Assembly: GCA_025056455.1 (NCBI GenBank)
Contig: JANWVY010000002.1
Span: 668,737 to 732,736, forward strand
Direction of reading: 5' to 3'
Length of the DNA: 64,000 nt
Source of the DNA: Bryobacteraceae bacterium
GTDB lineage: Bacteria > Acidobacteriota > Terriglobia > Bryobacterales > Bryobacteraceae
Part shown: positions 1 to 64,000 of the stretch, in pieces
How the letters are laid out: the number at the start of each line of letters is the position of its first letter
How positions within the stretch are numbered: the first letter of the stretch is position 1
Translations under genes and position numbers: made by a program
Notes under the pieces: generated by a model
Told to the model about the DNA's origin: nothing
The model's database searches: none
Seen by the model: only the letters and a program-made list of their open reading frames with translations

Positions 1-137
1 CCGTTGTCCGGGGTGCGCTCCACCAGGGAAATAAAACCGTCCCGTTCAAACACCCAGTGGCGCTCAATTTGTGGAATGGGAATGAGCCGGATCTTCGCCG
101 CCACCAGCCGCTCAAAGATTTCTTGCAGTTGCTGCAT
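1..137 (-). CDS. hypothetical protein, 5' end only
   Basis: Reading frame open from an ATG at 137 down to the window edge (45 codons visible), beginning MQQLQEIFERLVAAKIRL. It starts 3 bp after the stop codon of the DUF151 gene on the same strand, so the two are probably co-transcribed and translationally coupled. The visible residues are amphipathic and then beta-like; I recognise no family. The start is the only in-frame ATG; another ATG 4 bp upstream is in a frame that closes after ten codons. Confidence 0.5.
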   Translation of the reverse strand, partial: MQQLQEIFERLVAAKIRLIPIPQIERHWVFERDGFISLVERTPDN

Positions 138-140
138 CCA

Positions 141-626
141 TCACATCTTGTAGCGGCCCAGATCCTCGTCGTTGAGGCCTTCAAGCCACCTGCGGAGCTC
201 GTCATTGTTGACGCGGTCGGAAACGGCGTTCGCTGTTTTTGAGGATTTCAACACCGAGTCGTCCACAAAAATCGGGCAATCCAAGCGCAACGCCAGCGCC
301 AAAGCGTCCGACGGGCGGGAATCCACCGTAATCGTCTCGCCATTTCTTTCGAGCCAAATCACGGCATAAAACGTGTCATCGCGCAATTCATTGACGACAA
401 TTTTGCGCATTTGGGCGTCAAGACCCATTAGCAGCGTCTTGATCAAATCGTGCGTCATGGGGCGCGGCGTGGCGACCTTTTCGATTTCTAGCGCGATGGC
501 ATTCGCTTCATAAATCCCCACCCAAATCGGCAGGATTGTGTTCCCGTTGACGTCCTTAAGGATGACGATGGGCATGTTCGTCACAGGATCCATCATCAGC
601 CCGCGGATTTTCATTTCAACTTCCAT
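141..626 (-). CDS. bifunctional nuclease family protein (DUF151)
   Basis: 161-residue protein that covers the DUF151/BFN domain over most of its length. Family hallmarks visible are the N-terminal strand pattern ending in LPIWVGIYEANAIALE, the segment RPMTHDL, and the conserved SRPSDALALALR helix around residues 103-114. Family members are reported as nucleases with DNase and RNase activity, but the physiological role in bacteria is unclear. The ATG at 626 is preceded by AAGGGAG at normal spacing; a second Met four residues later is possible. A partial gene follows 3 bp downstream, suggesting an operon. Confidence 0.9.
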   Translation of the reverse strand: MEVEMKIRGLMMDPVTNMPIVILKDVNGNTILPIWVGIYEANAIALEIEKVATPRPMTHDLIKTLLMGLDAQMRKIVVNELRDDTFYAVIWLERNGETITVDSRPSDALALALRLDCPIFVDDSVLKSSKTANAVSDRVNNDELRRWLEGLNDEDLGRYKM

Positions 627-653
627 GTGCCACTCCCTTCTTGCGCGATCACC

Positions 654-1967
654 CTAATTGAAACTTTCTCCGACCAGCGAATTTGGGCCAGCGCGGGTCA
701 CACGCACCAGTCGATAACTCCCGATCAACGACCCCTCGCCGGGCGAGGTTGTGGTGAAGTTCAACGTCTTGTTTTGCGACGTGCGCCCGATCCACTGGCC
801 AGTGGCTTGATTGAAACCTTCCACTAAGACCTCTTCTACTTTTCCAATCAGCTCGGAATTCCGGCGTAACTGGATGCCCCGCTGCTTCTCCTGCAAAATG
901 GTGAGCCGTCGGCCCTTCTCTTCTTCCGGCACTTGGTGGTCAAGAGACAAGGCGGGAGTGTTAGGCCGGGGCGAATACTTGAAGCTGAAGATCGAGTCAT
1001 ACTCTACTTCCTCCAGCAACCGCAGGGTTTGCTCAAAATCCTTTTCACTCTCGCCCGGAAAGCCCACAATAATATCCGTTGAGATAGCGATATTCCGCGG
1101 CGACCTCTTCAACCACTCAATGCGTTTAAGATATTCTTCGCGAGTATAGAGCCGCCTCATGGCTTCTAACACCGAGCTGCTGCCCGATTGCACTGGCAAG
1201 TGCACATGGTTGCACAACACCGGGTTTTCGTCGATCGCATCAACGATGCTCTTGCCGAAGTCACGCGGATGAGAAGTTGTAAAGCGCACCCGCCGTATGC
1301 CCTTGACACAAGCGACCTGCCGCAACAAAGAGGCAAAATCGCAGGAGGGATTCGAGGGGTCCACATAGCTGTTCACATTCTGGCCAAGCAGCTGAATTTC
1401 CGTGTAGCCCGCGGCCGCTAGCTGCTGCGCCTCCTCCAAGATGCTGGACGCTGTACGGCTGCGTTCCGGACCGCGCGTGAAAGGCACCACGCAATAGGCA
1501 CAGGACTTGTTGCAGCCTTCGATAATCGTAATGTAAGCACGGTGCGGATTGTCGCGCCGAGTGAGCGGCGTTTCAAAGGTCTCGTCGGTGTCTAAGCTCA
1601 AGCCCGTGACGCGTCGCTCGCCCGATTCAAGCCGCGCTAGCAGCTGTGGAAGCTGATTGTAGCTGGCCGAACCGCATACCAAATTGACATGGGGCGCACG
1701 GTCAAAAATGCGCTCCCCTTCCTGCTGCGCCACACAGCCCAGAACGGCGAACGTTTTTCCCTTTGCGTGGCGCTTCAACTCGGTCAGCCGGCTGAAGACC
1801 TTCTGTTCGGCTTTATCGCGAATGCTGCAAGTGTTATAAAGAATGAGGTCCGCTTCGGCGGTGTCCTCTACTTGCTCATATCCGCGCGCCAGCAACGTCC
1901 CCACGACTTTCTCCGAGTCGTGTACGTTCATCTGACACCCGAAGGTTTCGATGTAGAACTTCTTCAT
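654..1967 (-). CDS. miaB: tRNA-2-methylthio-N6-dimethylallyladenosine synthase MiaB
   Basis: 437-residue radical-SAM methylthiotransferase that adds the methylthio group to i6A37 of tRNAs reading UNN codons. The N-terminal UPF0004 domain carries the three cysteines of the auxiliary iron-sulfur cluster (C11, C47, C78). The radical-SAM motif CNKSCAYC gives C152, C156 and C159, and a TRAM domain occupies the last ~65 residues. The length is typical for MiaB, and YNTCSIR plus GCNKSCAYCVVPF point to MiaB rather than RimO or MtaB. It lies 27 bp upstream of the DUF151 gene on the same strand. Confidence 0.97.
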   Translation of the reverse strand: MKKFYIETFGCQMNVHDSEKVVGTLLARGYEQVEDTAEADLILYNTCSIRDKAEQKVFSRLTELKRHAKGKTFAVLGCVAQQEGERIFDRAPHVNLVCGSASYNQLPQLLARLESGERRVTGLSLDTDETFETPLTRRDNPHRAYITIIEGCNKSCAYCVVPFTRGPERSRTASSILEEAQQLAAAGYTEIQLLGQNVNSYVDPSNPSCDFASLLRQVACVKGIRRVRFTTSHPRDFGKSIVDAIDENPVLCNHVHLPVQSGSSSVLEAMRRLYTREEYLKRIEWLKRSPRNIAISTDIIVGFPGESEKDFEQTLRLLEEVEYDSIFSFKYSPRPNTPALSLDHQVPEEEKGRRLTILQEKQRGIQLRRNSELIGKVEEVLVEGFNQATGQWIGRTSQNKTLNFTTTSPGEGSLIGSYRLVRVTRAGPNSLVGESFN

Positions 1968-2091
1968 GAGATCTGACCTTCATTATAAAGTTGCACGCTG
2001 GGGGCGGGTGAGAAAGCCGGCGCCACGGCGTTACACTCGCACCTGGCACTGGGGTCTCAGGCAGTTCTGCAGACGCTAGCCCCGGCTCCTC

Positions 2092-2862
2092 CTAGGGCAA
2101 TTTCGCCCACAAGCCTTCGAGCAGATCTTGAAGTAAGGGGGTTTCCGGGTAAGGGTGACCTTTGTAGTGGCGGAAGCCTTCTCCGTAGCGAAAACCCGCG
2201 CGCGCGCCGCAGCTCCGCGTCCAGCTTTGCATGGACAGGATGTAATCATCCATGCCATGCCGCATTTTGAGCCAGCTGCGCTGGCTATCGTGAGCCTCGA
2301 GCATGCGCGTCTTGATTTCTAGGGTCGACTCCACGTTCACAACAAAATCCGGAAGAACCGGCTTGCCCTCACGGTCTACTCCCCCAATGGGATCCATGAA
2401 GTAGAGATGGGGAATCGACAAGAGAGGGGGCGCAGCGGGCTCGGCGCCGGTGAAGTAATTGGCGCAGGGCGCTGCAAAACAGGCGTCGCGCACCAAGGCG
2501 CTAGTCGCTTCATGATCGCAGAGATAGTCGACCGGAGACGAGGTGAGAACCAGATCCGGTTGAAGGCAGCGGAGCAATTCAACCACGCGCTTGCGGCTGG
2601 AATGGTCGCTAAAGACCTCCAAGTCCCGAAATTCCGCACAGCGGTAGTTCGCACCAATGAGAGCCGCCGCTTTCTCCGCTTCGGCCCGGCGGATCGCCGC
2701 GATCTCTTCCGGCGGTTTGACCATGGAGCCCTTATCCCCAGGGGTCATGGTGACAATCGTGATTCGATGGCCTCGCTGCGCTAAAAGAGCAAGCGTGCCT
2801 GCGCAGAGAATCTCTGCGTCATCCGGGTGGGCATGAAACGAAACCACGTGAAGAGCGCTCAT
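2092..2862 (-). CDS. PIG-L/LmbE family deacetylase
   Basis: 256 residues with the zinc-binding HPDDAE signature (HAHPDDAEILCAG, residues 10-22) and a later HEATS/H metal-ligand region (SPVDYLCDHEATSALVRD). The family removes N-acetyl groups from GlcNAc-type conjugates; BshB enzymes of bacillithiol synthesis belong here, but this fold is used on many substrates and nothing nearby fixes the substrate. The ATG overlaps the stop of the yqeY gene in an ATGA arrangement, so the two are translationally coupled. Cytoplasmic, with no signal peptide. Confidence 0.88.
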   Translation of the reverse strand: MSALHVVSFHAHPDDAEILCAGTLALLAQRGHRITIVTMTPGDKGSMVKPPEEIAAIRRAEAEKAAALIGANYRCAEFRDLEVFSDHSSRKRVVELLRCLQPDLVLTSSPVDYLCDHEATSALVRDACFAAPCANYFTGAEPAAPPLLSIPHLYFMDPIGGVDREGKPVLPDFVVNVESTLEIKTRMLEAHDSQRSWLKMRHGMDDYILSMQSWTRSCGARAGFRYGEGFRHYKGHPYPETPLLQDLLEGLWAKLP

Positions 2863-3308
2863 GCCTGTAACTTCGAGCGCACCTTCTCGCTCAGAGCTTT
2901 CCCATCCACCCGCTTACCAGCAAGCTTCGCTTGTACCGCTTTCATCACCACACCCATCTGGCGTGCAGAACTGACGCCCGTTTCCGCCAGGGCGGCCGAA
3001 ATGGCGGCTTCAATCTCTTCTTCGGTCGCCGCAGCAGGCAGGTATGCTTCAATCACTTTCAGCTCTGCCTCTTCCGCCGCCGCCTGCTCGAGGCGCCCGT
3101 TCTGGCGAAACACCTCCGCGGATTCCTTACGCTGCTTGATGACCGTGTTGAGAACCTTCAGCTCCTCAACCTCATCCAGTTCCTTCATCGTGTCGACTTT
3201 GTGTTTCATGAGGGCGGCCTTGAGCATCCGGATGGCGTTCAAACGAGCTTCATCCTTGGCCTTCATGGCCTCCGCCATATCCTTTTGAATTCGTTCCAGG
3301 AGCGCCAT
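2859..3308 (-). CDS. GatB/YqeY domain protein
   Basis: 149-residue all-helical protein of the YqeY family, which resembles the C-terminal tRNA-binding domain of the amidotransferase subunit GatB. Visible family traits are the N-terminal LLERIQKDMAEAMKAKD, the ARLNAIRMLKAAL segment and the central EAYLPAAATEEEIE followed by MGVVMKAVQAKLAGK and DGKALSEKVRSKL. A role in tRNA charging or amidation is inferred from GatB homology only. The ATG at 3308 lacks a strong ribosome site. It is divergent from the serine-pathway genes, with 55 bp between starts. Confidence 0.93.
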   Translation of the reverse strand: MALLERIQKDMAEAMKAKDEARLNAIRMLKAALMKHKVDTMKELDEVEELKVLNTVIKQRKESAEVFRQNGRLEQAAAEEAELKVIEAYLPAAATEEEIEAAISAALAETGVSSARQMGVVMKAVQAKLAGKRVDGKALSEKVRSKLQA

Positions 3309-3363
3309 ATTAACTCTGATATTCTAAAATGTTCGACATCTTGAAGTCTGTTCTCTAACACGC

Positions 3364-4536
3364 ATGCACATCAAAAAGCAACGTTTACTGACGCCCGGTC
3401 CGACGCCTCTGCTACCGCGCGCCCTGCACGCCATGATGGCCTCTGACGTCCATCACCGCACACAGGACTTTCAGCGAATTTACCGCCAAGTTCTCGCGGA
3501 CCTCAAAGTGGTTTTTGGCACGACGAATGACGTTCTGCCGCTGGTTTCCTCTGGCTCGGGAGCCATGGAGGCGGCCGTGTCGAATCTCTTTCGCCGCGGG
3601 GACAAAGTGATTGTGTGCTCTGCTGGGAAATTCGGCGAGCGGTGGGTTGCGATGACGAAGGCGTTTGGCTTGGACCCAGTGGTCCTGGAAGCGCCGTATG
3701 GCTCAGTGGTCTCCCCAGAGCGAGTCGAAGAGGCTTTGAAGGCTCATCCAGAAACCCGGGGTGTCTTTGTACAAGCCTCGGAAACCTCCACTGGCGCCGC
3801 CCATGATATCCAGAACATGGCCGCCGCCGTGCGCAACAGCGAGGCGATTTTCGTCATCGACGCGATTACTGGACTTGGAACCATGCCCCTGGACATCGAC
3901 GGTTGGGGTTTGGACGTGGTCATTGGCGGCTCACAAAAAGCCTTTATGATCCCCCCCGGCTTGGCTTTTCTCTCCATTAGCAAAAAGGCCTGGGAGCGTG
4001 CAGCCAGTTGTGATCTCCCCCACTTCTACTTTGACTTGAAGAAAGAACTCAAGAGTGCGCAGAATGGCGAATCAAGCTGGACACCCGCCGTCTCGCTGAT
4101 CATTTCCTTAGGCGAGGCGCTGAACTACATCAAGGAACTCGGCATGAACAAGCTGATCGAAAACGCGCAGCTGCTGGCTCGGGCCACGCGAGCCGCAGTG
4201 GTGCGGCTCGGTCTCGAGTTATTCAGTCCGGCTTCTCCTTCCGCCTCTGTCACGGCTGTCAAAGCGCCTCCTGGCATGGATTCCGGCGTGATCGTCAAGG
4301 CTTTTCGCAACGACTTTGGCATGATCATTGCCAATGGCCAAGGTTCGATGAAAGGCCAGATTTTCCGCATTGCCCACCTGGGCTACTTCGATTTCGCGGA
4401 CCTGTTTGCTGTCATCGGGGCGCTTGAAATCATTCTCCACACCCATGGCTACCCGGTCGAATTCGGAAAGGGGGTCGCCGCCGTACAAAGCGTGTTGGCC
4501 GAGGCGGCATTCCCCAAAGTGACCGTCGGAGCCTAA
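3364..4536 (+). CDS. class V aminotransferase, probable phosphoserine/serine-type transaminase
   Basis: 390-residue PLP enzyme of the alanine-glyoxylate/serine-pyruvate aminotransferase family. It has the N-terminal LTPGPTPL, the SGSGAMEAAVSNL cofactor loop and the PLP lysine in GGSQKAFMIPPG. It is followed after only 6 bp by serA, so I infer that it makes phosphoserine from 3-phosphohydroxypyruvate, a role known for some AGXT-type enzymes in organisms lacking classical SerC. Serine-glyoxylate or alanine-glyoxylate activity is the alternative. A paralogue lies at 54662-55852. The start ATG has no strong ribosome site. Confidence 0.9.
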   Translation: MHIKKQRLLTPGPTPLLPRALHAMMASDVHHRTQDFQRIYRQVLADLKVVFGTTNDVLPLVSSGSGAMEAAVSNLFRRGDKVIVCSAGKFGERWVAMTKAFGLDPVVLEAPYGSVVSPERVEEALKAHPETRGVFVQASETSTGAAHDIQNMAAAVRNSEAIFVIDAITGLGTMPLDIDGWGLDVVIGGSQKAFMIPPGLAFLSISKKAWERAASCDLPHFYFDLKKELKSAQNGESSWTPAVSLIISLGEALNYIKELGMNKLIENAQLLARATRAAVVRLGLELFSPASPSASVTAVKAPPGMDSGVIVKAFRNDFGMIIANGQGSMKGQIFRIAHLGYFDFADLFAVIGALEIILHTHGYPVEFGKGVAAVQSVLAEAAFPKVTVGA

Positions 4537-4542
4537 CCTGGC

Positions 4543-6123
4543 ATGAAAATTCTGATCGCCGAGCCGATGGCCCCGGCTGCAATAGAGATGTTGCGTTCCG
4601 AAGCGGGCTGGGAAGTCATCGTCTCCGACCCTACCAGCTTTGCCCAACACCTCGCAGACTGTGAAGCGCTTTTCGTTCGCAGCGCAGTCAAAGTGACCAA
4701 GGACATTCTTCGCCAGGCGCCCAAATTGCGCGTGATTGGCCGCGCCGGCGTGGGCGTGGACAACGTTGATCTCGATGCCGCTACGGCAGCCGGCGTGCTG
4801 GTCATGAACACGCCCGGGGGCAATGCGGTCAGCGTCGCCGAGCACACACTCGCGCTCATGCTCGCCTTGGCGCGCAGGATCCCCCAAGCCTCCGCATCAA
4901 CAACTGCGGCGCGATGGGAAAAGAAAAAGTTCCTCGGCACGGAGCTGCGCGGAAAGTTGCTCGGGGTAATCGGGCTCGGTAGCATTGGACGCGAAGTCGT
5001 CAAACGTGCGCGCGCCTTTGAAATGCGAATCCTTGCCTCAGATCCCTATGTCAGTTCGCAGGCCGCCGCGGACATGGGCGTCGAGCTTGCTTCCCTGGAC
5101 CGCCTTTATGCAGAGAGCGATTACATCAGCCTGCACGTTGCCCTGACGCCCGAAACACGCCGCATGCTGAACCGCGAAGCCTTTGCCAAGATGAAGCACG
5201 GCGTCCGAATCATTAACTGCGCCCGCGGAGAATTGGTGGATGAAGCAGCGCTCGTTGACGCCATGCATTCTGGCAAGGTCGCCGGCGCTGGTCTGGACGT
5301 CTTCGATCCCGAGCCGCCACGAGCCGATAATCCGCTGCTTCAGATGCCCAACCTTGTGGCCACACCCCATATCGGCGGCAGCACCGAGGAGGCGCAGGAA
5401 ATCGTGGGCTTTCGCATTGTGGAACAGGTGGTCGAGTATTTGAAGAACGGCCTTGCCATCCACGCCGTGAATTTGCCCGCCGTGTCGCCCGAACAATACA
5501 AGACTCTTGGCCCTTACGCCGACCTTGCCGAACGTTTGGGCGCCTTAGCAGCGTATATTTCCGAAAGCAACCCGAAGGCGGTTCGTTTCGCTTATTCGGG
5601 GCGGCTGGCGGAACTCAACACGGCTTTGCTTCGCAACTCTGGCCTAGCGGGCCTGCTAAAACGCTCCACCGAACAACGCGCCAACCGCGTTAATGCCATG
5701 CAGATCGTTTCCCAGCGCGGTTGGAGCGTGGCGGAAAGTCACGATCCCCGCTCCGGACACACCGATTCCATCCGGGTTGAGCTCGAAACCGACCTCGGCC
5801 TGACAACCGTGGAAGGTTCCCTCGTGCTGGGACGGCCGCGCCTGACGCAGGTCAACGGCATCTACTGCGAAGCAGCTCTGGACGGGCGCCTGATTTTCAT
5901 GATGAATCTAGACGTGCCCGGCGTCATCGGCCATGTTGGCACAGTGCTCGGCCGCCACCAAATCAACATTGCCAACTTCTCCCTCGGGCGCCGGGAACCA
6001 CCTCAGTCCCTACCGAACGAAGCAGTCGCCTTGGTGCAAGTGGACAGCGCTGTTTCGGAAGCTGTGCTGGCGGAGTTGCGCGAGAACCCTGCCGTCAAAT
6101 ACGCCCGCGTCGTGGAGCTCTGA
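4543..6123 (+). CDS. serA: D-3-phosphoglycerate dehydrogenase SerA, long form
   Basis: 526 residues: substrate and NAD domains of the D-2-hydroxyacid dehydrogenase fold (GLGSIGREV dinucleotide motif at about 146-154; catalytic R, E and H in INCARGELVDE, FDPEPP and TPHIGGST), then an intervening regulatory domain, then a C-terminal ACT domain (residues ~450-526) whose VPGVIGHVGTVLG loop is the serine-binding type. It catalyses the first step of serine synthesis and the ACT domain suggests feedback inhibition by serine. Co-transcribed with the upstream aminotransferase (6-bp gap). Confidence 0.97.
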   Translation: MKILIAEPMAPAAIEMLRSEAGWEVIVSDPTSFAQHLADCEALFVRSAVKVTKDILRQAPKLRVIGRAGVGVDNVDLDAATAAGVLVMNTPGGNAVSVAEHTLALMLALARRIPQASASTTAARWEKKKFLGTELRGKLLGVIGLGSIGREVVKRARAFEMRILASDPYVSSQAAADMGVELASLDRLYAESDYISLHVALTPETRRMLNREAFAKMKHGVRIINCARGELVDEAALVDAMHSGKVAGAGLDVFDPEPPRADNPLLQMPNLVATPHIGGSTEEAQEIVGFRIVEQVVEYLKNGLAIHAVNLPAVSPEQYKTLGPYADLAERLGALAAYISESNPKAVRFAYSGRLAELNTALLRNSGLAGLLKRSTEQRANRVNAMQIVSQRGWSVAESHDPRSGHTDSIRVELETDLGLTTVEGSLVLGRPRLTQVNGIYCEAALDGRLIFMMNLDVPGVIGHVGTVLGRHQINIANFSLGRREPPQSLPNEAVALVQVDSAVSEAVLAELRENPAVKYARVVEL

Positions 6124-6179
6124 GGTGGCTCGCGAAACTACACTGACAGAATCCTCACCCGCCCCCCAAGCCGGCGCGC

Positions 6180-7424
6180 TCAGAGGCCTCGCAGCCGCGT
6201 TGCCCGTTCCACTCGCGACACAGCCAGCACATAGGCGGCGATCCGCAGGCTACAGCCATAGCGGGCCGCCGTCGCCAGTAGGTCCGCGTACGCCGTGCGC
6301 ATGACCCGACTCAGTTCTTCATTCACGCGCGCCTCGTCCCAGCGATATTGCTGGATGTTCTGAACCCACTCAAAGTAGCTCACCGTCACCCCTCCGGCGT
6401 TGGCGTAGATGTCCGGCAACACCGTAATTCCACGCTGAGCAAAAATAGCGTCTGCCTCAGGATCCGACGGATGATTAGCGCCTTCGAGAACGTATCGGGC
6501 CTGGACCGCGGGCGCAGTTTGACGCGTGAGCACCCCGCCAAGCGCTGCCGGAATGAACACATCACAAGGAGCCGACAAAACGAACTCCCGGGGATGCTGC
6601 TCAGCGCCAGGAAATCCCGCAAGCCTCCCGTGGTGGGTTTTTGTGTAATTCATCAGGGCCGGAATATCGATTCCCTGCGGATTGTAGAGCGCCGAGTGCA
6701 CGTCGCTAACCGCCACAATCCGTCCACCAGCCTCATGAAACAGGCGCGCAGCCCACGAGCCAACGTTCCCAAATCCTTGGATGGCATACCGAAAATCTGA
6801 GATGTGCTGGCCGTGGTCAGCAAAAAAACACTGCGCCGCATAGAGAAGCCCGCGGCCCGTAGCCGCCTCCCGGCCCAGCGACCCACCAAGTTCCACAGGC
6901 TTACCGGTCACCACGCCTGGCGCCCAGCCATGAAACTTGGAATACTCATCCACGATCCAGCCCATCACCTCGGCGTCCGTTCCCATGTCAGGCGCTGGGA
7001 TGTCAACGTAGGGCCCAATCAAATCGTGCAACTTTTCTACATACACGCGAGTTAATCTCTGGAGTTCGCCCCGGCTGAGCTTACTAGGATCCACCGCAAT
7101 GCCGCCTTTGGCCCCGCCGTATGGCAGGTTCACGACTGCCGTCTTCCAAGTCATCAGAGACGCAAGCGCGTTCACCTCATCAGGATCGACCTCAGGGTGG
7201 TAGCGAATCCCCCCTTTCATGGGGCCGCGTGAATTGTCATGCTGGACACGAAACCCGACATAGGTCGCCACGCTGCCATCATCGCGCGCAATCGAGCATT
7301 CCACCTTCACTTCCCGGTATGGCGTGATCAATTGGCGCCACAGTCGGTCATCCAGGCCCAAGATGCGGGCCGCTTCAGAAAAATAATAGGAGACAGTTTC
7401 GTTTGCGGTCATCAGCTTTGCCAC
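6180..7424 (-). CDS. gdhA: glutamate dehydrogenase (Glu/Leu/Phe/Val dehydrogenase family)
   Basis: 414-residue hexameric-type enzyme linking 2-oxoglutarate plus ammonia to glutamate. Visible are the substrate loop [11 protein letters not shown], the catalytic lysine in [12 protein letters not shown], the catalytic Asp in [12 protein letters not shown], and the Rossmann motif [11 protein letters not shown]. The glutamate-type C-terminal segment [16 protein letters not shown] carries the serine that contacts the substrate side chain, favouring glutamate over branched-chain substrates. The start is a GTG at 7424; an in-frame ATG four codons in is an alternative. It converges on serA and diverges from the DUF2721 gene. 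Confidence 0.93.
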
Positions 7425-7552
7425 ATCCCTCTACTTACAGGTGCGCACCAAACGCTTCTTCGAAAAACAAACGGGAAATTCGCCCGCAGGCAGGCGCGAG
7501 TTTCAAGTGTACAACAGGCGCCCCGTTGCATCCGATAATAGAAGAGGGATTG

Positions 7553-8152
7553 ATGCAAGTCGCTTTACCCACTCAACTGGTCAGCTCGCTGTCGGCCGCG
7601 CTCGGCGTGCTGACCGCCATGATTACGCCAGCGCTGTTGATTTCCGCATCTGGCATGTTCATTCTCTCGACTTCAAACCGCTTGGGCCGCGTGATTGATC
7701 GCGTGCGAGCGATTTCCGACAAAATGGACCAGCTTATGCGCGATCCCGCTGGGGTCGAGCTGCTGGATGAGCGCAAGGCCATGCTTATGGATCAGACCCG
7801 GCAGTTGAGCAGCCGCGCTCATCTTCTGCAACGCACCCTTACGGTTTTCTATCTAGCAGCCGGATTATTTGTCCTGACTAGCGTAGCGATTGGCATCGAC
7901 GCGCTTCTGGTGGAACCCTCGCTGCACTGGCTGCCCGTGGGTCTTGGCTTATCGGGAGCCTGCGGCTTGCTGTATGGATCAGTCCTCTTAATTCAGGAGG
8001 CACGGCTTGCGCTGGTCACGCTTAGCGACGAAATGAACTTCTTGAACCGTTTGGTGGAAGTCAGCTGGGAAAAGATCGGCAAAAGAACTCCAACCGGCAC
8101 CGACTTTGAGAAGGTGAGAACCCCAGCTGAGGTGATACGATACGACGGATGA
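7553..8152 (+). CDS. DUF2721 membrane protein
   Basis: 199 residues with an N-terminal membrane segment (SAALGVLTAMITPALLISASGMFIL), the DUF2721 signature STSNRLGRVIDRVR, a cytoplasmic helical stretch, and two further membrane helices (LTVFYLAAGLFVLTSVAIG; WLPVGLGLSGACGLLYGSV). The function of DUF2721 is unknown. I start it at the ATG at 7553, with GAGGGA just upstream; the frame stays open back to 7403, but that extension is not membrane-like and overlaps the divergent gdhA start. The stop overlaps the next start (ATGA), coupling it to the Nramp-like transporter. Confidence 0.85.
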   Translation: MQVALPTQLVSSLSAALGVLTAMITPALLISASGMFILSTSNRLGRVIDRVRAISDKMDQLMRDPAGVELLDERKAMLMDQTRQLSSRAHLLQRTLTVFYLAAGLFVLTSVAIGIDALLVEPSLHWLPVGLGLSGACGLLYGSVLLIQEARLALVTLSDEMNFLNRLVEVSWEKIGKRTPTGTDFEKVRTPAEVIRYDG

Positions 8153-9537
8153 ACTCTGGCGCCGGACCTGCGGCCACCTCGCCCCTCGGAATCAAAGACC
8201 CCTACGCCTATAACCCAGAGGAGATCGAAAATCCTCCCCGAAGCCTCGGCGGCATGCTGCGGCGAATCGGACCCGGAATGATCCTTTCGGCCTCGATTGT
8301 CGGCTCGGGAGAGTTGATCGCCACCACAACCCTAGGCGCGGAAGTCGGCTTCGTCGCGCTTTGGGTGATTCTCATCAGTTGCTTGATCAAGCCCAGCGTT
8401 CAGGCCGAACTGGGACGCTACACCATCGCCACCGGAAAAACGGGATTGGACGGGTTTGACCAAGTCCCCGGACCGCGATGGAAGGTCAACTGGATTGTGT
8501 GGATGTGGGCCTTCATGGTGCTGATGACCATGTTTCAAATTGGCGCCATGTTTGGGGGCGTGGCCCAGGTCCTGAATCAACTCATGCCTTCGGTGTCCGT
8601 GGAGCTATGGGTGCCCTTGCTGGCCGCCCTAACTCTCGCACTCCTGTTGACCGGGGGTTACGAGCGCGTCGAAAAGTTGGCCACCTTAAAGGTTGCCCTG
8701 TTCACCATGCTGACCTTTCTCTGCGCCCTCCTGCTTCTCGCGATGCCGCAATTTTTCGAGTGGAAAAAGCTTCTCGAAGGACTTCAGTTCAAGTTGCCAC
8801 CCCAAGGCATGGCCAGCGCCGTCGCGGTATTTGGCATTACTGGCGTGGGTGCAGCGGAACTATTTATGTACCCTTATTGGTGCGTCGAAAAGGGCTATGC
8901 GCGATTTACGGGCCCTTGCGACGGCAGCCCTGAATGGCGCGCTCGTGCCCTGGGCTGGATCGCGGTGATGAACCTCGACATCGTGGCATCGATGGTCATC
9001 TACACCGTTGCTACCGTGGCCTTCTATGTCCTCGGGGCCGGCATCCTCCACTCCCAGGGCCTGGTGCCAGCTGCGAAGGATATGATCCCGGTCCTATCCC
9101 GAATGTACACCCAAACGCTTGGGAACTGGTCGCTGTGGTTGTTTTACGCCGGGGCGATTGCTACGCTCTACGGCACGATCTTTGCCGCAACGGCCGCCAA
9201 TTCCCGCGTTTACGCCGACTTGGCCCGCATGCTGGGGTGTTTCCGGGCCGACGACTACGCCAGCCGCATCCGTTGGCGAAACTACTTTGTCTGGGGTCTA
9301 ATCCTGGTTCCCGTGGCTTTGTTTTACGGGTCGCAATCGCCCGTCTTCATGGTCAAGCTCGGAGGAGTGGCGCAGGCTTTCATGCTCCCCGTCATCGCCG
9401 TCGGAGCCCTCTATCTTCGATTCCGCCGGCTACCGCCCGAAGTTGCCCCGGGCAAGACCGTGACCTCGGGTCTGGTGGCGGCGAGCGCTGTCATCATCCT
9501 CGTGATGAGTTACTACGCCATGCTAAGTCTGCGCTAA
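8149..9537 (+). CDS. Nramp-related transporter with non-canonical metal site
   Basis: 462 residues, about 11 membrane helices, clearly of the Nramp/MntH fold (RIGPGMILSAS, LWVILISCLIKPSVQ, ATGKTGLDGF). The canonical metal-binding residues are not there: the helix-1 DPGN motif reads GSGE (residues 52-55) and the helix-6 MPH motif aligns with AAE (235-237). Classical Mn2+/Fe2+ transport by MntH is therefore unlikely; Nramp-related proteins with altered sites include Mg2+ transporters and proteins of unknown substrate. It overlaps the DUF2721 gene by 4 bp, suggesting joint function in the inner membrane. Confidence 0.85.
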   Translation: MNSGAGPAATSPLGIKDPYAYNPEEIENPPRSLGGMLRRIGPGMILSASIVGSGELIATTTLGAEVGFVALWVILISCLIKPSVQAELGRYTIATGKTGLDGFDQVPGPRWKVNWIVWMWAFMVLMTMFQIGAMFGGVAQVLNQLMPSVSVELWVPLLAALTLALLLTGGYERVEKLATLKVALFTMLTFLCALLLLAMPQFFEWKKLLEGLQFKLPPQGMASAVAVFGITGVGAAELFMYPYWCVEKGYARFTGPCDGSPEWRARALGWIAVMNLDIVASMVIYTVATVAFYVLGAGILHSQGLVPAAKDMIPVLSRMYTQTLGNWSLWLFYAGAIATLYGTIFAATAANSRVYADLARMLGCFRADDYASRIRWRNYFVWGLILVPVALFYGSQSPVFMVKLGGVAQAFMLPVIAVGALYLRFRRLPPEVAPGKTVTSGLVAASAVIILVMSYYAMLSLR

Positions 9538-9551
9538 CTGGATTCATTTTC

Positions 9552-9580
9552 TCGACGAATTCTTCAATTTGTTGTATGCT
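9552..9580 (+). promoter_or_regulatory. candidate sigma70-type promoter for the intergenic RNA
   Basis: TCGACG (9552-9557), a 17-bp spacer and TATGCT (9575-9580); each hexamer matches four of six consensus bases. It lies just after the Nramp-like stop codon and about 90 bp upstream of a strong intrinsic terminator. No protein gene follows on this strand for more than 6 kb. Inference from spacing and context only. Confidence 0.4.
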
Positions 9581-9586
9581 AATTTT

Positions 9587-9710
9587 ACTACCCAAACCTG
9601 AACTGAATCACGCGGCAACGTGTGATCTCTCCAGGTGCGTCATTGCGTCCCGATCGCAATGGCCAGCCGGTGAGCATCTTCCTCCGAGTGCTCACCGGCA
9701 TTTTTCTTTT
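9587..9710 (+). ncRNA. putative small structured RNA (three hairpins)
   Basis: A ~124-nt stretch without an open frame of any length that contains three consecutive inverted repeats. First, 9607-9614 pairs with 9619-9626 (8 bp including one G-U) and is capped by a GCAA tetraloop. Second, 9641-9647 pairs with 9655-9661 (7 bp perfect, CATTGCG/CGCAATG). Third is an 11-bp terminator stem. The terminator loop carries CTTCCTCCGAG, complementary to Shine-Dalgarno sequences. The start is taken seven bases after the candidate -10 box. An attenuated mRNA leader is unlikely because no gene follows on this strand. I recognise no known RNA family. Confidence 0.5.
9666..9710 (+). terminator. Rho-independent terminator
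   Basis: Perfect 11-bp inverted repeat (9666-9676 with 9689-9699, GCCGGTGAGCA and its complement), 12-nt loop, followed by TTTTTCTTTT. It is 128 bp beyond the Nramp-like stop, so it could end that mRNA, the putative small RNA, or both. Confidence 0.85.
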
Positions 9711-9905
9711 CGGGCCCTCTTGTTCCTCCGAGGCCTAGTTCGAAGCCACTCAACTGCTGCGCTTGGGCTAATGAAGCAATCCCTTCCCATGGCAACTTGG
9801 ACAAGCTGGCAGGAACGGCCCCTCGCAAGATAAATCCTACAAACGACTTAGTCGTCCGTGATAGCCAGGGAGAAGAGTGGTTCTCAAAAAAGCTTCCGCT
9901 CTTAG
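9711..9905. other. intergenic remainder, no feature recognised
   Basis: Between the terminator and the convergent hypothetical gene. It holds a second copy of TTCCTCCGAG (9723-9732; the first is 9679-9688 in the terminator loop) and a short palindrome at 9843-9855, too weak to call a terminator. No coding frame looks real. Confidence 0.3.
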
Positions 9906-10394
9906 TTAGTAGACCTGGAAAAGAAATACCGTGTTCGAGCCCTCGGGACTAATTGCATATTCGCCATTGGGCAGATATTCGTTTGCCTCAACACGGTAAA
10001 TACCTTCCCCGAGACGCTTGATGGTGAGATGAAGGGGACGGGGACCATCCTTCCGACGCTTGCCGGGAAAGACGATCTCGCGTTTTCCAGATTTAGTTAC
10101 CTCGAGCCGATAAAGCTGAAGTTTCTCAGGCTGGATGGACTTACATTCAATCAGGAAAATGGGCTCGGCGAGCGGCGTTTTGGCGGGTGAAGAGGCGCCA
10201 TCCACCACATAGGCAATATCGTCCTTGCGCTTCTCCTCCCGCGCTTCGGTCACTTCGGTTTCAATGAGGTTGGTGGCGTGCAACAGATAGAGCCGGTCCG
10301 GCTTGGGCGGACGCGGACCGTTGTATTTCTGCGGGAGGGCACAGGAGGCGGAGATTACCACCAGAAGTGCAGCGCGAATCAAGGATCGGACCAT
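9906..10394 (-). CDS. secreted hypothetical protein
   Basis: 162 residues with a Sec-type signal peptide (charged MVRSLIRAA, hydrophobic LLVVISASCA, likely cleavage near residue 20). The mature part is small and mostly beta-strand, with paired basic patches (SGKREIVFPGKRRKDG) and ends with a strand pattern TVFLFQVY. I recognise no family. The ATG at 10394 is preceded by GAGGTGA at good spacing. It is 11 bp downstream of the degenerate kinase gene on the same strand, so probably in the same transcript; a periplasmic partner for that membrane protein is possible but unproven. Confidence 0.75.
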   Translation of the reverse strand: MVRSLIRAALLVVISASCALPQKYNGPRPPKPDRLYLLHATNLIETEVTEAREEKRKDDIAYVVDGASSPAKTPLAEPIFLIECKSIQPEKLQLYRLEVTKSGKREIVFPGKRRKDGPRPLHLTIKRLGEGIYRVEANEYLPNGEYAISPEGSNTVFLFQVY

Positions 10395-10405
10395 GTCACC
10401 TCATT

Positions 10406-12916
10406 TTACGTCGCAACCGTGTCGGAGGTTTCAGCAGGGGAGGAGGTGTCCGCTAAAGGCTGCTTGGACTCCAGGCGGTCCAGCAGTCTTTCCAGCTCGC
10501 CGGTTTCAAGCGGTTTGTGAAGGACGTAGCCTTCACCATGGGGAAACAGCGTCGAAGCATCGGTGTCAACGCTATCAGAGAGTAGGACAAAGGTCCGTGC
10601 GAGGCTGCGCGCCCGGTCAAAAAAATCCGCCCAGTTGCCGGACATCGGCCCGGAACCTGTCCGGACGGCGCAAAAAATGACGTCGATGCGCATCCGGCGG
10701 AGTAATTCGAAGGCTTCTCCTTCGCTGCTCAGGGGAATCGCCCGGTGGTTGCGGTCAGCGAGAAAAGAAACCAAGCGGCGCTGCGCTGCCAAATCCGGTT
10801 CCAGCACAATTGCCGTGAGGCTTTCGGCGCGCGCTGTGCCGCGCCCGCGTGCCGGGACAGGCTTCTGAGTCGGGATCACGGCAGGCAACTCAATCTCCAT
10901 CCGGCAGCTTGTCTCACCCGCCCGCTGAATGCGAACCTCTCCACCCAAGCTGTGTAGAATTCCTCGACACAAACTGAAGCTCAAAGCCTCTCGCCTTCCC
11001 GGGCGTGGAGGGAGGGGGGGAAAGATTTCGTCATACACGACGCTTCCGTACCGAATCGCCACTAGCAACCGGCGAGAATTGCCGCCCGTCTCAATGACCA
11101 GCTTCGGTTCCGGCGACTGTGCAGCAGCCTGGCAAGCCAGTAAGATCAAGTTGCCTAAAACGTCCGCCAGCTGGTTTGCAACGCCGACCGTCCACAGTGG
11201 CTCGCGAGACAGCCGCGTCTCAATCTCGACCTCAGGCATGCACTGTTCATAATCGAAGTTGTCCAGGACACCTTGCAAAGTTTGATTCACTTCCAGGGTG
11301 CCAGCTTCTGATTGCTGGGGTCCGACAACCTCGTTGAGCCGGCTCAAAATCGAAGAAACCTTCAGCGATTCCATGAGAATGGCCCGTGCCTGGCTTTCTC
11401 CGGCATCCAGCATCCGGTGAGAGATGGCAAAGATGGATTCAAGCGGCGCCCGCAGTTCACTCGCCACGCCAGAAATCAGCTGACCTGTAACCGCGAGTTT
11501 CTCGCTCCGGGCAAGATATTCTCGGTGCGCCTGTTGCTCGACAATCTTGATCACCAGAGCAAACTGGTTAGCAAAGTGTTGCAGCGCCCCCAACTCATCC
11601 TCCGAGTAGGAAGTCTGGGGCTTGTCGCGCTCCAACCACAAAACTCCGACGAGCTCCTCTTTTGCGAACATCGGCAAAAAGACCAGCGTGCTAGGAAGCT
11701 TGGCCGGATGCTCGCGAAACAAAAGCCGGCTACCGGCCGTTTTCGGGATGTACAGAGGCGTTCGATTGCGATAGCAAAGCGCCAGAGCGGCTTCCACCGT
11801 ACCTGCCTCCGCTTCGAGTGGGATGGTCCCCTGGGTAGAATTCTCTTCGCCACCCATCCGGATCAGCGAATCCGACCCGCGGTCGTAACGGTACACCTGC
11901 ACGGCGCTCACCCCCAAGGCCCTTGGCACGATGGTTCTGAGCTTGCGGAGCAGCTCCTCCATGTTTCCAGCCGTCAGGAGCTCCTCGCACAGGGTCAGGA
12001 TTTTCCGCACCCCTCGTCTCGAGTTCCGTTTCAGGCGCCGGTGACGCAAAACAAGCAACAAGGCGAGCAGGATGGAAGCCGTTGCACCCAGAAAAATCTG
12101 AGGCGCGACCACTCCCGCCCGTTCCATCAACACGAGCGCCGAGGGATGATCAAGCACCAACCGGTAAGAGGGCGTACCCGATGCCTCCGGCGCCCAAACC
12201 GAAACGAGTCCCGTAGCCTGAACCTGATCGCCCACTCGAAAGCGCTTGAGCCCAGCTCCGAAAGTCCCTGAAGATCGAGGTAGATAAACCGGATAGCTCC
12301 GCCGCATCCCATTCTCAAGGAGAATGTATTGCCCGACAGCATCCTCCCCGAGCATGGCCACTCGGCCCCGAATCTCCAGAACCCGGCCGAGAAATTTTTC
12401 GCTCTCTAAGGCGCCAATCCCCACGCGTTCGATTTTGGGCGGCGCTGAGCGGTGGGTGGTCGTCAGTTGAATCGGCCGCACAATGGGTAGTCCGAAGCGC
12501 TGGGCCAGTAGGCCCCGGACTTCTACCCATTCGCCTGGCGCTAGGCGGTCGAACATATAATCTGGCGCCTCAACCGTTAATCCCCACCCGGTAGAATCGA
12601 CAAGCGGCAAGTGGGCGAAGTCCTCATAACGCACGGCGCGTCCGGCCACCTGACCCTGGATGGCCACAAGACGCCCTTGGTGGATCAACTGGCGGTCCCC
12701 CGGGCGGCGGGAATTCGCTTGTTCCAGCGTTAAAACGAGGGGGGCAGGCGCTGTCAACTGGGCCTGAGAGGCGGTATCGGTTCGAGGGTGATAGGGCGGT
12801 TTGGTTTGCGCAGTCAGGGGCCAGATCTCGCCTCCAGCCACCAGCACGATCAGTGGCCCCAGCCCGAAGAGCTCCTTCAGCCATCGCCTCGTGATCCAGG
12901 CAGCGCTCTTAACCAT
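10406..12916 (-). CDS. membrane hybrid sensor protein with degenerate kinase and receiver domains
   Basis: 836 residues: N-terminal membrane anchor, periplasmic region with two OB-like beta segments (~85-165 and ~170-260), membrane helix at ~272-292, GAF domain (~305-460), dimerisation helix, ATPase-like domain and C-terminal receiver-like domain. Catalytic positions are lost. The H-box reads SGVASELRAPL, with Ser486 where the phosphorylated His should be; the second N-box Asn is Leu (GNLILLACQ); the G-boxes are absent; and the receiver phospho-Asp is Ala750 (DVIFCAVRTG), though the lysine of HKPL survives. I infer a pseudokinase that signals by binding rather than phosphotransfer. It overlaps the upstream HAD gene by 40 bp. 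Confidence 0.8.
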   Translation of the reverse strand: MVKSAAWITRRWLKELFGLGPLIVLVAGGEIWPLTAQTKPPYHPRTDTASQAQLTAPAPLVLTLEQANSRRPGDRQLIHQGRLVAIQGQVAGRAVRYEDFAHLPLVDSTGWGLTVEAPDYMFDRLAPGEWVEVRGLLAQRFGLPIVRPIQLTTTHRSAPPKIERVGIGALESEKFLGRVLEIRGRVAMLGEDAVGQYILLENGMRRSYPVYLPRSSGTFGAGLKRFRVGDQVQATGLVSVWAPEASGTPSYRLVLDHPSALVLMERAGVVAPQIFLGATASILLALLLVLRHRRLKRNSRRGVRKILTLCEELLTAGNMEELLRKLRTIVPRALGVSAVQVYRYDRGSDSLIRMGGEENSTQGTIPLEAEAGTVEAALALCYRNRTPLYIPKTAGSRLLFREHPAKLPSTLVFLPMFAKEELVGVLWLERDKPQTSYSEDELGALQHFANQFALVIKIVEQQAHREYLARSEKLAVTGQLISGVASELRAPLESIFAISHRMLDAGESQARAILMESLKVSSILSRLNEVVGPQQSEAGTLEVNQTLQGVLDNFDYEQCMPEVEIETRLSREPLWTVGVANQLADVLGNLILLACQAAAQSPEPKLVIETGGNSRRLLVAIRYGSVVYDEIFPPLPPRPGRREALSFSLCRGILHSLGGEVRIQRAGETSCRMEIELPAVIPTQKPVPARGRGTARAESLTAIVLEPDLAAQRRLVSFLADRNHRAIPLSSEGEAFELLRRMRIDVIFCAVRTGSGPMSGNWADFFDRARSLARTFVLLSDSVDTDASTLFPHGEGYVLHKPLETGELERLLDRLESKQPLADTSSPAETSDTVAT

Positions 12917-13560
12917 GGGTCAAGTTCCGGATCGGCGAAATCACGAATGGTGAAGTCCGTCTCCGGCAGGCTCGCAGCGGTTGTCCGCACGGCTACAACT
13001 CGCGCCCCTGCAGCTTTGGCCGCCTCAATCCCAGCCGCCGAGTCCTCAAAAACGACGCAGTCTCGAGGGGGAACGCCGAGGAATTTGGCCACGCGAAGAT
13101 AGATCTCTGGATCAGGCTTCGGATGCTTGACTTCGTGCCCGTGAACGACCACCCGAAAGTATTTCCGCAGCCCGGCCTCATCCAGCACGAAATCTACGTT
13201 TGCAGGCTCCGCATTGGAGGCAAGCCCGAGCAACTCGGCTTTGTGGCGCTCTAAAAAATCCCGCACGCCACGAACCAAGCGCCGCCCAAGTTGGGGCTTC
13301 ATCATCTGCCGGTAGAGTTCTTCTTTCGACGCTCCGTGGTTAAAAACCTCCTGATCTGAGAGTTGCGAGCCGAAGAGATCGCGGACGATCTCATCGTTCC
13401 GCTTTCCATGCATCCGCTCCATCATTCCATCGGCTGGCAGGTTGTGCTGCGATAGATACAAACGCCAGGCTTCTGCATGCAAATCATTGGAGTCAATCAC
13501 CACCCCATCCATATCGAAAATTAGGGCGCGAACTGCCCCCGGTAAACGAGATCGTTCCAT
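12877..13560 (-). CDS. HAD-superfamily hydrolase, beta-phosphoglucomutase-like
   Basis: 227 residues of HAD subfamily IA. Motif I is [13 protein letters not shown] (nucleophile and acid aspartates), motif II is the Ser in LGLASNAEP, motif III is Lys in HPKPDPEIYL, and motif IV is VVFEDSAAGIEAAKAAG. This is the pattern of phosphatases and beta-phosphoglucomutases acting on sugar phosphates; the residues after motif I lack the usual phosphomutase cap signature strength, so a phosphatase is equally likely. It is the upstream neighbour of the degenerate kinase, overlapping it by 40 bp. Confidence 0.9.
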   Translation of the reverse strand: MERSRLPGAVRALIFDMDGVVIDSNDLHAEAWRLYLSQHNLPADGMMERMHGKRNDEIVRDLFGSQLSDQEVFNHGASKEELYRQMMKPQLGRRLVRGVRDFLERHKAELLGLASNAEPANVDFVLDEAGLRKYFRVVVHGHEVKHPKPDPEIYLRVAKFLGVPPRDCVVFEDSAAGIEAAKAAGARVVAVRTTAASLPETDFTIRDFADPELDPWLRALPGSRGDG

Positions 13561-13580
13561 ATCGTTATCGGCGGGACTGG

Positions 13581-14705
13581 CTAGCGGTAAAACGTGGACT
13601 CCGGACCCTGACCCTCGAAATCCACCTTCGAAGCCAAGCTAAACCGAGGCTCTCCGGGGCCGCTTCCCAACATGCGCCGCGAAAGGTACTCGCCGACCGC
13701 TGGCCCGTGCTTGAAACCATGACCCGACCCGCCACCGGCAATCCAAACTTCTGGATGATCAGGATGTTGGTCAATCAGATAATCCCCCGTGGCCGTATTC
13801 TCATACTGACAGACGCGGGTCTCTACGAGCGGCGCATCCGCTAGGCAAGGAATTCGCCGCGACAAGTAGTCGCGAGCCGCTTGTAGCCCCTCGGCGCTCG
13901 GAACTCGCTCTAAGGTGTCCGGGTCAACCACTGGCCCGTGGCGATCGCAAGCGACCTTAAGACCTCTGTTTTCAAGATCTCCGAAACCGTAAAACTTCTC
14001 CCCGACGTCGATCCAGCAAGGAATCCGCTCCGGCCCAAACTGCGCTGCGGGTGGCGCCCCAAAGAAAAACACCTCTTGCCGCGAGGTCCGGATCTTGTTG
14101 CCGAATAAGCCGGGAAATAACTTTGGTAACCAGGGGCCGCAGGCAAACACGTAGGCGCCGGCCACAAGCCTCGAGCCATCTTCACAAACTGGCCCTTGGT
14201 CGCTCCAGCGCACCATCCGGCGCTCAACACTTAGTTTTCCCGCCAGGGTTTGAATCGCCCGGCGCGCCATCAAAGCTCCCCCATCCGGTTCGAAAATTCC
14301 CCAAGAGCCCTCGGCAGCGCGAAACCAGGAATACCGCGATTCCAGTTCTCTCTCTGTCAGCCGCTCAAAACGAACTCCGCAGTTGCGTAGCGTCTCGACC
14401 GTCTCTTGGGCGAAAGCATCTTGTTGGGGAGCGATCCAAAGTACCCCGCAACCGTGAAACAAGGTAGGGTCGTTTTCGGCTGCTAGCTGCCGCCATAGCT
14501 CGAGCGAGCGCAGCGTGAATCGGGTGTAGATCTCGCGCGCGCCGTAACCAGCCCGGATAATCCGCGACTCTCCTCCCGAAGAGGCACGGCTGTTAGCGGC
14601 GCCATAGGCATCCATGAGCCGAACGTTCAACCCCGCTTGCCGCAAATGCCAGGCTGTCCAGGCGCCAAAGGAACCCGCGCCGATCACCGCTACGTCGGGG
14701 ATCAT
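13581..14705 (-). CDS. FAD-dependent oxidoreductase, monomeric sarcosine oxidase-like
   Basis: 374-residue DAO-family flavoprotein. The N-terminal dinucleotide motif is VIGAGSFGAWTAWHL, followed by the ARG/SSGGESRIIRAGYG segment typical of the monomeric sarcosine oxidase/N-methyltryptophan oxidase group, and a C-terminal flavin-contacting GGGSGHGFKHGPAVGEY. Likely oxidises a secondary amine or N-methyl amino acid; the true substrate cannot be read from sequence. Cytoplasmic. It is 20 bp upstream of the HAD gene on the same strand. Confidence 0.88.
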   Translation of the reverse strand: MIPDVAVIGAGSFGAWTAWHLRQAGLNVRLMDAYGAANSRASSGGESRIIRAGYGAREIYTRFTLRSLELWRQLAAENDPTLFHGCGVLWIAPQQDAFAQETVETLRNCGVRFERLTERELESRYSWFRAAEGSWGIFEPDGGALMARRAIQTLAGKLSVERRMVRWSDQGPVCEDGSRLVAGAYVFACGPWLPKLFPGLFGNKIRTSRQEVFFFGAPPAAQFGPERIPCWIDVGEKFYGFGDLENRGLKVACDRHGPVVDPDTLERVPSAEGLQAARDYLSRRIPCLADAPLVETRVCQYENTATGDYLIDQHPDHPEVWIAGGGSGHGFKHGPAVGEYLSRRMLGSGPGEPRFSLASKVDFEGQGPESTFYR

Positions 14706-14765
14706 GCCGCCTGCTTCCGAGCTCGCATACAGCCACTGGCGCTGAATCGAGGCATCTTCCTCCAG

Positions 14766-15236
14766 CTATCGCTTGGCAGAAAGCGTCAATGGCAGGAAAT
14801 TGCCGTTTTCCCGCGAAACAGGCCGCCCCTTGAGAACCCGGCTTTTGGGAACACTCACCAACTTCTGTGCGCGCTCGTGAGGTGCAGGGTACAGGGACAC
14901 ATCCACCGCGTCATCAGCATGAAGGAAAGCCTGCAGATCCTCCTCCGTCATGTAGCCCACATAGTGGATGCTTTCGTCATGCAGCTTGTGGACCTCAAAA
15001 CACTGGTACGGTTGTTTGGAAAACAACGGCATGCCTTCGGTATGCGGAGCGTAAGAGAAACCGTATACCCCAGGGGGTAGAAAATCGATGCCCTCACCCT
15101 CCTCTTCGCCCTGCACCAAACGCAGGTTGCGCTCGCGGCGCAGCTTTTCAAGCTCGGCAGATGCGCCGTTGCTCACAGAAGCGAATTCATTCACCATGGC
15201 AATCCGGCCTTCGGAATTCCCCCCTGATTGTACCAT
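14766..15236 (-). CDS. hypothetical protein
   Basis: 156 residues, no membrane segment or signal. The N-terminal third is polar and helical (SAELEKLRRERNLRLVQGEEEGEG); the middle is a compact region rich in aromatic residues and His (PPGVYGFSYAPHTEGMPLF, HKLHDESIHYVGYM) that looks like a small alpha/beta domain. I do not recognise the family. The ATG at 15236 has GGGGGAGGG just upstream; an internal ATG at residue 14 is possible. It sits 29 bp after hemB on the same strand, so it may be co-expressed with it. Confidence 0.7.
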   Translation of the reverse strand: MVQSGGNSEGRIAMVNEFASVSNGASAELEKLRRERNLRLVQGEEEGEGIDFLPPGVYGFSYAPHTEGMPLFSKQPYQCFEVHKLHDESIHYVGYMTEEDLQAFLHADDAVDVSLYPAPHERAQKLVSVPKSRVLKGRPVSRENGNFLPLTLSAKR

Positions 15237-15265
15237 CTGCCCTCCCCCAAACTGTGGCGAGCGAC

Positions 15266-16237
15266 TCAGCCAAGCAGCCGCGCCACCTCCCGAGCAAAGT
15301 AGGTGAGAATAAAATCAGCCCCAGCGCGCCGGATGGCAGTTAGAGATTCCAGCATGGCTCGCTCAAGGTCCAGCCATCCGTTGCGCGCCGCAGCTACCAG
15401 CATGCTGTACTCGCCGCTCACTTGATAGGCGCCAAGCGGCACGTCGAACCGGTCGCGCGCCATGCGGATGATGTCCAGGTAGGGCAGAGCCGGCTTCACC
15501 AGAATCAGATCCGCGCCCTCCTGCACATCGAGCTCAATTTCTCGCATCGCCTCGCGCGCGTTGGCGGGATCCATCTGGTAGCTCCGCCGGTCGCCAAACT
15601 GCGGTGCCGATTCCGCAGCCTCGCGGAATGGCCCGTAAAAGCTCGAGGCGAACTTCGCCGCATAGCTCAGGATGGGCAGGTTTGAGAAACCTGCTTGGTC
15701 GAGCGCCCGGCGAATGGCTCCCACACGGCCATCCATCATGTCCGACGGAGCGACAATATCGGCGCCAGCTCGCGCGTGCGACACAGCCGTGCGAGCCAGC
15801 CACTCGAGCGTCAGATCATTGTCCACATCCCCACCGACAATCTTGCCGCAGTGTCCATGACTTGTGTATTCGCAATTGCAGACGTCGGTAATTACCAGCA
15901 GCTTGGGACACGCCCGTTTGATAGCCGTCACGGCGCGCTGCACAATCCCATCCGCAGCATAGGCGCCGCTTGCTTCCTCGTCCTTAGATTCTGGAATGCC
16001 AAATAGAATGATTCCTCCCAGACCCGCGCTTTGGAGCTGTTCGCATTCTTTCACAACCACGTCTACCGACATCTGGTAGTTGCCGGGCATGGAGCCAATT
16101 TCCCGTTTGACTCCCTCGCCCGGACACACGAACAGCGGCAGGATACAATGTGAGGGCTCAAGCTGCGTCTCGCAGACCAGCCGCCGCAGTTCAGCCGAGG
16201 CGCGCAAACGCCGCATCCGGTGCGCTGGAAAGGACAT
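15266..16237 (-). CDS. hemB: delta-aminolevulinic acid dehydratase (porphobilinogen synthase)
   Basis: 323 residues; condenses two 5-aminolevulinates to porphobilinogen in haem synthesis. Both Schiff-base lysines are visible ([15 protein letters not shown] and [11 protein letters not shown]). The metal loop [14 protein letters not shown] carries the three cysteines of the zinc-dependent type. I start at the ATG giving [12 protein letters not shown], which matches the family N terminus; the frame extends to a TTG at 16294 but those residues are not family-like. The several secreted multihaem cytochromes of this window imply a high haem demand. Confidence 0.96.
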
Positions 16238-16368
16238 GTCCCTACTGTAGCAACCGCGCAGGGTCGCTTGATCCGTCGCGTTTGGTGAGGGCAAATCGCT
16301 GCGGCCGGAGGGACACGCAATCCTAGGGCCGGGTCGCCGCCAGGAAAGCTTTTACAATGGAGGAAGGC

Positions 16369-17169
16369 ATGGCCCGGCGCTGGCGTTACACTGCGGTTTT
16401 CTTGTTCGCCGTGACGCTCAGCTTGCTCGAAGCTCAGGTCGCGCGCACTGTGCGGCGGTGGGCCCAGTACGAGCACGAAATGCAAAATCCCGCCGAAGAT
16501 CCTCCCGATGCCTGGGAGCGCACCGAATTTGCTTGGGGCCGGCTGCGATATCGTTCGCCCCGCGATGGGTGGCGTTCCCGCTGGGGGGTTGACGCCAACA
16601 AGTCAGACCGCCAGTTTCTCCAAGGCTTGAGGCGCCTGAGCCGCGTTCATGCGCGCTCGGTAGAGGAAATCGTCGATGTCGACAGTGACGACATGTTCAA
16701 CTGGCCTTTTCTCTATGCGGTGGGCGTTGGCGATTGGGTCTTCAACGACGCCCAGGCGCTGCGCCTCAGAGCTTTTTTCGAACGTGGCGGCTTCTTAATG
16801 GTTGATGATTTTCACAATGAGTATGAGTGGGCCCGCTTCATGGCCGGAATGCGGCGAGTGTTACCAGGCTATGCGGTTGTGGAATTGGAGCCTGCCGACC
16901 CCATCTTCCACACCGTTTATAACCTCTCGGAGCGGTTTCGCATCCCAGGCTTGAATGTGGTCCACGGTGACCAAATTGAACGGGGCGGCGTCGATCCGCA
17001 CTGGCGCGCCATCCTCGATTCCAAGGGCAGGGTCGTGGTGGCGATCTGCTTCAACATGGACTTGGGTGACGCTTGGGAATGGGCCGATCTTCCGGAATAC
17101 CCAGAGAAATACGCTTCGCTCGCTTTCCGCATCGGGGTCAACTACGTCATCTACGCCATGACACATTAA
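16369..17169 (+). CDS. DUF4159 domain protein, secreted
   Basis: 266 residues with an N-terminal signal or anchor (RRWRYTAVFLFAVTLSLLEAQ) and a DUF4159 domain: EFAWGRLRYRSP, GVGDWVFNDAQALRLRAFFERGGFLMVDDFHNEYEW and the C-terminal ICFNMDLGDAWEWADLPEYPEKYASLAFRIGVNYVIYAMTH. DUF4159 has a flavodoxin/glutaminase-like fold and usually sits in clusters with MoxR ATPases and VWA/BatA-type proteins; none of those is present here. The ATG at 16369 has GGAGGAAGG directly upstream; the ATG 12 bp earlier overlaps that site. Divergent from hemB. Confidence 0.85.
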   Translation: MARRWRYTAVFLFAVTLSLLEAQVARTVRRWAQYEHEMQNPAEDPPDAWERTEFAWGRLRYRSPRDGWRSRWGVDANKSDRQFLQGLRRLSRVHARSVEEIVDVDSDDMFNWPFLYAVGVGDWVFNDAQALRLRAFFERGGFLMVDDFHNEYEWARFMAGMRRVLPGYAVVELEPADPIFHTVYNLSERFRIPGLNVVHGDQIERGGVDPHWRAILDSKGRVVVAICFNMDLGDAWEWADLPEYPEKYASLAFRIGVNYVIYAMTH

Positions 17170-17233
17170 GCATCTGTGCTGAGGGGAAATTGGCTACACT
17201 GAAATTAAGCTATACGTCCGCCCCCAGTTGTCG

Positions 17234-18544
17234 ATGAAATGCTGTACCCCGTTGTGTTTCGTAGCCATCCTCGCTCTACTGGCAAGCTGTAAATCAGAGC
17301 CACCCAAAGCCAAGGCAATTGGTGAGGCATGGGTAGGAGCTGCCGTCTTGCCCATGCGAGCCGAATTGAGCACCCGCGCGGAAAACGTCGCGGAACTCAA
17401 GCATGGCGAGAAGCTCGAAATTCTCAGCCAGCGGCGCCGATTTCTGAAAGTCCGTAACATGGGAGGCGTCGAAGGCTGGGTCGACGGGCGCGCCCTGCTG
17501 ACCGGCCAGGAGATCCAAGAGCTGCAAAAAACAATCGAGCTAGCCCAGCGCTTGCCTTCCCAAGGTCAAGCAAGTGTCTATGACGCCTTGAACATTCACA
17601 CCCAACCCAACCGCTCCGCTCCCAGCCCTTTTCAGATACCCCCGGGCGGGGTCGTCGAAATCGTAGCCCACACCGTCGCCGAGCGTACCCCGTTTGAGTC
17701 TCGCGTCTTAACCCAGCTCACCGCCCCCCGCGCCGCGCCAACAAAAGCCAAAGGGAAGAAAGAAAAAAGAAAAAGATTGGGTGAGCCAGATATCGAACCG
17801 CCACCCATGCCCCGGCCGCCTGCTCTCCCCACCGACTGGGAATTGCTGTCCAAATCCGTGCGCGCGGAAATCCCTGCCCCCGAAGCTGCCGCCGCGGGCG
17901 GCAATCCGAGCCCGAAAGAGCCGAAACCCCAAGTGCCAGCCCCGAAAATCAAGGCCGACGACTGGTACTTGGTGCGGACTCCAGAGAAAAAAGCCGGATG
18001 GGTCTTGGCGCGCATGATGGTGATGGGAATCCCGGATGAGGTCGCTACTTACGCTGAAGGACAGCGAATCACCTCTTACTTCGAACTAGGCCGCGTCAAC
18101 GATGTCGTAAACGAGGAAAACGTCACTCGCAGCCACTGGCTGTGGACCACTCAATCGCAAGGGTTGCGGCCGTTCCAGTTTGATGGTCTGCGGGTCTTCA
18201 TCTGGAACACCAAACGCCACCGCTATGAAACGGCCTACCGGGAACGCGATCTCAAGGGCTACTATCCCATCCTACGGCACACCGTGGAGATCACTGAAGG
18301 CCGCCGGAAGTTGCAGTGGCCCGGTTTCACGGTATTTGTCGAGGATGCGGAGGGCCGCCTTTGGAAACGTTCCTATGTCTTCCAGATTAACCGGGTGCGC
18401 CTCATCGGCTCAGAGCCCGTAGATCGCACCGAGCCGCCCGGCACACCCCGGTCAATTCTTGCCCTGGCGAATTTACCCTTCGAAACGCCCAAGCCCGAGG
18501 CCATTAGCTTCGTCGAAAAAGTGCGAGGCATCCTCAAACGCTAA
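17234..18544 (+). CDS. SH3-domain lipoprotein
   Basis: 436-residue lipoprotein: signal MKCCTPLCFVAILALLASC with the lipobox LLASC (lipidated Cys at 19). A first bacterial SH3 domain spans ~30-80 (VLPMRAELSTRAENVAELKHGEKLEIL; VEGWVDGRAL), a second SH3-like unit starts at ~108 (LNIHTQPNRSAPSPFQIPPGG) and closes with DWYLVRTPEKKAGWVLARM near 245, interrupted by a Lys/Pro-rich linker. The C-terminal ~180 residues form a separate beta-rich domain. Likely binds the cell wall or assists secretion. It starts at ATG 17234; the frame also has a TTG two codons earlier. Confidence 0.85.
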   Translation: MKCCTPLCFVAILALLASCKSEPPKAKAIGEAWVGAAVLPMRAELSTRAENVAELKHGEKLEILSQRRRFLKVRNMGGVEGWVDGRALLTGQEIQELQKTIELAQRLPSQGQASVYDALNIHTQPNRSAPSPFQIPPGGVVEIVAHTVAERTPFESRVLTQLTAPRAAPTKAKGKKEKRKRLGEPDIEPPPMPRPPALPTDWELLSKSVRAEIPAPEAAAAGGNPSPKEPKPQVPAPKIKADDWYLVRTPEKKAGWVLARMMVMGIPDEVATYAEGQRITSYFELGRVNDVVNEENVTRSHWLWTTQSQGLRPFQFDGLRVFIWNTKRHRYETAYRERDLKGYYPILRHTVEITEGRRKLQWPGFTVFVEDAEGRLWKRSYVFQINRVRLIGSEPVDRTEPPGTPRSILALANLPFETPKPEAISFVEKVRGILKR

Positions 18545-18624
18545 CCTGCTCCGGCCAGCCGCCAGCCAATCTCCGCTTAGGCTGTTTCTCCACACGGATT
18601 TTTACATCTCGGATTCGCAAGCCT

Positions 18625-19929
18625 TTAGCCAGCAATCTCAAACGGTACGGCTGGAAGAGGCCTCTTGCCCGGCCAAATGGTCAAATCGTGGCGACCAGGC
18701 GGAAATTCCCGTACGGAAAAGACAAACTCCCAGCGCGGCCGCCGCGGATCAGCGCAGTGCGCAATCACCTTGCCCAAGGGCTTCCCGTCCACTTCAAATC
18801 GCACACCCGCAGCATCAGGAAGTTCTTCAAACGTCACCTTCACCGAGCCGTGGCGGATCACAGTGCCGGAAAGCAAATCCGTGGCGTCAGCCACTGACAA
18901 TAGGCGCGGCACCATGGGTCCAGGCGGGATGACTCTCATCGTGGCCGGCGGAGCCATCCGCCGGCCCAGCCATTCGACTTCCACCGGAATCAACCCTGTT
19001 GGAATTCCCTCGGGCAACAACACGTTCATCTGCTGGCGCCCATCGGGCAGTGGGGCGGCAATATAATTTGGCTCACCCCATCCCTCTCCCATGCGCACCC
19101 GCAAATGGTTTAATCCGCACTCGGGATGAAGGCCATCAATCCACAAGGAGGCGCACGCAAAGCGCCCGCGAGCTGGAACGACGGGCTCGGTACCGTGCGG
19201 ATTCGAGATGCGCCCAATCCGCGCCATGCCAGCTGGTGGGTTGGCCGAGAGATTTCGAAACCAACCCGGTGGACGCTTCCGTAAACTCACCCACATGTAT
19301 TGGGAACCTACACCTTCGAGCGTGTACATTTGAAAATCATTGCCGTTGGCCCAAGCCACCAGTTCCTCGGGGCGGAAACGGACTCCCGACCAGGTGTCGA
19401 CAAACGGGGGATCACCCGGCAAGCCATTCACCTGAAACCACAGCAGCCCGCCGACTTTGAGCACGCGGCGAGCTTCCTTGAGATACGAATCAACGATGGC
19501 GCGCTCGGGAATATGCTGGAACACGGCATAGGAGTACACGAAATCAAAGGACTCGTCCGCAAACTGCGACAGGTCAGCCCCCGAGCCGCGATGAACATGA
19601 GCGTGCGGTATGCCTCGCAAATTGGCGCGGGCGCGTTCCACCATCTCATCCGAAACATCCACACCGTGGATCTCGCCAAAGTGGCGGCTGAGCGGCCGCA
19701 ACAACCGCCCTGGCCCACATCCGATTTCCAGCGCACGGCGCGAGCGCGGCGCGAGCGGGGGGAGCCGGCGCAGCTCATACTCTAGCCCGTAAACAACCTC
19801 GCGCGCGGTGGCGAAGAATTCCTCGTCATCCTGGTTGTGCCGCCCGAAGGCGACATAGTAGTGCGCGTCTTCGCGCGCTCGCTCGTTCCAATCCGAGCGC
19901 ATGCGCTCCAGCAGGGAAGCATCCGCCAT
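18625..19929 (-). CDS. class I SAM methyltransferase with C-terminal beta domain
   Basis: 434 residues. The N-terminal methyltransferase has motif I (ALEIGCGPGRLLRPL), motif II acidic residue (IHGVDVSDEMV), motif IV (FDFVYSYAVFQHIPE) and KVGGLLWFQVNG. The C-terminal ~180 residues are beta-rich and resemble two immunoglobulin-like folds. I start at the ATG giving MADASLLERMRSDWNERA; the frame is open to 20055, but that would run through the divergent gene. The substrate is unknown; glycan or lipid methylation is one option. Its neighbour across a 39-bp divergent spacer is another methyltransferase with the same two-part plan. Confidence 0.82.
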   Translation of the reverse strand: MADASLLERMRSDWNERAREDAHYYVAFGRHNQDDEEFFATAREVVYGLEYELRRLPPLAPRSRRALEIGCGPGRLLRPLSRHFGEIHGVDVSDEMVERARANLRGIPHAHVHRGSGADLSQFADESFDFVYSYAVFQHIPERAIVDSYLKEARRVLKVGGLLWFQVNGLPGDPPFVDTWSGVRFRPEELVAWANGNDFQMYTLEGVGSQYMWVSLRKRPPGWFRNLSANPPAGMARIGRISNPHGTEPVVPARGRFACASLWIDGLHPECGLNHLRVRMGEGWGEPNYIAAPLPDGRQQMNVLLPEGIPTGLIPVEVEWLGRRMAPPATMRVIPPGPMVPRLLSVADATDLLSGTVIRHGSVKVTFEELPDAAGVRFEVDGKPLGKVIAHCADPRRPRWEFVFSVREFPPGRHDLTIWPGKRPLPAVPFEIAG

Positions 19930-19968
19930 CGCTGGTGATTGTAGCGAAGGCAAGGCAGAATAAGAACA

Positions 19969-21297
19969 ATGCCTCATATTCGCGCCAACGATCCCGCTAG
20001 CGTGGCTTTCAACCGCATGCTGATGGAGGAGCTTGCGCAAAAGGGTTTTTATCACAGCATTCCTCTTCCCGATGGAAGAGTGCTAGAAGGCGTAGTGCCC
20101 CTCCAAGCGCTCCAGGAACGTGCCGCCGCGCTTCCTCTTCCCGAGCGCCTGCACGGCAAACGCCTGCTGGACATCGGAGCTTGGGACGGATTTTTCGCAT
20201 TCGAAATGGAGAGGCGCGGAGCCGAGGTAGTAGCGCTGGATCAAACGGAGGTCGAAAATTTCCGAATCGCTCGCCAGCTGCTCGGCTCTCGAGTTGATTA
20301 TCAAGTGCAGGACGTCTACGAGCTGAGCCCAGAGCGCAACGGCTATTTCGACATCGTGCTGTTTATGGGCGTGCTCTATCATCTCAAGCACCCCCTGCTG
20401 GGCTTAGAGCGCGTGTGCGCCGTGACCAAGGAAGTCGCCATCGTTGAATCCTTCGTCACCGACGAGCGGCTCACGGAGACGCAACCGCTGCTTGAGTTTT
20501 ACGAAACGACAGAGCTGCTGGGGCAGGCGGACAATTGGTGCGGCCCGAATCTAGCCTGCTTGTTGGCCATGTGCCGGGCGGCTGGATTTGCCCGTGCGGA
20601 ACTGGTCCGGATCAAGGATCAGCGAGCCATCGTCGCCTGTTACCGGCACTGGCTCCCCGAACCAGCGCAACCCTCTGCCCCAGCGCCCCAGCTTTTGGCC
20701 GCCACCCACGCCTCCAATTACGGCATCAATCTCGCTTCAAACAAGGACGAATACCTCACCGCATTCTTCAAAACCTCAGAAACCGGTCTCAATCCGAGGA
20801 ACGTGTTCCCCGAAGTGGGAGGTTACGGCGTCTCGCCAGTTTCAGTCCAACAGACGGGTGGTGATGGATGGCAGGTGAGTTTCCGGCTGGCCCCTGGCCT
20901 TCGCCGTGGCTGGCACCTCGTGCGGCTGCGAACAGCAAACAGCTCGATGAGCAACGCCGTGAAAATTGCCGTGGACATCCCGCTTGAAGTCGCAGAGCTC
21001 AAAATTCTTGGGGCCTGCGACGGGCGTACGTGGAAGCCGGGCGAAGTGCAAGCAGGCGAGGACGCGCGTCTGTCCCTCTGGCTAAGCGGCTTGCCGGCCA
21101 ATGCGGATCGCGTAAACCTGCACGTCTGGCTAGGTGGCCGGCGCCTCACCGTCGACGAGGTGCTTCCACCAGGCGAGAGCACCCCCGAACGTCAGGTCAA
21201 CGCTAGGCTGCCACCGGGCTTCCCCCGCGGCCGGCATGAGCTCCGCGTCAGCTGTGGCCAGGCTCAAGCCGACCCGCTCCTGGTTCGTGTGGCCTAG
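19969..21297 (+). CDS. CmoB-like SAM methyltransferase with C-terminal beta domain
   Basis: 442 residues. Residues ~1-235 resemble the CmoB/DUF1698 methyltransferase group: RLLDIGAWDGFFAFEMERRGA (motif I), VALDQTEVENF and DIVLFMGVLYHLKHPL. The C-terminal ~200 residues are a repeated beta-sandwich region (GWHLVRLRTANSSMSNAVKI; GRHELRVSCGQAQADPLLV). True tRNA modification by CmoB is unlikely given the extra domain; a cell-surface glycan or natural-product methylation is inferred. The start ATG has only a weak ribosome site and the 5' region is very short, so a leaderless mRNA is possible. Confidence 0.82.
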   Translation: MPHIRANDPASVAFNRMLMEELAQKGFYHSIPLPDGRVLEGVVPLQALQERAAALPLPERLHGKRLLDIGAWDGFFAFEMERRGAEVVALDQTEVENFRIARQLLGSRVDYQVQDVYELSPERNGYFDIVLFMGVLYHLKHPLLGLERVCAVTKEVAIVESFVTDERLTETQPLLEFYETTELLGQADNWCGPNLACLLAMCRAAGFARAELVRIKDQRAIVACYRHWLPEPAQPSAPAPQLLAATHASNYGINLASNKDEYLTAFFKTSETGLNPRNVFPEVGGYGVSPVSVQQTGGDGWQVSFRLAPGLRRGWHLVRLRTANSSMSNAVKIAVDIPLEVAELKILGACDGRTWKPGEVQAGEDARLSLWLSGLPANADRVNLHVWLGGRRLTVDEVLPPGESTPERQVNARLPPGFPRGRHELRVSCGQAQADPLLVRVA

Positions 21298-21329
21298 CGT
21301 TTCCCACTGTTAAAATTGAAGCGATCTGT

Positions 21330-22778
21330 ATGAATCGAAGGGAGTTCCTGGCTTCCGCCATAGCAGGGCTAGCTCCTCCGTCCCCTCCCCCTCCCCCTCG
21401 CCACCCCGCTTATCCCCAGCCCACCCGCAAGCAAAATGTAATCCTCTTCCTCGCCGATGACCTCGGGGCTCGCGATCTGGGCTGTTATGGAAGCCTCTAC
21501 CACGACACGCCCAACTTGGACCGCTTTGCCCAAACGGCCATGCGATTTACACAAGCCTACGCGGCCAGCCCGGTGTGTTCGCCCTCGCGCGCAAGCCTGC
21601 TCACCGGAAAGTATCCAGCCCGCCTCCGCTTGACCGACTGGATTCCCGGAAGAAAACTTTCACCGAGCGTGCGGCTGCTTACGCCCGGGTTTGAACCCCA
21701 CCTACCGCTCTCAGAAACGACGTTGGCCGAGGCGCTTAAGCCCTACGGTTACGTCTCCGCCTGCATTGGAAAGTGGCATCTCGGGAGTGCTGGCTTCTCC
21801 CCCCGCGAGCAGGGCTTTGCGTGGAATCGAGGCGGGAGTGAACAAGGCTCTCCTCCGTCTTACTTTCCGCCCTATCGAATACCGGGCCTCGAGCCCCGCT
21901 CCGACCAGGAGTATCTCACAGATCATCTCACGGCTTGCGCCGAACAGTTTCTAGAAGAACACTGGCGGGATCCGTTCTTTCTCTACCTGGCGCACTTCGC
22001 CGTCCATACGCCGCTTGAGGCCAAGCCCGAGCTCGTGGCCAAGTATGAACAGCGAGCCGCGACCCTTCGCCCGCAAAGCCAGCCTACCTATGCCGCCATG
22101 CTCGAAAGCCTCGACCAGAGCTTCGGACGCATCCTCAAGAAGCTTGAGGATTTAAAGATTGCCGACCGCACGGCGATTTTCTTCCTTTCCGACAACGGTG
22201 GCCTGCGTTTTGAGGGCCAGAATTCAACTCCTGTCACGGACAACGCACCGCTGCGGGCGGGCAAGGGCCATCTCTATGAGGGAGGAATTCGCATCCCGTT
22301 TCTGGTCCGCTGGCCAGGGGTGAGCCTTGCAGGCGCCTCGCGCGTTCCCGTGAGCACCATTGACGTCATGCCCACGGTGCTGGACCTTCTTGGCATTCCG
22401 TCCCCGCCGCTGGATGGTGTCAGTTTGGCCCCTTTGCTCCGCGGTTCGCTGGATGGGGCGCGGCGGGATTTGTTCTGGCATTATCCGCACTACAGCAATC
22501 AGGGCGGCGTGCCTTGCGCCGCAATCCGCCGCGGCGACTATAAGCTCCTCGAATTTTTTGAAGACGGCCGGTTGGAGCTGTTTCACCTCACAACAGATCC
22601 CAGCGAGCGCCGGAACCTGGTCAACCGCGAGGCAAGCCGCGCCAAAGAATTGCTGAACTCACTGAGGAACTGGCGCCTCCGTGTAGGCGCGCTCTTGCCA
22701 CAGCCAAATCCCAACTATGAGCCGGCGAAGGCCGGTGCCAGCCTGGCTGGGGTGGAAGCGCCCACGCCACCCGTCTAA
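21330..22778 (+). CDS. secreted sulfatase (arylsulfatase family)
   Basis: 482 residues. The twin-arginine signal MNRREFLASAIAG is followed by a proline-rich linker. The sulfatase domain has the first metal aspartates in FLADDLGARDLG and the maturation motif CSPSRASLLTG with Cys83 as formylglycine precursor. Also visible are the second-shell GKWHLG and the C-terminal metal ligands SDNGG (Asp and Asn). A Cys-type sulfatase needs a formylglycine-generating enzyme, not seen here. Likely removes sulfate from polysaccharides or aryl esters in the periplasm. Confidence 0.93.
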   Translation: MNRREFLASAIAGLAPPSPPPPPRHPAYPQPTRKQNVILFLADDLGARDLGCYGSLYHDTPNLDRFAQTAMRFTQAYAASPVCSPSRASLLTGKYPARLRLTDWIPGRKLSPSVRLLTPGFEPHLPLSETTLAEALKPYGYVSACIGKWHLGSAGFSPREQGFAWNRGGSEQGSPPSYFPPYRIPGLEPRSDQEYLTDHLTACAEQFLEEHWRDPFFLYLAHFAVHTPLEAKPELVAKYEQRAATLRPQSQPTYAAMLESLDQSFGRILKKLEDLKIADRTAIFFLSDNGGLRFEGQNSTPVTDNAPLRAGKGHLYEGGIRIPFLVRWPGVSLAGASRVPVSTIDVMPTVLDLLGIPSPPLDGVSLAPLLRGSLDGARRDLFWHYPHYSNQGGVPCAAIRRGDYKLLEFFEDGRLELFHLTTDPSERRNLVNREASRAKELLNSLRNWRLRVGALLPQPNPNYEPAKAGASLAGVEAPTPPV

Positions 22779-22873
22779 TGGAGACCCTTGCATCGCTGTC
22801 CCATCACGGTTGCTGGTTCGGCTGCGAAGGGACCGCGTCACGGCTGCGTTCAAGACCTGGGCCGCATTGTCTC

Positions 22874-24199
22874 CTACAAGCGCACAATTTTCTCCGATTT
22901 GAAATTCTTGAGCGCGTTGCGGCTGTCAACAATCAGCTTCGAGGCTTCGAGCAAACGAGCATAGTCAATCCGGCTGTGATCCGTGACAATGACCACGCAA
23001 TCGGAGGCCGCAGCCGCTCCCAGCAGTTCGACGCTGGCCATCTCCCGGCCGTCCACAACAATCTTAGGCACGTAAGGATCCGTAAAACTCACCTCGGCCC
23101 CTTTGGTTGACAACAGGTGGATGATATCCAGAGCCGGGGATTCCCGTACATCGTCGATATCCCGCTTGTAGGCCACGCCAACGACATGGACTTTCGAACC
23201 CTTGAGCGCCTTGCACTGTTCGTTCAACGCGCCAATCACTTTATCGACGACAAAATGCGGCATTTGGCCATTGATGTAGCCGGCCAGTTCGATGAAACGG
23301 GCCTCAATGCCCGCTTGCTTGGTCTTCCAAGAAAGATAAAAAGGATCGATGGGAATACAATGGCCGCCCAGCCCCGGGCCAGGATAAAACGGCATGAAGC
23401 CGAACGGTTTGGTCGCTGCCGCCTCAATCACTTCCCAAACGTTGATCCCCATGCGATCGCACATCATCGCCAGCTCGTTGACCAAGCCGATATTGATCAT
23501 CCGGAATGTGTTTTCTAGCAGCTTCACCATTTCGGCGACCTGCGTGGAACTTACAGGCACGACGGTTTCAAGCGCCTGGCTGTAGAAGGTCACAGCCAGT
23601 TCCGTACAAGTCGGCGTCGTGCCTCCGACGACTTTTGGAATGTTGTGAGTTTGATAACGAGGATTGCCAGGATCGACGCGCTCGGGCGAAAAGCAAAGGA
23701 AGAAATCCCGCCCCACTTTGAGCCCCGTCTTTTCGATCATGGGCAGCACGAGCTCGGCCGTCGTGCCCGGGTAAGTAGTCGACTCCAGAATCACCAGCAG
23801 CCCAGGATGCGCATACCGCGCCACTTGCTGCGACGCCGCCACGACGTAGCTCATATCTGGATCCTTGGTTTTCCGCAACGGCGTCGGCACGGCGATATTC
23901 ACCGTATCAAACTGTGCGATGGCCTCAAAATTTGTGGTGGCCTTCAACTTGCCAGCCTTCACGAGCTCTGCAACCACGGCCGAGGGCACATCCTGCACAT
24001 AGGAGTTTCCGCGATTGAGCTCCTCCACCTTCGATTCCTGCACATCGATGCCCGTCACTTCGAAGCCAGCTCTGGCAAACTCCACGGCCAGTGGCAGCCC
24101 CACATATCCTAGACCAATCACCCCCACATGCGCGGTTCTCGAAATGAGCTTGCTTCGCAGCACTTCAGCCTGGGTTTCAGTTTGCTGAGCCGTACTCAT
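22874..24199 (-). CDS. UDP-sugar 6-dehydrogenase (WbpA/WecC-like nucleotide sugar dehydrogenase)
   Basis: 441 residues of the UDP-glucose/GDP-mannose dehydrogenase family. The NAD motif is GVIGLGYVGLPLAVEFARAG, the catalytic Cys is in GPGLGGHCIPIDPFY, the Lys/Asn pair is in KLLENTFRMINIGLVNE, and the C-terminal domain has GVAYKRDIDDVRESP. The GLGGHCIPIDP form is that of UDP-N-acetylglucosamine/mannosamine dehydrogenases making uronic acids for surface glycans. The ATG at 24199 overlaps the dapF-like stop (ATGA); TTG 27 bp upstream is the alternative. Last gene of a four-gene minus-strand operon. Confidence 0.93.
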   Translation of the reverse strand: MSTAQQTETQAEVLRSKLISRTAHVGVIGLGYVGLPLAVEFARAGFEVTGIDVQESKVEELNRGNSYVQDVPSAVVAELVKAGKLKATTNFEAIAQFDTVNIAVPTPLRKTKDPDMSYVVAASQQVARYAHPGLLVILESTTYPGTTAELVLPMIEKTGLKVGRDFFLCFSPERVDPGNPRYQTHNIPKVVGGTTPTCTELAVTFYSQALETVVPVSSTQVAEMVKLLENTFRMINIGLVNELAMMCDRMGINVWEVIEAAATKPFGFMPFYPGPGLGGHCIPIDPFYLSWKTKQAGIEARFIELAGYINGQMPHFVVDKVIGALNEQCKALKGSKVHVVGVAYKRDIDDVRESPALDIIHLLSTKGAEVSFTDPYVPKIVVDGREMASVELLGAAAASDCVVIVTDHSRIDYARLLEASKLIVDSRNALKNFKSEKIVRL

Positions 24200-25032
24200 G
24201 GCTTTCCGTTCTCGTTCCTTTCCCAATAAAACTCGCCGCCAGCCACAATTTCAGCGGGGCCCTGCAAGTAGATATCGTCATCCTGACGGACTCGGAGTAT
24301 GCCAGCAGGAGTATATACGTCAACGGGACTTTCCACCAATCCGAGAACGCGCGCCGCGACGTAGGCGCCAGCGCTTCCCGTGCCCGAACTTTGGGTTTCG
24401 CCAGCGCCTCGCTCCCAAAACCGGACCTCCAGACTGTGCCGGTCACTCACCCGGACAAAAGAGACGTTGGTGCGTTGCGGAAACTGGGGGTGAAGTTCGA
24501 TCCGCCGGCCGAGTTCGCGCCAGTCGAAATCAAAGTGGTCCACAAGCACCGCGCACTGTGGATTTCCGATGCGAAAGGCAATCACTTGGCGCGGGCCCTC
24601 TTCCAAGGTCAACGTCATCAAGAACTTGTTCGGATCGCCTTCCGGCTTACCCATGTTCATTTCAAATTCATAGTGCAACCCGCGGCGGCTCAGCAGCCGT
24701 AGCGTTTTCAACCCTGCGCCTGTTCGGATCCGGACTTCCTCGCCACTGGCTAAGTCCAGGCCCGTATCCAACAGGAACGCTGCGGCGCAGCGGGTCCCGT
24801 TGCCCGAAATCTCTGAGTCGCTGCCGTCCGAATTGTATAGCTGGATGGAGGCGTGAAAGTCACTCCCTCGCGGTGCTGGCGTGACAATGAGCCAGCCATC
24901 GGCCCCAACCCCGACATGGCGGTCGCAAATGGCGCGCGCAAGTTCTCGGTGATTTTCTTTTGGCGCGTAGGCGGCCCAAGTCAGTAAAAAATCATTGCGG
25001 GCGCCGTGCGCCTTGGCGAACGGAATCTTCAT
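24196..25032 (-). CDS. dapF: diaminopimelate epimerase-like protein, second catalytic Cys replaced by Ser
   Basis: 278 residues of the DapF fold. The start is the ATG giving MKIPFAKAHGARNDFLL, which matches the family N terminus. The first catalytic cysteine is present in SGNGTRCAAA (Cys82), but the second, usually in GETxACGTGACA, reads GETQSSGTGSAG, so Ser216 sits where the other base should be. DapF interconverts LL- and meso-diaminopimelate with these two cysteines. Either activity is altered or this paralogue uses another substrate. It overlaps both neighbours (41 bp with the glycosyltransferase, 4 bp with the UDP-sugar dehydrogenase). Confidence 0.85.
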   Translation of the reverse strand: MKIPFAKAHGARNDFLLTWAAYAPKENHRELARAICDRHVGVGADGWLIVTPAPRGSDFHASIQLYNSDGSDSEISGNGTRCAAAFLLDTGLDLASGEEVRIRTGAGLKTLRLLSRRGLHYEFEMNMGKPEGDPNKFLMTLTLEEGPRQVIAFRIGNPQCAVLVDHFDFDWRELGRRIELHPQFPQRTNVSFVRVSDRHSLEVRFWERGAGETQSSGTGSAGAYVAARVLGLVESPVDVYTPAGILRVRQDDDIYLQGPAEIVAGGEFYWERNENGKP

Positions 25033-26647
25033 GGTTTGCGTTTGCCGAGATGATCCTATCGATGGGCCCCATCCGACGGTAAATCTCAATCACAGGAGCC
25101 TCCTTAATGCTAATGATTTTCACACACTCATAGCGAGGGCCGCGACGCCGCGCGCGAAGAACAGCCGTTGCCACCGGGTCGCCGGATACTGCCACGGCCC
25201 ACTCCTCCCACAAGAAAAGGTCGGGCCGGGCCAGGACGGCGTCCCAGTGCGGGCGGTTTCCTTCATGCAACACCTCCTTCAGGGCAATCCCCGCTTCCCG
25301 GTAGATGGAGGCCAAATCCCCAAGTGTGCTGAAAATCCCCGCGCCCGGGCGGTAGTGCTGCTGGAGATAAGAAGCTGCCTCCGCAGTCCAGGCTCGCCGC
25401 GCCTCAGAGTTGACTTGCGATTCCTTCCACACCATCCAAGACTCCTTTCGAGGGTAGGCTAGCCAGGGCGCCACAGCCAGCAACACAACCGCGACCGCAC
25501 TTGCAGTCCGCAACCGTTTCGGCGCGACAGCGGCCAGCGAGCAGGCACCTAGAATCAGCAACGGATAGGCGGCAAAGCCGTACCGAATGTTGTAGTAGCT
25601 GTAAGGCCAGAGATGGGGCACAAAGATCGGGGTGCCCGCCGAGTAGATACTTACGAGGTAGAAGATCGAAGGCAAGATCAAGAGAGCCAACCCCAGCCAG
25701 GCGCGCTGGAACACGGCGGCCAGCAAACCAGCCAAACCCAGCCAGAACAAGGTCTTACCGGAACATAGCTGGACCGCCGCTTGAAATTGGATTACCGCCT
25801 GCTTCCAGTTATGATCCCCAGGATAGGGGCTCATTCCTGCCTGAAGCTGGCGCTGATAGATGGCCTTGGCTGAGTAGGGCCCGTCGAAGAAATACCAGAC
25901 ATCGCCGAAAAACCACCAGTTGTGGAAGAGCCACCACAGCGGCCCGAGTGCCCCCAAGCCGGCCAGCAGCAACCCGTATCCCAAGCGTCGGGGCCGCCCG
26001 GCCAGCCAGAACAGTAGCGCCGCAAAGGGTGTTACAAACCAGCCTTCATACCGAGTCAACGAGGCTGCATTCAAAGCCAGCGCGGCGCCGGCAACTGCCC
26101 CAAGGCTCGGCCGCGAGGCGTAGGTAACCAGGGCCCAGAACAGCCCCATCAAGGCGCCTAAAAAAAGTGGCTCGGTCATCGGAATCGCTTGCAAATACAG
26201 CAAGTTTGGGTTGAGTGCGTATAGAGCGGCAGCCAGGCCCGCTGTCCGTCGGCAGCCATACAACCGCCGCACGGCGAGATATAGGAAAACGCCGCCAAGC
26301 AGAAAAGCAAGTGCCGTGGGAAGAGCCCCAGCCAGGCCCGACCGCCACCAGCTGTCTCGTCCCACGAGCGGCAGCATCAATACGTGCGGCAGTGGAAGCC
26401 ACACGCTGCCGATTTGGAAAACGCCCGGCGTGCGAGAGTCAACGATGCGGCGCGCAATGGCCAGGTGTGCCGCGGCATCGCCAAAGTACAAGGTATGGCC
26501 GTTGGCCGTATGCCAGAAAAGCGCAAACCCAGACAGTACGCCGAGGAAGGAAATTAGCGCGCCAAGTTCCCACAGCGAAAGCTTGCCAGCTTGGTGCTCG
26601 CGGCGTGAAGAAGAAACGGCCCGGGACAGCTTGGCCAGTTTTGGCAT
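24992..26647 (-). CDS. GT-C type membrane glycosyltransferase (family 39-like)
   Basis: 551 residues with about ten membrane helices. The first helix is followed by a periplasmic loop carrying an Asp-rich entry (LYFGDAAAHLAIARRIV), the position of the catalytic Asp in GT-C transferases that use polyprenyl-phosphate sugars. A RRLYG loop and LTRYEGWFVTPFAALL follow, as in ArnT/PMT-like proteins. The C-terminal ~130 residues are soluble. Together with the PfkB kinase and UDP-sugar dehydrogenase it suggests assembly of a surface glycan, but the acceptor is unknown. It starts 20 bp after the kinase gene. Confidence 0.8.
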   Translation of the reverse strand: MPKLAKLSRAVSSSRREHQAGKLSLWELGALISFLGVLSGFALFWHTANGHTLYFGDAAAHLAIARRIVDSRTPGVFQIGSVWLPLPHVLMLPLVGRDSWWRSGLAGALPTALAFLLGGVFLYLAVRRLYGCRRTAGLAAALYALNPNLLYLQAIPMTEPLFLGALMGLFWALVTYASRPSLGAVAGAALALNAASLTRYEGWFVTPFAALLFWLAGRPRRLGYGLLLAGLGALGPLWWLFHNWWFFGDVWYFFDGPYSAKAIYQRQLQAGMSPYPGDHNWKQAVIQFQAAVQLCSGKTLFWLGLAGLLAAVFQRAWLGLALLILPSIFYLVSIYSAGTPIFVPHLWPYSYYNIRYGFAAYPLLILGACSLAAVAPKRLRTASAVAVVLLAVAPWLAYPRKESWMVWKESQVNSEARRAWTAEAASYLQQHYRPGAGIFSTLGDLASIYREAGIALKEVLHEGNRPHWDAVLARPDLFLWEEWAVAVSGDPVATAVLRARRRGPRYECVKIISIKEAPVIEIYRRMGPIDRIISANANHEDSVRQGARRPQ

Positions 26648-26667
26648 AGCGATCCGCAGTGCCGCCC

Positions 26668-27588
26668 CTAAAACGCGGTGAATCTGCGGAACTCTTCAAA
26701 CCGCTGGTCGATTTCTGCCCGGCTCAGGGTGCGGAAACGGTCAGGACCAAACCGCTCGCAGCAAAAGCTGCCCATGACGGAGCCATAAACCACCGCTCGG
26801 CCCAGGACTTTGGGGTCGATTGGTCCCTGCCGCGGGTCCACGCCCGCCTCGGCTAGCGCGCCCATAAATCCGCCTGCAAAACAATCCCCGGCTCCTGTGG
26901 GATCCTGCACATCGTCCAGCAAGTAGCCAGGCACGGCGAAATAGCCCTCGGGATGGAACAGTAAGGCGCCATACTCGCCGCGCTTAATAATCAGCGATTT
27001 CGGACCGAGTTCCAAGATTTTGCGGGCTGCCCGGCCGAGGTGGCTTTCGCCGGAAAGCAGTCTCGCCTCTTCGTCGTTGATGAGCAGAAAATCCCACTGG
27101 CGGATTGTGTTTAACAGCTCGTCGCGGAAATCCTGGATCCAAAAATTCATCGTATCGCCGCCGATGAGCCGCACCTGGCCATTCATTTGCCGAGCGACGC
27201 TTTGCTGGAGCCCCGGCTGGATGTTGCCAAGCAGCACATAGGGTTGCGAGCGGTAATGGGGCGGAAGCTGGGGATCGAAACTTGCGAAAACATTGAGATC
27301 AGTACGCAGCGTGGTGCGGCTGTTCATGTCTTGCGAGTAGACGCCTTGCCAGTAGAAGGTCTTGCCCGGAACGCGCTCGAGCCCGCTCAAATCAATGTCT
27401 CGAGAGGCCAGCCATTGGAAATCTTCTTCGGCGAAGTCCTCGCCAACCACTGCCACGATCTTGACATGCGTAAAGTAACTCGCTGCAAGAGAAATGTAAG
27501 TGGCCGCACCGCCCAAAATGCGGTCCACTTTACCACGAGGTGTTTCTACCCCGTCATAGGCTACGGATCCAACGACAACCAAAGACAT
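26668..27588 (-). CDS. PfkB-family sugar kinase
   Basis: 306 residues of the ribokinase fold: N-terminal VVVGSVAYDGVETP, GGAATYISLAASYF (substrate-side glycines), and the ATP/anion-hole signature DPTGAGDCFAGGFMGAL with the catalytic Asp. The substrate cannot be fixed; members phosphorylate ribose, fructose-6-P, adenosine, tagatose-6-P and others. I start at the ATG at 27588 (AGAGG just upstream); an ATG four codons earlier is equally possible. First gene of the four-gene operon ending in the UDP-sugar dehydrogenase. Confidence 0.88.
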   Translation of the reverse strand: MSLVVVGSVAYDGVETPRGKVDRILGGAATYISLAASYFTHVKIVAVVGEDFAEEDFQWLASRDIDLSGLERVPGKTFYWQGVYSQDMNSRTTLRTDLNVFASFDPQLPPHYRSQPYVLLGNIQPGLQQSVARQMNGQVRLIGGDTMNFWIQDFRDELLNTIRQWDFLLINDEEARLLSGESHLGRAARKILELGPKSLIIKRGEYGALLFHPEGYFAVPGYLLDDVQDPTGAGDCFAGGFMGALAEAGVDPRQGPIDPKVLGRAVVYGSVMGSFCCERFGPDRFRTLSRAEIDQRFEEFRRFTAF

Positions 27589-27869
27589 GACCTCTGTCAT
27601 TGTCCCATTGGCGGACAGAAGGCGACAACTGCCGGGCGGAGGGGAGTGGTAAGAAGCAACCCCTGCAAACTCGAAAATGGCCTGCCAGCGTTACGGGCGT
27701 GCCTCCCTGGGCGCCGCCTAGGGTGTTTCTTGCGGCCCGGCGCCGGCATTGTGGCAACCTGTGTCTCATTGTGTCCATCCAACCCAACCGAAAACTGGCT
27801 CATCCGCCCAACCGCTTCAGATTGTGTTGGCATCCAATGGTATTTGATTTGCTGCTTCAGTGCCTGCTG

Positions 27870-28412
27870 ATGCGGTTTCTGGCTGTGATCCTCGTCCAGC
27901 TTTTGGTCCTTAGCGGCCTCGCCTCCGCGGCTACGCTCGAGAAGCTGAGCTTGGAGGAGATGATCCAGAAATCGACCGAGATTGTTTCCGGAACGGTGAC
28001 GGGTTCTTCCACCCTCCAGCGAGGTCCGGTGATTTACACGCGATACCGGATCCGCGTCTCCGACCAATGGAAGGGGGCGCCGGCCAAGGAGCTGGAGGTG
28101 CACGTGCCTGGAGGAAAGCTGGGCTCGCTGTCGCAAACCTTTTCCGGTGCGCCGAGACTTCAGGAGGGCACGGAATATGTGTTTTTTCTCTGGAGCAGCC
28201 GCTCAGGTTTGACGCAAGTCATCGGCTTATCGCAAGGGCTGTTTGGATTGAAACGAGAGAGCTCCGGCGAAATTACGTTGATCCGTCAAGCCTCGGGGGA
28301 AATGATGCTCGATTCATCAGGAAGATTGGTGGAGGATACGCCGGTGAGCATGCGATTGCGCGAGATGGTCGATCGTATTCATCGCACGCTCGCCGGCGGA
28401 ACGCAGCGGTAA
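27870..28412 (+). CDS. secreted hypothetical protein paired with a matrixin protease
   Basis: 180 residues: signal peptide MRFLAVILVQLLVLSGLASA, then an all-beta domain beginning with LSLEEMIQKSTEIVSGTV and containing YTRYRIRVSDQWKG and LQEGTEYVFFLW. The pattern (a strand pair binding a short linear motif, then a hydrophobic VFFLW strand) recurs in Solibacter-type secreted proteins; I know of no function. It precedes a matrixin-family metalloprotease by 144 bp, so an inhibitor, chaperone or substrate role is possible. The frame is open to 27600 but upstream residues are not protein-like; an ATG at 27837 is the alternative start. Confidence 0.7.
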   Translation: MRFLAVILVQLLVLSGLASAATLEKLSLEEMIQKSTEIVSGTVTGSSTLQRGPVIYTRYRIRVSDQWKGAPAKELEVHVPGGKLGSLSQTFSGAPRLQEGTEYVFFLWSSRSGLTQVIGLSQGLFGLKRESSGEITLIRQASGEMMLDSSGRLVEDTPVSMRLREMVDRIHRTLAGGTQR

Positions 28413-28556
28413 CCTCCCTGGGTCTGGATCGGGAAGTGAACAGCGGGTCTCGCAACCCGAAAGGAACCGAGTGGTGGTCATCGGGACCAGGCGTTTTCCT
28501 AGCTGCGCTGTTTTTGTAGCTGCGCCCGGTCCCGAGCGAGAAGTGGAAAGACGGCG

Positions 28557-31109
28557 ATGATGTTAAAAAAGCACGTCTTGGTTCTCCTTTGCGCTGGGGT
28601 GGGTCTCTGCCCCAGCGCGTGGGGATACTACCACTTTGTCCGCTACCTGAGCCGCACCGCTCCGTTTGTCGCCGCGCCCGAGAAATTTGACCTCAATGCC
28701 CTTCCCAACCGCACTTTGAACTTCTACGTTTCTGAAGTAGGCCCAACAGGTTACGTCGCCGGGGATAGTTTTGCGAGCGTGGTCAGCCAAATCCGCCAGG
28801 CCGCGAAAGTGTGGACCGACGTTCCGACAAGTGACTTGCAGTTGAATTTTGGTGGCCTGTTACCGCCTGGGACCTCGAGTTCGGGACCAGCCATCGATGT
28901 GGTCTTTAGCGACGACATCCCGCCTGGATTGCTGGCTCTCGGAGGACCAACTTCGCGGGGCGAAATCGTTGGACAAGGGCCGGGCAGCCCCTTTTATCCC
29001 ATCACGCGCTCAGTGGTTATTCTGCGGCGGAATCTGGCCGACCTGCCTGCCGATAGCCGGGCCAGCTTTCTTGATGGCTTTTTCCTCACCCTCGCACACG
29101 AATTTGGGCACGCCATTGGCTTGCAGCACACGCTGACCTCAAGCCTCATGTCCACTTCCATCACGCGTGGCGTCACGAAGGCGAAGCCCTTGAGCGCCGA
29201 TGATGTCGCTGGCGTTTCGCTCCTGTACCCTGCGCCCACATTCTTGGCGAGCACGGGATCGATTTCGGGCAGGGTCACCATGGCAGGCGTAGGCGTGAAT
29301 CTGGCTTCGGTGGTAGCCATACCGCCCTCGGGCGCTGCCATCAGTACGCTCACTCATCCGGATGGCACCTATCGAATCGATGGAATCCCACCGGGGCAGT
29401 ACCACCTCTACGTCCATCCGCTTCCCCCTGCGGGGCTGGATGAGGCCAGTCCTGCCAACATTGTGTTGCCCCTAGGGCCAGACCAGCGCCCGTTTCCCCT
29501 CAGCCCTAGTTTTGAAACACAGTTTTATCCAGGAACGCGGGACCCGGTGGTCGCTGTGCCGGTGATGGCGGGCAGCACCCTAGAAAACTTGAACTTTCAG
29601 GTTGTCCGCCGCAACGCGCCGGCCATCTGGAATGTTCAAAGCTACGGCTTCATTGGACAGAATGTCATCCGCCCGCCCATGCTGAGTCGCGCCAGCGGCC
29701 GCGGCCTGGTGGTAGCAACAGGAGTTGGTCTGATGGCCAACCCCACCACACTCACCCCCGGCCTTTCCGTAACTCCCATTGGTGGTTCGGCAGCCTTGGT
29801 GAGCGGCAGTTTACGGCCCTATTCCCCGTCCTATCTTCAGATGGAGTTCTCGCTCAATCCCTTCTCTAGCGAGGGTCCTCAGCACTTGGTCTTCTCCGCC
29901 AATAATGATATCTACGTCCTGCCTTCGGCGTTTCATATCACCCTCAAAGGGCCTCCCTCGATTGCGAGCGCCGCAAACACGGTCGATGCCTCAGGTGCCC
30001 GGGTCGTTGCCCTGACGGGCTCCAACCTCGGCCCGGATACTCGCATTTTCTTTGACGGGCATCCGGCCGCGATCCGATCCGTGGACGAGCAGGCGGGGCG
30101 AATGATTGTTGTGCCGCCTCCGGCCCCTCCTGGGCATCGAGCCGCAATCGTCGCTCTCAATGCAGACGGGCAGACGTCCGGATTCGCCCAAGGACCCAAT
30201 GTCACCACCTACTCCTACGACGCAGGTGAGCCCGCCTCTTTGAGCTTGTCGCCGAATGCCTTACCCGCCGGATCCGAGGGGATGGTGGAGATCCAGGTTC
30301 CAGGCGCCAACCTCATCGACGGCTTGGCCAAGCTTGGCTTCGGGACCTCGGAAGTCACCGTCCGGCGGGTTTGGGTGGTGAGTCCCACCCGGCTGATCGC
30401 CAATGTCATGGTGAGTCCGACTGCAAACGGCCCCACCTCGGTGAGCGTGGTAAACGGTCTTCAACTCATCCACCAGAGCGCGGCTTTTGTAGCCCTGCCC
30501 TCCAACCCGCGGCTGATCCATGTATTCCCCCAAGCCTTGAATCCCACCACCGGTCAAGCGTTTGTACAGGCGGGCAGTCCCGCCATGGTGCTGGTGCACA
30601 ACCTCCCGGCTGGAACTTCCGCAGCAAGCGTGACGCTGACCTTAAACGATGTCCCCATTCCCGTGACTGCTCTGAACGGGAACCAGTTGCTATTTCAGAT
30701 TCCGAGTGGTTTCCCTTCCGGCCCTGCGACTTTACGCATCCGCGTCGGTGCCGAATCCTCTCAGCCCGTGGCGATCGCCATCGAGCAGCCTCCCCCAGTC
30801 ATTCTTGCCATCCAGAATGGCGGGCAGCCTGTGGACGCAAGCCGGCCTGCTCGCCCGGGCGATTGGGTAACGCTGCTCGTTGCTGGTTTGATTCCCGACG
30901 CCTTCAGCGGCCAGGTCGAAGTCTCTCGCTTGTCCATTTCTGTCGGCGGCGTTACCCACCCCGTTCATTCGGTCCAGCCGGCGGCATCGCCCGGTCAACT
31001 CCAGGTTGTCTTCTTGCTCACCTCCGCAGTTCCGTCTGGACTTCAACCTTTGTCGCTCTCGCAAGATGGCCGGGTTTCTCTAGCGGCCAGCCTGCCCGTG
31101 CAGCGGTAG
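28557..31109 (+). CDS. secreted matrixin-type metalloprotease with TIG/TIGR03437 domains
   Basis: 850 residues. A signal peptide (to ~23) is followed by a zinc metalloprotease domain with HEFGHAIGLQH (residues 181-191: zinc His, catalytic Glu), then a short Met-turn region containing SLMSTSI. A carboxypeptidase-regulatory-like beta domain (~240-300, GRVTMAGVGVN; DGTYRIDGIPPGQYHL), several TIG/IPT-like beta repeats (~370-740) and a TIGR03437-like C-terminal module (~745-850) complete it. It is probably an exported surface protease. Two tandem ATGs start the gene at 28557/28560. It follows a 180-residue secreted protein of unknown function. Confidence 0.85.
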   Translation: MMLKKHVLVLLCAGVGLCPSAWGYYHFVRYLSRTAPFVAAPEKFDLNALPNRTLNFYVSEVGPTGYVAGDSFASVVSQIRQAAKVWTDVPTSDLQLNFGGLLPPGTSSSGPAIDVVFSDDIPPGLLALGGPTSRGEIVGQGPGSPFYPITRSVVILRRNLADLPADSRASFLDGFFLTLAHEFGHAIGLQHTLTSSLMSTSITRGVTKAKPLSADDVAGVSLLYPAPTFLASTGSISGRVTMAGVGVNLASVVAIPPSGAAISTLTHPDGTYRIDGIPPGQYHLYVHPLPPAGLDEASPANIVLPLGPDQRPFPLSPSFETQFYPGTRDPVVAVPVMAGSTLENLNFQVVRRNAPAIWNVQSYGFIGQNVIRPPMLSRASGRGLVVATGVGLMANPTTLTPGLSVTPIGGSAALVSGSLRPYSPSYLQMEFSLNPFSSEGPQHLVFSANNDIYVLPSAFHITLKGPPSIASAANTVDASGARVVALTGSNLGPDTRIFFDGHPAAIRSVDEQAGRMIVVPPPAPPGHRAAIVALNADGQTSGFAQGPNVTTYSYDAGEPASLSLSPNALPAGSEGMVEIQVPGANLIDGLAKLGFGTSEVTVRRVWVVSPTRLIANVMVSPTANGPTSVSVVNGLQLIHQSAAFVALPSNPRLIHVFPQALNPTTGQAFVQAGSPAMVLVHNLPAGTSAASVTLTLNDVPIPVTALNGNQLLFQIPSGFPSGPATLRIRVGAESSQPVAIAIEQPPPVILAIQNGGQPVDASRPARPGDWVTLLVAGLIPDAFSGQVEVSRLSISVGGVTHPVHSVQPAASPGQLQVVFLLTSAVPSGLQPLSLSQDGRVSLAASLPVQR

Positions 31110-31232
31110 TTCCAAGCTGCTTCCAGACATTTTTCCCATTCAACGTGCGAGCAACCGTAGAGCGGGTCTCGCCCAGTTGAGCCTTGAACCTAGCGATGGC
31201 GATGGCGCCAGCGTGCGCGCCGGCTGCTGCGT

Positions 31233-32234
31233 TTACCGCCGCTCGGTCAGGGTTACGGGCGTCGTGGTTTTGAAGTTCAACTTGGTCTCGACGGGGAGGA
31301 CGACCTCTTTACCTCGCGTCGCAAGAACAACGCCCGTGCCCGCGGCAGCACCCGAGCTGGCGCCAATGGCTGCGCCCTTGCCACCGCCAAAAATAGCACC
31401 CAGGGCCGCGCCCACCGCTGCTCCGGCGGCAACTTTCGCTGCGTCATTTTTCCGCGAGGTTTCGCCTTCTTTGCCGAAAATTTCCGTGTGTATCGGCACT
31501 CGCTGGCCATCCGAGGAATAAAAGTGGGTTAGTTCCAAGGATAAGCGCGAGACACCCTTTACGCGACCGGCCGGTACCGCTTCCACCACCCGGCCTTCTA
31601 CCTTCGCGCCGCGTTCGGCGACCACAAAACCCTCGGCCACCAGAGGCTCCACCAGCGTGGCCTGAAAGGTCTGGCCAGCGGATTTGGCTTCGCTCGAGAG
31701 GGTCTCTGCTAACCGTACAGAGAGCACAGTGCCGGCTGGAAGCGTCACGCGGTTGGGCTCGGGCCGGGGCTCAGGCTTCGGCGGGGGAGCAGGTTCGGGC
31801 TCGCGCGAGCTTGCTCCCACTGCCGGGGCAGGCAAACTCGTTGCCGCCGGTGACGACGCCCCTGGCGATCCGCCCAGCCCTGGATTCGAAGCATTCGTCC
31901 CCGTGGTGGCCGCTGGCGCCCCAGACGGACTCGCTTCCCCGCGTGGAATCGTTTGAGATGTCCCCGAAGCTACCGGAGCGGCGATTTCAGGTTTCTCGGT
32001 GCGGGAGGCCGTCAGCATCGCGCGCCGCTTCCGGTCCACTGGCTCGACACGGCTGGCTTCTGCCGGTAACGGTTGAGAGGGTGCTTCCCGGGATTCCGTG
32101 ACTGAGACGGTTTCCTGGGAAATTACCTGAGAGGTTGGGGGCGCTTCCGACGACTCTCTCTTTGCCGTGACGATCACCGCGGCGATCATCGCTGCGAGCG
32201 CTGCCCCTGCGCTAAAAGCCATCCACGGTTTCAT
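31233..32234 (-). CDS. membrane-anchored protein with C-terminal glycine-zipper segment
   Basis: 333 residues: N-terminal anchor (AFSAGAALAAMIAAVIVTA), a long low-complexity linker rich in Pro, Ser, Ala and Glu (residues ~30-160), then a beta region (PNRVTLPAGTVLSVRLAETLSS; EVFGKEG-like). The C-terminal glycine-zipper stretch is AAGAAVGAALGAIFGG, continuing KGAAIGASSGAAAG, before the last strands. Glycine-zipper 2TM segments occur in outer-membrane and envelope-spanning proteins, so an envelope structural role is inferred. The ATG at 32234 has AGGAGG at ideal spacing; the reading frame above it is not used. Confidence 0.75.
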   Translation of the reverse strand: MKPWMAFSAGAALAAMIAAVIVTAKRESSEAPPTSQVISQETVSVTESREAPSQPLPAEASRVEPVDRKRRAMLTASRTEKPEIAAPVASGTSQTIPRGEASPSGAPAATTGTNASNPGLGGSPGASSPAATSLPAPAVGASSREPEPAPPPKPEPRPEPNRVTLPAGTVLSVRLAETLSSEAKSAGQTFQATLVEPLVAEGFVVAERGAKVEGRVVEAVPAGRVKGVSRLSLELTHFYSSDGQRVPIHTEIFGKEGETSRKNDAAKVAAGAAVGAALGAIFGGGKGAAIGASSGAAAGTGVVLATRGKEVVLPVETKLNFKTTTPVTLTERR

Positions 32235-32372
32235 CGAATGTCCTCCTTTTGCTCCGTCTCCTCCGCCCGCGAGCAAATTCCTGCTCCTAGGCTAACAAAC
32301 GTATGGAGAACAATAGGAGTTGCGACCAGTTTGAGCAGCGCCTTCTGAGATCGCCTCTTCCGAACCCTCGCC

Positions 32373-33401
32373 TCACGGCTTGGAAACCAGCGGGGCCACC
32401 GAAACCAACCCGATCCCCACCACAACTGTAAGCAAAGAAAGCCAAACCAGGGAACGCGTGCGGCGGCTCGAGCCCTGAAATTCCCTCCAGACTAGGAGCC
32501 CGGACAGACTCGCCACCACTACGGGAGCGTAAGCCAGCAGGTTAGCCACCGCTGGATTTAAGACCACTCGCTGGGAATCGCCAGCCGGCGATGCGGCCAG
32601 AAAAGAACAAGTAGCGCCTGCCATCCAAATGGCTCCGCCCAGAAGACCCAGTAGATGCAGCCGTAAGTTGCCCCGAAAATAGTCCCCAAAACTCAAGGCC
32701 TGGCCTTCAATCGGTAAATTCATGAAATAAATGTTGAACACGAAAGTGGAGAAAAACACACCCACAGCAATCGTGAAGGCCAGTGTATAGGGCCCCAATC
32801 CGATATCTCCTGATTTGGCGAAGCCGGCCACAGGAGGGAAAGCAGTCATCAACACGCCTGAGGCGGCACTCACTGCGATTGCTTTACCAATCCCTAATTT
32901 TTTTTTGCTGGGACTCGTTTCCTTTCGAAAGGAGGAGAAAGCAAGCGCTGCCAGCACAGCCGCAAGCAGCAAAAGCGTCGCGCCACCAAGAACCAAGGCC
33001 GCGTTTTGTTTGCCCTGCCAAAAGTAGGCGGTAACGCTCGACAGGCTTACCGTCAAACTCGCTGAAATTAGGAATGCCGTCGCGAGACCTGCCACCGAGA
33101 CGCCTGCCATCAGCAGCATATTGGCCAGATTAAAAACTCCACCCGCAATCACTCCCAGTCCAATTTGCCGTTTTCCGGTTACAGACAAGTTGTCCGCAAA
33201 CGATAGCTCCGAGCCAAAGCTGCCAAGCGTAAAGGCGGAAATCATCGCAGTAAGCAACATACCCAAAGCGAAGTCAAAGTAAAAAAGCTCATAGCGCCAC
33301 TTCCCTCCGGCCGCTTTGAAGGTGTTGGCCCAGGCGCCGAGCAGAAGCATCGAAGCCACGGCAAGCAGCAAAACTCCAAACTGAGTGGTGGGCAGGATCA
33401 T
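32373..33401 (-). CDS. DMT-superfamily transporter (GRP/ureide permease-like)
   Basis: 342 residues with about ten membrane helices. N-terminal MILPTTQFGVLLLAVASMLLLGAWANTFK, then a family feature GKWRYELFYFDFALGMLL and the paired helices of the drug/metabolite superfamily. The pattern NTFKxxGGKWRYELFYFDF resembles bacterial relatives of plant ureide and sugar permeases. Substrate unknown; sugar, nucleoside or ureide uptake are the usual options. Start at the second-codon-pair ATG (33401) with AGGG upstream; a TTG at 33542 would add a non-hydrophobic 47-residue extension. The next gene on the other strand is a Gfo/Idh/MocA oxidoreductase. Confidence 0.8.
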   Translation of the reverse strand: MILPTTQFGVLLLAVASMLLLGAWANTFKAAGGKWRYELFYFDFALGMLLTAMISAFTLGSFGSELSFADNLSVTGKRQIGLGVIAGGVFNLANMLLMAGVSVAGLATAFLISASLTVSLSSVTAYFWQGKQNAALVLGGATLLLLAAVLAALAFSSFRKETSPSKKKLGIGKAIAVSAASGVLMTAFPPVAGFAKSGDIGLGPYTLAFTIAVGVFFSTFVFNIYFMNLPIEGQALSFGDYFRGNLRLHLLGLLGGAIWMAGATCSFLAASPAGDSQRVVLNPAVANLLAYAPVVVASLSGLLVWREFQGSSRRTRSLVWLSLLTVVVGIGLVSVAPLVSKP

Positions 33402-33631
33402 GATGTGGAACCCTGAGGTTATAATGCAGCCAATCGCTGGGTCAAGAGTCTCACCAGAGCAGGCCGCGCGCACGCTGAGTCTAACGACTGCCGAAGTCAA
33501 AGCCTCTGCTGCCCACTCCACGGCTTGAGGCAAGATCGGCAACGAGACGGTAACGTCAGTCCTGGGTCATCCCGGTCCCAGCCGTTTTGCGCGTACTCCG
33601 GATCCTCTTTTCGCTGTGTCACAATCAGGGC

Positions 33632-34696
33632 ATGCATCCCACTAGGCGGAACATGTTGACGAGCATCGCACTTGCCCCGGCCGCAACGGCGGCCATTCGA
33701 CTGCCTTCCAAGGTGCGGCTCGGACTCCTGGATCTGGAGGGACATGTCGGCGAAGTCATCCGCCCCCTCGAGCAACTGCCGGATGTTGAGGTGGTGGCGA
33801 TCGCGCATGCCAGCGCTGCGACCGTGCACAAGCATCAAGCCGCCAACCCGCGCTTAGCCTCTGCGAAGCACTACACCGACTACCGGCGCATGTTGGAATC
33901 CGAAAAGCTGGACATAGTTTCCGTTTGCACGCCCAACGGGCCGCGAGCGGCGGCGATTTTGGATTGTCTGGCGCACAAGGTCCACGTGATTGCCGAAAAA
34001 CCCCTCGCTCTCAACCGGGAAGATCTCGAAAAAATCCGCCGTGCCCTGGTCTCCGCGGGCACGCGGCTCAGCACTCTGCTCCCTATGCGGTTTGATTCAG
34101 CCTATCTTGCCTTGCGGCGCTACGCACCAGAAATTGGCGAAGTCATCAACATCAGCTCGCAGAAATCTTACAAGGCAGGAAATCGTGTGGAGTGGATGAA
34201 ACGCCAGTCGACCTATGGCGGCACCATTCCGTGGATTGGCATTCACATGATCGATCTGATGCGCTTCACCAGCCGCCGCGAGATGACAGAGGTATTCTCC
34301 TACCGTGCGCAAATTGGAGCCCCGCCGGGAATCGGCGAGATGGAAAATACCACGGGCTCCCTCTTCCGCCTGGACAACGGCGGCGTGGCCACCTTACACA
34401 TGGATTATTGCCGTCCGGAAACCGCCCCCACGCATGGTGATGACCGGCTCAGGCTGGCGGGCACCAAGGGCGTGCTCGAGTACATGGCTGCAACCGGAGT
34501 CACTCTCATGACCGAGTCTCGCAAGCCAGAAGTAATTCGCGATCTTCCCCCAAAGCAATCGGTCTTTATCGACTTCTTGGAGCACGTCTATAATCACAAG
34601 CCAACCCTGCTCCCCTTCGAGGAAATCTATCGAGCCAACTTAATTACGATTGCTGCGCAAGAGGCGGCCGTGACGGGCCGCGTCATCCGCATTTGA
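33632..34696 (+). CDS. Gfo/Idh/MocA-family oxidoreductase, Tat signal
   Basis: 354 residues. The twin-arginine signal TRRNMLTSIALAPAAT is followed by a Rossmann domain with a degraded dinucleotide loop (RLGLLDLEGHVGEVIRP), the typical EKP motif (VIAEKPLALN, catalytic-region Lys), and a second domain with GGTIPWIGIHMIDLMRF. The His of IGIHMIDL corresponds to the catalytic His region. Likely oxidises or reduces a sugar or sugar-derivative with tightly bound NADP, exported folded via Tat. The ATG at 33632 has AGGG upstream. It shares a promoter region with the divergent DMT transporter. Confidence 0.85.
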   Translation: MHPTRRNMLTSIALAPAATAAIRLPSKVRLGLLDLEGHVGEVIRPLEQLPDVEVVAIAHASAATVHKHQAANPRLASAKHYTDYRRMLESEKLDIVSVCTPNGPRAAAILDCLAHKVHVIAEKPLALNREDLEKIRRALVSAGTRLSTLLPMRFDSAYLALRRYAPEIGEVINISSQKSYKAGNRVEWMKRQSTYGGTIPWIGIHMIDLMRFTSRREMTEVFSYRAQIGAPPGIGEMENTTGSLFRLDNGGVATLHMDYCRPETAPTHGDDRLRLAGTKGVLEYMAATGVTLMTESRKPEVIRDLPPKQSVFIDFLEHVYNHKPTLLPFEEIYRANLITIAAQEAAVTGRVIRI

Positions 34697-34704
34697 GTTC
34701 TCGA

Positions 34705-36480
34705 TCATCGCGAGGGAATCACCGGCAACAGCACGTGCGAGGCCCGCGCCCCAGCGTGGTAGATGGTTTGTGTGGCCACCTTCATCTGCGCCGACATACC
34801 AAAAGGCTCGCCCGTGTTGAGATTGCGGTCAAACTGAGGGAAGTGGCTGCTCGTAATGTCTACACGCACGCGGTGTCCCTTGAGAAAGACATTGCTCGTT
34901 CCCACCAAATCAATGGTCATCTCGTACACTTTGCCCGGTTCAAGCCACTTCGGTTTGTCCGTTCCCTCGCGGTAGCGCGCGCGCAGGATGCCCTCTGCTA
35001 CATTGATTGCCCGTCCATCAGGAAAGACGTCAACCAGCTTGGCGACAAAGTCCGTATCCACGGCATCGGAAGCAGCATAGAGCACAACCTTGACCGGACC
35101 GGTCACCTCGAGATCCTCTTTCAGGAAATCGGATGTGTAGACGAGCACGTCATGACGGCTTTCAATGGGCCGTTGATCGACAGGACCAGCCACCGTCGGG
35201 GCGCCGCAGCAATTATTCCCACCGAGCGATGGAACCGGATTGGCAGGATCGTAGCGATAGGTGTCGGGCGGCGAGTCTGAGCCTGGCGGATCCCAGGACA
35301 GCGCTCCGTCGCCGCGATCGCTGTTGGCGTGTCCTCCACTGTGAAAGTACATTTTGCGGTACTGTGTTCGCGCGAGTGGATACTCGTTTTCGCGGCGCCA
35401 TTCATTTCGTCCCATCACAAATAAGGTGACGGGCGGCTCCCGGCTGATTCCATCGTCGACACCCTTTAACCAGTAGTCAAAGAAGCGCAGCGTGGCGGCG
35501 TCTTCGGCCACCAGGGCCTGCGGTCCAAAATCGATTTGACCAAACTTCTGAGAAGCTCCATGGCCCCACGGACCAATTAGCATGCGGCTGCCGCGCCGGG
35601 CCGCCTCGCTTCCTCCCCGGCGGCTCATGCCGGCGTAGCCCCGCAAGGTGCCCTGGCTGAAGATGTCAAACCAGCCGCCAATCGTGTACACGGGCACGGT
35701 GATTTGTTCGTAGATCTCCTCGACGCTCAGCTTGCGCCAGTAATCGTCGTAGTCAGGATGGCGGATCCAATCGCGGTAGAACTGCGCGTTGCGTCCAGCG
35801 AGCTTCTGCATCGTGTCAAGCGGCAAATGCCACAGCAGGCGCTCGTAGCTAATGGCATCCACGCCAGGCAAGCCATGCGGACCCGTATTCTGCATAATGC
35901 GCGACTCCTGCCGCACTGGCCCCCAACCAAAATTGAACGCCAACCGCCAGCCTCCATTCAGCGTGATCCAATCGTGGTAAATGCTGACCGAAGCAACCCG
36001 AGGAGCAATGCAAACCAAGTGCGGCGGTTTCGCCGAAGCCGCTCGCCATTGAACTTGACCGAGATAGGAGCCACCCTCCATCCCAACTTTGCCGTTCGAC
36101 CAGGGCTGCCGGGCGGCCCATTCAACCGTGTCATAACCATCGTCGATGTCGTCCCGGAACGGCTCCCATCGCCCCTCGGATTCGTGGCGTCCTCGCACAT
36201 CCTGCAAAACGTAAACGTAGCCTCGCTGCGAATAAAACACCGCATCCTTGTAGGCTGCCGGCGCACGCTCTGTGCTATAGGGCGTACGCGACACAATGAC
36301 GGGGTACTTGCCGGGCTTTGCCGGACGGTAAACATCGGCATACAGCGTCACGCCATCGCGCATCTTCACCGGAACCAGGTTCTCCAGCACGATGTCGTTG
36401 GTAGGGGGATAAGCAGGCGGAAAACTGACTTCCGCAGCGCGGGCCAGCACCCAGCACCCAGCAACAAGCAGCAATCGCAT
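34705..36480 (-). CDS. CocE/NonD-family hydrolase, secreted
   Basis: 591 residues with a signal peptide (MRLLLVAGCWVLARA), an N-terminal alpha/beta-hydrolase domain of the X-Pro dipeptidyl-peptidase S15 type (YADVYRPAKPGKYPVIVSRTPY; RGRHESEGRWEPF; nucleophile in GGSYLGQ), and a C-terminal jelly-roll domain of the S15/CocE type from about residue 420. Members hydrolyse esters (cocaine esterase), amides or N-terminal X-Pro dipeptides. Substrate not determinable. It ends 8 bp beyond the convergent Gfo/Idh gene and is head-to-head with the amidase gene. Confidence 0.9.
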   Translation of the reverse strand: MRLLLVAGCWVLARAAEVSFPPAYPPTNDIVLENLVPVKMRDGVTLYADVYRPAKPGKYPVIVSRTPYSTERAPAAYKDAVFYSQRGYVYVLQDVRGRHESEGRWEPFRDDIDDGYDTVEWAARQPWSNGKVGMEGGSYLGQVQWRAASAKPPHLVCIAPRVASVSIYHDWITLNGGWRLAFNFGWGPVRQESRIMQNTGPHGLPGVDAISYERLLWHLPLDTMQKLAGRNAQFYRDWIRHPDYDDYWRKLSVEEIYEQITVPVYTIGGWFDIFSQGTLRGYAGMSRRGGSEAARRGSRMLIGPWGHGASQKFGQIDFGPQALVAEDAATLRFFDYWLKGVDDGISREPPVTLFVMGRNEWRRENEYPLARTQYRKMYFHSGGHANSDRGDGALSWDPPGSDSPPDTYRYDPANPVPSLGGNNCCGAPTVAGPVDQRPIESRHDVLVYTSDFLKEDLEVTGPVKVVLYAASDAVDTDFVAKLVDVFPDGRAINVAEGILRARYREGTDKPKWLEPGKVYEMTIDLVGTSNVFLKGHRVRVDITSSHFPQFDRNLNTGEPFGMSAQMKVATQTIYHAGARASHVLLPVIPSR

Positions 36481-36535
36481 GGTGGGAATTCTACCTCACC
36501 AGCGAAGCCTCATTGTTTCATACGATGAGAAAGGA

Positions 36536-37738
36536 ATGCCGCAACCAGGACTGCTGGCGAGTTTCTTGAAAGGCGAGGTGACGCTAGCCCACCTGCTTGA
36601 CCGCATCCGGCGCAGCGACGCCCAGCTCCACTGCTGGACTGAAGTGCGAGCGGAAACCAGCGCTCAGGACGGTCCGCTGAAGGGCGTCCCTTTCGGGGTG
36701 AAAGACATTTTCGAAGCGCGCGGCTATCGCACCAGCTACGGCTCGGCCCTCTACGCCACTCATGTGAGCCAGTGCGACGCAGGCTTGATCTCCCTGTTGA
36801 GAGCGCGCGGCGCGGTCGTTTTGGGCAAAACGCACACCACAGCCTTCGCCTACTACGACCCGGCGCCGACTCGCAATCCACGCCGCCCCACTCATACCCC
36901 CGGAGGCAGCTCCAGCGGTTCGGCCGCCGCCGTGGCCGCCGGTATGGTCCCCTTCGCCATCGGCAGCCAAACCCAGGGATCCGTCATCCGGCCCGCATCC
37001 TTTTGCGGCGTGGTTGGATTTAAACCCACCTACGGACTCTTGCCCATGGACGGAGCCCTACCCTTTGCTCCCAGCCTGGATACCGCCGGATTGTTCACAC
37101 AAACCGCCTTCGATCTCCGGCTGCTGTGGGAAGGAATGGGCTACTCGGTCCATTCCGACCCTCCCTCTCAATACGGCCTGATGGAATTCGACGTTGAGCC
37201 CGAGATGCAGGAGTTCTTCCGCATGGCCATTCAAACCTTAGGGCAGTATGGCTGCCAGGTGCGCCGATTTGAGATCCCGCCCCATGTGGCCCAAGCACAA
37301 GATGCCGTCCGGATCGTGAACCAATACGAAGGAGCGCGGTCTAACGAGGAACGCTACCGCAAGTACGGCCCGGCTATCGGCGTGAAGCTGGCCCAGCTCG
37401 TGCGCGAGGGGCTGAAGATTCCTCCGGAACGCTACGAGCAAGCTCTCGAGACCTTGCGCCGGGCACGGCAAGAAATTGCCGAATTGTTTCAAACCTTTCC
37501 CGTCATCTTGTCGCCAGCCGCTCCCGGTTGGGCGCCCTCCGGCTTAGCTTCGACTGGTGATCCCCGCTGTAACGCCGTATGGACGGGGCTTCACGTTCCC
37601 GCCTTGACCATTCCCATCCCCGTGCCCAAAGGTCTTCTTCCTTTGGGTCTTCAAATGTGCGCGGCGCCGCGCCAAGAGGCCTTGTTAATTGCCGCCGCCA
37701 TGCATTGCCAGGCGCTGTTGAACGCGCCTGCCCGCTAG
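36536..37738 (+). CDS. amidase signature family enzyme
   Basis: 400 residues with the Ser-cisSer-Lys triad: Lys in GVPFGVKDIFEARG, the glycine/serine loop TPGGSSSGSAAAVAAG, and the nucleophile in QTQGSVIRPASFCG. Shorter than GatA (~480), like AtzF/allophanate-hydrolase-type or small amidases; no partner GatC or GatB is nearby. It releases ammonia from a carboxamide. The ATG at 36536 gives MPQPGLLASF; the frame is open to 36479, inside the divergent CocE gene. It precedes the hydroxyacid dehydrogenase/cytochrome pair by 68 bp on the same strand, so it may be part of that transcript. Confidence 0.9.
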   Translation: MPQPGLLASFLKGEVTLAHLLDRIRRSDAQLHCWTEVRAETSAQDGPLKGVPFGVKDIFEARGYRTSYGSALYATHVSQCDAGLISLLRARGAVVLGKTHTTAFAYYDPAPTRNPRRPTHTPGGSSSGSAAAVAAGMVPFAIGSQTQGSVIRPASFCGVVGFKPTYGLLPMDGALPFAPSLDTAGLFTQTAFDLRLLWEGMGYSVHSDPPSQYGLMEFDVEPEMQEFFRMAIQTLGQYGCQVRRFEIPPHVAQAQDAVRIVNQYEGARSNEERYRKYGPAIGVKLAQLVREGLKIPPERYEQALETLRRARQEIAELFQTFPVILSPAAPGWAPSGLASTGDPRCNAVWTGLHVPALTIPIPVPKGLLPLGLQMCAAPRQEALLIAAAMHCQALLNAPAR

Positions 37739-37806
37739 CCCCCACCGCGCGCCAGGCAAGGGGGAATGGGTTTCCTCCGCCGTGCGAGATATGATGGTGT
37801 CTCGCT

Positions 37807-38952
37807 ATGAATCGTCGCCAAGCCTTTCGTCGTTTGCTGGGATTTGCAGCGGCCTCTCCGCTCCTCGCCCAGCAGGCTCCGAGTGAGGAGGATGTCAACG
37901 GTCCGGTCAACGTCCACGAATTTGAAGAGATCGCAAAAAAGAAGCTCGACAAGCTGGCCTACGACTTCATTGCTGGAGGCGTGGAGGACGAACTGACCTT
38001 ACGCGCTAACCGCGAGGCCTTCCAGCACTGGTATCTTATCCCCCGCGTTCTCACCGACGTCAGCCAGGTCGACATGTCGACCGAGCTTTTTGGCGTACGG
38101 ATTCCACAGCCCATTCTGGTTGCCCCGACCGGAGGAAAAAACCTAATTGCGCCCAACGCCGAAACCCTCGTGGCGAAGGCTTGCGCCCGGACCCAAACGC
38201 TGTTCTGCACGGGCAGCGGCGCCGAACGCGCGCTCGAGGACGAGGGTGAGGTGAACTGGTGGAGCAACACGGTTGGCCAGGCCACGCGCGAGGCGGCAAT
38301 GAGCTACGCCCGGCGCATGGAAGATCGCGGTGCGAAAGCCATCACCCTCACCGTGGATAACCAGTATCAGTCCAACCGGGACCGCAATAATCGAAACCGC
38401 TTTGATTACGGATACATGGGAACGGGCCTGCCGAAACCGGGCCAGCCTCCACCCCCGCCGCGCAACCCCGCCCGCCCGGCCATGTGGCAGCCGCACACCC
38501 CAAACCTCACGTGGGATTACATTGACTGGGTGCGCGGTGCGACCAATTTGCCTGTAATCCTGAAGGGCATTCTAGCGCCTGAGGATGCCGAGCTGGCCGT
38601 CCGCCGCGGCGCTAGCGGCATCATCGTGTCGAACCACGGAGGCCGGCAACTGGACGGCGTGATCGCAACCATTGACGCTCTGCCTGATGTCGCGGATGCG
38701 GTGGGAGGCAAAGTGCCTGTGCTCATGGATGGGGGAATCCGGCGGGGTAGCGACATCTTGAAGGCCCTCGCGCTCGGAGCGAAGGCAGTTCTCGTTGGCC
38801 GGCCGCCGCTGTGGGGCCTCGCCGCCTTCGGACAAGCCGGCGTAGAGCGCGTGCTCTGGATGCTGGGCGCGGAATTGAAACTTTCCATGGCCCTAGCCGG
38901 AAAGCCTAATCTCGCCGCCATCGACCGCAAGATGGTAAGGAGGCTCGGATGA
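37807..38952 (+). CDS. Tat-exported FMN 2-hydroxyacid dehydrogenase, copy A
   Basis: 381 residues. The N-terminal MNRRQAFRRLLGFAAASPLLAQ is a twin-arginine-like signal; the rest is the FMN-dependent alpha-hydroxyacid dehydrogenase barrel. From comparison with glycolate oxidase as I remember it, Lys253 (VILKGIL), His277 and Arg280 (SNHGGRQLDG) and Asp184 (LTVDN) are conserved. The active-site Tyr positions read Phe54 and Thr155. FMN enzymes fold in the cytoplasm, which fits Tat export. The stop overlaps the start of a hexahaem cytochrome (ATGA), so I infer that it feeds electrons to that cytochrome rather than oxygen. A homologue with the same partner lies at 50710-51882. Confidence 0.88.
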   Translation: MNRRQAFRRLLGFAAASPLLAQQAPSEEDVNGPVNVHEFEEIAKKKLDKLAYDFIAGGVEDELTLRANREAFQHWYLIPRVLTDVSQVDMSTELFGVRIPQPILVAPTGGKNLIAPNAETLVAKACARTQTLFCTGSGAERALEDEGEVNWWSNTVGQATREAAMSYARRMEDRGAKAITLTVDNQYQSNRDRNNRNRFDYGYMGTGLPKPGQPPPPPRNPARPAMWQPHTPNLTWDYIDWVRGATNLPVILKGILAPEDAELAVRRGASGIIVSNHGGRQLDGVIATIDALPDVADAVGGKVPVLMDGGIRRGSDILKALALGAKAVLVGRPPLWGLAAFGQAGVERVLWMLGAELKLSMALAGKPNLAAIDRKMVRRLG

Positions 38953-39449
38953 GGGCTCTCCTCGGGCTCGCCGTTGTCGCGGCCTGGGCGCAGGAACTTG
39001 GCACCTCCTGCCTGCCCTGCCACAGCGAGCACGTCGCCGACGTCCGCGCGCACAAGCATGGCGCCCGCCAGGTGGGCTGTGAAGTCTGCCACGGAGTCAG
39101 TGAAACCCATCGCAACGCATCGGGCGGCGTGGCTCCGGACCGCGTCGCGGCGCCCGATGAAGTCCCCCTGCTTTGTGGGGGCTGCCATGGAGAAGAACGC
39201 AAACAATACCTCGCCAGCAAGCACGGTAAACTCGTGATGGCCCGCAGCAAGATCCGCGCCCCTTCCTGCGGCGTCTGTCATGGCGTCCACGCCCAGCGCA
39301 ACGCGGTTGCCATGCGGCGACAATGCGATCGCTGCCATACTGATTTGCCCGCCAGTTGCAAGCCAGGTCAGGCTCCGCCGGCTGGAAAGCTGGTCTGCGC
39401 CCAGTGCCATGCTCCGCACAGCCTGCAAACCAGCCCGCGGCCGGGCTAG
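38949..39449 (+). CDS. secreted hexahaem c-type cytochrome
   Basis: 166 residues with a short signal (MRALLGLAVVAAWAQE) and six CXXCH haem sites: CLPCH, CEVCH, CGGCH, CGVCH, CDRCH and CAQCH. Additional histidines between them could serve as distal ligands. The spacing resembles doublets of the cytochrome c3/NapC-like or DmsE-like small multihaem proteins. It is translationally coupled to copy A of the FMN hydroxyacid dehydrogenase (4-bp overlap) and is the likely electron acceptor in the periplasm. No outer-membrane conduit is visible nearby. Confidence 0.88.
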   Translation: MRALLGLAVVAAWAQELGTSCLPCHSEHVADVRAHKHGARQVGCEVCHGVSETHRNASGGVAPDRVAAPDEVPLLCGGCHGEERKQYLASKHGKLVMARSKIRAPSCGVCHGVHAQRNAVAMRRQCDRCHTDLPASCKPGQAPPAGKLVCAQCHAPHSLQTSPRPG

Positions 39450-39525
39450 CCGCCGCTCAAGCGACAACTGATTCGCCCCACAGGCTTGGCTCCCCCGCCG
39501 CTGGCCTTGATGCTGCAAACTGGTG

Positions 39526-39531
39526 TAGAAT
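39526..39531 (+). promoter_or_regulatory. candidate -10 element of the histidine operon
   Basis: TAGAAT, 5 of 6 to the sigma70 -10 consensus, ends 9 bp before the leader-peptide ATG. If used, transcription would begin within a few bases of that ATG, making the leader peptide mRNA almost leaderless. No convincing -35 hexamer is at 16-18 bp; CTTGAT lies about 15 bp upstream. Confidence 0.35.
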
Positions 39532-39540
39532 GAGAAATTC

Positions 39541-39621
39541 ATGTCACCGTACGCCGTCGATCACCGCCATCATCACCGCCGTTTTCGCCGTGAGAATGGG
39601 CCGCGACGGGCTTGGTTCTGA
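39541..39621 (+). CDS. hisL: histidine operon leader peptide (hisL-like)
   Basis: 26-residue frame, MSPYAVDHRHHHRRFRR at the start, that contains four histidine codons in five positions (codons 8, 10, 11, 12) followed by arginines. It lies 78 bp upstream of hisI and just before a strong terminator-like hairpin, the classic arrangement for ribosome-mediated attenuation. When histidyl-tRNA is scarce, a ribosome would stall at codons 8-12 (39562-39576). The peptide is not expected to have another function. The 5' leader is very short with only GAG as ribosome site, so leaderless initiation is possible. Confidence 0.8.
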   Translation: MSPYAVDHRHHHRRFRRENGPRRAWF

Positions 39622-39688
39622 CTGAAAGGACCGTTTCTGAAGATTTTGGCAGAGGACCCGCCGCGCGGTGCCGGCGGGTTTTTTCTTT
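39602..39688 (+). terminator. histidine attenuator (antiterminator and terminator hairpins)
   Basis: Terminator: CCCGCCG (39657-39663) pairs perfectly with CGGCGGG (39672-39678), 8-nt loop, then TTTTTTCTTT. Antiterminator: 39602-39610 can pair with 39657-39665 (4 bp, one A-C mismatch, 4 bp), taking the left terminator arm. The antiterminator strand lies inside the last codons of the leader peptide. A ribosome reaching the stop at 39619-39621 would cover it and let the terminator form, while one stalled on the His codons would leave it free. Confidence 0.75.
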
Positions 39689-39699
39689 GTGGGGCTTTC

Positions 39700-40074
39700 A
39701 TGCAACTCGATTATTCAAAACTCGATGGGCTCGTCCCCGCGGTCATTCAGGATCACCTCTCAGGCCGTGTCCTGATGGTCGGATTTATGAATGAGCCTGC
39801 CTTTTTAAAAACCGTGGAAACTGGCTATGCCACCTTCTACAGCCGTTCCCGCAACAAACTCTGGATGAAAGGGGAAACCTCGGGACACCGGCTCGTGGTC
39901 AAGGAAATTCTCGTCGATTGCGACCAGGATAGTGTGGTGATTAAGGTCGAAGCTCTCGGCCCTGGAGTCTGCCACACCGGCTATGAAAGTTGCTTTCATC
40001 GGAAGCTGGTGGGCCAGTCTTGGGCCCTCAACGAGGAGCGGAAGTTCGATCCCGAGACCGTGTACGGAGGTTGA
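39700..40074 (+). CDS. hisI: phosphoribosyl-AMP cyclohydrolase HisI
   Basis: 124 residues, starting [10 protein letters not shown]. Family signatures: [33 protein letters not shown], the metal site DCDQDS and the zinc cysteines in [13 protein letters not shown]. It opens the imidazole precursor ring in the third step of histidine synthesis. Monofunctional: the HisE pyrophosphohydrolase domain often fused to the C terminus is absent, and no separate hisE is in this operon. First structural gene after the attenuator. The ribosome site is poor (TGTGGGG). Confidence 0.96.
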
Positions 40075-40075
40075 C

Positions 40076-40945
40076 TTGAAGCTGAAGCTGGGCATCCCCA
40101 AGGGCAGTCTCGAAAACGCCACCATCGACCTGTTCCGCAAAGCTGGTTTTCAAATCACCACCAGCAGCCGCTCGTATTTTCCGGGAATCGATGACCCGGA
40201 GATTGAGTGCATGCTCATCCGCGCCCAAGAAATGGCTCGATATGTCGAAGACGGAGTGCTCGACGCTGGGCTGACCGGCTATGACTGGGTCCTTGAAAAC
40301 GAGGCAGACGTCGTCACTGTAGCGGATCTGATTTACGCGAAACAAAGTTTTGGCAAGGTGCGCTGGGTGCTGGCCGCGCCGGAATCCTCCCCCTTCCAAT
40401 CGGTCGCTGATCTCCAAGGCAAGATCATCGCCACCGAGTTGGTGCGAGCCACCAAGCGTTACCTAGCCTCGCACGGCGTTGCGGCGAAAGTGGAATTTTC
40501 CTGGGGCGCCACCGAGGTGAAGCCTCCCGTTCTGGCCGACGCGATCGTGGAAGTCACCGAGACGGGCTCCTCCCTACGCGCCAACAAACTCCGGATCCTG
40601 GACGTCGTCCTCGAATCCAACACGCAGCTTGTAGCCAACAAAGACTCCTGGAACCACGAATGGAAACGCCGCAAACTCGAGGACATCTCGATGCTTCTTC
40701 AGGGCGCAATTGCCGCCCTGGGCAAGGTCGGTCTGATGCTCAACGTCCACAAAGAAAACTTAAAAGCGGTGTTGAACGTTCTGCCAGCCCTGAAGAATCC
40801 GACCGTCTCGCCCTTAAGCGACGGCGAGTGGTTTGCCGTGAACACAGTTTTAGATGAAATCGCGGTGCGCAACATGATTCCCCGCCTCAAGGAAGCTGGG
40901 GCGCAGGGCATCGTGGAATATCCGCTCAACAAAATAGTGATGTAA
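40076..40945 (+). CDS. hisG: ATP phosphoribosyltransferase HisG, long form
   Basis: 289 residues: [20 protein letters not shown], then the PRPP loop [15 protein letters not shown] and the ATVEV-like [18 protein letters not shown]. The C-terminal ~75 residues ([22 protein letters not shown]) form the regulatory ACT-like domain that binds histidine, marking the long hexameric form that needs no HisZ. It catalyses the first, feedback-inhibited step. The start is a TTG at 40076 preceded by GGAGG with 5-nt spacing; no ATG is available between hisI and the first conserved residues. Confidence 0.95.
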
Positions 40946-40950
40946 CCAAC

Positions 40951-42195
40951 ATGATCCGCATTCTCGAATCCAGCCAGGCCTCGGCTCTGATTGAGCGCCG
41001 TAAGTCACGGCTCGAAGAGGCCGAAAAAACCGTCAGGCCCATTCTTGAAGCCGTTCGTAAAAAAGGCGATAAGGCGCTCCTTCAATATGCCAAGAAACTG
41101 GATGGACTGAACCGCTCCAGTGTCCTCGTGCCGGAGGAGGAGCTGCGCAACGCCGAGCAGCAGCTTTCGCCGGAATTCCGCAACGCCGTCAAAACCGCTG
41201 CTAACAACATCCGCAGCTACGCCAAACTCCAGCTGCCCAAGCCCTTTCGCAAGGCGCTTGCTCCTGGCGTAAGGCTCGGCCAGATTGTGCGGCCACTCGA
41301 AGGCGTGGCGGCTTATGTGCCATCGGGCCGCTACCCTCTGCCCAGCACCCTCATGATGACCGTCATACCGGCCCAAGCCGCTGGCGTAAAGAATGTCTTT
41401 GTCGCCTCACCCCGGCCTTCGACCGAGATCTATGGCGCGGCTTCGATGCTCGAAGTCACCAAGGTATTTCAGATGGGCGGCGCTCACGCTATCGCTGCCT
41501 TCGCGTTCGGCACAAAATCCGTGCCCCGCGTGGACCGCATCGTCGGTCCCGGTAACGCCTATGTCACGGCAGCCAAAAAGCTCCTCGCCGGAGAAGTGGG
41601 CATCGACTTTCTCGCCGGGCCCACAGAGGTCGTCATTATCGCCGCCGATGGCGACCCGCGCTGGATCGCCGCCGATCTGCTGGCCCAAGCCGAGCACGAT
41701 GTCGATGCGGCAGCCATCCTCTTGACTCCTTCCCGCAAACTCGCCTCCGCCGTCGCCCTGGAGATTGAAAGGCAGCTCGCCGATTTGTCAACAGCCAAGG
41801 TGGCCCGCAAGGCGATTGACAAAAATGGCGCCATCATCATCACCAACTCGCTGGAGCAAGCCGTGGAGCTCTCCAATCAATTCGCGCCCGAACACCTCAG
41901 CATTCCCGAGATGAGATTGCTCGACCAAGTCCAGAATGCTGGAACCGTCTTTGTCGGCGGCAATTCGCCAGAAGCTGCCGGCGACTATGCCGCTGGGCCG
42001 AGCCACGTCCTACCCACCAACGGAGCAGCCCGTCTGCGGGGCGGATTATCCGCCGCCGACTTCGTCAAGGTGATCGCCGTGCAGGAGCTCAATGGCGAAG
42101 CCTTGCGAAGGTTGTCCCCGGTCATCACGACACTGGCTCGCGCCGAGGGTCTGGAGGCGCACGCCCGGAGTGTTGAGGTGCGGCTTGCCAAGTGA
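40951..42195 (+). CDS. hisD: histidinol dehydrogenase HisD
   Basis: 414 residues. Conserved GVAAYVPSGRYPLPSTLMM, DRIVGPGNAYVTAAKK, DFLAGPTEVVIIAD-like and AQAEHD (zinc ligands Gln/His), and AGPSHVLPTNG near the C terminus. It carries out the last two oxidations from histidinol to histidine. It begins 5 bp after hisG; its final 11 bases overlap the probable TTG start of hisC. Confidence 0.97.
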   Translation: MIRILESSQASALIERRKSRLEEAEKTVRPILEAVRKKGDKALLQYAKKLDGLNRSSVLVPEEELRNAEQQLSPEFRNAVKTAANNIRSYAKLQLPKPFRKALAPGVRLGQIVRPLEGVAAYVPSGRYPLPSTLMMTVIPAQAAGVKNVFVASPRPSTEIYGAASMLEVTKVFQMGGAHAIAAFAFGTKSVPRVDRIVGPGNAYVTAAKKLLAGEVGIDFLAGPTEVVIIAADGDPRWIAADLLAQAEHDVDAAAILLTPSRKLASAVALEIERQLADLSTAKVARKAIDKNGAIIITNSLEQAVELSNQFAPEHLSIPEMRLLDQVQNAGTVFVGGNSPEAAGDYAAGPSHVLPTNGAARLRGGLSAADFVKVIAVQELNGEALRRLSPVITTLARAEGLEAHARSVEVRLAK

Positions 42196-43249
42196 TCTCG
42201 CTACGCTAAAACCGCGCCGCGCCATCGAGAACATGGCGCCTTATAATCCGCCCACGCAGGGCAGGGCGGATAAGCTGCGCCTCGATTTCAACGAGAACAC
42301 CGTGGGTTGCTCGCCGCGCGTGCTGGCTTATCTGCGCGAACGGCTGAGCGAAAACACCTTTTCTGTCTATCCCGAGTATGGCGAGACTCGCGCTGCTTTG
42401 TCGCGCTTCTTTAGCGTCAAGCCCGAACAGCTCGTTTTGACTAATGGGACGGATGAAGCCATTCAGCTGCTGGTCAATACCTATGTCGACGATCACGACG
42501 AGGTGCTGCTGCTCGAGCCCTCCTACGCCATGTACCGCTTTTACTGCGAGGTGGCTGGCGCCTCCATCCGAACGCTCTCCTACCGCGAAAAAGATCTGGC
42601 GTTTCCCTTGGAGGAGTTGCTCGGCGCCTTGCGGGCGGAAACTCGCGCCGTGTTCATCGCCAACCCGAACAACCCCACTGGCTCCGGTATTGATCTGCCA
42701 GCCATCCGCCGCATCCTCGAGGCCGCGCCCCAGGCGGCCGTTCTCATCGATGAGGCCTACTACGAATTTTCTGGCCTCACCGCCTTGGATCTCATCCCGG
42801 CTTACCCCAACCTTTTTGTCAGCCGCACCTTTTCTAAAGCCTACGGCATGGCCGCCATGCGGCTTGGTTGTCTGATCAGCCAGCCAGCCAATGCCGACTA
42901 CCTGCGGAAAGGCCAGTCGCCTTATAGCGTGAATATGCTGGCGGCGATGGCTGTGCGCGCCGCCATCGAAGATACCGAATACGTGGCCAGCTACGTTTCT
43001 GAAGTGGCCCTCGCAAAACAGCTGCTATATGAGGGATTGAGCAAATTGGGCGTCCCTTACTATCCCAGCCAGGCCAACTTCGTGCTGTTTGTAGCCGGAA
43101 CGCGCGCCCTGGAGATTCGCGATAAGCTGCGCGAGAAGGGCGTCTTGGTCCGCGATCGAAGCTACGAATTGCCAGGTTGCGTCCGCGTCACCATCGGCAC
43201 CCGAGAACAAATCCGCCGCTTTCTAACCGAACTCGAACGGATCTGGTAA
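42185..43249 (+). CDS. hisC: histidinol-phosphate aminotransferase HisC
   Basis: 354-residue class I/II PLP aminotransferase: DFNENTVGCSPRV, TNGTDEAIQLL, NPNNPTGSGID, DEAYYEFSG and the PLP lysine in SRTFSKAYGMAAMRLG. I place the start at a TTG (42185), preceded by GAGGTG at 6-nt spacing. This retains the N-terminal arm KPRRAIENMAPYNPP, which matches the conserved R/Y arm of HisC. The first ATG (42233) would cut inside that arm and has no ribosome site. It overlaps hisD by 11 bp. Confidence 0.93.
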   Translation: MPSDLATLKPRRAIENMAPYNPPTQGRADKLRLDFNENTVGCSPRVLAYLRERLSENTFSVYPEYGETRAALSRFFSVKPEQLVLTNGTDEAIQLLVNTYVDDHDEVLLLEPSYAMYRFYCEVAGASIRTLSYREKDLAFPLEELLGALRAETRAVFIANPNNPTGSGIDLPAIRRILEAAPQAAVLIDEAYYEFSGLTALDLIPAYPNLFVSRTFSKAYGMAAMRLGCLISQPANADYLRKGQSPYSVNMLAAMAVRAAIEDTEYVASYVSEVALAKQLLYEGLSKLGVPYYPSQANFVLFVAGTRALEIRDKLREKGVLVRDRSYELPGCVRVTIGTREQIRRFLTELERIW

Positions 43250-43932
43250 TGGTGCGCGAACTGCTCATCTTCGACATGGACGGTGTCCTGGTCGACGTCC
43301 GGGAATCCTACCGGGAGACCATCCGCCAGACCGTAGAACATTTTACCGGTCGCCCGGTGAGCCATGACGATATCCAGCGATACAAAAACGCCGGCGGTTG
43401 GAACAACGATTGGAAATTGTCACACCGCATGGTGGCCGATTTAGGCGTGAACGTCGACTACGCCTCTGTGGTGGACTATTTCCAAAAATTGTTTCTTGGC
43501 CAGCATGGCGAGGGGCTCATCCAGCGCGAGCGTTGGATTGCCAAGAACGGTTTGCTGGACCGGCTCGCGGCGAGCAAGGATTTAGCCATTTACACCGGGC
43601 GGCCCAATTTTGAAGCGCGGCTCACGCTGAACCGTTTCGCGCCCCATCTCCACTTTGATCCCGTGCTCACCGCTGACGACGTCACCCGGGGCAAACCCGA
43701 CCCAGAAGGATTGCAGAAGATTGCCGCTCTGCGCCCCGGTCAGCCTCTGTGGTACATCGGCGACACGGTGGATGACGCGCGTTGCGCCAAGGCCGCTGGC
43801 GTTCGCTTCCTCGGCATCGCGAGCCGCTCGCACAGCCGGCGCCAGGAGCTGCTCCAATTATTTGTTGCTGAAGACGCCATCGCCGTCTTTGAGGACATTA
43901 ACGCCTTGGAGGATTTTTTTGCGCAGCGCTAA
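43249..43932 (+). CDS. HAD phosphatase, candidate histidinol-phosphatase
   Basis: 227-residue HAD subfamily IA protein starting [21 protein letters not shown] (motif I with both Asp), motif II in [12 protein letters not shown], Lys in [10 protein letters not shown] and motif [17 protein letters not shown]. It sits between hisC and hisB, overlapping hisC by one base (TAATG). HisB here is the short dehydratase-only form and no HisN, HisJ or HisB-N gene is in the operon. I infer that this enzyme dephosphorylates histidinol phosphate; related HADs are known from other bacterial his operons. Confidence 0.75.
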
Positions 43933-44506
43933 ACTCGAACGCAAAACGAAAGAAACGCAAATTCAGGGGGAGCTGCGTATCGAGGGTAAAGGGCGGTATG
44001 ACGTCTCCACCGGCATCCGGTTTTTCGATCACATGCTGGAGTTGTTTGCCCGACATGGCGGCTTTGATCTCAAGCTCAAAGCCACCGGTGATTTGGACGT
44101 CGACCAGCACCACACGGTCGAGGATTGCGGCATTGTTCTCGGTCAGTTATTCCGTCTTGCGCTGGGCGACAAGAAGGGGATCAATCGCGCCGGCTATTTC
44201 GTGATGCCCATGGATGAAACGCTCGCGGTCGTGGCGGTGGACCTGAGCGGCCGTCCTGCTCTGGTTTACCAGGATCTCGTCAAAGTGCGCTTCGTGGGTG
44301 ACCTCCAGGCCGAACTGGTGCATGACTTCTTCGACGGATTCGTGAGCAACTGCGGCGCTAATCTCCATGTGAAGGTGTTATACGGTCGTTCGAGCCATCA
44401 TAAGATCGAGTCGGTGTTCAAGTGCTTTGCCCGCGCTCTAAAGTTTGCCTGCTCGAAAGACCGGCGTCTTAAAGATGAACTCCCGTCCACCAAGGGCTTG
44501 TTATGA
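43919..44506 (+). CDS. hisB: imidazoleglycerol-phosphate dehydratase HisB
   Basis: 195 residues, monofunctional. The manganese-binding histidine motifs are visible: [35 protein letters not shown] and [19 protein letters not shown], plus [17 protein letters not shown] start it at a TTG (43919) with GGAGG six bases upstream, giving [16 protein letters not shown], close to the usual HisB N terminus; this overlaps the HAD gene by 14 bp. It ends in an ATGA overlap with hisH. Confidence 0.94.
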
Positions 44507-45096
44507 TCGCCATCATTGACTACGGCGCAGGCAATTTGCGGAGCGTACAAAACACGCTCGCCGAAATTGGCGCTGCTTACCGACTGGCGCACACCGCCGA
44601 ACATTTGCGCGCCGCGTCCAAAATCATTCTTCCCGGCGTGGGACACTTTGGACAATTGATCCGCTCGCTCGACATGATGGAATTACGACAGGCGATCTTG
44701 CGCAACATCCACGATGGAGTTCCCTTCCTGGGAATTTGCCTTGGCTTGCAGGCCTTGTTTGAAGCCAGCGAGGAGGCCCCCGGATTACGCGGTTTGGGCC
44801 TGTTGCCGGGCGTCGTCAAGCGCTTCCCGAACAACTTGCGCGTTCCCCATATGGGATGGGATGAGATTACGCCCCGTCCGGACGCCTCGCTGCTTAAAGA
44901 CCTCGGTCCGAAGCCTTACCTCTACTTCGCGCATAGCTATTTCTGCCCGGTCGTGGACGCTACGGCAGCCACCTGCCTCTACGGCGTCACCTACACCGCG
45001 GCGATCGAGCAGCGTAACCTGTTCGGGGTCCAGTTTCATCCAGAAAAATCGGGCCCTCTCGGTTTGCGAATTGTCAAGAATTTCGTCGATCTCTAG
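44503..45096 (+). CDS. hisH: imidazole glycerol phosphate synthase, glutaminase subunit HisH
   Basis: 197-residue class I glutamine amidotransferase. [15 protein letters not shown], the oxyanion region LPGVGHFG, nucleophile Cys79 in [10 protein letters not shown], and the His/Glu pair in VQFHPEKS. It hydrolyses glutamine and channels ammonia to HisF. Overlaps hisB by 4 bp and is 2 bp from hisF, so the two synthase subunits are made side by side. Confidence 0.97.
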
Positions 45097-45098
45097 AG

Positions 45099-45881
45099 AT
45101 GCTTGCCAAACGCATCATTCCCTGCTTAGACGTGACCGCAGGCCGCGTGGTCAAAGGCGTTCATTTTGTGAACCTGCGCGATGCGGGCGACCCAGTGGAG
45201 CTTGCCGGACGCTATAACGAGCAGTGCGCCGACGAGCTCGTTTTTCTTGACATTACGGCTTCAAGCGATCATCGCGAGACCATGGTTGACGTTGTGGCGC
45301 GCACGGCGCGGAAAGTTTTTATCCCCCTAACGGTTGGCGGCGGCATTCGCTCCGTGGCGGATGGTAGGAAACTGTTAATGGCAGGGGCAGACAAAGTAAG
45401 CGTCAATACTGCGGCCGTGCAGCGCCCCCAGCTCATTTCCGAGCTCAGCGAGGAATTCGGATCCCAAGCCGTGGTCCTAGCCATCGACGCGCGCCGCAAG
45501 CCAGGCGGCGGCTGGAGTGTGTTCACGCACGGCGGCCGCCACGACGAAGGAATCGACGCGATCGAATGGGCCCGGCGCGGCGAGGAACTCGGCGCTGGTG
45601 AAATTTTGCTCACTTCGATGGATACCGACGGCGTTCAAAACGGCTTTGATTGCGAGCTGACGCGCGCCGTCTCGCGCGCCACGCGAATCCCAGTGATTGC
45701 CAGCGGCGGAGCGGGAAAACCCGAACACTTTCTTGAGGTGCTCACCGATGGCGAAGCCGATGCCGCTCTTGCCGCCTCCATCTTCCACTACGGCGCTTAC
45801 ACGGTCTCGGACCTGAAACAATATCTTGCCCGGAATGGCGTTCCCGTGCGCCAGATTCCAACTGCGAGGCGACGGATTTGA
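45099..45881 (+). CDS. hisF: imidazole glycerol phosphate synthase, cyclase subunit HisF
   Basis: 260-residue beta/alpha barrel: [23 protein letters not shown] (catalytic Asp of CLDV), [33 protein letters not shown] and the second catalytic Asp in [26 protein letters not shown] binds phosphate. Joins ammonia from HisH to the substrate, releasing IGP and AICAR. The stop overlaps the hisA start. Confidence 0.97.
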
Positions 45882-46582
45882 TTATCCCCTGCATCGATTT
45901 GATGGAAGCGAAAGTCGTGCAGCTTGTTCAAGGGCGCGAAAAAGCTCTGGAGGGCGGCACGCTGGATGAAATGCTGGCTAAGTTCTCCGCTTTTCCCATC
46001 ATCCAGGTCATTGATCTGGACGCTGCCTTGGGCAAAGGCAACAACGACGCCCTGGTCGAGTATCTCGCCCGCCGGGCTGTCGCTCGCGTGGGTGGCGGTG
46101 TCCGTACGGTTGAGCGCGCGCGCAAGCTCGTCGAGCAGGGCGCCAGCCGCGTCATTATTGGAACTGCGGCATTCCATCCACAAGGGATAAACCACGCCCT
46201 GCTCGAGCAGCTTGCCAAAGCCATCACACCAGAAAAAATTCTCATCGCCTTGGACAGCAAAGACGGCCGTATCGTCGTCAAAGGTTGGCGTGAATCGACT
46301 CTCCTGACAGCCGAATCGGTGATCCGCGAGCTCGAGCCCTACGCAAGCGGGTTTCTGTGTACCTACGTGGATCAAGAAGGCATGATGCAAGGCACCAACC
46401 TGGACTGGTTCCGAAGGCTGCGCGCAGCAACCCATCACGAGCTGACCGCCGCGGGAGGCATCGCCAGCTACGAGGAGATTGCTGCGCTTCAAGCGATGAA
46501 CGTGCACGCGGCGCTCGGCATGGCCATCTACACAGGGCGGCTGGATCTCGAGCGCCTCGCCGCTTGGAACCGCAGCGCCTGA
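45878..46582 (+). CDS. hisA: phosphoribosylformimino-AICAR-phosphate isomerase HisA
   Basis: 234-residue beta/alpha barrel paralogous to His[20 protein letters not shown] (catalytic Asp), [49 protein letters not shown] (second acid) and [11 protein letters not shown]. The start is a TTG overlapping the hisF stop by four bases (TTGA), preceded by GAGG. Last gene of the operon; no terminator-like hairpin follows before the convergent SDR gene. Confidence 0.95.
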
Positions 46583-46626
46583 GCCCCCTTCATCCTCCAG
46601 CGTTCGAAGCAAAACCTGGGCCGCAG

Positions 46627-47367
46627 CTAGATGTCTGCGGTATGGCCAGCCGAAAGTCCGCCGTCAACGGCAAGCGCAGCGCCTGTAATGAACGAGGCAT
46701 CGTCAGAAAGTAAGAAGCAGACCGCCTTGGCGATTTCCTCCGGCTCGCCCAGCCGTCCGAGCGGGTGCAGCGCCCGGATCCTTTCCGCCCGCGCCGGATC
46801 TTTGAAAATGGCAGCGGTTAGCGCGGTGTGTACGAATCCCGGGCAAACACAGTTCACGCGGATGCCCCGCGGGGCATAGTCGAGCGCCATGTTTCGCGTC
46901 AGGGATAGAATCGCGCCCTTGGTCGCCGAGTAGGCCGCCCGGTTGCGATGTCCAATCAAGGCCACGGCAGAAGAGATATGCACGATGCTACCTCCCTGCC
47001 TCATGCGTGCAAGAGCCGCTTTCGACACCAGATAAACGCCTTTCAGATTCACGTTCATCACCCGGTCCCAGCCAGCTTCTTCTTGCTCACCCAGTGGGTT
47101 GCGCTCGGCAACCCCAGCCGAAGTCACAAGACCGTCCACGCGGGGGATGTTTTCAAAGGCTTGCTCCACGGAAAGGGAACAGCTGACATCCACGGCTTGA
47201 AATTCCGCTCGCCCTCCCTGGGCCTGGATGCGATCCGCCGTCTCCTTGGCTGCAGCAGCCTTTAAATCCAGGACCCAGACCCAGGCGCCAGAGGCAGCGC
47301 AGCGCTCCGCGCAGGCGCGCCCAATTCCCGAGCCACCCCCAGTCACCACCACCACTTTCTCATGCAT
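46627..47367 (-). CDS. short-chain dehydrogenase/reductase
   Basis: 246 residues of the classical SDR family: cofactor motif TGGGSGIGRACAER, NNAG-equivalent TSAGVAE, catalytic Ser/Tyr/Lys in HISSAVALIG and YSATKGAIL, and the C-terminal CPGFVHTAL. An Asp after the second strand (LDLKAAAA) favours NAD. Substrate unknown. It is 9 bp downstream of a second SDR on the same strand and converges on hisA. Confidence 0.9.
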   Translation of the reverse strand: MHEKVVVVTGGGSGIGRACAERCAASGAWVWVLDLKAAAAKETADRIQAQGGRAEFQAVDVSCSLSVEQAFENIPRVDGLVTSAGVAERNPLGEQEEAGWDRVMNVNLKGVYLVSKAALARMRQGGSIVHISSAVALIGHRNRAAYSATKGAILSLTRNMALDYAPRGIRVNCVCPGFVHTALTAAIFKDPARAERIRALHPLGRLGEPEEIAKAVCFLLSDDASFITGAALAVDGGLSAGHTADI

Positions 47368-47376
47368 GCCGAAGCT

Positions 47377-48162
47377 TTAGTACAGCACCCAGCCGCCGTC
47401 AACGTTCACGGTTTGTCCCGTCATTCCATCGCTCCACGACGAGGCAAGAAATGCGCACACCCGCGCGATGTCGAGCGGCTGGAGCCGCCGCTTGAGGCTC
47501 TGTGATTCCACGAAAGCCCGCGCTTGCTCCTCCGTAACGAAAAACTTCTCTGACTCTGTCTGGATCGCACCGGGCGTGATGCAGTTGACGTGAATGTTGA
47601 ATTCACCGAGCTCCTTGGCAAGCACACGCGTCAAGCCAATTACTCCCCCTTTTGCTGCCACATAGTGACTCAACAATCTCACACCTAGAAAGAAGGTCAC
47701 CGAAGAAATGTTGATGATCTTGCCCGCGCGCTGGCGGATCATATGCGGCGCCACGAGCTGACACATCCGGAAGGTGCCCTTCAAATTGACATCGTGCATT
47801 TCGTCCCATTGCTCTTCCGTGATGTCGACAAACGCCTGCCGGGGGTAGATTCCCGCGTTGTTCACTAAGACATCAATACGGCCATAGTGAGACAAAGTTC
47901 GCTCAACGGCCGCCGCCAGTGAGGTCCGGTCTCGCATGTCAGCCTGTAAGGCAAGTCCCTGGCACCGCTCGGCCGTCCGTCGAGCAGAATCGCCGTTGCG
48001 GTCCAGTACGGCAACCTTCGCTCCCTGTTCGCTGAAAAACAAAGCCGTGGCCTCGCCAATTCCAGCGCCGCCACCCGTCACGATCACCACTTTTCCGTGC
48101 AGCACGCCATCCAGCGTAACATCTTGTCTGAATTCGCGAGCGGGCGATTTCCACAGACCCAC
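47377..48162 (-). CDS. short-chain dehydrogenase/reductase
   Basis: 261 residues with TGGGAGIGEATALFF, VLVNNAGIYPRQ, the catalytic Ser/Tyr/Lys (ISSVTFFLG; HYVAAKGGVIGL) and DGGWVLY at the end. An acidic residue (VLDRNGDS) suggests NAD. I start it at a GTG (48162) preceded by AGGGGAG; a TTG ten codons earlier and a GTG at the beginning of the SDR fold are alternatives. The N-terminal tail before the cofactor motif is longer than usual. It forms a pair with the following SDR. Confidence 0.87.
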   Translation of the reverse strand: MGLWKSPAREFRQDVTLDGVLHGKVVIVTGGGAGIGEATALFFSEQGAKVAVLDRNGDSARRTAERCQGLALQADMRDRTSLAAAVERTLSHYGRIDVLVNNAGIYPRQAFVDITEEQWDEMHDVNLKGTFRMCQLVAPHMIRQRAGKIINISSVTFFLGVRLLSHYVAAKGGVIGLTRVLAKELGEFNIHVNCITPGAIQTESEKFFVTEEQARAFVESQSLKRRLQPLDIARVCAFLASSWSDGMTGQTVNVDGGWVLY

Positions 48163-48273
48163 TAAGCACTCTCCCCTGCGCCTGGCCAGCAAAATTTGCT
48201 CTTCTCCAGATCTTCTGTTTCAGCTAGACTATGTTTAGTTTTCGCGCTTCAGGATCAGGGGTGAGGAAAAAGC

Positions 48274-49614
48274 ATGATGTTTTCGCGACAAGAGAAGATT
48301 CTTGCGGCCAAAAGTGTCGCCGTTTTATCCGTCATTCCGGTTTTGATTTACGCCTACGCTGGCGGTCCCGATCCCCGGCACACTGGTGCGCCCGGTGATC
48401 AAACGTGCGCCCGCTCGGGCTGTCATGCCGGTACCTTAAATCCTCCCGGTGGAAGCGTGACCATCTCCGCTTCCGGCGGAACTAGCTATGTTCCCGGACA
48501 GCGCCAGCGCATCACCGTCACAATTAACGACGCGGCACAACAGGTGTTTGGCTTTCAAGCGACGGCCCGCTTAGAAAGTAACCTCACCGGGGGGCAGGCC
48601 GGAACCTTCACGCCGATCGATAATCGAACAGCAGTTCTCTGCGATGACGGCCGGGTCCGGCCAGCGGCGGGTTGCGGTGCGCAATTTCCCGTGGAGTTCA
48701 TCCAGCACACCGGGGTGAACTTGGCGCAGAATACCTTTAGCTTCGACTGGACTCCACCCGCCACCAACGTTGGCAATGTGCGTCTTTACGTTGCTGGCAA
48801 CGCTGCCAATGGCAATAACACGGCCAGTGGCGACCGCATCTACACCACGAGCCTCACCCTGACTCCCGCTGCCGCCGGCGGCCCGCGTCCCACAATCGCC
48901 CAGGGCGGAGTCACTGATGCCTTTAACTTTGTGGGCGGCATCGCCTCCAACACCTGGACCGCCATATTTGGCGAAAACCTCGCCTCGGTGACCAAGACCT
49001 GGGACGATGCGGTGCAAGGTACGCGTCTGCCAACCACCTTAGAAGGAGTCTCTGTGAGCGTCAACAACCGGCCCGCCACAATCTTCTTCGTCAGTCCGGG
49101 ACAGATCAACATCCTGACGCCAAACGACGACGCCACTGGGGACGTGGCTATCGTGGTTCGCAATGCCAATGGCGAAAGTACGCCTTTTACTGTTCGCAAA
49201 ACTGCGGTCAAGCCGGCCTTTTACGCGCCGTTCGGTTCCGAAGGGCGGTTATTCGTTACCGCCGTGGCCCTCGATGGAACACTTGTCGGGAAGGTTGGCA
49301 CCGATTCGCGAGTCCGTCGCGCAGCACGACCCGGTGAAGTGATTCTCGTTTTCGGCACGGGGTTTGGTCCCACCAATCCGGTGGTTCCGACCGACCAAGT
49401 CGTTTCTGGGGCGCCGGCCGTGACGACTCCCGTGAGGATCCGGTTCGGAGAAACGGTCGCAAGCTTTGCCGGCACCGGAAATCTGGTGGCCGCAGGGTTG
49501 TACCAGTTTAATGTCACAGTGCCCGCCACACTGGCGAACGGCGACTATCCGTTGATTGCCGAAGTTGCGGGCATCAGCAGCGCCAGCAACGTCTTCATTT
49601 CCGTTCAGAGGTGA
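48274..49614 (+). CDS. secreted protein with choice-of-anchor V-like N terminus and TIGR03437 C terminus
   Basis: 446 residues: N-terminal signal (KSVAVLSVIPVLIYAYAG), then TGAPGDQTCARSGCHAG (residues 37-53) with Cys45, Cys50 and His51, i.e. CX4CH where related proteins usually have CXXCH. A Reeler-like beta domain runs from ~55 to 190, and a full TIGR03437 module from ~205 to 446 (IFGENLASVTKTW; FFVSPGQINILTPND; LVFGTGFGPTNPV; LYQFNVTVPA). Function unknown, probably surface-associated. Two tandem ATGs at 48274 follow GAGGAAAAAG. Confidence 0.8.
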   Translation: MMFSRQEKILAAKSVAVLSVIPVLIYAYAGGPDPRHTGAPGDQTCARSGCHAGTLNPPGGSVTISASGGTSYVPGQRQRITVTINDAAQQVFGFQATARLESNLTGGQAGTFTPIDNRTAVLCDDGRVRPAAGCGAQFPVEFIQHTGVNLAQNTFSFDWTPPATNVGNVRLYVAGNAANGNNTASGDRIYTTSLTLTPAAAGGPRPTIAQGGVTDAFNFVGGIASNTWTAIFGENLASVTKTWDDAVQGTRLPTTLEGVSVSVNNRPATIFFVSPGQINILTPNDDATGDVAIVVRNANGESTPFTVRKTAVKPAFYAPFGSEGRLFVTAVALDGTLVGKVGTDSRVRRAARPGEVILVFGTGFGPTNPVVPTDQVVSGAPAVTTPVRIRFGETVASFAGTGNLVAAGLYQFNVTVPATLANGDYPLIAEVAGISSASNVFISVQR

Positions 49615-49671
49615 TGAGGTGTCAACTTGACCCGCTCTCAGAACATGTTGTTTCTCGGGCGGTCCTAGTCA

Positions 49672-49752
49672 ACGGACGGCGACTACGCCATCGTCGCCGA
49701 ACTGGGCGGCGTACGGAGCGCAGCCAACGTCTTGATTTCCGTCGCCCGCTAA
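49672..49752 (+). pseudogene. remnant C terminus of a TIGR03437 module
   Basis: These 81 bases encode TDGDYAIVAELGGVRSAANV and then LISVAR with a stop. This lines up with the last residues of the upstream intact protein (NGDYPLIAEVAGISSASN, then VFISVQR). An in-frame stop (49666-49668) lies just before it and nothing upstream is homologous, so it is a decayed tail, probably left when a tandem paralogue was deleted. Confidence 0.75.
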
Positions 49753-49807
49753 AGGCACTCGCTTGTTGGGCTGAGAAGTAGGATCCCCGCAGCCCACCTT
49801 CTCAGAT

Positions 49808-50584
49808 GTGATCCCTTGGCTTCTCAGCTTCCAGCTCGCTCCCGGCTGTTCTCTCGATCTCACAGCTCCCTGCTATACAGCCGCTTCCGTAGTGAATTCC
49901 GCAACGAATCAGCCCCTCCTGGCGCCTAACGCCATGGCCACCATCTACGGGGCGTTTCTCTCGTTTTCCACTAGGGCCCTGACCCCAGCCGACTTAACCG
50001 GAGGACTCCTTCCCGTCCGCCTGCCCGGCACCGAGGTCAGCGTCATCGTCGACGGCTGGGCGGCTGCGATCTGGTATGTCTCGCCGGGCCAAATCAATTT
50101 CCAGATTCCCCCCAACTTGCGTGGCGGTCAGGAGGTGCCACTCTTCGTGGCGCGCGATGGTCGAGCGGGGCCGATTGTGCTGATTCGTCTTGCGCAAGAA
50201 GCGCCCGGTCTGTTCGCCTCCGACCGCGAGACGCCAGTCGCTGTCCGCTTAGACGGCTCGCTCATTCATTCCCAAAACCCAGCCCGGCGCGGCGAAACAA
50301 TCCTGCTGTTTGCCAACGGTCTCGGGCAAACTATCCCTGATACTCCTTACCGCATGGTTCCCCGTCAGGTGGCGCCACTCGCCAAGCTCTCGGAATTCCA
50401 CATCTTGCTCAACTCGGTCGAGGTCCCGCCAGACCACGTGCCCTATGCGGGCGTCGCACCTGGTTTCGCCGGTCTGTATCAGATCAACCTTCGGGTGCCA
50501 GAACAGGCTCCTGCAACGCCTGAAATTCAAATTCGCTTGGGAAGCCTCTCCAGCCCCAAAGGCCTCCGGCTACCAGTTCGCTAA
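49808..50584 (+). CDS. TIGR03437-type secreted protein
   Basis: 258 residues made almost entirely of one TIGR03437 module: VVNSATNQPLLAPNAMATIYG, WYVSPGQINFQIPPNLRGGQ, ETILLFANGLGQTIPD and GLYQINLRVPEQAP. The N terminus (IPWLLSFQLAPGCS) is a weak, short signal. The GTG at 49808 has no clear ribosome site, and the protein may be the surviving part of a longer gene related to the remnant just upstream. Function unknown; these modules usually sit at the C terminus of larger secreted proteins. Confidence 0.7.
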   Translation: MIPWLLSFQLAPGCSLDLTAPCYTAASVVNSATNQPLLAPNAMATIYGAFLSFSTRALTPADLTGGLLPVRLPGTEVSVIVDGWAAAIWYVSPGQINFQIPPNLRGGQEVPLFVARDGRAGPIVLIRLAQEAPGLFASDRETPVAVRLDGSLIHSQNPARRGETILLFANGLGQTIPDTPYRMVPRQVAPLAKLSEFHILLNSVEVPPDHVPYAGVAPGFAGLYQINLRVPEQAPATPEIQIRLGSLSSPKGLRLPVR

Positions 50585-50709
50585 ACCACCTTCTCCACAA
50601 ACACCAGCCCTCCACACACAACATCGCCGCGCAGCGAGCCCTCTTGATGCCGCTGCCGCGATGTGATGCAATGGCCAGTTCCTGCCACGAAAGGGCAAAA
50701 CGTTTGCAA

Positions 50710-51882
50710 ATGATCCTAGACCGACGTCAAGCCTTAAAAGCCGTTTTCGGTTGGGCCGCGGGCTCGCCCCTTGCCCTTGCACAAGGCGAGGATCCGCTCT
50801 ATGGCCCGCTCAACGTCTTTGACTTCGCCGAGCTAGCAAAGAAAAAGCTCGATCCCTTGGCCTGGGATTATCTCGAGGGTGGTTCCGAAGATGAGGCATC
50901 CCTACGCGACAACCGGGCCATCTTCCGGAAAGTCATTATCCGCCCCCGGGCATTAGTCGACGTGCACAAAATTGATCTGTCGCTCGAATTGTTTGGCAAG
51001 AAACTCGACTACCCGATTCTTCTCGACCCGGCGGGAGGAAAGAACTGTTTTTACCCCAACGGCGAACTGGAGGTTTCCAAAGCGGCTGCCAGAGCCAAAG
51101 CGCTGCACATCACCAATGGCGGCATTGAAGAGTTTTTAGAGTCCGGTCAAGCGCCGGTGTGGTGGCAGGTGACAACAGGAGGGCAGTTCCAAAACCCCCA
51201 AAGCATGCGCAGCTTCGTCCAGCGCCTGGAGTCCATGGGCTGCTCAGGAATTTGTTTCACCGTGGATATCATGCACGTTTCGCACCGCGAGCGCGATATC
51301 CGCAACCGGCTAGAACGGGCCTGGTGTGAGACAGGCCTGCCCAAACGCGATGCGGACGGCCGCATGCCGCCCGCTAAAAATCCCTGGCGAGTCGGCGTGT
51401 ACCCCTCCCGTCCAGCGCCCACTCCCACTTGGAACACCTTGCGTGAGCTCACGGCCATGACCAAACTCCCGGTCATCGTCAAAGGCATCCTCACGGGCGA
51501 AGACGCTGCCCGTTGCGTCGAGTCTGGCGCGAGTTGTGTCATGGTCTCCAACCACGGAGCGCGCCAGTTGGATCATGTCGGCTCAACTCTCGAGGCGCTG
51601 CCGGAAGTGGTGCGGGCGGTCCAGGGTCGTATCCCCGTTCTGGTTGACGGCGGCTTTCGTCGCGGGACAGACATTTTGAAGGGCCTGGCTCTTGGCGCCA
51701 AGGCCGTCGCCATCGCACGCCCTTACCTCTATGGCCTAGCGGCCTTCGGAGGGCGGGGTGTGGAACGCGTCCTCGAGTTGCTCAAGACCGAGCTTGCTCT
51801 AGACATGGCTCTTGCTGGCGTGCCCACACTGGCCTCAATCGACTCCAGTTTGGTGCGATTCCGCGACAGCTTACTGGAGTAA
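50710..51882 (+). CDS. Tat-exported FMN 2-hydroxyacid dehydrogenase, copy B
   Basis: 390 residues, homologous to copy A at 37807-38952. The signal is DRRQALKAVFGWAAGSPLALAQ, again twin-arginine-like. Lys258, His282 and Arg285 (NHGARQLD) and Asp186 are conserved. Unlike copy A it keeps a Tyr at position 54 and Gln153, but it also has Thr155 in place of the second active-site Tyr. A tetrahaem cytochrome gene follows after 25 bp. I start at ATG 50710; TTG 50704 has a better-placed GAAAGGG and is a real alternative. Confidence 0.86.
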   Translation: MILDRRQALKAVFGWAAGSPLALAQGEDPLYGPLNVFDFAELAKKKLDPLAWDYLEGGSEDEASLRDNRAIFRKVIIRPRALVDVHKIDLSLELFGKKLDYPILLDPAGGKNCFYPNGELEVSKAAARAKALHITNGGIEEFLESGQAPVWWQVTTGGQFQNPQSMRSFVQRLESMGCSGICFTVDIMHVSHRERDIRNRLERAWCETGLPKRDADGRMPPAKNPWRVGVYPSRPAPTPTWNTLRELTAMTKLPVIVKGILTGEDAARCVESGASCVMVSNHGARQLDHVGSTLEALPEVVRAVQGRIPVLVDGGFRRGTDILKGLALGAKAVAIARPYLYGLAAFGGRGVERVLELLKTELALDMALAGVPTLASIDSSLVRFRDSLLE

Positions 51883-51907
51883 GGTTTCAGACAAAGGGGG
51901 GACTCAA

Positions 51908-52468
51908 GTGCGTCTTTTGGCCGTTGCACTGGCCTGGATGGCGTTCGCTTCGGGCTTCCAGCAACCCCCGCGATTTCTTGCGCCGCAAGATCAATCCCTG
52001 GTTTCGCCCGGGCCGCTTCGAATCTTGGCGCAAGGCTCGGGCCCGCTCCGTCTGCTCCGAGACGGCGAAGTTGTTCCCCTTACCTCTCCCGCAGCGGGTG
52101 TTTATTTTGCGGAACTGAGCCTCTCGCCAGGCCGTCACGAGCTTCAGCTCGAGGCCGAAACGGGCGTAGCGAGAATCCAACTTTTTGCAGGAGAAGATCA
52201 CCCGTTCTGGAAACGTTTTCGTCCTCATCCGCCTGCAGCTTCTTGCGAGTTGTGTCATGCCCTGCAAAAAAACTCTTGGACCTTGAAGCGCCCGGGCGTG
52301 CCTGCGTTGTGTTTTCACTGCCATGCCCGCGGCCGTTTTCCTCTCACTCACACCCACAACACCGACCTGCTTGCGGATTGTGCTCTCTGTCATGCGCCGC
52401 ATGGTTCAGCCGCTGTCGCATTCTTGACCAAACCGAAAGAAACCGTTTGCAAGCAATGCCACAGTTGA
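51908..52468 (+). CDS. secreted tetrahaem c-type cytochrome with N-terminal beta domain
   Basis: 186 residues: signal MRLLAVALAWMAFASGFQ, a beta-sandwich-like region (~25-105, resembling an Ig-like or carbohydrate-type fold: LSPGRHELQLEAETGVARIQL), then four CXXCH sites (CELCH, CFHCH, CALCH, CKQCH). Start is a GTG at 51908 preceded by AAAGGGGGGA. It follows copy B of the FMN hydroxyacid dehydrogenase by 25 bp, as the hexahaem cytochrome follows copy A. Likely electron acceptor for that enzyme in the periplasm. Confidence 0.85.
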   Translation: MRLLAVALAWMAFASGFQQPPRFLAPQDQSLVSPGPLRILAQGSGPLRLLRDGEVVPLTSPAAGVYFAELSLSPGRHELQLEAETGVARIQLFAGEDHPFWKRFRPHPPAASCELCHALQKNSWTLKRPGVPALCFHCHARGRFPLTHTHNTDLLADCALCHAPHGSAAVAFLTKPKETVCKQCHS

Positions 52469-52487
52469 TTTCGCTATCGTAGGAAAG

Positions 52488-53186
52488 ATGCGGGGGAAGG
52501 CCTTGCGCCCTGCGCTCGTTCTCTTCGACATCGATGGAACACTGCTTTGCCGCGCCGGCCCGCACCACCGTCAGGCTTTGGTGGAGGCAGTTCGCGCCAT
52601 CACGGGCTTGGAGACTACAACGGACGGCATCCCACTTCAGGGTATGCTCGACCCTGATATCTTCCGCGCGATGCTCACCCGGGCCGGTTCGAGCCAGAGG
52701 AAAATCGAGGGCTGGATGCCGCTGTTGGTCAAACGCGCGCAGTGGCTCTATTCGCGCATGTGCCCCGAAGATTTGCGAGACCGGGTCTGCCCGGGCGTGG
52801 TCAACTTGCTTCAAACCCTGAAACAGCGCCAAGCAGGCCGCGCCTTGGTAACCGGCAATTTGAGCCGCATTGCTTGGAAAAAGATGGAAAGGGCCCACCT
52901 GCGGCGCTACTTTCAATTCGGTTCGTTCGCCGAGTATGGCAAAACGCGCGGGGAGCTGGTGCGAAAAGCCATCGCGCAAGCAAAACGCTTAGGCCTTTAT
53001 CGAAACCATGGCCTCGTGACGCTCATTGGCGATCACGCCAACGATGTCCAAGCAGCGCGCGAAAATCAGATCCGGGTCGTTGCCGTGGCCACGGGCGTCA
53101 TGCCGCTTGATGAGTTGGCTCGCCTAAGGCCGGATCTCGCCCTGGCCGATCTCACTGCCCTCGATGTCGACTTTCTGTTTCACTAG
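52488..53186 (+). CDS. HAD-superfamily hydrolase
   Basis: 232 residues with motif I VLFDIDGTLLCRAG, motif II in ALVTGNLSRIA, Lys region EYGKTRGELVRKA and motif IV TLIGDHANDVQAARENQ. The cap (residues ~20-95) is helical, as in phosphoglycolate phosphatase-like enzymes. ATG at 52488 with AGGAAAG. It sits 19 bp after the tetrahaem cytochrome and 6 bp before a methyltransferase; whether it belongs to the cytochrome module is uncertain. Confidence 0.88.
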   Translation: MRGKALRPALVLFDIDGTLLCRAGPHHRQALVEAVRAITGLETTTDGIPLQGMLDPDIFRAMLTRAGSSQRKIEGWMPLLVKRAQWLYSRMCPEDLRDRVCPGVVNLLQTLKQRQAGRALVTGNLSRIAWKKMERAHLRRYFQFGSFAEYGKTRGELVRKAIAQAKRLGLYRNHGLVTLIGDHANDVQAARENQIRVVAVATGVMPLDELARLRPDLALADLTALDVDFLFH

Positions 53187-53192
53187 GAACGC

Positions 53193-54638
53193 ATGCCAGC
53201 ACAATCTCTCTCCACCAAGCGAGCTGAAGTCGAATTTCACAACTTCGCTTCCATGGGTGAACCTGAACGTGCCGTCAAGGTTTACGCCGAAGAGAATGAG
53301 AGGCGCGGCGACTTAATCCGCCAGTTCGCCGAATTCATCGGTCCGCTTTCTCCATTCCTCGAAATTGGTGCGAGCGCTGGTCATTCCAGCTACATGATGA
53401 GCAATGAATTTGGAGCCTTTGGTTTTGCTCTCGATCTTTCGGCCGACGCTCTGCGCCACGGCATGGTTCTGCAAGATGCCTGGAAGCTAGAGCGCGCTCC
53501 GGTGCGGATCGCTGGCGACGCGGCAAACTTACCCTTTCGCGATCATTCCCTCAGCCTGGTGCTCGCCTTCCAGATGTTGAGCCAGTTTATGGATCTCGAC
53601 GCAGTATTTCGCGAGGTCAAGCGCGTGCTCGCTCCCGGCGGCGTCTTCTTGTTTGCGGAAGAACCACTCAAACGGATGCTGACTCTCGGCCTCTACCGCG
53701 TGGGCTATTACGACACGATGAAACCCTGGGAGCGCAAGTTGTACGACTGGGGATTGCTCGGCTACCTCGTCCGCGATGTCATCGGCGCACGACAAGAAGA
53801 AGCGTTTGGCATCCGGCAAAACCATACCTTGGGCCTTCGCGATTGGCATTCCCTCGTCCAGCGCCATTTCGCCGAGCAACAATACCGTATTTTTGTTCGC
53901 GCTCAAGGTTGGGGCGAGCGCCTGATGTACTGGCTTGGACGGAAGATCGATCGCTATGGAAGCGACTGGGTGCCAGCCCGCCTGCTGGGCGGCACACTGG
54001 CCGCCGTTTGTCGCAAAGAGGGTCGCCGCCTCCCCATCGCCGTACAGGTAGACCAGTTTGAGTCCTTGTTACGGTGTCCGGACTGCCATGCTAGCCTGAG
54101 CCGTGACGCCGCCGACACGCTGCGCTGCGCGCAGTGCCGCTATGAGGCCCCAAACGAGGGCGGCGTCTATAACTTACTTCCAAGCAAGGAAAGACAAGAA
54201 CTGTATCCTGGCGATCGTGACGATGTCATCGATTTTTGCCTTCCCGGCCACGAGGCCCGCCTTGGTGAAGGCTGGTATGAGTTGGAGGGGCAATTCGGCA
54301 ATAAATATCGCTGGATCGGCCCTCGAGCAACCGCCGTCTTGAAGCGCGTCCGCCAAGGACCTCAACGCATCCGCATCCGCGGTCATGCCAATGAACGAGT
54401 CTTTGCTCAAGGCCCAGTTCGACTCGAGGTTCGAGTCAACGGCAGCCGGGTTGGATCGTGGCCGCTTCACCGCACCGGTCTCTTTCTGCTTGAAGCCGAC
54501 ATACCGGAAGCCGACCAGTATCAGGTGGAGATCCTGGCCTCCCCAACCTGGCAAGCCCCGCCGGACCGCCGCGTCTTTACCGTAAACCTCAGCAATCTGC
54601 GGCTGGTCCCGCGCGATCCTGAGAACACGCGATCCTGA
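53193..54638 (+). CDS. SAM methyltransferase with zinc ribbon and C-terminal beta domain
   Basis: 481 residues: methyltransferase domain (FLEIGASAGHSSYMMSNEF; FALDLSADALRHG; LAPGGVFLFAEEPL), a Trm112-like zinc ribbon at ~290-325 (LLRCPDCHASLSRDA; LRCAQCRYEA, four cysteines), and a C-terminal beta-sandwich region (~385-470). This plan, methyltransferase plus ribbon plus Ig-like beta domain, parallels the two divergent methyltransferases at 18.6-21.3 kb; substrates unknown. The last residues and stop result from a 16-bp tandem duplication. Confidence 0.8.
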   Translation: MPAQSLSTKRAEVEFHNFASMGEPERAVKVYAEENERRGDLIRQFAEFIGPLSPFLEIGASAGHSSYMMSNEFGAFGFALDLSADALRHGMVLQDAWKLERAPVRIAGDAANLPFRDHSLSLVLAFQMLSQFMDLDAVFREVKRVLAPGGVFLFAEEPLKRMLTLGLYRVGYYDTMKPWERKLYDWGLLGYLVRDVIGARQEEAFGIRQNHTLGLRDWHSLVQRHFAEQQYRIFVRAQGWGERLMYWLGRKIDRYGSDWVPARLLGGTLAAVCRKEGRRLPIAVQVDQFESLLRCPDCHASLSRDAADTLRCAQCRYEAPNEGGVYNLLPSKERQELYPGDRDDVIDFCLPGHEARLGEGWYELEGQFGNKYRWIGPRATAVLKRVRQGPQRIRIRGHANERVFAQGPVRLEVRVNGSRVGSWPLHRTGLFLLEADIPEADQYQVEILASPTWQAPPDRRVFTVNLSNLRLVPRDPENTRS

Positions 54639-54643
54639 GAACA
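54612..54643 (+). repeat. 16-bp perfect tandem duplication
   Basis: CGCGATCCTGAGAACA occurs twice back to back. It spans the stop of the methyltransferase gene; the second copy shifts the frame so the protein ends RDPENTRS instead of RDPENS. Probably recent replication slippage. Confidence 0.9.
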
Positions 54644-54661
54644 GCTGACGCAGCCGCGCGC

Positions 54662-55852
54662 TCACACCGTGGCCGGCTGGCTGTCGAATACTTCTTTGGC
54701 AGCCTCCACGCCGCTTCTCGGAACCTGATACCCCTCCTCCCGCAAAGCCTGCTCCAGCGCGCCGAGCAGCAGCGTGACGCTTTCTTCCTTCGCGAGAGGT
54801 CCCATAATCCCAATGCGGAAAATCTGGCCTGCCAGCGGACCAAATCCCCCAAGAATCTCAATATCGGAAGCCACAAGAAGCCGTTTTCGCACCGCGAGCT
54901 CATCAACTCCAGGGGGCACGCGCACGGTGTTCAAATTCCAGATCCGCTTGCCCTCCTCAACCAGCATCGAAAGGCCCATGGCCTCAATGCCCGCAACAAA
55001 AGCCAGATGCGCCCGTTTATGCCGGGCCAGCCGCGCGTCAAAACCCTCTTCGGCAATCGCCACTAGCCCCTCGCGCAGGGCATAAAACAAGGAAATGGGC
55101 GCCGTGTGATGGTAGCGGTGAGCCCCCTCATAGTAATCCGCCAAAAGCTTGAGATCCAAATACCAATCCGCAGGCGTCGTTTGCCGCGCTTTCAACCACT
55201 CCATGGCGCGGGGGGAAACCGTTACAGGCGCCAGGCCAGGAGGACAGCTAAGTCCCTTTTGCGTGCAGGAGTAAGCAATGTCGATGCCGTTCGCATCAAC
55301 CTCCACGGGCATGGCGCCAAGCGACGTCACACAGTCAGCGATCACCAGCGCCCCCACCTCATGCGCCGCCTGGCAAATGAACTCCGACTTCTGATAAACC
55401 CCGGTGGAGGTCTCGGCCTGGACAAAACCTACAACGGCAGGCCTTTCGCGCCGGATCACCTCGCACACTTCGGCTTGGTCGAAGCCTTGGCCCCAAGGCC
55501 GTTCGAGACGACTCACGCGGGCTCCTTGCCTTCGCCCCATCTCTGACATCCGGTCGGCGAAATAGCCATTCGCCAAGACCAAGAATTTGGCCCCAGGCTC
55601 AACAAAATTCGCCACAGCCGTCTGCATCCCCGCACTTCCAGTCCCCGACATAGCAAGCGTGAATGCATTCTCCGTAGCAAAATACTGGCGCAAGAGTTCG
55701 CGGCAGTCCTCAACCACCTGAAAAAAATAAGGATCTAGATGACTCACCACCGGCTGGTTTAAGGCCTGATAAACACGCGGCTCCACCATCGTGGGTCCTG
55801 GCCCAAACAGCAGGCGGCGGGGCGGGGCAAGCGGAGCAAAACTTTGAGACAT
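54662..55852 (-). CDS. class V aminotransferase, alanine-glyoxylate type
   Basis: 396 residues: MSQSFAPLAPPRRLLFGPGP, SGTGSAGMQTAVANFV, QAETSTGVYQ, DCVTSLGAM and the PLP lysine in YSCTQKGLSCPPG. This last motif (CxQKGLxCPPG) is the AGXT/serine-pyruvate aminotransferase form. It is a paralogue of the serA-linked aminotransferase but better matches glyoxylate-using enzymes. The frame is open to 56095, but residues before the ATG at 55852 are not family-like. A palindrome covering GAGGTGA lies directly upstream. Confidence 0.92.
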   Translation of the reverse strand: MSQSFAPLAPPRRLLFGPGPTMVEPRVYQALNQPVVSHLDPYFFQVVEDCRELLRQYFATENAFTLAMSGTGSAGMQTAVANFVEPGAKFLVLANGYFADRMSEMGRRQGARVSRLERPWGQGFDQAEVCEVIRRERPAVVGFVQAETSTGVYQKSEFICQAAHEVGALVIADCVTSLGAMPVEVDANGIDIAYSCTQKGLSCPPGLAPVTVSPRAMEWLKARQTTPADWYLDLKLLADYYEGAHRYHHTAPISLFYALREGLVAIAEEGFDARLARHKRAHLAFVAGIEAMGLSMLVEEGKRIWNLNTVRVPPGVDELAVRKRLLVASDIEILGGFGPLAGQIFRIGIMGPLAKEESVTLLLGALEQALREEGYQVPRSGVEAAKEVFDSQPATV

Positions 55853-55857
55853 GGGCG

Positions 55858-55870
55858 CGAGGTCACCTCG
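55858..55870. promoter_or_regulatory. palindrome just upstream of the class V aminotransferase
   Basis: CGAGGTCACCTCG, a perfect 6+1+6 inverted repeat whose minus-strand reading includes the GAGGTGA ribosome-site-like sequence of the gene starting at 55852. As DNA it could be an operator; as RNA the 1-nt loop is not feasible. Confidence 0.35.
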
Positions 55871-56273
55871 AAACGTGTGATTTTCTGATTCGCATCCCCT
55901 GGCTGGAGGGACGCTCCTTTTGATCTTCCCACAGTTGAGCCAATCCGGCCTAGAGCTCGAGCCCGGTCCGCCGCGCACCAGGGTTAAATCGTTCGAAAAA
56001 GGGTATCGGCAAGCGTAACTCGAACAACCTCGGCCGACCGCGCGAACTAAGCCAAATCTCTTAGTTCTCACAGGACTTCGAAGAGCGGAAGCCAACCATC
56101 TCCCTGTGCGAGCTAAGGGGATTCCCGCGTAGCCAGCCGCCTTTCAACAACCCTACCATGGATTGAGGGCCATAGAACTTCCGGAACAGAGCAAGGACCG
56201 GAGTAGGATCGAGGGCCTAGCCATCCGGTTTCGAGACGAAAGATCTCCGGTATGCGACCTCGGTCAAGCGCTG
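55871..56273. other. divergent intergenic region, nothing definite
   Basis: Separates the aminotransferase (minus) from the 1005-residue protein (plus). The plus-strand frame is open from a TTG at 56163, but the residues before 56274 do not look like the conserved N terminus. No terminator, tRNA or clear promoter pair is recognisable. Confidence 0.3.
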
Positions 56274-59200
56274 ATGGCCAGGAGATGGGCTGTGCGGTGT
56301 CTTTACTGCGGCAGGAAGCTGAGCTTGCTGCGAAAATTGACGGACCGGGAATTCTGTTCCGAGCTGCACCGCCGTCTCTACCAGCAGGAACAGGAAACCA
56401 GGATCGTGGTCCGGTTGGCGGATTCCCAACGCTGTCTTCCAAGCCCACCGAAGCCCTCCGTTCGCCCAAACGGCATCCTGGCTGCCCCGGCCTTCAACCG
56501 GGGGCATGTCCTAAGACCACCGGTTGCCACGGACGAGGAGATCCGGGGTTTTGTCTTTCAGGCGCCGGCGATTCAGGTCTTCGATGGGCGTCGCACGGTT
56601 CCGACGTTTCCTGAACTCTCCGTTTACGATCCCTGCCTCCCCTGTTTTGAACATTGGTTTCCGGCGGCCCCGCAATTGGCCGTGTGGTTTGAACTTGATT
56701 TACCCCCTGTCCCTTGCCATGCCAGCCAAAAAGAACGAGGTTTTGGTTTCGCTCGGATCTTAAAACCGTTGCTGCCCCGACTCGCGCTTTCTCTAGCGAG
56801 CGACCTGCCAGATCGAGGGGAGCCGGTTTTGGTAAAGCTCGCCGACCGGGTGGTTTGGGCCTGGGCGCTGGAGCCCATCGATGTTGACCTGGCTCCCTTC
56901 TTACGCCGGCAAGTTGAACCGCTTCCCGGACCTGGCCCTCGCGTCGAACTGCCACAATCCCAGCTGGGTCAACCCGCCATACGTTCTGTAGGACGCATAC
57001 AGGCCTCCGGAAACTGGCCCGTCGTCGCCCTGGCTCAAGGCCTTGGGCAGGCCCCTCAAGTGATCGATTTCCCTTGCGCCATCCATGGCTTAGAGCCTCT
57101 ACGCCGGTGCTTGATGATCCGGGCTGAGTGGCAAGTTTCGGACTTGGAAGCGAACTCGGCAGCCGGAGCACAGCGCTTCGGACCGGCCACACTGGGCAGG
57201 CAAGCCGCCGGTCTCCAACCCAAGATAAATTCCACTTGCGCAAGGATCGTTCCTCAGTTGCTGGCTCTCACGCCTCCCAGCAGTGCTCCTTCGGCATCGC
57301 TTGCGATGCGGAAGCCGAGAATTCGGGAGGTATTTTTTCCGTTGCCGCGCCTGGGAAGCTTACCAGCCATGGCGGCACGCTTGTGGCGAGCGGCACAGCC
57401 TTCTTCTCGGAGGGCAGGCGGCGCACTGCTCCCGCTGTGCTGGATTGTAAAGTCTGACCACCGGCCACAACCGCTTGCCGGCTCTCCCTTTGCGTGGCGA
57501 GCCTTCGCCGCCGAGCACGCCTTTCAAGCAGGTCACCCCAGCTGTTTGCCGGGTTGGACCCCTGAGGCGAAGCTTCGTCGAGGTCTTTCCCTAGCGGGCA
57601 GCTTGCCCGTTTTCGCGCCAGCAAGCGGCCTACGACCTGCCCGCCAGCAAGCCCTCTCAATGGACACAGCGACAATCTGGGATTCGGCGGCCGTGCCAGC
57701 TCCTAGGATCGCCTGCTCCATTCCGCCAAGCCTCTTGGTGCACCCCGTTTCTCTTCCCGCACCGAGCGCCGCGCTGCCGCTGGAAGCCCGGGCCGCTTCC
57801 AACTCTGGAAGCTTCCACCGCCTTGAAGCGGTCCCTTGCGAAGCGGATCAAGCCAAACCTCGCCGCATGCCCCAGGGCCAGCTGGCGCAAGCCGCACTCG
57901 AGCTGCCCCATCCCAGCGCCCTCGCTACCATGAACGGCTCTTGTGAGTTCTTGATCAAAAATCCTCGCCGAAACGAAGAACCACTCCCCTTCCTTACCAG
58001 CCCGGATTCCATCCCGCTTGTCTGCCCGGGCAGCCGTTTGAATCTCGATTTCCAGCCATCCGTTTCTCGCACGGTGATGCGGCTGGAACAGCCCGTGTTG
58101 CCCCAGCTTTCTCTGCCTGACCCGAGCCCTTGTTATCGCGAGCTCAGATCTGTCTGGCCGGAACCTGCCCGGCAGCTGCCGCGCATGCGCACTTCGGTGA
58201 TCGAAGACAGCGCGCTGGTAGATGCAGCGCGGCGCTCGCCAAAAAGCAAGGACAGCGCCCCACACGGCCGCAACCGGATTGGCCTGCTTCCTTGGCTGCG
58301 AACGGCTCCCTTCTCGCAGTTGCCTGACTGGAAGTGGGCCACCTTTGTCGTTCCCGTTCTCTTGCTGGTAGCGCTCGTGTCGGTCTATTCGCCAGACTCG
58401 CTGGAAGGACCGGCAGGCCAGAACTCCTCGAACCCGCAGCAAGTGGCCCAGGCGACGGAAGGCGTCTCCGAGCAAGATGACTCCCCGAGTCGCAAATTCA
58501 GAAGTAGGTCACAGGCACGGCTTCAATCGAAAGCTCAACCATCCGCCAGTCAAGGTCTAGCCACCCACCGAGAATCTGCGCCGGCGCCTGTGGCGGAAGT
58601 TCTTGCCGCACCAGTCGAGCCAAGTTCTCCCAAGAAGCTAAACTTCTTTACAGCCAGCCTGAATCAATTGCGGCAAACTCTCAGCCGCCGGGCCGCGATT
58701 TCCCTCAGCGATGACTTCCGGAGCGGTCTAGCGGACTGGGAGGGCAAAGACGACTGGTCCCAGCACTGGTCCTACGACCCGGCCGGGTTCGTCCTGACTG
58801 GCCCCCTTGCTCTTTTCCGTCCGAGTCTTAACCTCACCGATTATGAGATGAACCTGCTCGCGCAAATCGAAAAGAAAAGCATCGGGTGGGTTTTCCGCGC
58901 CCAGGACACCGAGAACTACTACGCCATGAAGATTACCTTGACCCGCGGAGGGCCGCTGCCGGAAGTCTCCCTTGAGCGCTATGCGGTCATCGGCGGCAAA
59001 ACCTCTTCCTATGCCCGCCATGCTTTGCCAATCCAAGTGCGCCTCGACACGGTCTACCCAATCCAGCTCAAGGTCAAGGGCAGCGACTTCACACTAAGGG
59101 TCCAAGGCCAAGTTGTCGATTACTGGAGTGACAACCGCTTGAAATGGGGAGGTGTAGGTTTGTTCAGCCACAAAGGCGAGCAGGCCAGGGTGCGTTGGAT

Positions 59201-59291
59201 TGAAGTATCGCACCAGTATGACGCCTTGGGACGTTTGTGCGCCTTCCTGGCGCCCTACAAGCTGGCAACAGATGAGGGGAGTACGAAATGA
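56274..59291 (+). CDS. large zinc-finger, single-TM protein with C-terminal LamG-like domain
   Basis: 1005 residues. The N terminus holds a small CX2C-X15-CX3H motif (Cys9, Cys12, Cys28, His32 in CLYCG and FCSELH), which I think is common to Solibacter-group hypothetical proteins. Then comes a ~640-residue Pro-rich region without recognisable domains, one membrane helix at about 688-708 (TFVVPVLLLVALVSVYS), a polar linker, and a C-terminal beta-sandwich of the LamG/DUF1080 type (~807-1000: LSDDFRSGLADWEG; GWVFRAQDTENYYAMKI). Topology suggests a cytoplasmic zinc domain and an extracytoplasmic sugar-binding-like domain. It overlaps the TPR gene by 4 bp (ATGA). Confidence 0.75.
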   Translation: MARRWAVRCLYCGRKLSLLRKLTDREFCSELHRRLYQQEQETRIVVRLADSQRCLPSPPKPSVRPNGILAAPAFNRGHVLRPPVATDEEIRGFVFQAPAIQVFDGRRTVPTFPELSVYDPCLPCFEHWFPAAPQLAVWFELDLPPVPCHASQKERGFGFARILKPLLPRLALSLASDLPDRGEPVLVKLADRVVWAWALEPIDVDLAPFLRRQVEPLPGPGPRVELPQSQLGQPAIRSVGRIQASGNWPVVALAQGLGQAPQVIDFPCAIHGLEPLRRCLMIRAEWQVSDLEANSAAGAQRFGPATLGRQAAGLQPKINSTCARIVPQLLALTPPSSAPSASLAMRKPRIREVFFPLPRLGSLPAMAARLWRAAQPSSRRAGGALLPLCWIVKSDHRPQPLAGSPFAWRAFAAEHAFQAGHPSCLPGWTPEAKLRRGLSLAGSLPVFAPASGLRPARQQALSMDTATIWDSAAVPAPRIACSIPPSLLVHPVSLPAPSAALPLEARAASNSGSFHRLEAVPCEADQAKPRRMPQGQLAQAALELPHPSALATMNGSCEFLIKNPRRNEEPLPFLTSPDSIPLVCPGSRLNLDFQPSVSRTVMRLEQPVLPQLSLPDPSPCYRELRSVWPEPARQLPRMRTSVIEDSALVDAARRSPKSKDSAPHGRNRIGLLPWLRTAPFSQLPDWKWATFVVPVLLLVALVSVYSPDSLEGPAGQNSSNPQQVAQATEGVSEQDDSPSRKFRSRSQARLQSKAQPSASQGLATHRESAPAPVAEVLAAPVEPSSPKKLNFFTASLNQLRQTLSRRAAISLSDDFRSGLADWEGKDDWSQHWSYDPAGFVLTGPLALFRPSLNLTDYEMNLLAQIEKKSIGWVFRAQDTENYYAMKITLTRGGPLPEVSLERYAVIGGKTSSYARHALPIQVRLDTVYPIQLKVKGSDFTLRVQGQVVDYWSDNRLKWGGVGLFSHKGEQARVRWIEVSHQYDALGRLCAFLAPYKLATDEGSTK

Positions 59292-60934
59292 GTCAAAAGC
59301 AGCGCGGAGATAAGGAGATTTCCAAGCCGGGTTCCCCGCAGGTGTCAGAGCCCACCGATCTATCCGCCACCTACGCGCGGGCCCTGGCCAAGGCTGTTTC
59401 TCTTCACTTAGAAGGAAAAGCCAAAGAGGCACTCAAAGAGCTGGACAACGCCGTCAACCAAGGCGCCGACTCGCCAGAGATTCATTCCGCGCGTGGCCAC
59501 CTGCAATACGAACTCGAGCTCTACGACGAAGCTGTACAAAGCTACTCACGCTTGCTCGCCCTTGATCCGCGCCACCAAAACGGCAACTTCAACCTTGCCG
59601 TTTGCTTAGAGAAGCTCGGTCGTTGGGAAGACGCCTCTCAGCAATTTGAAAAAGCGCTAGAAATCGACCCCCAACGGCTCGAGGCCTGGCTAGGCCTGGG
59701 CATCTGCCGTTTACACTGCGAAAAAGCAGAACAGGCCCTCGATGCCTTCGAGCGTTGCTTGTCGCGCGACGCCGATCATGAGACAGCCCGCTTCGGCAAA
59801 GCGGTCGCCTTACAGTATCTGTGGCGCTTTGATGAGGCCGCTGAGCTCTATCGCAGCATCCTTGAAAAAAACCCGAACTCCGAAGAATCGCTCGTCAATT
59901 TGATCACCATCGGAATGGCGCGAAAAGACGAAAAAATGATTCGCGAATATTCCGAGCGCTTACTCCAAATCCGTCCCTTCTCCCAAGCCGCTCTGGAAGG
60001 ACTTGCCACTTGCGCTTTCTCAAGTAACGATTTTGAGGCCGCCGCCCGCTATTGCCAGAAACTCGTCGAATTTACTCCCAATCACTTCGAACGCTGGTTT
60101 AACCTCGGTGTGGCGTATCAAAAAACCAACCGCCTAGAGCAAGCCGCCCAGGCCTATTCCGAAGCGGTACGCGTGCGGCCCGACGCCAAACAAGCTCACG
60201 TGAACCTGGGCATTGTACGCCAGGAATTGGGTGACCTCAAAGGCGCACGCGAAGCCTATGAGCGGGCCCTCCAGCTGGCGCCCGATATCCCCGAAATCCT
60301 CTACAACCTCGGATCGGTGCTCGAACAGCTGGGTCAAAAAGACGAGGCCGAAAAACTCTACACACGGCTCTTGGTGAAAAACCCGGATTGGGAAGACGCC
60401 TGGTTCCGTTTAGGTTATCTGCGCATCACCCGCGGCGATTACCACGGCGGAGCGGAAGCCTTCGAGGCCTGCTTGCGCAAAAAAGCCAACTGGCCCGAAG
60501 CTCAGGTCAACCTCGGCCTGTGCTTCTGGAAGATTGGTGATCGCGACTCGGCGCGCCGCGCCTATGAGGCTGCTATCGAAGTGCAGCCCAGCTCCGTCGA
60601 TGCTCTGCGCGGTTTAGCCGCTTTGGCCATCGAGCGCGATGACTATGACCAAGCGCTCGAATATCAAGCCCGCTTGATCGACCTTGGCGAACGCAGCCCA
60701 GAGTTGTTCTACAACACAGGTCTCCTGCTGCAAAAATCTGGCCAGCTCGAAGACGCCATCCGCCTTTATAAGGAAGCTCTGGCCGAGCGCCCCAATTTCG
60801 CCGAAGCGCTGCTCAATCTGGGTCACGCCTTGAAGTCCAAAGGACAACAGGACGAGGCGCGCACCTACTGGAAACAGGCCCTAGACGTCAAACCAGAGCT
60901 CGCCCAAGGCTACTTCGAGCCCGCACACACCTAG
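59288..60934 (+). CDS. TPR-repeat protein
   Basis: 548 residues, almost entirely tetratricopeptide repeats (about 14 units of ~34 residues from ~30 to ~545; examples YDEAVQSYSRLLALDPRHQNGNFNLA, truncated here to LLALDPRHQNGNFNLA, and AARYCQKLVEFTPNHF). No signal peptide or membrane segment. The start overlaps the stop of the large zinc-finger protein, so the two are coupled; the TPR protein may bind its cytoplasmic region. A GC-rich hairpin begins at its stop codon. Confidence 0.9.
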   Translation: MSQKQRGDKEISKPGSPQVSEPTDLSATYARALAKAVSLHLEGKAKEALKELDNAVNQGADSPEIHSARGHLQYELELYDEAVQSYSRLLALDPRHQNGNFNLAVCLEKLGRWEDASQQFEKALEIDPQRLEAWLGLGICRLHCEKAEQALDAFERCLSRDADHETARFGKAVALQYLWRFDEAAELYRSILEKNPNSEESLVNLITIGMARKDEKMIREYSERLLQIRPFSQAALEGLATCAFSSNDFEAAARYCQKLVEFTPNHFERWFNLGVAYQKTNRLEQAAQAYSEAVRVRPDAKQAHVNLGIVRQELGDLKGAREAYERALQLAPDIPEILYNLGSVLEQLGQKDEAEKLYTRLLVKNPDWEDAWFRLGYLRITRGDYHGGAEAFEACLRKKANWPEAQVNLGLCFWKIGDRDSARRAYEAAIEVQPSSVDALRGLAALAIERDDYDQALEYQARLIDLGERSPELFYNTGLLLQKSGQLEDAIRLYKEALAERPNFAEALLNLGHALKSKGQQDEARTYWKQALDVKPELAQGYFEPAHT

Positions 60935-60970
60935 CCTGCTAGCTGCCCCAACTACCAGCTAGCCGCTAGG
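60930..60970 (+). other. inverted repeat at the TPR gene stop
   Basis: CCTAGC (60930-60935) and GCTAGCTG (60938-60945) pair with CAGCTAGC (60956-60963) and GCTAGG (60965-60970) across a small 2/1 internal loop: 14 bp of stem with a 10-nt loop. No T-run follows, so it is a processing or mRNA-stability element or a weak terminator, not a standard intrinsic one. Confidence 0.5.
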
Positions 60971-61135
60971 CTTCTCACTACCTCCTGGCCCTGCGTCGGG
61001 CCGCCAAGCGCAAGCCGCGCCTTCCTTGCCAGCTCTGCCCCTTCGGCCTCCAATGACTTGCCCCGGCTTCTGTTACCATAAATCGGTAACGCTGGCACAG
61101 GGCAACCCAATCGTTCCACAGAAAGACTTCCCTCC

Positions 61136-61846
61136 ATGCATCGCGAATATCTGAAATGGTTCAGCCCTGCGTTGAACCGCGAAATGGAACTCTTAATTCA
61201 CGGTCATGGCGGTAAACCTTACCTCGTCTTTCCTACCTCCATGGGTAAGTTCTACGAATTTGAGGACCGCGGCATGGTGCACGCCGTCGAGCATAAGGTG
61301 GCCAGCGGCCAGGTCCAGTTCTTCTGCATTGACAGTGTGGACCGGGAAAGCTGGTACAACAAGTCGGCCCATCCTGGCTATCGCGTCTGGCGTCACATCG
61401 AATACGAAAACTACGTCCGCAATGAAGTTCTGCCGCTGATTCGACATCGAAACTGGGCTCCGCGCATTGGCGTGACCGGCGCCAGCTTTGGCGCCTACCA
61501 TTGCGCCAACTTCGCCTTCCGCCATCCCGAACTCGTCAGCGACTGCGTAGCCATGTCCGGGGCCTATGACATCCGGCAGTTTCTCGACGGCTATTACGAC
61601 CAGAATGTTTATTTCAACTGCCCGACCGATTTCCTGCCCAATCTCACCGATCCCGAGATTCTGGGCCATCTGAGGCGCATGAGAATCATACTCGGCGCTG
61701 GCGACTGGGACATTTGCCTTGGGGAGACACAGCGGCTATCGGGCATTCTCCACAGCAAAGCGGTTCCCCACTGGCTCGACATTTGGACTGGTGGCCGCGT
61801 CCACGATTGGCCACTGTGGCGCGATATGGCGCGGAAACACTACTGA
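61136..61846 (+). CDS. alpha/beta-hydrolase (esterase D-like)
   Basis: 236 residues, no signal peptide. The nucleophile elbow is TGASFGAYH (Ser in GxSxG); the likely catalytic Asp is in GAGDWDICLG and His in GGRVHDWPLW. This is the putative esterase/PHB-depolymerase-like fold. It leads a three-gene run with an ATP-grasp ligase and a GCS2-type ligase, suggesting that it trims or transfers an ester or amide of the compound made by those ligases. The start ATG at 61136 has only a weak ribosome site. Confidence 0.85.
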   Translation: MHREYLKWFSPALNREMELLIHGHGGKPYLVFPTSMGKFYEFEDRGMVHAVEHKVASGQVQFFCIDSVDRESWYNKSAHPGYRVWRHIEYENYVRNEVLPLIRHRNWAPRIGVTGASFGAYHCANFAFRHPELVSDCVAMSGAYDIRQFLDGYYDQNVYFNCPTDFLPNLTDPEILGHLRRMRIILGAGDWDICLGETQRLSGILHSKAVPHWLDIWTGGRVHDWPLWRDMARKHY

Positions 61847-61899
61847 GAGCGCGCGCCGTACTCTGTGGAACGGCCGCCTCGAGAATCAAAAGGAGAAGA

Positions 61900-62895
61900 A
61901 TGCGAAAGATTGGCATCCTGTTCGGAATGGAAGATACGTTTCCCTGGGCCCTCATCGACCGCATCAATCGCATGGCCGTGCAGGATGTGCGCGCTGAGGT
62001 GGCTCGCTTTGACGCCGTCAAGATGGCCGAGCCCTCCGGCTACCGCGTAATTCTCGACCGTATCTCGCAAGATGTGGACTTCTACCGCGCAGCCCTCAAA
62101 AACGCCGTACTCGGCGGCACCATTGTCATTAACAATCCCTTTTGGTGGTCGGCGGATGACAAGTTTTTTAACTACGCCTTAATGTCGAAGCTCGGGATCG
62201 CCATTCCGAAAACCGTAATCTTGCCCCATTTTCAACACCCTCCCGGAACAACCGCCAAGTCCTTCCGCAATCTGAACTACCCCCTCAACTGGGACGCCGT
62301 GTTCGCCTACGTGGGGTTTCCGGCCTATCTCAAGCCCTACAGCGGCGGGGGATGGAAAAGCGTGTACAAAGTCAACTCTCCGGAAGAATTTTTCCGGGCC
62401 TACCATGAGACCGAATCCCTGTGCATGACCTTGCAAGAGGGCATCGAGTTTGAAGAATACTTCCGGTGCTACGTCGTCCATCGCAAGCAGGTGCATGTCA
62501 TGCGCTATGATCCCCGCAAGCCCCACGAGGATCGCTATGTGAGGAATCCAGCCCCCATCGATCCCCAGCGCTACGAGCGCATGCACCAGGATTGCCTCAC
62601 AATTTGCCGCGCGCTTGGCTATGATCTCAACACCGTGGAGTTCGCCGTTCGAGATGGCGTGCCCTATGCAATCGACTTTTTGAATCCGGCTCCCGACGCC
62701 GACCTTTATTCTGTGGGTGAGGCCAACTTTGAGTGGATTGTCCAGGCCGTGGCCGACATGTTGGTCGAACGCGCGCTGAGCGACGAGCGGCCGGCAAGAG
62801 ATTACCGCTGGCAGGCGTTTCTCAACTCCGAGCACCCGGGCACCACAGAAGCCATCGAGCAGGCCACAAACAGGCAGGCTCCAACGAATTCGTAG
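61900..62895 (+). CDS. ATP-grasp ligase
   Basis: 331 residues starting MRKIGILFGMEDTFPWALI. The ATP-grasp core has the first Lys in FPAYLKPYSGGGWKSVY (with the glycine-rich loop), the adenine-side EGIEFEEYFRCYVV and the Mg/ATP acids in EFAVRDGVPYAIDFLNPAPD. Such enzymes ligate a carboxylate to an amine, often in peptide or natural-product synthesis. Start ATG 61900 with AAGGAGAAGA. Second gene of the esterase-ligase-ligase run. Confidence 0.9.
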   Translation: MRKIGILFGMEDTFPWALIDRINRMAVQDVRAEVARFDAVKMAEPSGYRVILDRISQDVDFYRAALKNAVLGGTIVINNPFWWSADDKFFNYALMSKLGIAIPKTVILPHFQHPPGTTAKSFRNLNYPLNWDAVFAYVGFPAYLKPYSGGGWKSVYKVNSPEEFFRAYHETESLCMTLQEGIEFEEYFRCYVVHRKQVHVMRYDPRKPHEDRYVRNPAPIDPQRYERMHQDCLTICRALGYDLNTVEFAVRDGVPYAIDFLNPAPDADLYSVGEANFEWIVQAVADMLVERALSDERPARDYRWQAFLNSEHPGTTEAIEQATNRQAPTNS

Positions 62896-62949
62896 ACGTC
62901 ATCCTCTTGCCAGTCGTGGCCAAGGGCTAAACTTGAGAAGGGAGGAGTT

Positions 62950-64000
62950 GTGCGCCCCAGCTTTACGCTCGGTATCGAAGAGGAGTACCAAACCATCGAT
63001 CCGGAAACGCGCGACTTGCGCTCGCATATCGAAACGGAATTACTGAGCGCAGGCAAGCGCATCCTCAAAGAACGCGTGAAAGCCGAACTTCACCAATCGG
63101 TCGTAGAGGTCGGCACGGGAGTTTGCAAAACGATTCAAGAAGCTCGCGCCGACCTGCGCGAGCTGCGCGCCAACATCATCGAACTTGCCAAGCGCAACGG
63201 CCTGCGCATAGCCGCCGCAAGCACGCATCCCTTCGCCGACTGGAAAACCCAGGAAATCTACCCCGATCCGCGCTATCAAACCATCGTGGCCGACATGCAG
63301 CAGGTGGCGCGCGCCAACCTCATTTTCGGCCTTCACGTGCATGTGGGTATTGAAGACAAAGAAACGCTGATTCACATCATGAATGCCGCGCGTTACTTCG
63401 TGCCGCACATTCTCGCTCTCAGCACGAACTCTCCGTTTTGGCTGGGCTTGGACACGGGCTTGAAGAGTTACCGCTGCAAAGTTTTCGATAAATTCCCGCG
63501 CACGAACCTCCCGGACTATTTCAGCAGCTACTCCGAGTACGAGAACATGGTGAAGCTGCTGATTCAGACCAACTGCATCGACAACGCGAAGAAAATTTGG
63601 TGGGATATCCGTCCCCACCCTAACTTCTCAACTCTCGAGTTTCGCGTCATGGATTTACCGATGCGCCTGGACGAGACCATGGCCATCACCGCCTTGATCC
63701 TGGCCACCGTCGCCAAGCTCTACAAACTTTACGAAGCCAATCAAGGATTCCGGCTCTACCGCCGAATGCTCATCATGGAGAACAAATGGCGCGCCGCCCG
63801 TTACGGCATCGAGGGTAAACTGATTGATTTTGGAAAGCGAATCGAAGTCCCCTTTCGCAACCTCATGGCAGAATATTTGGAGCTTGTGGACGATGTTCTC
63901 GATGACCTTGGCTTGCGTCAAGACATCCAGTACATTCCCACGATTTTGGAACGGGGCACGGGCGCTGACCGGCAGCTGCGTGTCTTCCGCCAGACGGGCG
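62950..64000 (+). CDS. carboxylate-amine ligase (GCS2/YbdK family), 3' end beyond window
   Basis: 350 codons visible, from a GTG at 62950 (GGAGGAGTT upstream) to the window edge. MRPSFTLGIEEEYQTIDPETRDL is the GCS2 signature with the metal-binding EEE. Also present are VVEVGTGVCKTIQEARADL, GLHVHVGIEDKE (His metal-site region) and IWWDIRPHPNFSTLEFRVMD. The family forms gamma-glutamyl or other amide bonds (YbdK, EgtA-like). The frame is open at the window end, so the C-terminal tail is missing. Probably in one transcript with the ATP-grasp gene (54-bp gap). Confidence 0.92.
   Translation, partial: MRPSFTLGIEEEYQTIDPETRDLRSHIETELLSAGKRILKERVKAELHQSVVEVGTGVCKTIQEARADLRELRANIIELAKRNGLRIAAASTHPFADWKTQEIYPDPRYQTIVADMQQVARANLIFGLHVHVGIEDKETLIHIMNAARYFVPHILALSTNSPFWLGLDTGLKSYRCKVFDKFPRTNLPDYFSSYSEYENMVKLLIQTNCIDNAKKIWWDIRPHPNFSTLEFRVMDLPMRLDETMAITALILATVAKLYKLYEANQGFRLYRRMLIMENKWRAARYGIEGKLIDFGKRIEVPFRNLMAEYLELVDDVLDDLGLRQDIQYIPTILERGTGADRQLRVFRQTG

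Follow-up and report, generated by a model that had tools for sequence, protein, structure and literature searches.

An FMN_dh enzyme with a twin-arginine N-terminus and its adjoining hexahaem cytochrome gene in a Bryobacteraceae genome

In the window, that is, the whole stretch of 64,000 nucleotides of a Bryobacteraceae genome that we analysed, the end of a gene for an enzyme of the FMN_dh family overlaps the start of a gene for a six-haem c-type cytochrome. We regard it as probable that these two genes work as a unit, in which a periplasmic FMN enzyme would oxidise a 2-hydroxyacid-like substrate and give the electrons to its own bis-His multihaem cytochrome. The export-type sequence and the coupling of the genes are well supported by sequence comparison, and from the same comparison we infer the electron exchange between enzyme and cytochrome, its direction and the class of the substrate. 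Such a two-gene unit suggests a new way to feed the electrons of organic acids (or similar compounds) into a haem chain outside the inner membrane. Furthermore, the active site of the enzyme is a real surprise within an otherwise familiar kind of protein.

The gene pair and its conservation

The FMN_dh gene (37807 to 38952, forward strand) encodes 381 amino acids and matches PF01070 with 372.8 bits against a cut-off of 24.9, over positions 1-349 of the 350 of the profile. It belongs to a hexahaem-associated clade, whose members we call clade enzymes. Its first codons (37807 to 37872, forward strand) encode the twin-arginine type N-terminus MNRRQAFRRLLGFAAASPLLAQ. The second gene (38949 to 39449, forward strand), recognised by its open reading frame and Pfam matches as well, encodes a cytochrome of 166 amino acids with six CXXCH motifs and a short Sec-like leader, the N-terminus being MRALLGLAVVAAWAQ. 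The ATG of the cytochrome at 38949-38951 and the TGA of the enzyme at 38950-38952 form an ATGA stop/start overlap (38949 to 38952, forward strand), and an AGGAGG stands 5 bases ahead of this ATG. The preliminary description had read here an FMN enzyme with an RR-type N-terminus, whose stop overlaps the start of a gene with six CXXCH motifs, and the reading frames, the Pfam matches and the ATGA show that it was correct. Upstream of the pair there are an amidase gene (36479 to 37738) and, on the opposite strand, a gene for a CocE/NonD-type hydrolase. Downstream begin the his genes, with a PRA-CH domain according to Pfam followed by genes that we read as hisG, hisD and hisC from the list of open reading frames.

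The cytochrome is a member of the c3/c7 type, as it scores above the cut-offs of both PF14537 and PF14522 (34.9 bits for Cytochrom_c3_2, cut-off 25, and 32.6 bits for Cytochrome_C7, cut-off 24.8) and has a candidate distal histidine for each haem. In 32 aligned hexahaem proteins all six CXXCH motifs are invariant, and so are exactly six histidines outside the motifs (H35, H37, H54, H92, H114 and H157, in 32 of 32 sequences). This one extra invariant histidine per haem fits a predicted bis-His ligation of all six haems. The NCBIfam models of DmsE/GSU2203-type decahaem cytochromes stayed below their cut-offs (32.8 of 192.2 and 35.3 of 325), and the predicted structure was poor (pLDDT 57.9), too poor for a fold search. 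A lone cysteine outside the CXXCH motifs, C137, is at least 90% conserved in the hexahaem family.

A scan of the GTDB species genomes with exact peptide patterns, which reach mainly close relatives, gave 44 loci. Thirty-seven of them are close relatives at 61-80% identity, 36 acidobacterial by their title and one titled Acidimicrobiia, and the remaining 7 are more distant (34-57% identity). An open reading frame with six CXXCH motifs lies directly 3' of the enzyme in 34 of the 37 close relatives and one with three motifs, cut short, in another; no CXXCH frame was found downstream in the last two or in any of the 7 distant loci. The short cytochrome frame (L036/L004) is cut after its third CXXCH and runs into unrelated sequence, owing to a rearrangement or an assembly error. 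The locus titled Acidimicrobiia (L062) has a pair of the acidobacterial type at 67% identity, and its title may be that of a mislabelled bin.

We also searched 257 genomes of the order, a set that overlaps the scanned loci, so that the counts of both searches are not independent. Clade enzymes were those with at least 396 bits, the next match having 372 bits, and hexahaem matches were taken at an E-value of 1e-20 or better, which gave 62 clade enzymes and 58 hexahaem cytochromes. The hexahaem gene lies directly downstream on the same strand, with a gap of 0-132 nt, in 55 of the 62 enzymes, and 55 of the 58 cytochromes follow a clade FMN_dh. This order-wide recurrence, together with the six motifs being invariant in the alignment, argues that the pair of the window is not due to chance. 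The preliminary description had proposed looking for the same adjacent pair in acidobacterial genomes, and it is present both in the close relatives and across the order.

Regarding the unpaired genes, two of the three hexahaem cytochromes are at contig edges. The third (L182, in genome G412) has no adjoining FMN_dh, and no FMN_dh match of clade level turned up anywhere in its genome. Among the 7 enzymes without a hexahaem gene, one (G531/L184) is followed by a transposase-like frame, and in the other six no CXXCH frame of at least 110 amino acids was found in the stretch read. In L052/L184 the transposase-like frame occupies the very place of the hexahaem gene downstream of the FMN_dh. Within 61 nearer genomes, 18 hexahaem matches reached at least 108 bits and the next match had 38 bits; therefore, the hexahaem cytochrome is a distinct family tied to the clade enzyme.

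A 4-nt overlap was found in 32 of 40 distinct hexahaem pairs, the starts being chosen by a script, so that small differences may be errors. When the open reading frames of 38 regions were clustered, no other neighbour family occurred in more than 15 of them, and we rejected a larger conserved operon on these grounds; as flanks of 6 kb on either side are available for only 22 of the 38 regions, shared neighbours can be missed. Read by eye, the commonest of these other neighbours resemble genes for ATP synthase subunits, which lie 2-3 kb downstream, and, on the upstream side, a gene for uroporphyrinogen-III synthase.

Fold and active site of the enzyme

The AlphaFold model of the first FMN_dh has a mean pLDDT of 89.7. 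Its best-ranked match in the PDB was human glycolate oxidase (2w0u_A; Z 44.8, rmsd 1.9 A, 328 aligned residues), where matches within 1 Z of this value count as tied and those listed range from Z 42 to 45. The catalytic-residue set of the family is complete (H277, D184, K253, R280, R191 and R312). In the order D184, R191, K253, H277, R280 and R312, these kept residues are the equivalents of D157, R164, K230, H254, R257 and R289 in what we take to be the numbering of spinach glycolate oxidase, and none of them varies among the 43 clade members. F54, G109, S153 and T155 align at Y24, A79, Q127 and Y129 of the spinach enzyme, again in the presumed numbering. Thr occupies position 129 in 33 of the 43 clade members; the others have Gly (7), Ser (2) or Leu (1). 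The Gly at the A79 position is found in all 43, but also in 38 of the 72 homologs that keep Tyr129, and is not diagnostic.

Alignment to Aerococcus lactate oxidase (chain numbering plus six) places F54 at Tyr40, T155 at Tyr146 and R280 at Arg268, a triad which, according to excerpts of PMC4908395, positions the substrate. Thus, Tyr/Tyr/Arg has become Phe/Thr/Arg in the first FMN_dh: the Arg is kept and both Tyr are lost. Membership in the FMN_dh family by descent stands, but a label of hydroxyacid activity does not follow from descent, and because the equivalents of Tyr129 and Tyr24 are lost, the enzyme can be called a putative hydroxyacid dehydrogenase. Several NCBIfam cut-offs were not reached, namely those of lactate oxidase (217 of 645.5), LldD (189.1 of 550) and PRK11197 (220 of 376).

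Mutants of p-hydroxymandelate oxidase (Hmo) help to read this active site. As far as the excerpts of PMC6677016 and PMC6778850 go, the activity of Hmo is lost in R163A, H252F and R255A, whereas Y128F is active as an O2-dependent four-electron oxidative decarboxylase instead of carrying out the two-electron oxidation. By the family numbering, the required R163, H252 and R255 appear to be R191, H277 and R280 of the window enzyme, a mapping consistent with the aligned range of the structure match. Since these three residues are kept, a substrate of the 2-hydroxyacid type is most likely retained, judging from the alignment, and we name no specific acid. The tyrosine whose loss shifts the outcome in Hmo is gone, and the chemistry may go beyond the usual step of the family. 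The loss of the Tyr129 and Tyr24 equivalents suggests, at the level of residues, a substrate or outcome unlike the plain oxidation of lactate or glycolate: a bulkier acid, a hydroxyamide, or a reaction past the keto acid.

It is possible, although clearly less probable than our reading, that the substrate is not a 2-hydroxyacid at all and that it is, for example, a hydroxyamide, an amine or a group derived from a peptide or lactone, since the enzyme has lost the tyrosines contacting the substrate carboxylate and hydroxyl. This explanation shares the electron transfer with ours and differs in the substrate. The replacement by F54 and T155 favours it, as do the activity of Hmo R163L on mandelamide (excerpts of PMC6677016), the propeller-like gene with weak virginiamycin B lyase likeness in the sister tetrahaem modules described below, and the best NCBIfam model, that of the peptide-modifying pre-mycofactocin synthase MftD, even if its 234.4 bits are far below the cut-off of 470.85. 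However, the Arg/His/Arg needed by Hmo appear to be present, and wild-type Hmo itself has Phe24 and is active (the same excerpts), so that 2-hydroxyacid chemistry would still be possible.

Predicted export and a proposed electron route

By a simple rule of our own, an RR pair plus a hydrophobic window, 42 of 43 rows of the hexahaem clade (clade A below) have an export-type N-terminus, the 43rd being cut at a contig edge. The same holds for 32 of the 34 rows that lack Tyr129 outside clade A and for 43 of the 72 rows of the rest. Across 63 aligned homologs, R3 and R4 show a conservation of at least 90%. The genome of the window has TatC, three cytochrome c assembly matches and three COX1-type matches, and therefore the twin arginine, the hydrophobic stretch and the TatC gene expected for a Tat substrate were all found. 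The export of the FMN enzyme, as claimed before, is supported as a prediction by the RR rule and by the TatC and cytochrome c assembly genes, and a signal-like N-terminus, which the preliminary description had wanted to see checked, is present by the same rule.

We propose that the FMN enzyme, with its L-2-hydroxyacid oxidase/dehydrogenase fold, would fold with FMN in the cytoplasm and that Tat would export it folded to the periplasm (or outside). There, it would oxidise a 2-hydroxyacid-like substrate by means of the His/Asp/Arg/Lys machinery of the family, and the electrons would pass one by one to the co-made, Sec-exported six-haem cytochrome. The latter would relay them to the periplasmic cytochrome pool, and from there they would reach a terminal oxidase or another acceptor. 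Net charge gave no complementary-surface signal specific to the clade (median +5 vs background +4). A bolder extension, which we hold to be rather doubtful, is that this exported lineage without the catalytic tyrosine of the family and with a multihaem sink carries out an oxidation new to the family, in which the haem array would store several electrons. It might, for instance, go past the keto acid, a reaction that mandelate oxidase performs with O2 once its Tyr128 is mutated, or act on a non-acid substrate outside the cell.

The preliminary description had given quinones or O2 as the usual acceptors of the bacterial enzymes of this family; excerpts of PMC8491902 name both and add cytochrome c, which is used in flavocytochrome b2. 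In the same way, its claim of novelty holds for the separate multihaem c-type partner and fails for haem coupling as such, already known from flavocytochrome b2 in that excerpted source. Flavocytochrome b2, the yeast L-lactate:cytochrome c oxidoreductase (EC 1.1.2.3), resembles the proposed pair in that it has the FMN_dh fold and sends electrons via haem to cytochrome c. It has a fused cytochrome b5-type domain, whereas PF00173 is absent from the 381-aa enzyme, in which Pfam found FMN_dh and four related-barrel families, and the partner is a separate six-haem c-type cytochrome. Furthermore, its Tyr143 and Tyr254, in the numbering that we take to be the usual one, are Phe and Thr in the window enzyme. 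In the cell, flavocytochrome b2 resides in the intermembrane space of mitochondria.

Glycolate oxidase (HAO1), lactate oxidase and Hmo have the fold and the His/Asp/Lys/Arg set in common with the window enzyme, and Hmo, in the excerpts mentioned, also the Phe at position 24, whereas their Tyr129, Tyr146 and Tyr128, respectively, is Thr in the window enzyme. We know of no case in which one of these three is exported by Tat with a cytochrome partner. E. coli LldD and Pseudomonas mandelate dehydrogenase are membrane-associated enzymes of the same family with a non-oxygen acceptor, a quinone for mandelate dehydrogenase (excerpts of PMC8491902); LldD differs from the window enzyme in that both tyrosines are present and an RR N-terminus is lacking. 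An FMN_dh with a co-encoded multihaem cytochrome was not found in the titles and abstract starts of the papers that searches of the open-licence PMC literature listed, and none of five cytochrome terms was found in the review PMC7312611. The D-malate enzyme with cytochrome c as acceptor is functionally like the window pair in its periplasmic hydroxyacid oxidation. It differs in requiring Zn. The text of its paper mentions 'FMN' 0 times and 'FAD' 2 times, and the excerpts describe no co-encoded multihaem cytochrome. p-Cresol methylhydroxylase and flavocytochrome c sulfide dehydrogenase are periplasmic flavoproteins with a co-encoded c-type cytochrome and work in the way proposed for the window pair, but their flavoprotein folds are unrelated and their cytochromes are mono- or dihaem.

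The FMN 2-hydroxyacid family is a textbook one (glycolate oxidase, lactate oxidase, flavocytochrome b2), and mutants of its tyrosines have been examined. An exported-looking lineage in nature that lacks these tyrosines and has a multihaem partner would be a natural experiment on their role. It would also suggest that acidobacteria, which are common in soils and poorly understood, oxidise substrates outside the cytoplasm, and it might supply an enzyme that passes electrons directly to haem chains or electrodes.

The second pair, related lineages and the alternatives

The window has a second pair, which the preliminary description had overlooked, as it had the changed tyrosines and the pentahaem arrangement described below. 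Its FMN_dh, identified by sequence alignment (50710 to 51882, forward strand), has 390 amino acids and the Tat-like N-terminus MILDRRQALKAVFGWAAGSPLALAQ. The gene that starts 25 nt after it (51908 to 52468, forward strand) encodes a tetrahaem c-type cytochrome of 186 amino acids, with a GTG start and an N-terminal region free of CXXCH. The second FMN_dh is 49% identical to the first, keeps Y24 and has Thr at Y129, and the whole pair (50710 to 52468) is paralogous to the hexahaem pair.

We aligned 155 distinct homologs and kept 149 for a tree in which the active-site columns were masked, 6 being dropped for missing catalytic residues or for their length; a second tree was made from 68 thinned rows with a mixture model. 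One group contains 75 of the 77 rows that lack Tyr129 (local support 99 with 149 rows, SH-aLRT 97 with 68 rows), the rows outside it being L114_3441 and L135. The group splits into two clades that are sisters of each other: A goes with the hexahaem (SH-aLRT 99) and B with the tetrahaem (SH-aLRT 100). The window has one pair from each.

Counting only downstream genes in the 149 rows, we found 62 with a cytochrome and Tyr129 lost, 72 with no cytochrome and Tyr129 kept, 15 with no cytochrome and Tyr129 lost, and 0 with a cytochrome and Tyr129 kept. However, when the upstream side was counted too, a pentahaem gene was found directly upstream in 9 of the 72 rows that keep Tyr129, and a further row has one on the opposite strand, which rules out the loss of Tyr129 as a marker of cytochrome coupling. 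On these trees, what the loss marks is the lineage with a hexa- or tetrahaem gene downstream, with a single origin (one independent pair at most). Among the 15 rows with Tyr129 lost and no cytochrome, only 997 nt of downstream sequence exist for L027, a tetrahaem gene lies 2.1 kb from L121, L052 has the transposase-like frame, and the propeller gene described below is still present in L023 (read as L116) and in L091; L114_3441 and L135, the two rows outside the group, are also among the 15. Because no multihaem neighbour lies within 1.5 kb of 62 of the 72 homologs that keep Tyr129 (4 of the 72 with under 1140 nt downstream and several with short upstream flanks), the cytochrome partnership is not general across the FMN_dh family.

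The 9 homologs with an upstream partner belong to a further lineage of Tat-type FMN_dh; their pentahaem gene (Cytochrome_C7/class III type) ends at a distance of -14 to +25 nt from where the enzyme gene starts (L099:1991-2479, and L093, L095, L098, L100, L105, L109, L110 and L111). Five matches to this pentahaem cytochrome were seen in the genome of the window. Putatively exported FMN_dh enzymes appear, then, to associate with multihaem cytochromes of several kinds and in more than one gene order, and such recurrent, varied partnerships are better evidence of working together than a single pair. A profile comparison of the hexahaem cytochrome with the tetrahaem and pentahaem ones gave 95.3% and 95.4%; since both values are equal and likely driven by the haem motifs, they decide nothing on common ancestry.

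Other members of clade B have a Tat-like, propeller-like gene of no Pfam family between the enzyme and the tetrahaem gene (L113:3770-4570; also L080, L079, L091, L116 and L121). The motif PDPHGM...YYCDAGIAPG is conserved in five aligned proteins of this kind, whose similarity to virginiamycin B lyase and other propellers is weak. L080, from the genus of the window, has the gene, and the same two genes follow the tetrahaem gene in L080 and in the window (62% and 73% identity); therefore, the window lineage has probably lost the propeller gene.

In an unlikely alternative, the enzyme would react with O2 as an exported oxidase or in the manner of a monooxygenase, and the adjacent cytochrome would serve the same process and take no electrons directly from FMN. 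The change of Tyr128 to Phe, which makes Hmo an O2-dependent four-electron decarboxylase (excerpts of PMC6677016 and PMC6778850), the Thr at the position of Tyr146 of lactate oxidase and the 7 of 62 enzymes without a cytochrome would agree with O2 use, but the cytochrome gene stands directly after the other 55, and cytochromes with six, four and five haems are found as partners in separate arrangements. That the two genes are neighbours by descent only, with no shared function, is very improbable: the clade is one lineage and some genomes have lost one partner, yet a cytochrome adjoins the enzyme in 35 of 37 close relatives, while any other neighbour family was found in at most 15 of 38 regions. 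In addition, 32 of 40 distinct pairs retain the 4-nt overlap, and in another FMN_dh lineage the cytochrome gene is placed differently. Finally, a reverse flow, in which the cytochrome would reduce the flavin of a periplasmic reductase of a keto compound, seems hardly credible, since the residues for hydroxyacid oxidation are kept and we know of no PF01070 member that acts as a respiratory reductase, even though other exported flavoproteins with multihaem partners or domains, such as Shewanella fumarate reductase, are reductases.

Besides the two paired copies, the genome has a third full-length FMN_dh (G000:C23:38949-40109, L128), which keeps both tyrosines, has Ala at the R164 position and has no cytochrome within 1.5 kb. 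In L119_3724, L127_3502, L167_1, L169_2644 and L180_3712, which were left out of the tree, a catalytic His, Lys, Arg or Asp is changed. Such altered copies lie in several loci in tandem to another FMN_dh copy and are perhaps pseudo-enzyme partners.
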